Origin: a virus
IMG/VR virus record: IMGVR_UViG_3300034190_002269
Span: 1 to 25,775 of that record
Strand: one strand, 5' to 3'
DNA length: 25,775 bases
The translations under genes and the position numbers were made by a program. Below are positions 1-25,775 of the stretch, piece after piece. Below the pieces are notes generated by a model. It saw only the letters and a program-made list of their open reading frames with translations. It was not told where the DNA came from and did no database searches. Positions within the stretch are counted from its first letter, which is position 1. Each line of letters begins with the position of its first letter.

Positions 1-1776
1 GGTGTTTCCAGCCGCTGCGGTGTTAGCTGCTTGTAAGGCTGCTAGAGCATCAGCTTGAGCTTGTGCCTGTGCGGCAGCTTCTGCGGCGGCTTGCTCTGCC
101 GCTATTTTAGCTTGTTCTGCTAAAGCTCTCGCAGCTTCGTTATCCTGTTGTACTTTAGCTGTATAAGCTCTCTGTAACGGCATAGGTAGTGATATTCTTT
201 CACCTTCTGGGGCTGCGACCTTTTTTGAGACAGTCTCGTAAAACGCACGGTCTTCTAACATCTCAGTAAAGACAGTCTCAGCTACCTCTAGATATTTCTT
301 AGTTGCAGACGTAGCATCCATACCTGTTGTATCAATACCCGCTGTCGCTATAGCCATCCTTGCTTGGAAGTCTGTACTATTGTTTCCAACAGTGTATTGA
401 CCCATAGCATCGTTTTTCATATCCAAAGCGGTTTTCAAACTGGACACAATTGGGGTGTGGGATAGTTTAACTTGTGCGTTATTTAATAACACCTTTGGGT
501 CTTTTTCGTCTTTACCTACCTCAGAGTACAACCGCCCAACAGTGCCTTCAGATAACTGTAATTTGTTCTGTTCTATAATTTGATTGAGGGCTGATATACG
601 ACTTGCTTTATCTAATTTCTTGAACTTATCGCTGTATATCAATGCGTTTATTTTAGAAACAGCAACAGTCTCAAGAGCAGGGTCAACGTAGTCTTTAAGT
701 GAGCGCATTTGTGACTTAGCCGCGTTAATTTCCTTAAATACCTTTGGGTATTGTGCGATTAACTCAGGGGTCATACTGCTAGTATCAAAGTTACCTTGGG
801 CGAATTGGTTTAAATACTGCCCTAATAATTGCTCTTCCTCTTTTTTACGGAGTGCCTTGGCTTCTTGAGCCAAAGCTGTGTCTTCAGCATCACGTTCTGA
901 ACGGTGCTTCCGGTAGGATGTTTCGACAGCTACACGTTGCTCTGGTTTAAGCTTGAGTAACCCATTGTCACTACTGTCCATAATTAACTGATACAGACCG
1001 TCATCGTCATAGGCATCAGCGGTTGCTAACAGGTCTTTGACAACTTGTTCTTTAATCTTACCACCATCTAAGCCCTTACGAGCCGCCATACCAATTTCAC
1101 TATCGATATACCCGAATAGGTATGTACCGTCAGGATCATATGATGGGTGTGATGGGTTTGTTGTGTTCCTGTTAAGAACAGCCTGATCCACACGCTCAAG
1201 AATATTATCTGTTTCCTCTTGGATGATACGGTCACCAGTGTACTTAGCGTGTGCAGCGGTCATGTTGTGCATTGCTTCGTTAAACACAGGCATAGCACCC
1301 GAAATAGCAAACTGGTTGTCGCCCACAAGTGACCTTGCTTCACCGATCTTACCAGCCATCCAGTTTTGGAAGTCTTGAGGATCGTTACTGTTCTTACCTT
1401 CCCAAGTGTCGTACTCAGTCTTCCAAGATGTGTACTTCTTTTGCGCCCAGAGTTTCGACTGTCCTTCTCTGAAGGCCATCATAAACGCCAAGCTCTCTTG
1501 AGGGTACAGCTCTTTAGCCTTGATCTTTGCAGGGTCTTTGCCCGCACTATCGACCAGACTAGCCATCATACCGCGTTGTTTGTCGCTCTCGTCTTGTAGT
1601 TTCTTCTGACGGTCAGCGATGTCACTCGCTAGACCAAGAGCTTTAGATAAACCCCGTAGACCGCTGGTTTCTCTGACCTGAGTAGCGTAAGTTGACACAG
1701 GGGTAATTGAAGATTGAAATGCTCTTCGACCCGTCCCAACACTAGCTTGGAAGGTTCGTGAATTAGTCGTAGCCAT
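1..1776 (-). CDS. Internal virion protein, T7 gp15-like (3' end cut by window edge)
   Basis: The frame is open from the ATG at 1776 to the left edge, giving 592 codons with no stop, so the C-terminus is missing. The start has an AGGAAAGG Shine-Dalgarno sequence about 7 nt upstream. The product is hydrophilic and largely helical, with no signal peptide or membrane segment. The last 50 visible residues are extremely rich in Ala, Gln and Glu and look like a coiled coil. It follows the gp14-like gene by 14 nt, the position of gene 15 in T7, whose product (747 aa) is part of the ejected core channelling DNA across the cell envelope. The assignment rests mainly on gene order, size and composition, since I see no diagnostic motif. 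A fusion with gp16-type sequence further left cannot be excluded. Confidence 0.75.
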   Translation of the reverse strand, partial: MATTNSRTFQASVGTGRRAFQSSITPVSTYATQVRETSGLRGLSKALGLASDIADRQKKLQDESDKQRGMMASLVDSAGKDPAKIKAKELYPQESLAFMMAFREGQSKLWAQKKYTSWKTEYDTWEGKNSNDPQDFQNWMAGKIGEARSLVGDNQFAISGAMPVFNEAMHNMTAAHAKYTGDRIIQEETDNILERVDQAVLNRNTTNPSHPSYDPDGTYLFGYIDSEIGMAARKGLDGGKIKEQVVKDLLATADAYDDDGLYQLIMDSSDNGLLKLKPEQRVAVETSYRKHRSERDAEDTALAQEAKALRKKEEEQLLGQYLNQFAQGNFDTSSMTPELIAQYPKVFKEINAAKSQMRSLKDYVDPALETVAVSKINALIYSDKFKKLDKASRISALNQIIEQNKLQLSEGTVGRLYSEVGKDEKDPKVLLNNAQVKLSHTPIVSSLKTALDMKNDAMGQYTVGNNSTDFQARMAIATAGIDTTGMDATSATKKYLEVAETVFTEMLEDRAFYETVSKKVAAPEGERISLPMPLQRAYTAKVQQDNEAARALAEQAKIAAEQAAAEAAAQAQAQADALAALQAANTAAAGNT

Positions 1777-1790
1777 ATTCTAAACCTTTC

Positions 1791-2294
1791 CTAAACTGTG
1801 GTGAAATACTCATCAAATTTACCATCACCCGCAGCTTTGCCTAATGGATCAACCGCGCCCATAAGTGGGCTAGAGTTGTCCTCTGGTTGAGAGTTTATCT
1901 GTGATGTTACTTTGGCCTCTAGGCCAGCCATGTTTATAGCAAACTGTGTTTGGCGACTTCTAAGCTCTTGATAGAACCTGTTGTCTTCCCGCGCACCTTT
2001 GTTAACTACAGCAAAGAAACCTTCGTTGACTGATGTACCGTAAACCCCGCTGTCAGCGGCTTGGTTAATAACTTTTGATGCGTCATACCTGTTTGCTAAG
2101 TGTAATTCATAAGCTTCTTGCACAGCCTGAATGTTTTCATCTGAGAATTGCTGTTGTGCAGCGTCTGATTCATTGTTGTTGCTTGCTATCGCAGAAGCAC
2201 GATTTCTCTCTGACAGAGCGTTTTGCTCGTTAATTTCAGCTTGTTTTTCAATGATCCCTGAACCCACCGATAACGCAGTGCTAATATCACACAT
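1791..2294 (-). CDS. Internal virion protein, T7 gp14-like
   Basis: This 167-aa protein begins MCDISTALSVGSGIIEKQAE, like the MCDP-type N-terminus of T7 gp14 (196 aa), and continues as an Asn/Gln/Glu-rich helical stretch (residues 25-60). In T7, gp14 forms the outer-membrane part of the ejected DNA translocation channel. The ATG at 2294 has TAAGGA about 9 nt upstream and overlaps the end of the gp13-like gene by 8 nt, suggesting translational coupling. The gp15-like gene follows 14 nt downstream. Function is inferred from position, N-terminus and size. Confidence 0.72.
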   Translation of the reverse strand: MCDISTALSVGSGIIEKQAEINEQNALSERNRASAIASNNNESDAAQQQFSDENIQAVQEAYELHLANRYDASKVINQAADSGVYGTSVNEGFFAVVNKGAREDNRFYQELRSRQTQFAINMAGLEAKVTSQINSQPEDNSSPLMGAVDPLGKAAGDGKFDEYFTTV

Positions 2295-2754
2295 TACTTT
2301 GTATCCTTACAAATTCTATAAACGGCGCACCGATGGGGCCGTGGTTGAATCGCTGGATGAACTTAAAGCCACACCATTTCAACCAACGATGGTGAACTGT
2401 GTTTCGTGCATCCGTGATGTTTGTTAGGGCAGGGTATAAAGCTTGCATATCATCCACCCATTCCCTTGAGTGCCGCGCTAATAGCTTACGGCACCTAGGG
2501 TTTTGAAGAATGTCAGTAGCTAACATCCAGACCTTCCCAATTAGTGGGTTGTCAGTGGGGCAGACCCCAAAGATGATCACTGGTACTTCGCCTAAACAAG
2601 CCACCTTCATGTAAGGGCTGAAAAGCTTTCCCATAAACATGGCTGAATGTGCGGATGCGCCTGATTGCGCTGCGATCTCATCTTTATCTGATTGCCTCAT
2701 GTGATCAGCGATCCACACGAGGTCTTGGGGTTCTGCGTCCCTGACTGTATACAT
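2287..2754 (-). CDS. T7 gp13-like internal virion/assembly protein (DUF2833, GNAT-like)
   Basis: The 155-aa protein starts MYTVRDAEPQDLVWIADHMR and has the layout of the DUF2833 family, to which T7 gp13 (138 aa) belongs. This is a GNAT-like fold with a W-x-LATD strand around residues 70-75 and a C-terminal segment HHRWLKWCGFKFI that parallels the RFLKTIGAVF part of gp13. T7 gp13 is needed to assemble the internal core. I chose the ATG at 2754 because AAGGA lies 6 nt upstream. An ATG 54 nt earlier would sit inside the gp12 gene and has no better ribosome site. The start is separated from the gp12 stop by one base. Acetyltransferase activity is not implied. Confidence 0.75.
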   Translation of the reverse strand: MYTVRDAEPQDLVWIADHMRQSDKDEIAAQSGASAHSAMFMGKLFSPYMKVACLGEVPVIIFGVCPTDNPLIGKVWMLATDILQNPRCRKLLARHSREWVDDMQALYPALTNITDARNTVHHRWLKWCGFKFIQRFNHGPIGAPFIEFVRIQSNV

Positions 2755-2755
2755 A

Positions 2756-5086
2756 TTATATCCTTTTAGTCCTTGGGTAGTACATTGCGTCCCACTCAAT
2801 AGAACCAAAGGCGCAAGGGAATGGTTTGTCTGATGTCAGTTTAATGACTACTTCAGTGTTCTTTGACATCACAGGGAACCTAAATTCACCTGTGTCAAAA
2901 GGCATGGTATCTAGGATGTTACTTGATGATGCAAAGATACGCCCTGTGAACACATAGTAATTCTTGTTACGGTTCGTAGGTTTAACCTCGACAACAAAAT
3001 ACGAACTGTTTTGATACAAAACGGACATATAGCGTAATTGAACACGACCATCTTGAATCGCAACTTCACCGCTACCGGCTTCACCTCTGATATACTGCTG
3101 TGATACCTCAAACGAAAACGTGTAAGGAACCCCAACAGCCCAATCTGTAAGTGTTTCATCACCAGAGACTGTGTAAGTGCTATTGTTGACCTTTGTAGCT
3201 ACAAGGTTGTCCCCATAAGGGTTGGATTTTCGCCAAAACTCAAGGGTGTTTGCGTAGCTATAAGGAACAGTGATTGTCGTTGTGTCTGTTATTGTGTCAT
3301 AGACCGTGGTTGTCAGACTTCTGGTCAGCTTGTGATCAATCAAAAGAGGTGAATCAGATTGCACTGATACAGTCTCTTCTACTCTAACACGGCTCACATG
3401 GACATCACCGCCCATTTTGTAAACCATGATTAAATCTTGATCTACAAAACGGATACCAATGATCTCGATGTCATCAAACGTCCATTTAGACCATGCTGAT
3501 TGAACCTTCTGGTTACCATCAACGAACCACTTGTAGATATACAGTGTATTTAGGTCATTCTTAGACAGAGCAACCATGATATCTTCAAAAGTAGACACTG
3601 TAAGCCCTGTGATCCCTGTTGGGATATACTTAGGTACTTGAACAGTGGTCAAGGAAGCGTTGAACTGATCGTTGTCGCTGTCGATGTAAAGTTCACGCAT
3701 ACTTGCGTATGTTGGGCCATCAACAGTAAAGAACACGTTTGGGCCGGATGACACTGGTTGAACATCAATAGAACTATCGAAAGCTGTGGTAGGCTGTAGA
3801 CCGACAGTTTGGGGTGTAATTGTATCACCTTGGGTCACCTTAAATTGCTGCTTATCAGAGAACAACACAAGGTTATCTCCAAAAGCCACAGCGTGTTGAA
3901 GGTAGTTAATACGGCCTGTGGTTGATGCAACATCAATACGTTCAGTATCTAGTAACTGTGTGACAGTTGTTCTGAAATAATTCTCATAATTGTTTGTCTC
4001 TGACATGATGAGGTTTTCATCAGATAGCAGCCCCATACGTCCTTTGTACAAGAACATTGAGTTAATAGTATTGTTCACAAAGCTGGGCAGAGCGTTACTA
4101 TCATCATCACCAACTAAGCGGTCAATGTAAGTCTGCACCCCATAATCAAATGTTCCATCACCTTGATCCACTAAAGTGTGCATCATGGTTGCGTCATTAA
4201 AACTGTACTTTGCGTTCCAGCCGTATGTTTCAACCCATACTTGACCATCAAAATAAACCCAATAATCATCGCCATCTTCTTGAGCATCGCCCATGACTTT
4301 AACAAGTCTTCCTACACGCTCAGTAGGGGGTAAGTCAGAAAACTCTTGTATCTTATCTTGGATGATACGCATAGCTGCGCCGCCAAATTGATCTGTAACA
4401 GTGACAACAGCACCGACAGGTACATCAAAATACACAGTCGATCCCACTACCCCTACATTTGTGTTTCCTTTGGTTACCGCGTCCGCTCTAAGTTCCTCTG
4501 CGATCTCTGCGGTTCCTTCAAGTGCGGAAGCTGCGTCTACATTAGAATTAGTTGCTGTAGTAGCTTTTAGAACATTGTCTACATAAACAGCGTATGTTGT
4601 AGACGCCACGGCTCTTTTAATAAACACGGAGACACGGTTATAAGGGTCTAAGCGTGTGCCATCTTCAGCCGCCGCCGCTCCTGTTACTGTTTTTTCTCTA
4701 TTAAGAACAAAAGTTGTGTCAGCAATGGTCACAAACCGAAAGGATGAAGCTGGTTTTGTTGTTGTGAGATAGCCATCAGCGTTGTCACCGATGACCGTGC
4801 GTCCATTTCCAGTTTCAATATCGAACACTTGGATAGTACCGTTACCAGCCACAATGACGTACTTGTCAGAGCCTGATTTTTTAATAACGTGGATCGCTGT
4901 GTCTGTAGAGATGTTACCTAGTCCCAATGTGGACATATAGGTGGCGTTGGGACGTTTCTGTAGCCCAGACACCACAGACATATAAGCGTTCTCTGCGGCT
5001 TCACATGAGGTACGCAGCCGTGTTGGGGCGGGCTGTTGTGAGACCCCATTGATGAGGTTCGGTATAGAACTGCTAACGAGTGGCAT
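2756..5086 (-). CDS. Tail tubular protein B, T7 gp12-like (tail nozzle)
   Basis: The 776-aa product is close to the 794 aa of T7 gp12. Its N-terminus (MPLVSSSIPNLINGVSQQPA, then RLRTSCEAAENAYMSVVSGL) is the hallmark of this family. gp12 forms the hexameric nozzle that extends the tail below the gp11 adaptor. The rest is beta-rich, with many Thr/Asp/Asn residues. The ATG at 5086 is preceded by GAGG about 7 nt upstream, and the gene follows the gp11 stop by 3 nt. Confidence 0.95.
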   Translation of the reverse strand: MPLVSSSIPNLINGVSQQPAPTRLRTSCEAAENAYMSVVSGLQKRPNATYMSTLGLGNISTDTAIHVIKKSGSDKYVIVAGNGTIQVFDIETGNGRTVIGDNADGYLTTTKPASSFRFVTIADTTFVLNREKTVTGAAAAEDGTRLDPYNRVSVFIKRAVASTTYAVYVDNVLKATTATNSNVDAASALEGTAEIAEELRADAVTKGNTNVGVVGSTVYFDVPVGAVVTVTDQFGGAAMRIIQDKIQEFSDLPPTERVGRLVKVMGDAQEDGDDYWVYFDGQVWVETYGWNAKYSFNDATMMHTLVDQGDGTFDYGVQTYIDRLVGDDDSNALPSFVNNTINSMFLYKGRMGLLSDENLIMSETNNYENYFRTTVTQLLDTERIDVASTTGRINYLQHAVAFGDNLVLFSDKQQFKVTQGDTITPQTVGLQPTTAFDSSIDVQPVSSGPNVFFTVDGPTYASMRELYIDSDNDQFNASLTTVQVPKYIPTGITGLTVSTFEDIMVALSKNDLNTLYIYKWFVDGNQKVQSAWSKWTFDDIEIIGIRFVDQDLIMVYKMGGDVHVSRVRVEETVSVQSDSPLLIDHKLTRSLTTTVYDTITDTTTITVPYSYANTLEFWRKSNPYGDNLVATKVNNSTYTVSGDETLTDWAVGVPYTFSFEVSQQYIRGEAGSGEVAIQDGRVQLRYMSVLYQNSSYFVVEVKPTNRNKNYYVFTGRIFASSSNILDTMPFDTGEFRFPVMSKNTEVVIKLTSDKPFPCAFGSIEWDAMYYPRTKRI

Positions 5087-5089
5087 AGC

Positions 5090-5683
5090 TTACCTCATTG
5101 TAAAGTAATTACGTTGTAAAATGGTACTTGTTGAATAACTGTCGTGGAGAAGGTTGTGATCAGACGCTTCAGCGTGTTCTGACTTCAACGCTGCCATTGC
5201 GTTATCTTCGTCTTTCATGTTGAAAGATGAGACTGTAGGTGTACCAAGGAGCCGTTCTTGGAAAATCCTTGCGGCTCTGACTGTAATATACCTACGGGCT
5301 GTTTCAGGTATTTCATCAAAATCCAACCCTTGAACAATATCTAGGGTGACTGGTTCTGAAATAGTAAATGTATGTTTGATAACATCGTAAAGGAAACGTC
5401 CCCGTTGAACGTAGTTCTTATCAACATTCTGTCCTGTGGTATCTACACGGAGAGTGTTGAGAGGAAGTTGTATTCTATTTGATGTTGTAGGTGAAAATTC
5501 TCTATGAATATCAATGTTGAACCACCAGCCCATAGACTGAACTTCACGGTTCACTGAGGCTAGGATGGTTCGTGCTATGCCAGCATCAACAACATCAGGG
5601 TCATTGAGTGTCGTGACAGGGCTTTCACCGATATTCGTCAGCATCACATTGATTGCTTCAAGTTCTGTTGTTTGCTGTAGCAC
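5090..5683 (-). CDS. Tail tubular protein A, T7 gp11-like (gatekeeper/adaptor)
   Basis: The 197-aa protein matches the gp11 family in length (T7: 196 aa) and sequence: an N-terminal LEAINVMLTNIGESPVTTL, then REVQSMGWWFNIDIHREF around residues 46-63, then LPLNTLRVD. gp11 forms the dodecameric ring joining portal to nozzle. The gene is the first after the terminator that follows the capsid gene and sits directly before gp12, as in T7. Its mRNA must come from read-through of that terminator, because I see no phage promoter between capsid and gp11. Confidence 0.95.
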   Translation of the reverse strand: MLQQTTELEAINVMLTNIGESPVTTLNDPDVVDAGIARTILASVNREVQSMGWWFNIDIHREFSPTTSNRIQLPLNTLRVDTTGQNVDKNYVQRGRFLYDVIKHTFTISEPVTLDIVQGLDFDEIPETARRYITVRAARIFQERLLGTPTVSSFNMKDEDNAMAALKSEHAEASDHNLLHDSYSTSTILQRNYFTMR

Positions 5684-5694
5684 GGCTAACTCCT

Positions 5695-5732
5695 AAAAAG
5701 AAAAAAGGGAGAACCTAATTAAAGGCTCTCCC
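5695..5732 (-). terminator. Rho-independent terminator after the capsid gene (T7 T-phi position)
   Basis: Read on the minus strand, GGGAGAGCC and GGTTCTCCC pair around a short AT-rich loop (one mismatch), followed at once by TTTTTTC and more T. It lies 8 nt beyond the capsid stop and before gp11, exactly where T7 has T-phi after gene 10, so it should raise capsid mRNA relative to tail mRNA. Confidence 0.88.
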
Positions 5733-5740
5733 TAGGGGTA

Positions 5741-6700
5741 TTAAGCGGCAGTGATGCCGATCATGCACTCTGGGCGCAAGATACCATGTCCGACAGCCAT
5801 TTTACTGACCATCAATGTACCTTGGCGGCGAATATCATATTCGGCCTCAGAAGCAACATCCATCAACTGTACGCAGCCGATAGCTTGTGGTGTCAGGATC
5901 AAGGCGTTCAGCCCTGATGCGTCTACATCATACTTAGCTAGATTAGGAACACCTGTTCCTGTAGTTGTATGATTGATTGCCATGTTGTTAGACTTGACGA
6001 TCTCAATACCAGCTACACGCAGAACTTTACCATCTGAGTAATCACCGTTGCCACCACTGAAATCACGATTCAGGATTTTGTCATCCTGAACGAGTTTGTA
6101 GTAGATAGCTGGTGGTACGATAGCAAAGCGTCCTTCAGAAGCTACGTTCTTACCATCCAGCTTTTCAGCGGCTGTGTAGAACGCGGCTAGAAGAGCCGTT
6201 GATGTTGTTACACCACCAAGTGACACAGCTTCTGATGTATCCATATCAGCAAGTGTCTTTGTTGGCGGGGTCAACACATTAGTAGCGGCAAGTGACAGTA
6301 CATTACGGTCAAAGGTTTGAGCCAATGCTTGCCCCATCTGCTTTGAGTATTCACTGCGAACAGAGTAGTGGTTCTTGGCTTCGTCAATGTTACTGATGAA
6401 GCTATGTGAGATCAACAGGTCATCAATTGTGATGACAACTTCTGAATGATCCACACTTGAACCTGTGATTTCAGAACCCGCTGTGTGATACTCAGCATCG
6501 ATTTTACCGATTGCAGGGAACTGGTATGATTTACCGTTTGTGATCTTACGGGTACGAGTGCGCTCTTTCATTACTGTGTTTGCGTTGAAAGTGGTTAGAA
6601 CCTCACCGCTCCACAGTTTTAGAAACAGTTCATTATTGTCCGATCCAGCAACACCGTTAGGGGTGTTTAGACCAAGACGGGAAGGTACAGCATTAGCCAT
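5741..6700 (-). CDS. Major capsid protein, T7 gp10-like
   Basis: The 319-aa protein (T7 gp10A 345 aa) has the T7-type capsid beginning MANAVPSRLGLNTPNGV, followed by ELFLKLWSGEVLTTF and a TRKITNGKSYQFPAIGK segment near residue 55. It ends with VGHGILRPECMIGI. It forms the icosahedral shell. I chose the ATG at 6700 because GAGGAC lies about 10 nt upstream. The 22 codons the open frame adds upstream look like leader, not protein. A terminator follows immediately. No phage-type promoter is visible in the 134-nt leader, unlike T7, where gene 10 has its own strong promoter. Confidence 0.93.
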   Translation of the reverse strand: MANAVPSRLGLNTPNGVAGSDNNELFLKLWSGEVLTTFNANTVMKERTRTRKITNGKSYQFPAIGKIDAEYHTAGSEITGSSVDHSEVVITIDDLLISHSFISNIDEAKNHYSVRSEYSKQMGQALAQTFDRNVLSLAATNVLTPPTKTLADMDTSEAVSLGGVTTSTALLAAFYTAAEKLDGKNVASEGRFAIVPPAIYYKLVQDDKILNRDFSGGNGDYSDGKVLRVAGIEIVKSNNMAINHTTTGTGVPNLAKYDVDASGLNALILTPQAIGCVQLMDVASEAEYDIRRQGTLMVSKMAVGHGILRPECMIGITAA

Positions 6701-6834
6701 ATCTGGTAGTCCTCTTCGTTTGGATTGATTGATACGTTGGTTTTGAACGTGCCAGCCTTTGTCCAAAGGTTATCCACCGCAGTGGGCCAGAGGTTAGTCA
6801 GTTGTCATTGTTCGTTAGTAGTCCTCGTCAGGAC
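6701..6834 (-). other. Capsid gene leader with three short hairpins
   Basis: This 134-nt gap contains no gene. It holds three perfect short inverted repeats: AGTCCT/AGGACT with a 4-nt loop (6820-6835), CCAC/GTGG with a 4-nt loop (6774-6785) and CCTTTG/CAAAGG with a 2-nt loop (6756-6769). None is followed by a T run on the minus strand. They could be RNA processing or stabilising structures in front of the capsid message, which is my inference by analogy with RNase III sites in T7. Confidence 0.45.
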
Positions 6835-7059
6835 TTATTTGCGACCTCTATTCTTAGAGATGCTTTCGATTCTAAGGTTGCTTGTGCTGTTATTACGGGG
6901 GTTGCGATCTTTATGATCCACATCCTTCCCCGCAACCGCGGCTGCACCCTTTTTCTTAATCATTAAGCGGCGGGCCATAACTCTTCCAGCCCGCCTTTTA
7001 ATTTGTTCAGGTTTACCGTGATACTCACGATATTCCTTCTTATAATTTCTGTGTGCCAT
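6835..7059 (-). CDS. Small HNH endonuclease
   Basis: The 74-aa, very basic protein starts MAHRNYKKEYREYHGKPEQI. Its C-terminal half carries an HNH-type core, KDVDHKDRNPRNNSTSNLRI (residues 45-64), ending in NRGRK. Such short HNH proteins are common in T7-like phages and are thought to be mobile nicking enzymes or packaging-associated nucleases. The gene follows the ribonucleotide reductase gene by 27 nt, with AGAGG about 8 nt before the ATG. It is too short to contain a separate DNA-targeting domain. Its place next to an auxiliary gene inside the head-gene cluster suggests it may have helped move that segment. Confidence 0.82.
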   Translation of the reverse strand: MAHRNYKKEYREYHGKPEQIKRRAGRVMARRLMIKKKGAAAVAGKDVDHKDRNPRNNSTSNLRIESISKNRGRK

Positions 7060-7086
7060 CAGAGATACCTCTCTTCTAACGCACCT

Positions 7087-8799
7087 TTACTCACAACTTT
7101 TTTGTCCCGTGGAAGGATCAATAAAGCAAGCTTCAGCCTTTGGTTCTTCAATAGGATCATCAGTTTTAGCTTCGTTGAGTATCCCAAAACGCTTACCTGA
7201 AGCCCTAAAAGTTGTAATTCCCTTACAACCCGCTTCCCAAGCATCGTAATACAATTTCTTAAACTCTTCGTAAGTGACATCATCACCGACATTACAAGTT
7301 TTAGAGACCGCGCTATCCACGAACTTACTAGCGAGAGCGAGAACCGCGAGGTGTTCTTGTGCCGATATTTCGTTAGCAGTCCGTCCAGCCACACCGTTGG
7401 CATAAGCATAATCATTAACCCTTTCGGTTGTGGCTCCTGTGAAGTTCTGGATTGTCCGGTCATAGAACAGAGCAAATGGTGGTTCGATACCGCTGGATAC
7501 GTTATCCGCTGTTAGACTGATCGTCCCCGTTGGAGCGATGGATGTCAGGTGCGAATTACGGATACCCTGCTTCTTGATCTTCTCTTGTACCCAAGGTGAC
7601 AAAGTTTTCACGAATTGGCTGGCGAGATATTCTTCTGCCTTGTAGAGCGGGAACGAGCCTTTTTCCACGGCAAGATCACTTGAGGTGGCGTATGTGTAGT
7701 CACGCAGTGTTTCCATGACTTTCTTAGTGAACTCCATGAAACTTGGTGACGCATACGGGAACCCCATCATCTCTGCCGCATTAGCTAATCCTGTGACACC
7801 TAACCCCATACGGCGTTTGTTGTGGGCTTCGATCTCTTGTTCTTTAAGAGGGTAGATCGTACGGTCAACGATGTTATCCATAGCACGGGTAACGTGAGTG
7901 ATGTCGTGGGTGAACAAGCCGTAATCAAAAGCACCATCAACAACGTATTTTACTAGGTTAAATGATCCTAATAGACACGCTCCATTAGCTGGCAACGGTT
8001 GTTCGGCACAAGGATTTGTGGCATCCAGACGTTCACAATAATTAAGATTATTCATCTTGTTCATTGTGTCTAGAAAAACCACTCCGGGTTCAGCCCAATC
8101 GTAGGTTGAACGCATCACCTTTTCCCACAGCATAACTGGATCAACGTACTTATAGACGCGACCTTCAAATGTCAGGGGGAACTTAGTGCCATCACGGAGT
8201 GCAACCATGAAATCATCAGTGACACCGATTGAGATATTGAAACCTGTCAGTGACGTACTGTCGTTTTTAGCTGTGATAAATTCTTCGATACAAGGATGAT
8301 TTACGTTCAAAATTGCCATCTGCGCCCCTCTACGGTGACCGCTAGATGCGATGCACTGGCAGACAGCATCAAAGATACCCATAAAGCTAATAGGGCCGGA
8401 TGCCTTACTATCTAGGGTTTTAATAAGATCACCGCGAGGACGGATGTTGGAAAAGTTATAACCAATACCGCCGCCCATACGCATGGTGAAAGCAGCTTCC
8501 TTTGCGGCTTCCATGATTGAGGTCATGTTATCTTCAATAGTAGATGATACGAAACAATTGAAAGCTGTTGTCTGGCGGGACGATCCCGCAGCGTTTTGAA
8601 CTCTACCGGCTGGTAGGAACCGTTGATGCTTGATGGCATCCTTAAAGTTGACACGGTGGTTCTCATCGTCCTTGAGTGCGTGAGCAATACGGGCAACCTT
8701 CATGTTGAAAGTCTCTCCGTCTGCACGGTACTTAATTGCATCAATCTCATCTGAGAGTTGTGTCTTTGGCCCGTACTCGATTGTATTAGGTAGGTTCAT
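7087..8799 (-). CDS. nrdJ: Class II (B12-dependent) ribonucleotide reductase
   Basis: The 570-aa protein reduces ribonucleotides to deoxyribonucleotides for phage DNA synthesis. Visible family features are FNCFVSS (C82, one of the redox pair), the active-site NPCAEQPL (C264, E266), CLLGSFNL (C275, the second redox Cys) and a late GCKGITTFRASGKR. Two further Cys lie in the last 15 residues, suitable for re-reduction by thioredoxin. There is no N-terminal ATP-cone and no partner small-subunit gene nearby, which supports the single-chain adenosylcobalamin-dependent class over class I. The ATG at 8799 has GGAG 9 nt upstream. An ATG 27 nt earlier lacks this. It sits between the scaffold and capsid genes, an unusual place. 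Confidence 0.88.
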   Translation of the reverse strand: MNLPNTIEYGPKTQLSDEIDAIKYRADGETFNMKVARIAHALKDDENHRVNFKDAIKHQRFLPAGRVQNAAGSSRQTTAFNCFVSSTIEDNMTSIMEAAKEAAFTMRMGGGIGYNFSNIRPRGDLIKTLDSKASGPISFMGIFDAVCQCIASSGHRRGAQMAILNVNHPCIEEFITAKNDSTSLTGFNISIGVTDDFMVALRDGTKFPLTFEGRVYKYVDPVMLWEKVMRSTYDWAEPGVVFLDTMNKMNNLNYCERLDATNPCAEQPLPANGACLLGSFNLVKYVVDGAFDYGLFTHDITHVTRAMDNIVDRTIYPLKEQEIEAHNKRRMGLGVTGLANAAEMMGFPYASPSFMEFTKKVMETLRDYTYATSSDLAVEKGSFPLYKAEEYLASQFVKTLSPWVQEKIKKQGIRNSHLTSIAPTGTISLTADNVSSGIEPPFALFYDRTIQNFTGATTERVNDYAYANGVAGRTANEISAQEHLAVLALASKFVDSAVSKTCNVGDDVTYEEFKKLYYDAWEAGCKGITTFRASGKRFGILNEAKTDDPIEEPKAEACFIDPSTGQKSCE

Positions 8800-8813
8800 G
8801 TATATTGGCTCCT

Positions 8814-9065
8814 TTAGCATTTCCAACGGCGCATAGATGCTCTGGCACGTTCACCGTTTTTGGCACGTTTAGCGATCCCGCCCATTCTGGCGCAGAAGGA
8901 CTTTTTCCGTCCCTTGTCTGCTTTTGTTTTTGGTGTGGGGGCAGGGGCTTTTAGATTTGACCCTGTGGCTCTGTTGTATTTAGCGCGGCCTTTTGCGGTT
9001 AGCCCTGCGCCTTGACTTGTAGGTAATTTCTCACGCTTTTTTATGGAAAGACGTACATCTGTCAT
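8814..9065 (-). CDS. Small basic conserved phage protein (DUF6321-like)
   Basis: The 83-aa protein is strongly basic. Two blocks, LPTSQGAGLTAKGRAKYNR (residues 14-32) and KGRKKSFCARMGGIAKRA (51-68), plus a C-terminal ARASMRRWKC, recall a family of short proteins found in many tailed phages that I know as DUF6321. Its function is unknown. The charge suggests nucleic-acid binding. The ribosome site is weak (GAAAGAAC). The stop is directly followed by the AAGGAG that serves the reductase gene, so the two are probably co-translated. Confidence 0.72.
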   Translation of the reverse strand: MTDVRLSIKKREKLPTSQGAGLTAKGRAKYNRATGSNLKAPAPTPKTKADKGRKKSFCARMGGIAKRAKNGERARASMRRWKC

Positions 9066-9086
9066 AAATCAGTTCTTTCATGTTAT

Positions 9087-9863
9087 TCACATGATGTCTG
9101 ATCGTGCCAACTTACGTTCAACGTCTGAGCGGAAAGCGTCATCATTGTGATATTTGGGGTTGCTCATGTCTTCCATGAGTTCAGCAACAGAACGGTAGGA
9201 ACTACCATCTCTTGGTTCTGCGCCAGAAATTGTTCTGGACGGTTCAGACCCATTAGCTGCTTCATAACGTGCCTTCAGGCCAGCTATAGCCATCCGCGCC
9301 ATGTTAGAATTGCCTTGGTTGATTGCGTCATTGAACGCATCAATCTCCCCATCTGAGAAAGCATCAGCCGCCCAATTTGTCATTTCTGAGTATTGCTCTT
9401 CGCCGCCAACGGTCTCAAGCAGTTCTGTCCGTGTAGCTTCACCACTTGCTTTTTGACCGGCGATATACTGATCCACGATCTCTCGCGGGATACCACCAGC
9501 TTCTAGTTTGTCGTAGGTAGCATCTGAAAGACCGTCATTATCAAAATACTCTTGGGACATAACTTCAAAATCTAACCCAGCAGCCTCGACAGCATCATTA
9601 GCTGTCTGGTCTACTTCATCGGTCTCTTGATCACGTTCTCCACGCCCTAATTTAGCCTCAAGGTTCTCATAGGCTTTCGCCATATCCTCAACACTTTTGA
9701 ACTTTTCGGGGAGCCACTCTGGGCGGTCTTCAGTTTTAGCCTGTTCACCGTCTTGCTCTTTTGCAAGCGGCTCCCCGTTTGTGTCTAGTCCTTTGGATTG
9801 AGCCTCTTCTTCAAGGGTCATCTCTGGATCAGGCTCGTTTACAACGATACTTTCCGTACTCAT
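9087..9863 (-). CDS. Scaffolding protein, T7 gp9-like
   Basis: The 258-aa product is highly acidic and helical, beginning MSTESIVVNEPDPEMTLEEE, with an ERPEWLPEKF-type block (DRPEWLPEKFKSVEDMAKAY, around residues 46-65) that is typical of T7-like scaffolds. The C-terminal part is more basic (YRSVAELMEDM, DVERKLARSD), where scaffolds contact the capsid protein. It directs procapsid assembly and is not in the mature virion. The gene starts immediately after the portal stop, with AAGGAG about 11 nt upstream inside the portal gene. Confidence 0.9.
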   Translation of the reverse strand: MSTESIVVNEPDPEMTLEEEAQSKGLDTNGEPLAKEQDGEQAKTEDRPEWLPEKFKSVEDMAKAYENLEAKLGRGERDQETDEVDQTANDAVEAAGLDFEVMSQEYFDNDGLSDATYDKLEAGGIPREIVDQYIAGQKASGEATRTELLETVGGEEQYSEMTNWAADAFSDGEIDAFNDAINQGNSNMARMAIAGLKARYEAANGSEPSRTISGAEPRDGSSYRSVAELMEDMSNPKYHNDDAFRSDVERKLARSDIM

Positions 9864-11414
9864 TTATTGCATAGCTCCTTGGGCGGCACTAGCGGCGGCA
9901 GTCACGGCAGGGCCAGCGGCTGCTTTAGCAATGTCACCCATTTGTTGTTGTTGCATCATCTGTTGCTGTTCAAGCATCATCTGTTGCTGTTCTTCTTGCA
10001 TCTGTTCCTGTGATTTCACGAGACCTGACATATCGATGCCAAGGCTAGTTCCTACACGGGAGATCAGATCACTCATGTTAATGGATGACATAGCCTCTGG
10101 GCCAAGTGTTCCAAGTGTTTGCATGAAGAGATTAAGTTTTTGTAAATCGTGGCCTCGCCCAAGTGCTTCTAGACCTGTGACAATAGCCGGACGCACGACA
10201 CCTTTAGGTAACGCTGGGATGCGTTTAGCTTTGGTCATACGATCCATGATGCGGGCTACCAGTGGTAACTGGAACTCTTGGCTCAAGATTGAGTAGACAC
10301 CACCAAGGGCATCCTCAAGTTCACCAGCCATGAATCGGATTTCTTCAGCAGTCACACGCTCACCCTGTCGTTGCACTGAGGTGTTCATAAGGAACGCTTG
10401 TGCAAGTCTCTGGGTTACGGTCTGTGCAGTCTGTTGAGCGATGCTCATGTCAGCTTGTTTCTGTGATTGCAACACAGTCACTTCAGCAGCGTTACCACTG
10501 ATGATGTCACCGTTCTCAGCTTGCGCTATATCTTTTGCACGGGTTGTTCCGTTAGGACTAACAAGGAATAAGATTTTAGCAGCGGCTGCACTTGCTTCAA
10601 GAATGGCCTTACTCAGACCTTCTAGTGAAATAAGATCACCAAGGTATTCATCACAATAACTACGCCCAAAATTCTCACCATCGATTGCTGTCCAGCGTAG
10701 TGCAAGAATAGGAGCCTTATCTAACGGGTAGGAAGCCTCTGTACCAGTGATGATGTTGTTATCGATCTGTTGGTACATCTTGTACTTAGAGCCTTCACGG
10801 TACATTTTTGTGTACACATCGACAGGCTCATCTTTATCGCGTTGGATAGTAGGATCGATACTAGCAAGGACATCATCAGGGAGTGCGCTTTGTGCTACTT
10901 CCTCTTTAACAATGACAGTCAAAACCTCACCCATTGGGTCACGTTTCACGACATATCTTGATAAAGGGAACACACGGCTCCCACCGTCTTTAGGTAAATA
11001 CAAGCATACATTACCCGCCACAATGAGATGCTTTAGTGCCTCAAACATTGGACTGCGGAGACCGTCAGTTTCCATTTCGGTCATTATACTGCGCTCGATT
11101 TTATTCAAGCTCTCTTCAACACTAGCCCGCATATCTTCATTTCCGGCTAACTCTTCAAGAGTAAAATCGTCAACTTGTAAGCGGAAGAACGGGGCATTAG
11201 GTGGGAGAAGAGCTAACAGTAGCTTTGATGCTAAGTTGTTCACACCCCGCGCCCCGACACCCTGATAAGGTGTAGGGAAACGAGCGTAACTATTGTGACT
11301 TGTATCTGGAATTAAACTTGGAATTGTTACTTTGGCGCACTCACGAGCGCGGTCAAGATAACTATCTCGCGTTGCCGCCAGTTTTTCATATTGTTCGGCG
11401 CAACTGATTTCCAT
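9864..11414 (-). CDS. Portal (head-tail connector) protein, T7 gp8-like
   Basis: The 516-aa protein (T7 gp8 536 aa) shows the podovirus portal start EQYEKLAATRDSYLDRAREC, followed by TPYQGVGARGVNNLASKLLL and ALLPPNAPFFRL (residues 48-80), and a later RQGERVTAEEIRFMAGELED. It forms the 12-mer ring through which DNA is packaged and ejected. The ATG at 11414 has GGAG 6 nt upstream. The C-terminal tail is unusual: residues 467-492 are almost only Gln, Met and Glu, followed by an Ala-rich end. Confidence 0.95.
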   Translation of the reverse strand: MEISCAEQYEKLAATRDSYLDRARECAKVTIPSLIPDTSHNSYARFPTPYQGVGARGVNNLASKLLLALLPPNAPFFRLQVDDFTLEELAGNEDMRASVEESLNKIERSIMTEMETDGLRSPMFEALKHLIVAGNVCLYLPKDGGSRVFPLSRYVVKRDPMGEVLTVIVKEEVAQSALPDDVLASIDPTIQRDKDEPVDVYTKMYREGSKYKMYQQIDNNIITGTEASYPLDKAPILALRWTAIDGENFGRSYCDEYLGDLISLEGLSKAILEASAAAAKILFLVSPNGTTRAKDIAQAENGDIISGNAAEVTVLQSQKQADMSIAQQTAQTVTQRLAQAFLMNTSVQRQGERVTAEEIRFMAGELEDALGGVYSILSQEFQLPLVARIMDRMTKAKRIPALPKGVVRPAIVTGLEALGRGHDLQKLNLFMQTLGTLGPEAMSSINMSDLISRVGTSLGIDMSGLVKSQEQMQEEQQQMMLEQQQMMQQQQMGDIAKAAAGPAVTAAASAAQGAMQ

Positions 11415-11423
11415 GATCTACTC

Positions 11424-11660
11424 CTAGGTTCCGGTAGGTGTCTTAGGTGACCCTGATGTCGGGATACCGCCTAAAGTTGACTTGTCGGCAGAATTAAAAC
11501 CTTGCCGGTAACCTTTTCGATATTGTTTGTTACCATCACGTTTTCTATCGTTCTGTCTCTTTTGTTTTTTGTTTATGTCTGGTGCTACTTGCTCAAGCAC
11601 AACAGGTGCCGCGATTGGTGGTGGCGGCGGGGCTGGCGAACTTCTTCCTCCGATACACAT
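11424..11660 (-). CDS. Small Pro-rich protein, possible T7 gp7.3-like tail assembly protein
   Basis: The 78-aa protein begins MCIGGRSSPAPPPPP, has a basic middle (NKKQKRQNDRKRDGNKQYRK, residues 31-50) and a Gly/Ser/Thr/Pro end. The start codon at 11660 has AAGGAG 7 nt upstream, which decides it against an earlier in-frame codon. It resembles the neighbouring 74-aa gene in its MC-x-GGR start, Pro run and Lys-rich centre, so the two look like a duplicated pair. By position, just before the portal gene, it corresponds to T7 gene 7.3, a small virion protein involved in tail assembly and adsorption. The assignment is positional. Confidence 0.55.
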   Translation of the reverse strand: MCIGGRSSPAPPPPPIAAPVVLEQVAPDINKKQKRQNDRKRDGNKQYRKGYRQGFNSADKSTLGGIPTSGSPKTPTGT

Positions 11661-11673
11661 ATTTATTCTCCTT

Positions 11674-11898
11674 TTAGGAAATGTTAAGGCCACCAACTGA
11701 ACCAGAACCACCAGAGGTGCCTGTGTTGATCGACATTGAACTCATCACGGGGTTACGATACTTTTTCGTTCCACTAGATTTTGCTTTTTGTTTCTTTTGC
11801 GCTTTTTCTGCATCCTGTGATGGATCAAGCTCCATAGCTTGCATCGGCGGCGTTGGCGCGGGTGTCGGTGGGGCTGATTTTCTTCCGCCTCCGCACAT
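11674..11898 (-). CDS. T7 gp7.3-like small virion/tail assembly protein
   Basis: The 74-aa protein starts MCGGGRKSAPPTPAPTPP, has a Lys/Gln-rich centre and ends in a Ser/Gly tail, SGGSGSVGGLNIS. That ending resembles the SSGGGINI terminus of T7 gp7.3 (99 aa) as I recall it, and the location before the portal gene is the same. The GGAG 6 nt before the ATG supports the start. It is the likely paralogue of the following 78-aa gene. Confidence 0.58.
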   Translation of the reverse strand: MCGGGRKSAPPTPAPTPPMQAMELDPSQDAEKAQKKQKAKSSGTKKYRNPVMSSMSINTGTSGGSGSVGGLNIS

Positions 11899-11907
11899 GG
11901 CACTCTC

Positions 11908-12090
11908 CTACATTGACGTTAATGAGTTTTTGATCTGTTCTTCGTACAAATCTCTAAGTTTAAGAACAACATTGATGTTGCCTCGTTGTACCCAGATTTG
12001 CCTATCTGTCATTTCTATAGATGGCGTTCTGTCTGGGTATATTCTTTCAAGCCACTCAATGAGTTCTTTATCTACATAGGGCAGTGACAT
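11908..12090 (-). CDS. Short conserved phage protein, first gene of the virion operon
   Basis: The 60-aa protein starts MSLPYVDKELIEWLERIYPD and appears fully helical and soluble. I do not know a function. It resembles short proteins encoded just ahead of the portal region in other T7-like marine phages. The ATG at 12090 has GAGGAG 7 nt upstream. An ATG 15 nt earlier overlaps that ribosome site and is rejected. It is the first gene downstream of the phage promoter at 12114-12133. Confidence 0.68.
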   Translation of the reverse strand: MSLPYVDKELIEWLERIYPDRTPSIEMTDRQIWVQRGNINVVLKLRDLYEEQIKNSLTSM

Positions 12091-12113
12091 CGGTTGGCTC
12101 CTCATGTCCGTAT

Positions 12114-12133
12114 TACAATAGGTGCGTCTTAAT
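12114..12133 (-). promoter_or_regulatory. Phage RNA polymerase promoter, virion operon
   Basis: On the minus strand this reads ATTAAGACGCACCTATTGTA. It shares 14 of its first 15 bases with ATTAGGACGCACCTA of the promoter before the RNA polymerase gene. Aligned to T7 promoters it keeps A(-16), T(-14), A(-13), G(-11), A(-10), C(-9), C(-7), A(-6) and C(-5). It departs from the other three just at the start site (TTG in place of AAG), so strength or +1 may differ. The predicted start is about 27 nt before the 60-aa gene. Confidence 0.8.
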
Positions 12134-12134
12134 G

Positions 12135-12171
12135 AAAAAAGGACGACAGATTACTATCAACCTGTGCGTCC
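12135..12171 (-). terminator. Rho-independent terminator ending the replication operon
   Basis: On the minus strand GGACG-CA-CAG pairs with CTG-T-CGTCC around a 12-nt loop, followed directly by TTTTTTC. The hairpin overlaps the last codons and stop of the 71-aa gene. The virion-operon promoter begins one base beyond the T run, so the element closes one transcription unit and opens the next. Confidence 0.85.
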
Positions 12172-12372
12172 GTTATCTTTGTATTGTGTATTAAATCTCA
12201 GATATAATTGATTAACCTCTGCGTCCCCTTTATCCACCGCCTTTTTAAGCAATCGGTGTATGGTTTTGCAGTCTTCAAAACGCAGCCACACAGGGTAACC
12301 ATCAGGTTTACCTAATAGTTTCCTTGTGATGTAATCGGCTGTGTTTTGGTAATGTTCAGGTTTATCGCTCAT
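12157..12372 (-). CDS. Hypothetical protein, last gene of the replication operon
   Basis: The 71-aa product starts MSDKPEHYQNTADYITRKLL and contains KPDGYPVWLRFEDCKTIHRL, a mixed basic and helical protein with no motif I recognise. The ATG at 12372 overlaps the MazG-like stop (ATGAGCGATAA), suggesting coupling. A GTG three bases earlier is the other possible start. The terminator hairpin overlaps its 3' end. Confidence 0.6.
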   Translation of the reverse strand: MSDKPEHYQNTADYITRKLLGKPDGYPVWLRFEDCKTIHRLLKKAVDKGDAEVNQLYLRFNTQYKDNGRTG

Positions 12373-12679
12373 CACCGGAACCGCCTATGGTTCCGCGAGT
12401 GTGCCTACCACTTAGCTTGTCCATGTTCATCTGGGCAATCTCAGACAAGTCATATTCTAGATCACTAGCAAGCATAGCGACATACCAGAGGACATCCCCT
12501 AGTTCTTTCGCTACAGCTTCGTGGTTTAACTCACCATCTCTAAGGAATTTTTTGATATGGTCAGCTACCTCTCCCGCTTCACCAGCTAGTCCAAGACCTG
12601 TGTAGACAAGGGCATCCGTGTATATAGCGGTTTTCTCTGCGGCCTTCTGGTACTGATCAAGTGTTAGTTTATTCGTCAT
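12362..12679 (-). CDS. MazG-like nucleotide pyrophosphohydrolase
   Basis: The 105-aa protein has the single-domain MazG pattern: GLAGEAGEVADHIKKFL with E34 and E37 (E-x-x-E), then KELGDVLWYVAML with E59 and D62 (E-x-x-D), which bind the metal. Family members hydrolyse NTPs or dNTPs to monophosphates. In phages they have been proposed to adjust nucleotide pools or (p)ppGpp. With the class II reductase and the DUF3310 protein it forms a nucleotide-metabolism set. The ATG at 12679 overlaps the preceding gene by 11 nt and has only a weak GGGG ribosome site. Confidence 0.88.
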   Translation of the reverse strand: MTNKLTLDQYQKAAEKTAIYTDALVYTGLGLAGEAGEVADHIKKFLRDGELNHEAVAKELGDVLWYVAMLASDLEYDLSEIAQMNMDKLSGRHTRGTIGGSGDER

Positions 12680-12917
12680 CTGTAAGACCCCTACCTTGAA
12701 GCTGGTTCATACGCATCTCAGCGTAACGGATAACTTTTTGTAGATCGTGTATCTCCGATTCAACTGCGTCCATACCTGTGATTGTTTTGTAGCCCGCACG
12801 GCTTGCATATTTGACGATGTTTCCACGCCAAAACTCAAAGCCGTTGTGTTGGATAAAATCAATTGGCTGGACAGGCCACCTAGCGTAATGCGTTGGTTCG
12901 TTAATTGTGTCACTCAT
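12669..12917 (-). CDS. DUF3310 protein (SaV-like putative nucleotide kinase)
   Basis: The 82-aa protein fits DUF3310: EPTHYARWPVQPIDFIQHNG near the N-terminus, then FWRGNIVKYASRAG, then a helix with DLQKVIRYAEMRM. Members are often labelled SaV-like or nucleotide kinase, but activity is poorly established. The ATG at 12917 has GGGAG 8 nt upstream and overlaps the exonuclease stop by 8 nt. Longer starts lie inside the exonuclease gene. It is followed by the MazG-like gene with an 11-nt overlap. Confidence 0.85.
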   Translation of the reverse strand: MSDTINEPTHYARWPVQPIDFIQHNGFEFWRGNIVKYASRAGYKTITGMDAVESEIHDLQKVIRYAEMRMNQLQGRGLTDDE

Positions 12918-13644
12918 GTGGTGGCTCCCATAATCTAATACTGTGACCGTCTGAATATTCATAGGTCAGGATGAACGCTTGTCTGGCTTGAATAATTGCA
13001 TCAATCGCATCAAGCCCTTTTTTCCTATAGGTATCGACAACAGCTTCCCACATCAACAGGCGTGACCCGTCAGTTTTGTCTAGGATTTTAGCCGCTGTCA
13101 CAGGCCCGATAGAAGGACACCCGCTATACCCGTCAGTCGTATCGCCTGTGAGGATTTGGGTATAGAAGGCACGATCAGCTTCTGGCTGGCTGATCTCATA
13201 GATGCCATCGATAGAGTAATGTTTACCCGCGATGGTCAGTAGGTCTTTATCGGCAGAATAGATAACGTGGTTATCCTTGAGCTTACCTGTTGCGTGGATG
13301 CCTATGAGATCATCACCCTCAAGGGTGTCACGGACGATAGCTCCGTATTTCTCTATAGCGTAATCACGCAGCGCAGGGAGCAACATAGGTTTGCGTTTGT
13401 CTGCCCTGTTTGATTTGTATGTTGATGATACTGTTTTGCGAAAGTTATCCTTACCAGTCAGGAAGACCATCGCTTCATCAGCATCACACTTTTCGATGAT
13501 GGATTGGATGGCGTTATCAAAGTCCATCTTGGCTACTTTAAGATCAGCCCAAAGAACCCAGAGGTCATCTCCGAAATCAGTAGGTTGTTCTGCGTTGGAT
13601 GCGATTTGGAATATGGTGATATCACCATCTATTAGTACAACCAT
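12910..13644 (-). CDS. 5'-3' exonuclease, T7 gp6-like (FEN/PIN family)
   Basis: The 244-aa enzyme degrades host DNA and removes RNA primers. The metal-binding residues of the FEN family are visible: D6/D8 (LIDGD), E109/D111/D112 (LEGDDLIG), D132/D134 (YSADKDLL) and D168/D171 (TGDTTDGYSG). A helix-3-turn-helix, GCPSIGPVTAAKIL, follows at residues 175-188. The conserved K/R helix TYKSNRADKRKP is at 75-86. The ATG at 13644 overlaps the TGA of the zinc-ribbon gene, with AGGAG 9 nt upstream. T7 gp6 is about 300 aa, so this version is compact. Confidence 0.92.
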   Translation of the reverse strand: MVVLIDGDITIFQIASNAEQPTDFGDDLWVLWADLKVAKMDFDNAIQSIIEKCDADEAMVFLTGKDNFRKTVSSTYKSNRADKRKPMLLPALRDYAIEKYGAIVRDTLEGDDLIGIHATGKLKDNHVIYSADKDLLTIAGKHYSIDGIYEISQPEADRAFYTQILTGDTTDGYSGCPSIGPVTAAKILDKTDGSRLLMWEAVVDTYRKKGLDAIDAIIQARQAFILTYEYSDGHSIRLWEPPHE

Positions 13645-13919
13645 CAGTCCTGTCTCCTTTTGTATTCACCACACCAGTTACCGTGGTATTTCCAGACATA
13701 CTGTGGGTATCGCTTACACTCACCTGTTGTCTGTTCACCGCCCAAAGCTTCAGGCAAGCGGTCACGATCAAAGTGAACACATAGTCCACAACATGGCTCA
13801 GTGGGTTGCAGCCCAATTATCTCCGACTTTTCCTTCGGCATCTGTTGCGACACGGAAGTTGAAGTCTTCACCGGCTTTGATGGCTGCTTTGATGATGATG
13901 TCTTTAACTTGTTCGGCAT
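13644..13919 (-). CDS. Small Cys-rich (zinc-ribbon-like) protein, start uncertain
   Basis: The protein has up to 91 aa. The first 26 residues are Ser/Lys/Thr-rich. The remainder carries CCGLCVHF (C43, C44, C47), GECKRYP (C68) and NWCGEYK (C83), spaced like a four-Cys zinc ribbon. The ATG at 13919 has a good GGAG 8 nt upstream but lies 122 nt inside the DNA polymerase gene. The ATG at 13841 gives 65 aa and a 44-nt overlap but has no ribosome site. I kept the longer form. It sits between polymerase and exonuclease and ends at the exonuclease ATG. Function is unknown, with nucleic-acid binding plausible. Confidence 0.6.
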   Translation of the reverse strand: MPNKLKTSSSKQPSKPVKTSTSVSQQMPKEKSEIIGLQPTEPCCGLCVHFDRDRLPEALGGEQTTGECKRYPQYVWKYHGNWCGEYKRRQD

Positions 13920-15564
13920 ACTCTGGCTCCACTTCTACTTGAACCTCATCATGTATCCACAGAACTAAGTCTGCTTTGTCTTGAAGGTTGTGTTGGGTTA
14001 AAGCGTCATCGATGTTGATGAGCCATTTCTTGGCAAGCAGCGCACCAGCAGACTGCAACAATGTGTTGAGTGAGCTAAAGGCGTGGCGCACTTTTACCTG
14101 TCTACCGTCAAGACCTTTGAGGTATCCACGGGCAGACACTTTCTGCACTTGTTTGATTAGACTGTTCAGGGCTGGAAGGTTTGTCATAAACCTGTCCTTT
14201 AGCCGTTTACCATAGGCGGCGTTCTTACCGCAGATGGCTCCTAGTTTCTCTGAACCTGCCCCGTATAAAAAAGCATACACCCAGCGTTTACTGGTATCGC
14301 GGTCAACTCCTAGTGCCTCTGCGTTGGCACTGTGGACATCACCGTCAACAACGATTTTACCGTAAGCCCCGTCATCCCACTTAGCCATGAAATGAGCTAG
14401 GCATCGTAATTCCACACCTGATAAATCAACACCACACAGGACGCGGCCTTTAGATGGTTTGAACAATGATCGACACTCTTCGCCCCAAGCTGCACGGACT
14501 GCGGGTACGGCAGAGATATTAGGAGATCGATGTGTTGATCTACCTGTCACTGCACCGTTGGTGATGTAGCTTGGATGGATGCGCCCATCTTCTTGGACAC
14601 TCAGCCAAGCTTGTCGGCCTTCCGCTATCTGGCCTAGACGTTTTTGCAAGGTCAGGTATTCGATCAGTGGTCTTGCCTCTGGATAGTTCATTGACGATAA
14701 GGTGGTCTCATCGATCTTAGGCTGTCCAGATGGACTGAACTCTGTAGGTTTCCAGCCAAAACAATGGGTGAGCCTGTCTGCAATATGATGACGAGAGCCA
14801 GCATTGAAGACGTTCTGTTTTACTTTAGTGAACGCTGCGCCTTCAGTAACCGCTGGTCTTGTCTTGTAATTGACGGATCGTTTGGGAACCACAACGTCAG
14901 TTGCTGAATACCAAGGGGCGAATGTGTTTTGCAGTTCTGCTTCGAGATCGGCCTTGGTAGCTAGAAGCTTACCAGCCAGTGAGTTCGCAGCCTCGACATC
15001 AAAGCCTATGCCTTTGCGTTCTGCCGCAGCCATGATCCAAGCAACCCGATGTTCTATCTCGATTGCCTCTGGGCTATAACCCTTACTCTCGATGAGCTTC
15101 CACAGTTTAAGCGTGACAACACAATCTTGCTTTGCATAGGTGTGCATCTCTTCGCTCCACTCATCCCACCCGCCTGTGTAATCACCTTTGTGTTCACCAA
15201 GTCGGTGTCCCCACGCGGCGAGGGAATGGCTACCAGCAAGTCTGCCGATGCCGCTTCCCTTCGCTATCTGTGCATGATCCTTGTCAGCTAAGTCAGACCA
15301 GATAAGCCGTGAGAGGATGAGGGTATCCATGACCTGTTCATCTTTAATGCTGAACCAAGGGCGCAGCTTCCTGATGACAGGGATATCGTAACCGATGCCG
15401 TTGTGGGCAATCAGTTGATCAGCTTGTTCTAGAAACCTGACACCATCATCGACAGCATCAGGTTTCCAGTCATACGCAACTTCTGTGTCCACATCGATTG
15501 CAGTGATACAATGGATGAGGTCAGGACGGAGACCGTTTGTTTCAATATCAAATATCAAGCGCAT
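13798..15564 (-). CDS. Family A DNA polymerase with 3'-5' exonuclease, T7 gp5-like
   Basis: This 588-aa replicative polymerase has exonuclease motifs at its start, FDIETNGL (D6, E8), LIAHNGIGYD (D60) and YAKQDC (Y143, D147). The polymerase motifs are A, CGVDLSGVELRCLAHF (D380); B, DTSKRWVYAFLYGAG (K426, Y434); and C, IHDEVQVE (D539). The C-terminus NWAATH parallels NWAICH of T7 gp5. T7 gp5 has 704 aa. Much of the deficit is where gp5 has its thioredoxin-binding loop: between TFAPWY and VFNAGSR there are about 30 residues where T7 has roughly 65-70. The ATG at 15564 has AAGGAG 6 nt upstream. Confidence 0.95.
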   Translation of the reverse strand: MRLIFDIETNGLRPDLIHCITAIDVDTEVAYDWKPDAVDDGVRFLEQADQLIAHNGIGYDIPVIRKLRPWFSIKDEQVMDTLILSRLIWSDLADKDHAQIAKGSGIGRLAGSHSLAAWGHRLGEHKGDYTGGWDEWSEEMHTYAKQDCVVTLKLWKLIESKGYSPEAIEIEHRVAWIMAAAERKGIGFDVEAANSLAGKLLATKADLEAELQNTFAPWYSATDVVVPKRSVNYKTRPAVTEGAAFTKVKQNVFNAGSRHHIADRLTHCFGWKPTEFSPSGQPKIDETTLSSMNYPEARPLIEYLTLQKRLGQIAEGRQAWLSVQEDGRIHPSYITNGAVTGRSTHRSPNISAVPAVRAAWGEECRSLFKPSKGRVLCGVDLSGVELRCLAHFMAKWDDGAYGKIVVDGDVHSANAEALGVDRDTSKRWVYAFLYGAGSEKLGAICGKNAAYGKRLKDRFMTNLPALNSLIKQVQKVSARGYLKGLDGRQVKVRHAFSSLNTLLQSAGALLAKKWLINIDDALTQHNLQDKADLVLWIHDEVQVEVEPEYAEQVKDIIIKAAIKAGEDFNFRVATDAEGKVGDNWAATH

Positions 15565-15601
15565 AACTTTCTCCTTTTGTTGCTTACGATGTCGTAATGA
15601 A

Positions 15602-15952
15602 TTAGGCCAATGAATACCTGACGTATTGTTGTCGGGTAACAGGGTGGTATTTCCGTGTTGAAATAATATCATGCCCCATCTGGCGCAAGTTCGAGATACG
15701 CTTCGTTAGTGACTGGATAGAATATTCAACAATTGCTTCACGGACTGTGATGCTGCCCGCTTTTTGAATGTGTGATAACACTGTTGCTTCTTGTGTCATT
15801 GTACCATTGCTCCTTCGCCATCCGGCATATTCAAGGCTTTTAACACGGGATTGTGCAGCCTTGTAGGCATCTACCAATGAGGGGTCATATACAGCCCTCA
15901 CTGCTAGGATTTCAGCGGCTTCGCTCAACTGATCAATACTCAGCGTCAACAA
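15602..15952 (-). CDS. Helix-turn-helix protein (HTH_39-like), start uncertain
   Basis: The C-terminal 65 residues, starting MTQEATVLSHIQKAG, form a small DNA-binding unit: TVREAIVEYSIQSLTKRISN (helix-turn-helix), then LRQMGHDI and a basic hairpin ending in VRYSLA. This is the pattern of a short phage HTH domain I know as HTH_39. The ATG at 15799 has a strong AAGGAG 10 nt upstream. However, the frame stays open and protein-like upstream (SEAAEILAVRAVYDPSL) into the primase end, where only a TTG at 15952 is available. I report the long form. The short form (15602-15799) may be the main or a second product. It lies between helicase and polymerase. Confidence 0.6.
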   Translation of the reverse strand: MLTLSIDQLSEAAEILAVRAVYDPSLVDAYKAAQSRVKSLEYAGWRRSNGTMTQEATVLSHIQKAGSITVREAIVEYSIQSLTKRISNLRQMGHDIISTRKYHPVTRQQYVRYSLA

Positions 15953-17540
15953 AATCTTTTACCGCCTCTGGATCGATAGATTGTAATCGACCAGTATCTT
16001 TTGAATAATGAAGCGTTTCACATAGGCCGGTGTCACCGGAGAACCTGTTCTTTAGGACACGAACAGACATCATGTTGGCTTCCTCTTCTGATTGTTGGTT
16101 ACGCTCAAAACCAATCACTTGATCTGCTAGTTGACCAAGAGAGGCACTGCCGCGTAATTGTGCTAGTGATGTGTTACCACCTTCCTCATGCGCCTTACCT
16201 TCAGGACGTTTGAGGTGAGAGATAACGAACAGAGCCACGCCTGTAGCCTCTACCACGGAGCGTAACTGCGTCATCATCCTGTCGATGATCAAACGCTGGT
16301 CACCCTCTAATGCGCTAACTGCAATAGAGATGTGATCAAGGATTAGGTGAGTACAACCACACCCTTGGGCGAGGTACTGAACTTTACTGATCAAGTTGTC
16401 AGCTTCAGTTGAACCCCAATGGTCATACAAGAACAAACGCCCTGTGCCACAAGTGGAATCAAAAGCGTCCTTCATCTGTTCAGGGGTCACACCCTCACGG
16501 CTGATGTGGATTGGTTTATTAACGTGCAGTCCCATCATCCCAAGCGCGGTGCGTTTGATGTTTTCTTCCAGCATAATCATCCCGACTGTCTCGCCTTGTC
16601 TTAACAAGTCGTAGGCAATCTCACGGATGACACTGGACTTCCCAACGCCCGTCCCCGCCGTAAAAACTACGAGTTCTCCCCGCCGGATTCCGTGGAGCTT
16701 TTCGTTAAGTCCGTTCCAAGGATACGGGATAGACGCTGTATCGTCTTCAGCCATCACATCATCGAACATGGTAGACGCATCGATGATACCGTCAGGACGG
16801 AACGACTTGGCTTGCCACACAGCGTCAACCAGTTCTTTACTACGCCCAGCCTTTAGCATCTCATTGGCATCCTTTAGAGGTAGTGAGGCTATGAAGGCTT
16901 TGTTGGGGGGTAGTATCTCGCAGATTGCTTGTGAGGCCGCAGCCCCTGCGCTGTCCTGATCCATGAGGATGATCACTTTGTCAAAGCTTGTGACGTACTC
17001 ATAGTTCTCACGGATGGCTTTAGCTGCACCTTGACTGCCGGTTGGTATCGAACAGACAGGCCAGCGTAAACCCATAGCTTGCGCGGTTGATAGAGCATCG
17101 ATTTCACCCTCTACGATAGTGAGCATTTTACCGCCCTCTTTCCACAGGTGCATCCCATACAGACCAGCGTTCTTGGTGTCACCAATGAACCTGAAATCTT
17201 TGTTAGGGAACCTGATCTTCTGGGCGATGACCTTTCCATTCTTTTTGTAGTTGGCGATCTGGACGGTCTGTCCGTTGTATTCTGAAATTGTGTAGCCGAA
17301 TTTCTGACAGGTTTCTTCTGTCAGTCGGCGGCGGGGCAAAGCAGACGGTGAACCTAAAGCAGCTAACGTGACTGATTTCGTTTCGCTGCCCAAGGAGATT
17401 AGAGGTTCACCATCTGCTTGCACGGTTACCCCACAGGAGAAGCAATGCTGATGCCCGTCATCGTACAATGCGTTAGCATCGGAAGAACCGCATGAACTGC
17501 ATGGGGTGTGCTTAATGAACTCAGAACTTTGGTCATCCAT
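15933..17540 (-). CDS. Primase-helicase, T7 gp4-like
   Basis: The 535-aa protein (T7 gp4A 566 aa) synthesises primers and unwinds DNA at the fork. It has an N-terminal zinc module (C14, C17, C33, C36), then a TOPRIM domain with VEGEIDAL (E144, D148) and ILMDQDSAG (D194, D196). A RecA-like helicase follows, with Walker A GTGVGKSS (296-303), a later hydrophobic strand ending in LILDHISI, and a RGSASLGQLADQVIGFERN motif near the C-terminus. The ATG at 17540 has AAGGAG 7 nt upstream and is 31 nt from the predicted start of the phage promoter at 17568-17587. The stop lies within the reading region of the HTH gene. Confidence 0.95.
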   Translation of the reverse strand: MDDQSSEFIKHTPCSSCGSSDANALYDDGHQHCFSCGVTVQADGEPLISLGSETKSVTLAALGSPSALPRRRLTEETCQKFGYTISEYNGQTVQIANYKKNGKVIAQKIRFPNKDFRFIGDTKNAGLYGMHLWKEGGKMLTIVEGEIDALSTAQAMGLRWPVCSIPTGSQGAAKAIRENYEYVTSFDKVIILMDQDSAGAAASQAICEILPPNKAFIASLPLKDANEMLKAGRSKELVDAVWQAKSFRPDGIIDASTMFDDVMAEDDTASIPYPWNGLNEKLHGIRRGELVVFTAGTGVGKSSVIREIAYDLLRQGETVGMIMLEENIKRTALGMMGLHVNKPIHISREGVTPEQMKDAFDSTCGTGRLFLYDHWGSTEADNLISKVQYLAQGCGCTHLILDHISIAVSALEGDQRLIIDRMMTQLRSVVEATGVALFVISHLKRPEGKAHEEGGNTSLAQLRGSASLGQLADQVIGFERNQQSEEEANMMSVRVLKNRFSGDTGLCETLHYSKDTGRLQSIDPEAVKDFVDAEY

Positions 17541-17567
17541 AGCGTTGCTCCTTCTGATTGTTTTGGG

Positions 17568-17587
17568 GTACTTAGGTGCGACCTAAT
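17568..17587 (-). promoter_or_regulatory. Phage RNA polymerase promoter before the primase-helicase gene
   Basis: On the minus strand this reads ATTAGGTCGCACCTAAGTAC, identical over 20 bases to the element at 19441-19460. With the G of CTAAG as +1 it matches T7 promoters at -16, -14, -13, -11, -9, -7, -6, -5, -1 and +1. The amidase stop codon TAG is part of the element. The predicted leader is 31 nt. Confidence 0.9.
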
Positions 17588-18005
17588 CGTAGAACCACTT
17601 GGCTACATCAAAGGCTGGGCATTGTTTTTTGATCTCAGGGAAATCACAATGACCCATCACTTTAGCTTTAGGGTACTTTAGTAAAAGGTCTTTTATATGT
17701 GTGCGTAGACTGTCCATCTGGGCATCTGTGTAATTGAACTCCCACTCTTTTTCTGTGGATTGTCCACCCACGATGCAGATGTGATATGTGACATCGTTGT
17801 AGCCGTAGACCCCTGCGCCGATGAGGTGTGCCTCTCGACCTTTTTCAAGGGTGCCATCCCGCCGGATCACACTGTGGTAACCGCCACGGATGAATCCTCT
17901 TTTCCTGTGCCAGAGATCGATCTCTTTGAAACCGATATCCATGTCAGGGTATGAGTAAGCTCCGTGAACAACTATGTAGTCTGTTGCGATGCGAGGTCTT
18001 GTCAT
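17583..18005 (-). CDS. N-acetylmuramoyl-L-alanine amidase, T7 lysozyme (gp3.5)-like
   Basis: The 140-aa enzyme cuts the amide between N-acetylmuramic acid and L-alanine in peptidoglycan. In T7 it also binds and inhibits the phage RNA polymerase. The zinc ligands are visible: H14 (IVVHGA), H119 (MGHCDF) and C129 (KKQCPAFD), with K127 and Y43 (GGYHSVIRRDGT) in the catalytic positions of T7 Y46 and K128. There is no signal peptide, as in T7. The ATG at 18005 overlaps the endonuclease stop by 4 nt (ATGA), and the TAG stop is embedded in the next phage promoter. Confidence 0.95.
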   Translation of the reverse strand: MTRPRIATDYIVVHGAYSYPDMDIGFKEIDLWHRKRGFIRGGYHSVIRRDGTLEKGREAHLIGAGVYGYNDVTYHICIVGGQSTEKEWEFNYTDAQMDSLRTHIKDLLLKYPKAKVMGHCDFPEIKKQCPAFDVAKWFYD

Positions 18006-18415
18006 TCACTCAACCATTCTTCAGGGATCAAAGCTTTCGCCCATTTGAAACCGTGCTTGTCAGCCCAATCGCAATAGCGGGTCTTACTGCCTTTGACGAT
18101 CTTTTGTGTTGGTTGCTGAAATACAAAACGTAAGTCTATGTGAGGGAATTGATCTTGGATTAAAAGGTGTTTGGTTCGATCTGAAAGAGTAAGTCGCCCT
18201 TTGCTCTCAATCACCATTCTTGTGCCATCCTTTTTAGTCAGAATGAAATCAGGTGTGTAGCGGGCTTGTCTCTCAGGTACGCGATAGGCTATGCGGTGAT
18301 CAGGGTCTTCGTACTGGACAGGTACGCCCGCAGAACGTAGTTGCTCTGCGATGCGTTCCTCAAGTCCACTTCGGAAACCGTATTTCCAGCCTATGTTCTG
18401 GCTAGAAATCGCCAT
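18002..18415 (-). CDS. Endonuclease I / Holliday junction resolvase, T7 gp3-like
   Basis: From the ATG at 18415 this is 137 aa (T7 gp3 149 aa). The family core is clear: FRSGLEERIAEQL, YTPDFILTKKDG, VIESKGRL (the Glu, Asp, Glu-x-Lys metal and catalytic residues), then DRTKHLLIQDQFPHIDLRFV and LIPEEWL. In T7 it resolves branched DNA and helps break down host DNA. ATGs at 18424 and 18433 are also in frame, and none of the three has a clear ribosome site. All overlap the ssDNA-binding gene (14 nt for the chosen start), so translation is probably coupled. Confidence 0.93.
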   Translation of the reverse strand: MAISSQNIGWKYGFRSGLEERIAEQLRSAGVPVQYEDPDHRIAYRVPERQARYTPDFILTKKDGTRMVIESKGRLTLSDRTKHLLIQDQFPHIDLRFVFQQPTQKIVKGSKTRYCDWADKHGFKWAKALIPEEWLSE

Positions 18416-19001
18416 TGCTGTCATCACTGTCATCTAGTTCTGTCTCATCGACAAAGCCTTCAGTGCCTTCAGGTACATAACCATCTTCTTTATCGAACCC
18501 GAAGTCTGCACCGTCAGCAGCTTCACCTGAGACTAGTTCAACAATCTTGACAGCGACAGGTTGTAGACTGACACCTTTCTTACCTTGGGCATCCCAAGAG
18601 TAAAGCTCAAACGAAACTTTAATCTTTGATCCACCACGGGGGTCAGCAGCAGGGGCTGGTGTAAGATCAGCACCAAACATTTTTGGTTTTCGATCCCAGA
18701 CCTCTCCCTGCTTAGTCATACGGTTCTTGATCCGTAGCTTAAACAGAACTGTGCCTTTCGGGTTACCGTCTTCGCCAACCTCAACTTTGAACATAGTGTT
18801 CTCTGTTTGATTAGGCGCGGCTCCTGTCTGTTCCTTGAAGTATTTGGACAGCTTTTCCATAAGTGGTTTTGCTGTTTCGATAGGGATAGAAACATCAGCT
18901 TTATACTGACCAAGATCATGGTACTTAGTGTCTGGGCGTTTCAACGCTGGATAGACAGCGGTTCCCAAGGGCGTAGTAAATTTCTGGGGTTTAGTTGTCA
19001 T
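18402..19001 (-). CDS. Single-stranded DNA-binding protein, T7 gp2.5-like
   Basis: The 199-aa protein begins MTTKPQKFTTPLGTAVYPAL, contains TPAPAADPRGGSKIKVSFEL in the OB-fold region, and ends in a long acidic tail finishing in aspartates and a terminal Phe (DDSDDSNGDF). That tail is the hallmark of gp2.5, where it contacts polymerase and helicase. The ATG at 19001 has GAGGAG 6 nt upstream. Eleven more codons upstream are open but lie within the previous gene. Confidence 0.9.
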   Translation of the reverse strand: MTTKPQKFTTPLGTAVYPALKRPDTKYHDLGQYKADVSIPIETAKPLMEKLSKYFKEQTGAAPNQTENTMFKVEVGEDGNPKGTVLFKLRIKNRMTKQGEVWDRKPKMFGADLTPAPAADPRGGSKIKVSFELYSWDAQGKKGVSLQPVAVKIVELVSGEAADGADFGFDKEDGYVPEGTEGFVDETELDDSDDSNGDF

Positions 19002-19272
19002 TGTTGACTCCTCTCTGTGAGGCAAAATGTTCACGCATTAGGTGGAAAAGGGCTTCTGTTTGTCCCAACGATAAAAAGATGTATTCGTCTTCTGGTTGCC
19101 AGAGATGTAGACCATCAATGTCAAAACTCAGGGCAAACGGTTGTGCGTCATCGAAATCTGAATCGATCTCATAGACCATCAAGTTGTCATCATCATCGGT
19201 GAGGGGTTCATCAGCGAATAGCTTCAACTGAATCACATTGTCTTCACGGTGAGGTGGATCACGCCGCTTCAT
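18991..19272 (-). CDS. Acidic hypothetical protein before the ssDNA-binding gene
   Basis: The 93-aa product is acidic, with LTDDDDNLMVYEIDSDFDDA in the first half and a FALSFDIDGLHLWQPEDEYI segment that looks like paired beta strands, ending in a helix. I do not recognise a family. The ATG at 19272 has CGGAG 8 nt upstream, overlaps the 52-aa gene by 14 nt, and its stop overlaps the next gene by 11 nt. Its place just before gp2.5 is where T7 carries gp2, the inhibitor of host RNA polymerase, but sequence similarity is not evident. Confidence 0.72.
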   Translation of the reverse strand: MKRRDPPHREDNVIQLKLFADEPLTDDDDNLMVYEIDSDFDDAQPFALSFDIDGLHLWQPEDEYIFLSLGQTEALFHLMREHFASQRGVNNDN

Positions 19273-19417
19273 TACGAAGCTCCGCGCAGTAATCCACAGC
19301 CTCTTTCAGTGTGTCGAATGTTCGTAAAACTACATTATCATTCGATAGAACACCGAAACGGCTTCCTACGTTCTCAACTCTTGTTGAGGCTAGATATTTA
19401 TACTGTTCGTAATCCAT
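19259..19417 (-). CDS. Small hypothetical protein, first gene after the second phage promoter
   Basis: The 52-aa product starts MDYEQYKYLASTRVENVGSR and continues FGVLSNDNVVLRTFDTLKEA, ending with a short helix, so a beta-beta-alpha arrangement is likely. No family is recognised. The start is well supported: AAGGAG 7 nt upstream, and a predicted phage transcript beginning 27 nt before it. It overlaps the 93-aa gene by 14 nt. A role in host takeover is possible from position only. Confidence 0.7.
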   Translation of the reverse strand: MDYEQYKYLASTRVENVGSRFGVLSNDNVVLRTFDTLKEAVDYCAELRNEAA

Positions 19418-19440
19418 AATTTCTCCTTTGCGATCTGGGG

Positions 19441-19460
19441 GTACTTAGGTGCGACCTAAT
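19441..19460 (-). promoter_or_regulatory. Phage RNA polymerase promoter after the RNA polymerase gene
   Basis: On the minus strand this reads ATTAGGTCGCACCTAAGTAC, with the AT-rich upstream extension AAAATCA shared with the element before the RNA polymerase gene. It lies in the gap between the polymerase stop and the 52-aa gene. The predicted +1 at 19444 is 27 nt before the ATG. Confidence 0.9.
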
Positions 19461-19495
19461 TGATTTTGTGCGTAAACAATACGAGCGCGTAACGA

Positions 19496-21988
19496 TTAAG
19501 AGAAAAAGAAACTACTCTCCAAGACGTTATCGATATTGAAGTCACCTTTTGTTGGTAAGGCAGGGATATCCTCATCTTTCAGGACGAGCCTATTCTCCTC
19601 AAGAAATTCTTTAAGAGGATCATGCTTGGTGTAGATGTAGTGAAACGAATGTCTCAAGAGGACACTGAACACATCCATGTCAGACGCATGAACCGCAAAT
19701 GAATCATGGATCATACAAAATGACATCGGGCTAGAGACCTCTCCCGCATCGTAAGCATTAAGACAAGCAGAAATAGTAAGCTGTAGGTGAGCAGCATCTA
19801 GTGAATGAACAAAGTTTGGAGCTATAGAACTCCGCATTTTTCCACCATCCAGTGTTGCTTTGTTTTTGATGTAACTGATGTCACAACGCTTACCGTCTAA
19901 GAACGTCTTAACCCTCACAGGGCTGGTCTCAAGTCTTATCTGGCGCACAGGAAAACCCGCAGGGGTTGTCCATGTCATTGGACTTTGTGTACCTGATTTA
20001 ACAGTGAGTGATGCCATGTCAGTAAGCCACTTCATAGCTTCACGGGCTGCGACAACAACCTCATCGATTGATTGCCAAAGAACACGACTAATGAACGGTA
20101 CAAACTCCCCCATAGGCTTCCACGGCTCTTGATGCTGTTCAGCGTAGTGAGTGTTGGTGTAACGCATACACGCATGGAAAGTCGCTGAGTATGGCACAAC
20201 CATCACGCTCTTTTTACAAAGTTGCCTAGTGACCCCAGCCGCTAGTGCAGCTTCAGCCATAGCGATATCCTTTGGGTCACCGCCAGATACTATCAACTTT
20301 TCTAGCTTCTCGACTACACGATCAGCTACTTGCTGGTAGATATCCTGACGTTCTGTGAGGTTATCAAGGTTTGTAGCCTTTGAACCGACAGGGTCTAAAA
20401 GCATAGCTGAATAGTGTTGGATACCAGAACAGGTTGCATCAACTGGCACTGGCATATGAGACATGAATACCTCGCCATTTGCTTCAGCCAACAGGACACC
20501 ATGTAGTTCTTTACAAGCGCGGGCAAATGCGAACGGCTCCCCTGCGTCCATCCACCGGATGTCAGTCATAGGGTTCTCAGCCACAGACATGATCAGTTCG
20601 TTGTTGTCCATACACCAAGCGACACGCTCATCGAGCGTCAACTTATCCATACCATAGGCGTTGGCACAGGCGATCATCAACCAACGCATCCCTGCGCTGT
20701 CTGAGGTCACTGGTTTACCCACAGAATACTCGCAGATGTGCTTGATGTAATCTGTCGATTGCGGGTTCAGTACCACTGGTTTTGGGTACAGCCGCCCACG
20801 GCTATCCATGAAATGCGGATAGAAATGCTCTGGATACTCAGCCATTTTATCAGCGATCTGGAAAGCTTGAAGGGCTGCGATCCGCTTCGACACGCTGCGC
20901 CGGTTGTGATCATGCACCAGATAACAGTCACGGCGGTATTCATTAGACACGTTCTTGTCAGTCTTGGCGGCTGCTGGCATTGGCGGGATTTCACGCGGTG
21001 ATGCGTCAGGTAGACCACAACGGTCACCGTGATTCGATGCGTAAGCCCATTTGACCAGACGCAGCATATCATCATTGACCCGCCAACCTGTTCTCTGGAT
21101 AGCGTTAACCGCTGCGAGGACATCGGTCAGGTCTGAGTTCTGTAGTTCCTCAAGATAAGCTCTGTTGGTATCTTTAGCGAGAGGGTAGGGCGTGACGTTT
21201 GAGGTCAGGTATCCACCACCAAACAAGTTATCTTGTGTCCAATCTTTTGGCGGGCAAACCATCGGTAGATACATCGAATAGTTAGCCTCATTGTTATCCA
21301 TCCTCGCCTTCACCACCTCAATAAATTCTGGGGTAGGGGTGATGACCTTGCGTTGCTGTTGTGTTTTGACACCGACATCATCGATCTTCAGGATGCCTGT
21401 TCTCTCGACAAATATATCCAGCAACTTGATGCCTAGGTGTAACCGGCTGGTCTGATCCCAGCCTTCTTGTTGCCATTCCAATCGCAGCTTAGACATAGTT
21501 CTTTGGATCAAAGCTTTGCGGCGATCCCGATTAAGATCACGCTCATCGAAATCCTTCATTAGCTTTCGGATCAGCTTCTTGTTGTTAGCTTCAAAATAAC
21601 GGATCGCTAGTTCATCATGTAATCGTCCAGCGATATCGTAGGCAACGTGTTGCACGGATGTAGCTTTACTGTCAGACCCATGCCGTAAAGGAACCTTGTT
21701 GATGATTGCTTTGGTTGTGATAAATGCGAATGTCTCAGGCTCCATGCAAGTCAGCATTTTGACTGCCCGATGTTTAGCACCGGCTGTCCCATTTGATGAC
21801 AATTCGATGAACGCATTGATCCCATCGAGAACCGCTTGTTCGACATGAAACTGCACGGCTCTGCCGGTTGTTGTCTCAGCAAAATCACCTCTCTTCTCTG
21901 CATTATCATGTAGTCTATAGAAACGAGAGATACTTAGAGTTCTCATATCTTTCTCAAGGTCTCTTTGAGCTTGTATCATATCAGTCAT
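19496..21988 (-). CDS. Single-subunit phage RNA polymerase, T7 gp1-like
   Basis: The 830-aa enzyme (T7: 883 aa) transcribes the middle and late genes from the phage promoters in this window. Conserved parts are DSRGRLYP near residue 395, motif A VDATCSGIQHYSAML (D517), motif B RQLCKKSVMVVPYSA (K592, Y600), the IAPNFVHSLDAAH block, and motif C IHDSFAVH (D762). It ends VLESSFFFS, like the ILESDFAFA end of T7 RNAP. The ATG at 21988 has AAGGAG 5 nt upstream. The 38 extra codons upstream cover the promoter and are leader. A phage promoter 26 nt upstream implies autocatalytic expression once some polymerase exists. Confidence 0.97.
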   Translation of the reverse strand: MTDMIQAQRDLEKDMRTLSISRFYRLHDNAEKRGDFAETTTGRAVQFHVEQAVLDGINAFIELSSNGTAGAKHRAVKMLTCMEPETFAFITTKAIINKVPLRHGSDSKATSVQHVAYDIAGRLHDELAIRYFEANNKKLIRKLMKDFDERDLNRDRRKALIQRTMSKLRLEWQQEGWDQTSRLHLGIKLLDIFVERTGILKIDDVGVKTQQQRKVITPTPEFIEVVKARMDNNEANYSMYLPMVCPPKDWTQDNLFGGGYLTSNVTPYPLAKDTNRAYLEELQNSDLTDVLAAVNAIQRTGWRVNDDMLRLVKWAYASNHGDRCGLPDASPREIPPMPAAAKTDKNVSNEYRRDCYLVHDHNRRSVSKRIAALQAFQIADKMAEYPEHFYPHFMDSRGRLYPKPVVLNPQSTDYIKHICEYSVGKPVTSDSAGMRWLMIACANAYGMDKLTLDERVAWCMDNNELIMSVAENPMTDIRWMDAGEPFAFARACKELHGVLLAEANGEVFMSHMPVPVDATCSGIQHYSAMLLDPVGSKATNLDNLTERQDIYQQVADRVVEKLEKLIVSGGDPKDIAMAEAALAAGVTRQLCKKSVMVVPYSATFHACMRYTNTHYAEQHQEPWKPMGEFVPFISRVLWQSIDEVVVAAREAMKWLTDMASLTVKSGTQSPMTWTTPAGFPVRQIRLETSPVRVKTFLDGKRCDISYIKNKATLDGGKMRSSIAPNFVHSLDAAHLQLTISACLNAYDAGEVSSPMSFCMIHDSFAVHASDMDVFSVLLRHSFHYIYTKHDPLKEFLEENRLVLKDEDIPALPTKGDFNIDNVLESSFFFS

Positions 21989-22010
21989 AATTGCTCCTTT
22001 AGCTTTAGTC

Positions 22011-22030
22011 GTACTTAGGTGCGTCCTAAT
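22011..22030 (-). promoter_or_regulatory. Phage RNA polymerase promoter upstream of the RNA polymerase gene
   Basis: On the minus strand this reads ATTAGGACGCACCTAAGTAC, one base different from the 17568 and 19441 copies. That base is A at -10, as in T7 promoters. The predicted +1 (22014) is 26 nt before the RNA polymerase ATG, suggesting positive feedback on its own gene. A GGGACAAA repeat begins 8 bp upstream, at 22038. Confidence 0.88.
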
Positions 22031-22083
22031 TGATTTTGGGACAAAACCAAGTGCGTATCCGTTACGATATAGTAAATGTATGG

Positions 22084-22117
22084 AAAAAGAAAAAACCCAC
22101 ACCCATATTTGAGTGTG
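22084..22117 (-). terminator. Rho-independent terminator between attachment core and RNA polymerase gene
   Basis: On the minus strand CACACTC pairs with GGGTGTG (one G-T pair) around a 6-nt loop, followed by GGTTTTTTCTTTTT. It would stop transcripts coming from int, and in an integrated phage those coming from the host tRNA promoter, before they reach the RNA polymerase gene. Confidence 0.78.
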
Positions 22118-22164
22118 AGCTTATAACAGCGGTTAGATTACGCTAATGAAATCAATACGAGATA

Positions 22165-22204
22165 GATTTTAAGTCCGTTATGTCTACCATTCCATCACGC
22201 CCGC
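22165..22204 (-). other. Attachment-site core (attP): 5' half of a tRNA-Leu(UAA) gene
   Basis: Read on the minus strand from 22204, the sequence is GCGGGCG (acceptor), TG, a D-arm ATGGAATGGTAGACAT, then ACGGA and the anticodon loop CTTAAAA with anticodon TAA. Two bases after the loop it stops resembling a tRNA: the 3' anticodon stem, variable arm, T arm (no GTTCRA) and acceptor end are absent. This is therefore a fragment, not a functional tRNA gene. Cyanophage P-SSP7 carries a 42-bp match to part of a host tRNA-Leu gene beside its integrase. The same layout here, with phage genes on both sides, identifies an attP core. Confidence 0.85.
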
Positions 22205-22278
22205 ATTTATTTGTCACTCTGCATTAGAGCGATTTAGTCTTAGTCTCTGGGACAAATTGTATTTTGTACCATTTGTCC

Positions 22279-23310
22279 CTAATTTGTCCCACCATTTTGT
22301 CCCATAGGTACAACATTAGTTGAACCGTCTGAAACCGTTGGTGACACTTGATCTAGTACATCCGCACCAACAAAAAGGTCTGTTGGGGCTAGGTGAGCAT
22401 AGATCATTGTGGTTTGAATGGTTGTATGCCCCATCCAATCCTTAACACGCCGGATATCCACACCACCTTGAACCAGTCTTGAAGCGCAAGTGTGGCGGCA
22501 AGTGTGTATCGTGATATCAGGTAAATTACAAGCCGCTTTAGCTCTGTCAAAAGCCGCCGCATAAGTCTGGTAAGGGATAGGGAAGGGTTGCGCTGGGCTG
22601 ACCGTCCTACGGCGTCTGAGGGCTTGCTGGGCGGCTGTTGATAGTGGGACAGTCCTTGGTGTTGAAGTCTTAGTATCCCAGAAGGTAACTGTCTTATCTT
22701 TGACATCAACCCATCTAAGCTTGAGTAACTCAGATATCCTTGCGCCAGTGTATATCAGGGTGATCAGTAAATCAGCGTAATCCTCACGCCCGACATGGTG
22801 AAAGAACTTGATCAACCCTTGTTCCTGTTGAGGCTCAAGGAATACCACGCGACCTTTGCGTTGCTTCTGGTAAGCCATCGATGGCGAGGGTGACTGTATG
22901 TGACCACAGGTGACCGCGTGTGCCATGATACGGTTGAAGGTAGCCGCGTAGTTGTTGATCGTACTCCCAGCCCGCCCAGCGTCCAGCAATGAGGTTCTGA
23001 ACTTTACAGCGTGAAGGTTGGTGACATCAGCCAACGGTGTGTCCAGCCCTATGAACTTAGCGAGGGCTTTGGACTGCCTGACAAGGTTGAGCATATTAGG
23101 GCTATCAGGCCATAGGTATGGAACGCTCTTCTCAAAAAAAGAACCCACCAACTCTTTGTGAGATGATGGGTCATAGTTTTCTAGCTCTGTGCGTTTCGTT
23201 TGTTCCCAAGCCACCGCTTGGTCTTCATCATCAAAGAGCTTCTTGTAACTCTTCCCTGAAACCATTACGCGGGCGATGAATTTACCCCGCGATTTATCGT
23301 AACTAGCCAT
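22279..23310 (-). CDS. int: Tyrosine site-specific integrase
   Basis: The 343-aa recombinase has an N-terminal AP2-like arm-binding segment (SRGKFIARVMVSGKSYKKLF, residues 7-26), a core-binding helical domain (about 55-150) and the catalytic domain with R191 (TGARISELL), K214 (DTKTSTPRTVPL), H269 and R272 (IHTCRHTCASRL), H295 (DWMGH) and Y304 (MIYAHL). It should insert the phage into a host tRNA-Leu gene through the core 75 nt downstream. The ATG at 23310 has GAGGAG overlapping the last codons of the MarR-like gene, so both are one operon. The final codons (PMGQNGGTN) are written by the GGGACAAA repeats. Confidence 0.96.
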   Translation of the reverse strand: MASYDKSRGKFIARVMVSGKSYKKLFDDEDQAVAWEQTKRTELENYDPSSHKELVGSFFEKSVPYLWPDSPNMLNLVRQSKALAKFIGLDTPLADVTNLHAVKFRTSLLDAGRAGSTINNYAATFNRIMAHAVTCGHIQSPSPSMAYQKQRKGRVVFLEPQQEQGLIKFFHHVGREDYADLLITLIYTGARISELLKLRWVDVKDKTVTFWDTKTSTPRTVPLSTAAQQALRRRRTVSPAQPFPIPYQTYAAAFDRAKAACNLPDITIHTCRHTCASRLVQGGVDIRRVKDWMGHTTIQTTMIYAHLAPTDLFVGADVLDQVSPTVSDGSTNVVPMGQNGGTN

Positions 23311-23317
23311 AGCGATT

Positions 23318-23650
23318 TTACTCCTCTAAGATTTCGTTGATTGTGTCGTACAGTACATGAGCTTGCGGTTTTAAAGTTATAAGGCGCAAGCGGTGATCCA
23401 TCGGGTCAAGATTGGACTCGATGAAATCCTTGCCTGAAACGTCAGGCTTATAGCGTTTTGACCAGTAAGCCACGTTGCGGCTGGCGGCTGCGTTGGACAG
23501 CCCAAGCATTTTTTCCAAGTCTTTTTGTCGTTCGTGTTTTGACGCTAATAGAATTGTAAGCGCACATGAAACTGACATATCTTTGTCGATTGTCTGGAAT
23601 GTACGCAGCAGTTTGATTGCTTTATCAACTGACTTGCTATTGGTAGACAT
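23318..23650 (-). CDS. MarR-like winged-helix DNA-binding protein
   Basis: The 110-aa protein has an HTH (RQKDLEKMLGLSNAAASRNV, about residues 41-60) followed by a wing like that of MarR proteins (LDPMDHRLRLITLKPQAHVL, about 82-101). It is shorter than typical MarR (about 140 aa) and lacks much of the dimerisation helices. The ATG at 23650 has GGAGG 7 nt upstream, which decides it over an ATG 21 nt earlier. It ends 7 nt before int. It could be the lysogeny repressor, an excision factor or a regulator of int. I cannot choose from sequence. Confidence 0.8.
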   Translation of the reverse strand: MSTNSKSVDKAIKLLRTFQTIDKDMSVSCALTILLASKHERQKDLEKMLGLSNAAASRNVAYWSKRYKPDVSGKDFIESNLDPMDHRLRLITLKPQAHVLYDTINEILEE

Positions 23651-23675
23651 AGTATTTCCTCCCTCACTCATTAAC

Positions 23676-24167
23676 TCAATTCACAAAATGAAAACCGTTT
23701 TGCGTCATGTTCTTTGTGTTTGATAATGAGCTTAAACTTTTCTTCAAAGATGCTGCCCCAAGAATTATGAGATGTGGTTTATTACATGGATCGTTGCATT
23801 GCAATCGCTTGTTTGCAGAAACAGTGCCGCCAGAGGGGACATTGTAAGGTATTTCTGACAGTTCTGGATAATCTGCGTCAAATCGATGTACAGTGCCTGT
23901 ATAGGTTTCATAATCGATAAGAGCGTCACGCAAAAACATAACTCTCGTTTCGTAATTTGACTGGCTCATCTGGTGCCATTGAAACACATAGTTTCGCGAG
24001 GTTTTAGCGGTTGTGTAATAAGTCTCACGCCGGTGCTGTGTTGCTTTGTGTTCTTGTGGGATTACAAAATCCTGTTCAAAGATTTGTTTTAAATAAACCA
24101 AATGTCTGCAATGATGACCAATGATTTTATTAAGGGCTGATGTTATGGTTTTATCGAATTGTTTCAT
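23676..24167 (-). CDS. Hypothetical protein upstream of the MarR-like gene
   Basis: The product has 163 aa from the ATG at 24167 (MKQFDKTITSALNKIIGHHC), which has CAGGA just upstream, a rather close ribosome site. The alternative ATG at 24275 adds 36 residues and overlaps the stop of the 56-aa membrane protein by 8 nt (ATGAGTAA), so a coupled longer form is possible. Residues 60-110 are rich in Tyr, Gln and Arg. There are two Cys close together (CNDPC) around residue 125. I do not recognise a family. Confidence 0.55.
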   Translation of the reverse strand: MKQFDKTITSALNKIIGHHCRHLVYLKQIFEQDFVIPQEHKATQHRRETYYTTAKTSRNYVFQWHQMSQSNYETRVMFLRDALIDYETYTGTVHRFDADYPELSEIPYNVPSGGTVSANKRLQCNDPCNKPHLIILGAASLKKSLSSLSNTKNMTQNGFHFVN

Positions 24168-24267
24168 GTCCTGTCTCTTTTCTACTCTTTGTGAGTTTAA
24201 AATTAAGTAAGGCGGTTTTAATACGCTTACGCAAGGGTTTCTTTTTTGCTGAAATTTCTGTTTGGGA

Positions 24268-24438
24268 TTACTCATCGGTGTGAAAGTGCATGATTATCGG
24301 CGCACAGACACAACAAGCTGCACCAAGCACGGCGCATATCACGATTGTTTTGCTCTGAAAAAAAACCCCCGCTGCAATCGCAACGAGGGCTAACAATAGG
24401 GCTGCACAAATTGATTGCAGCGTGTCATCGGCTGTCAT
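24268..24438 (-). CDS. Small membrane protein, 56 aa
   Basis: The short frame begins MTADDTLQSICAALLLALVA and contains two hydrophobic stretches (about residues 10-27 and 31-50) separated by QSKT, ending in HFHTDE. It is therefore a predicted two-span inner-membrane protein with four Cys, three of them close together in the second span. The ATG at 24438 has AAGGAG 7 nt upstream. It lies 14 nt after the previous gene. Holin or superinfection-exclusion roles are possible for such proteins. Its location in the early arm, away from the amidase, favours exclusion or another host-facing role over lysis. Confidence 0.65.
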   Translation of the reverse strand: MTADDTLQSICAALLLALVAIAAGVFFQSKTIVICAVLGAACCVCAPIIMHFHTDE

Positions 24439-24452
24439 GTGTTAGCTCCTTG

Positions 24453-24656
24453 TTAAAAGTTGGGGTGATAATCGACACCTTGTTTTTGTAGTTGCTTAAA
24501 GAAATGCTGTTGTTGGCGGTGCATTTTATAAGCGGGATAATGGGTTTTACCGTGCCACTCTAGATCATCAGCGGCACGGCGATGCTGTTGGTAAGAACGA
24601 TTGACCAAGACAAGGCGCGGGTCATCGGCGATGTTTTTACGTTTCATCAGGGTCAT
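24453..24656 (-). CDS. Small basic hypothetical protein
   Basis: The 67-aa product starts MTLMKRKNIADDPRLVLVNR and is rich in His, Gln, Lys and Arg (a QQQHFFKQLQKQG stretch near the end). It has no recognised motif. The ATG follows the stop of the 45-aa gene by 2 nt, with AGGAG 8 nt upstream inside that gene, so the two are coupled. Confidence 0.6.
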   Translation of the reverse strand: MTLMKRKNIADDPRLVLVNRSYQQHRRAADDLEWHGKTHYPAYKMHRQQQHFFKQLQKQGVDYHPNF

Positions 24657-24658
24657 TT

Positions 24659-24796
24659 TTACATCTCCTCTTCAGCGTAAAGTGTCTCAAAATCTGCGCT
24701 GCCAAAATCGAACATCTCAGCGGCGGCGGTCATTGCGTCATCTTCATCATCAGCTTCGACAGTGATTGTTTGGGAAATAGTGACTAGGTATTGCAT
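24659..24796 (-). CDS. Small acidic hypothetical protein, 45 aa
   Basis: The frame starts MQYLVTISQTITVEADDEDD and ends in YAEEEM. A beta strand pair followed by an acidic helix is likely. The ATG at 24796 has GGAG 8 nt upstream, directly after the T run of the terminator at 24812-24834. It is the first gene of the packed run leading to int. No family recognised. Small acidic early proteins of phages often bind host proteins, but there is no direct evidence here. Confidence 0.6.
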   Translation of the reverse strand: MQYLVTISQTITVEADDEDDAMTAAAEMFDFGSADFETLYAEEEM

Positions 24797-24811
24797 TGGT
24801 AAATCTCCAAG

Positions 24812-24834
24812 AAAAAACCCGCAGTGACGCGGGT
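24812..24834 (-). terminator. Rho-independent terminator (copy 1 of the 42-bp cassette)
   Basis: On the minus strand ACCCGC pairs with GCGGGT around a 6-nt loop, followed by TTTTTTC. It stands after the 130-aa gene, and the next gene's GGAG begins 4 nt beyond the T run. Confidence 0.82.
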
Positions 24835-24853
24835 GGTTGATAGTGAAAAAAGG
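24812..24853 (-). repeat. 42-bp direct repeat, copy 1
   Basis: This stretch is identical over 42 bases to 25289-25330. It contains the terminator and a pyrimidine-rich leader (CCTTTTTTCACTATCAACC on the minus strand). Each copy lies between the stop of one early gene and the ribosome site of the next. Confidence 0.92.
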
Positions 24854-24880
24854 GGTAGGCGAGGGTCACTTGCGATGTTT

Positions 24881-25273
24881 TCATAAAGTGGCTCTATATA
24901 CATAGTAATCCTCAATTTGTCCTAGTGTCTCCAGCGAATACCATTTGCGAACACCTAGAGTTTCAAGGGGCTTTTTCTTGGGGTCTTTTGTACTGATTAA
25001 AACAGCCTCGCCTTTACGCTGAATAATGCGGCAAGTTGAACCGGCAAGATCAAGAACAGCGTTTACCCGTTCACGGGTTGTCACGGTGTTAAAACCGGCA
25101 AGAGATATGGCTAGGGTTTGTTCTGAATAATACCAGCGGGAAATGTCGTTGTTATGTAAGGATAACGTCAAGCAATTTAGATCGTTGTCATAAGTGACGC
25201 GGGTATTATTGAGGGTTGAGAAAGTTTTATTTTCAACTAGGGCTGTTGCAGCCAATCTTGATACTTTACGCAT
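24881..25273 (-). CDS. Conserved hypothetical phage protein, 130 aa
   Basis: The protein starts MRKVSRLAATALVENKTFST and carries NNTRVTYDNDLNCLTLSLHN, then LAISLAGFNTVTTRERVNAV and CRIIQRKGEAVLI. This order (RKV start, NT-x-V, LxLHxN, AG-x-x-TVTTRER-x-N, I-x-Q-K-x-G) recalls a small beta-rich protein family seen in many alphaproteobacterial phages and plasmids, of unknown function. The last 35 residues (DPKKKPLETL onward) look like an added segment. The ATG at 25273 has GGAG 8 nt upstream. Confidence 0.7.
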   Translation of the reverse strand: MRKVSRLAATALVENKTFSTLNNTRVTYDNDLNCLTLSLHNNDISRWYYSEQTLAISLAGFNTVTTRERVNAVLDLAGSTCRIIQRKGEAVLISTKDPKKKPLETLGVRKWYSLETLGQIEDYYVYRATL

Positions 25274-25287
25274 GGTAATTGCTCCAT

Positions 25288-25311
25288 AAAAAAACCCGCA
25301 GTGACGCGGGT
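25288..25311 (-). terminator. Rho-independent terminator (copy 2 of the cassette)
   Basis: This is the same hairpin as at 24812-24834, followed by seven T on the minus strand, and then ATGGAG, which contains the ribosome site of the 130-aa gene. Confidence 0.82.
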
Positions 25312-25330
25312 GGTTGATAGTGAAAAAAGG
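25289..25330 (-). repeat. 42-bp direct repeat, copy 2
   Basis: This is identical to 24812-24853. The flanks differ, so the duplication covers the terminator and leader but not the adjacent genes. Confidence 0.92.
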
Positions 25331-25342
25331 TAGGGGATAGGC

Positions 25343-25606
25343 TTAGTCGAGGCTCAACACCTCGCAATGGGTGCGGTCAATGGTCACGGTCAGTATGTGA
25401 CCGCTTGGTGATATTATGCCTAACTCATGGACAAAATGCCCATTACGCTGCATATCTTCATCAAAGTGAGCATCGCCAACAATTTCATTTGCGACAGCAT
25501 CAGGGCAAAATTTGTATAGATCATCCATGCCATGATTTTCTGAAAGTTCGGTAAGCTCCTGACAGATATAAGCAACACCGTCTTTTGTGATAAAATAACT
25601 ATTCAT
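25343..25606 (-). CDS. Hypothetical protein, 87 aa
   Basis: The product from the ATG at 25606 starts MNSYFITKDGVAYICQELTE and is acidic, with MDDLYKFCPDAVANEIVGDA in the middle and a C-terminal SGHILTVTIDRTHCEVLSLD that looks like two beta strands. I chose this start because GGAG lies 8 nt upstream. The 34 codons open before it overlap the end of the previous gene. No family recognised. Confidence 0.62.
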   Translation of the reverse strand: MNSYFITKDGVAYICQELTELSENHGMDDLYKFCPDAVANEIVGDAHFDEDMQRNGHFVHELGIISPSGHILTVTIDRTHCEVLSLD

Positions 25607-25655
25607 TTTGAAAGCTCCATAAAAATAGAATTGTAAGGATAGGCGAGAGGCGGCA

Positions 25656-25775
25656 CTAAGCCGCCACCGCTTGAGGTTTTGCATCGGCTGCATCAAGAAG
25701 AAGATCACAAGCCTTTTGCGCTTTGGTGAAGGCTTGCATCAAGATGCGCTTGTCATCCCGCAAAGCCCGCATCCA
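25656..25775 (-). CDS. C-terminus of an ArdC-like antirestriction protein (5' part outside the window)
   Basis: Only the last 39 residues are visible, beginning WMRALRDDKRILMQAFTKAQ and ending in TAG at 25656. The pattern W-(x)3-L-(x)2-DKR, then an aromatic or hydrophobic residue, then A-x-x-AQKA-x-D-L, is how I recall the C-terminal end of ArdC-type proteins, whose N-terminal domain binds ssDNA and whose C-terminal domain is a zincin-like metallopeptidase. They protect incoming DNA from restriction. The segment is too short for certainty, and the zinc motif would be beyond the edge. Confidence 0.5.
   Translation of the reverse strand, partial: WMRALRDDKRILMQAFTKAQKACDLLLDAADAKPQAVAA

Follow-up and report, generated by a model that had tools for sequence, protein, structure and literature searches.

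A 40-bp segment of the phage DNA analysed here, identical to the first 40 bases of the tRNA-Leu(UAA) gene of SAR116 bacteria, is probably the core of a phage attachment site (attP), at which the phage integrase would recombine with the host tRNA-Leu(UAA) gene and the tRNA would be rebuilt from a 5' half supplied by the phage. The segment lies in a 25,775-bp fragment from which ~15 kb of the genome is missing (hereafter the window, meaning the whole stretch), and on the minus strand (22204-22165) it reads GCGGGCGTGATGGAATGGTAGACATAACGGACTTAAAATC. Identity starts exactly at base 1 of the tRNA and ends two bases beyond the anticodon loop (T39 and C40), after which the host reads CGTGGGCC and the phage reads TATCTCG, an extent that agrees with the earlier note on this DNA; alignment with complete tRNA-Leu(UAA) genes revealed no further identity beyond either edge. 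The core thus spans the 5' strand of the acceptor stem, the D arm, the 5' strand of the anticodon stem, the loop CTTAAAA with the anticodon TAA at core positions 34-36, and two bases of the 3' anticodon strand. The match to the first 40 nt of a tRNA-Leu(taa) gene called by ARAGORN is 40/40 in 19 of 21 genome stretches, the tRNA-Leu gene being truncated or at a contig end in the other two. ARAGORN calls no complete tRNA in the window, and since the source is a linear IMG/VR virus record without a host contig, the half-tRNA is flanked by phage sequence on both sides.

With identity limited to bases 1-40, the site departs from the canonical 3'-half attP. That tRNA-targeting elements usually carry the 3' end, as had been claimed, is borne out by the Islander collection, where 3760 of 3,919 islands have a 3' fragment and 159 a 5' fragment (PMC4383910), and a 5'-half core is rare overall. 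Archaeal pTN3-like elements also use 5' halves, with the restored tRNA expressed from the integrase promoter and hence from element DNA, and such use is called rare in bacteria (PMC8371274). These archaeal elements resemble the window in the 5' half of the tRNA gene, but differ in that integration splits their integrase gene.

The exact 40-mer also proved to be the handle on the host that the earlier note had expected. Among 84,980 species genomes it is present in 21, of which 20 are SAR116 (Puniceispirillales) and one is Lichenicoccus, and of 385 alphaproteobacterial genomes drawn evenly from the class two contain it, both SAR116; these counts exclude a chance match. A search of the SAR116 order (the order of genome G003) recovered it in 21 of 136 genomes, namely 20 of the 21 earlier matches and one more. 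The GC content of the window (46%) falls within the SAR116 range of 44-54%, and that of Lichenicoccus is 69%. Because 20 of the 21 exact matches are SAR116, the sequence strongly indicates that ocean SAR116 bacteria are the host, and 40 bases can in this way name the host of an uncultured virus. In one SAR116 MAG (L013:591-630, minus strand) the tRNA-Leu(UAA) gene has the normal sequence only as far as the T arm, which may reflect another insertion, a deletion or a misassembly.

The core is situated between genes for a tyrosine integrase and a T7-like RNA polymerase (Table 1). Reading leftward, the order is regulator, integrase, 74 nt, core, hairpin with T-run and RNA polymerase, with the half-tRNA, integrase and polymerase gene all in the same direction on the minus strand. 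With a phage RNA polymerase gene and an adjoining integrase gene, the window is that of a T7-like (Autographiviridae-type) phage with an integrase. The catalytic residues R191, K214, R272, H295 and Y304 of the integrase are conserved (integrase alignment A1), and the polymerase is 38-40% identical (tblastn) to those of Roseobacter phages CRP-118, CRP-403 and CRP-804. A Pfam search with the small regulator gave no match; the protein is 31% identical to a CRP-804 'MarR family' protein, and the regulators of relatives are MarR-type. The octamer GGGACAAA is present in seven copies in the window, against 0.9 expected window-wide, and five of the seven are clustered in 266 bp around the core; such repeats look like arm-type integrase sites.

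Table 1. Positions of features in and around the attachment region of the window, and of the prophage in genome G445
Feature	Position	Strand	Basis or remark
attP core, bases 1-40 of tRNA-Leu(UAA)	22165..22204	(-)	40/40 identity to SAR116 tRNA-Leu(taa) genes
Anticodon loop CTTAAAA, presumed 7-bp crossover (overlap) region	22167..22173	(-)	tRNA positions 32-38
Tyrosine integrase, 343 aa	22279..23310	(-)	PF00589 4.7e-25; phrog_1 5.3e-53
Small transcriptional regulator, upstream of int	23318..23671	(-)	phrog_9665 2.4e-17
T7-like single-subunit RNA polymerase, downstream of core	19496..21988	(-)	PF00940 2.8e-89
Intrinsic terminator between core and RNA polymerase gene	22093..22122	(-)	13-bp stem, 4-nt loop, TTTCTTTTTC tail
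Gap of 74 nt, int stop to tRNA base 1	22205..22278	(-)	sequence
TCTAAT, weak -10-like hexamer (candidate)	22223..22228	(-)	18 nt before tRNA base 1, read from sequence
GGGACAAA, putative arm-type integrase site, RNA polymerase side	22038..22045	(+)	
GGGACAAA x4, putative arm-type integrase sites, int side	22249-22256; 22272-22279; 22283-22290; 22296-22303	(+); (-); (-); (-)	
G445 integrated prophage	G445:C1:77627-118320 (L184-L187)		

In the proposed mechanism, the integrase would cross over in the anticodon loop of the SAR116 tRNA-Leu(UAA) gene, a position presumed from known attB sites in anticodon loops (PMC8371274, PMC4383910) and from a 15-bp anticodon arm found at both ends of a prophage described below. 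One junction would leave the promoter and 5' half of the host gene as an orphan running into the phage terminator, and a strong host tRNA promoter would thereby be kept from driving the phage RNA polymerase gene. At the other junction, the phage 5' half and the host 3' half would together form an intact tRNA-Leu(UAA) whose transcription would come from phage DNA, with the 74-nt gap as its new upstream region. When the 80 upstream bases of the phage and the core were joined in silico to host 3' halves, a tRNA-Leu(taa) was called in all seven cases (six SAR116 loci and Lichenicoccus); no tRNA was called when the same bases were followed by the phage's own downstream DNA.

The suggestion that the phage would have to supply the 5' half to the restored tRNA is supported, but the accompanying idea of a dedicated promoter fared less well, as a promoter scan of the gap between int and core found no sigma-70 site on the minus strand. 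The candidate hexamer TCTAAT has no matching -35 element and is absent from the scan output. Signals upstream of several SAR116 tRNA-Leu genes (TTGCAT ... CTATCA, ~19 nt before base 1) are not present in the phage. The lack of a convincing minus-strand promoter in the gap is a point against the attP reading. There is no terminator within the gap, and the restored tRNA would most likely be transcribed by read-through of the regulator-int operon, a source at least as likely as a dedicated promoter, or possibly from a weak promoter in the gap.

The earlier note had named P-SSP7 as the precedent for a tRNA-Leu core beside int, and the precedent holds. In T7-like cyanophages the attP corresponds to the first half of tRNA-Leu. 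PCR has shown that P-SSP7 and S-TIP37 integrate into tRNA-Leu, a step for which S-TIP37 requires both int and attP, without stable lysogens (PMC8776855). The cyanophages P-SSP7, P-SSP2/3, S-TIP37, S-CBP1/2/3 and SS120-1 share with the window a tyrosine integrase followed on the same strand by the first ~39-40 nt of tRNA-Leu, with an intrinsic terminator after the half in nearly all and the RNA polymerase gene next in most. In all of them the half follows int at a distance of 81-119 nt, on the same strand, and identity begins at base 1; the window, with 40/40 identity 74 nt after int, conforms to the P-SSP7/S-TIP37 type of attP match (~39 bp, downstream of int). The full order of int, first half of tRNA-Leu, terminator and RNA polymerase found in the window is also that of P-SSP7, P-SSP2, S-TIP37, S-CBP2 and S-SRP01. 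The first three elements are common to SS120-1, S-CBP3 and S-TIP28, the polymerase gene being beyond the stretch read in SS120-1 and S-CBP3 and upstream of int in S-TIP28. The window differs from the cyanophages in that its integrase falls outside the cyanophage clade and its core matches SAR116 rather than cyanobacteria, and the -10 boxes of P-SSP7 and P-SSP2 (TATAAT, ~20 nt before base 1) are clearer than that of the window. As such sites have been published for T7-like cyanophages, the half-tRNA site of the window is no new type; the arrangement is already known in cyanophages and is apparently the first such for SAR116. An incomplete literature search found no published T7-like SAR116 phage with an integrase (PMC11092137), and this abundant ocean clade is apparently added to the hosts of integrating T7-like phages.

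The cyanophages also raise the possibility that the site is a functional attP for rare, transient integration during lytic growth, with no stable lysogeny, in which the recombination step would be the same as in the proposed mechanism and the purpose different. This reading, a serious contender that nevertheless falls somewhat short of an even chance, draws on the integration of P-SSP7 and S-TIP37, with the same arrangement, without a stable lysogen being found (PMC8776855), and on the presence of any T7-like RNA polymerase in only one of 136 SAR116 genomes, that one belonging to a different phage. Against this, a T7-like prophage of the same gene order is stably integrated in genome G445, and published descriptions call LUZ100, Pasto and HTVC019P temperate or integrating (PMC10134795).

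The pattern of a core followed by a terminator is new here and is not a published criterion for such sites. In a strict search of the 120 nt after the core, with dinucleotide shuffles as control, a terminator was found in the window and in eight of nine distinct cyanophages, with at most 1.3% of shuffles scoring positive (0.7% for the window); in the ninth, S-CBP1, the T-run of the hairpin is weaker. The region 22085-22164 of the window folds at -20.2 kcal/mol (z -4.1). Between int and core, there is no terminator in the window or in any of the cyanophages. Such placement is suggestive of a role in shielding the polymerase gene against transcription from the host tRNA promoter; equally, the terminator may simply end the int operon, because LUZ100 has one after int with no half-tRNA there. 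The notion that every half-tRNA site has a terminator was rejected, since one is lacking in HTVC134P, L119, L118, L131 and L134. The half-tRNA contig L130 has a terminator after the core, and for contigs with a whole tRNA the strict criterion identified one in only 2 of 17.

An identical 40-mer lies within a whole tRNA gene of the T4-like contig L003, and acquisition of the core from SAR116 is for this reason unproven by sequence alone. A 34-mer scan matched 29 viral contigs, and all those readable through carry whole tRNA genes, which makes the window the only half with this sequence among the viral contigs. The L003 match could be taken to mean that the segment is a decayed phage tRNA gene, that is, a complete tRNA-Leu minus its 3' half and with no role in integration, as complete tRNA-Leu genes are carried by T4-like and some T7-like phages and many relatives have a whole tRNA at this position. 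This reading is most unlikely: the 40 bases contain zero mismatches, the break is at the anticodon loop like that of all cyanophage cores and several other contigs, there are flanking arm-like repeats, and cyanophage homologues recombine at such a site (PMC8776855).

When the integrase sequence was used alone, scans of viral and genome contigs detected no relative, and relatives were obtained instead with an alignment, which yielded 80 viral contigs. The integrases nearest to that of the window are only 34-38% identical, which counts against the attP reading. Counting those with an RNA polymerase gene downstream, 22 of the 80 have a complete tRNA between int and the polymerase gene, mostly tRNA-Leu(UAA) but also Leu(CAA), Leu(UAG) and Cys(GCA). 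In 20 of the 22, a second, isolated copy of the anticodon loop follows within 20 nt of the tRNA, the exceptions being L103 (91 nt) and L126 (~145 nt), and the copy agrees with the anticodon of the accompanying tRNA: CTTAAAA(TC), CTCAAAATC, TTTAGGTT or TTGCAAATCC. Some of these contigs are near-copies, so that independent cases are fewer than 22. A per-locus shuffle test of the loop repeat is weak for many contigs (p from <=0.005 to >0.5), and the argument consequently rests on position and anticodon match rather than on p. The arrangement of int, complete tRNA and loop copy is found in L104, L105, L107, L109, L110, L113, L120, L129, L135, L138, L139, L152, L160, L168 and L172, among others. 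Judged by sequence layout, these T7-like contigs have the arrangement of tRNA-dependent lysogeny, a system known for actinobacteriophages with only Lj965 mentioned outside them (PMC10865867). HTVC011P (L053 ~5590-5800) carries a complete tRNA-Leu(UAG)-like gene after int and a second loop copy, CTGGTCTTAGGAACTAC, before the polymerase gene, and is a candidate for another such case.

One such layout was found in the integrated state. Genome G445 (3.33 Mb, one contig; alphaproteobacterial) contains a 40.6-kb T7-like prophage with the gene order of the window. At its left end, the host 5' half GCCCCTGTGGCGGAATTGGTAGACGCGGCAGACTCAAAATCTG is followed by phage DNA, an intrinsic terminator and the RNA polymerase gene; at its right end, int is followed by a complete tRNA-Leu(CAA) and then, within ten bases, by CAGACTCAAAATCTG and the host 3' half. 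The 15-bp anticodon arm is shared by both ends, and the joined host flanks give a proper tRNA-Leu(CAA). The host tRNA gene is thus broken and a whole replacement is carried on the prophage, a layout called tRNA-dependent lysogeny (PMC10865867), to which the sequence of the G445 prophage appears to conform. The tRNA-Leu(UAA) gene of G445 is also split (G445:C1:922061-923368; L198:261-1568), into an orphan 5' half and an orphan 3' half with core GGGACTTAAAA; the insert of ~1.2 kb has a complete tRNA-Leu(UAA), one 257-aa ORF and no integrase.

These relatives permit a different reading of the window, in which the anticodon loop is a short core, the host tRNA gene is destroyed, a complete phage tRNA-Leu lies in the missing ~15 kb and the 5' half is a leftover. 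The 22 contigs with related integrases and the G445 prophage, which splits its target and carries a whole tRNA, lend it some support. It is very unlikely, since the window has no tRNA gene, the whole tRNA of those phages lies between int and the polymerase gene, in the position of the window's half and not elsewhere, and the 5' half, complete from base 1, can be paired with SAR116 3' halves, as a leftover need not. The mycobacteriophage Fionnbharth (PMC10865867) is like the window in having a tyrosine integrase and a host tRNA gene as target, and its whole tRNA and short core are shared with the window's integrase relatives; in the window itself, a genome fragment, there is no whole tRNA, and in place of a short core of ~10 bp with no rebuilding, the 40-bp core rebuilds tRNA-Leu in silico.

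The preferred reading, a core from which the host tRNA is rebuilt, may be related to the whole-tRNA arrangement. A 5' half only, as in the window, is found in L118, L119, L122, L130, L131 and L171 (alignment score 19.5-31.5; shuffled maximum 13) and, judged by eye, in L134; a 3' half alone is found only in L174. Mapped on the integrase tree, the half-tRNA character requires four or more changes over branches with good support; the window is placed outside the cyanophage clade, and its own position is poorly supported. One tentative interpretation, held with rather less than even confidence, is that half-tRNA and whole-tRNA sites are two states of one system in temperate T7-like phages. In the whole-tRNA state (int, complete tRNA, second loop copy, RNA polymerase), the host tRNA would be destroyed on integration. 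Recombination between the directly repeated loop copies, possibly by the integrase, would remove the 3' half and create the arrangement of the window, and the layouts are consistent with the half form having arisen from the whole form by one such deletion. Whichever the state, the lysogen would rely on phage transcription for an essential leucine tRNA. The relatives bear on two questions raised by PMC10865867, namely the existence of tRNA-dependent lysogeny beyond actinobacteriophages and its relation to tRNA-rebuilding systems; with the G445 prophage and the anticodon-matched loop copies, both can be tested directly in proteobacteria.

Roseobacter phages CRP-118, CRP-403 and CRP-804, the closest cultured relatives (int 34%, RNA polymerase 38-40%), share the order regulator, int and polymerase but, unlike the window, have no recognisable tRNA half between int and polymerase, which is also a point against the attP reading. 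Pelagiphage HTVC134P has the 5' half of tRNA-Arg(UCU) (L057 1827-1868), and in pelagiphages HTVC021P and HTVC131P the gap between int and polymerase (L054, L055) holds a tRNA-Cys 5' half on the strand opposite int. In the case of Desulfovibrio phage ProddE (L058 2200-2600), a tRNA 3' half lies on the opposite strand between int and a CI-like repressor.

The earlier note had also proposed a search for integrated relatives with the same core as attL and attR repeats, and this came up empty: in 136 SAR116 genomes there is no integrated copy of the phage or a near relative at tRNA-Leu(UAA), and no integrated relative was found carrying the exact window core, a result that weighs against the attP reading. 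Neither of the outcomes it regarded as contrary, namely the lack of a near-identical tRNA-Leu gene or integrated relatives with another core, was encountered. Integrase relatives within SAR116 genomes are distant and mostly background recombinases. The one T7-like RNA polymerase in the 136 genomes belongs to a divergent T7-like prophage in the complete genome G096 (C1 ~410000-424500), which was rejected as an integrated relative since it adjoins coaD, not a tRNA, and its polymerase is 23% identical. The ribonucleotide reductase at the G096 locus is 67% identical to that of the window, where the gene for the large chain (7087-8826; PF02867) lies between the portal-type head-tail connector and capsid-region genes, apart from the replication genes.
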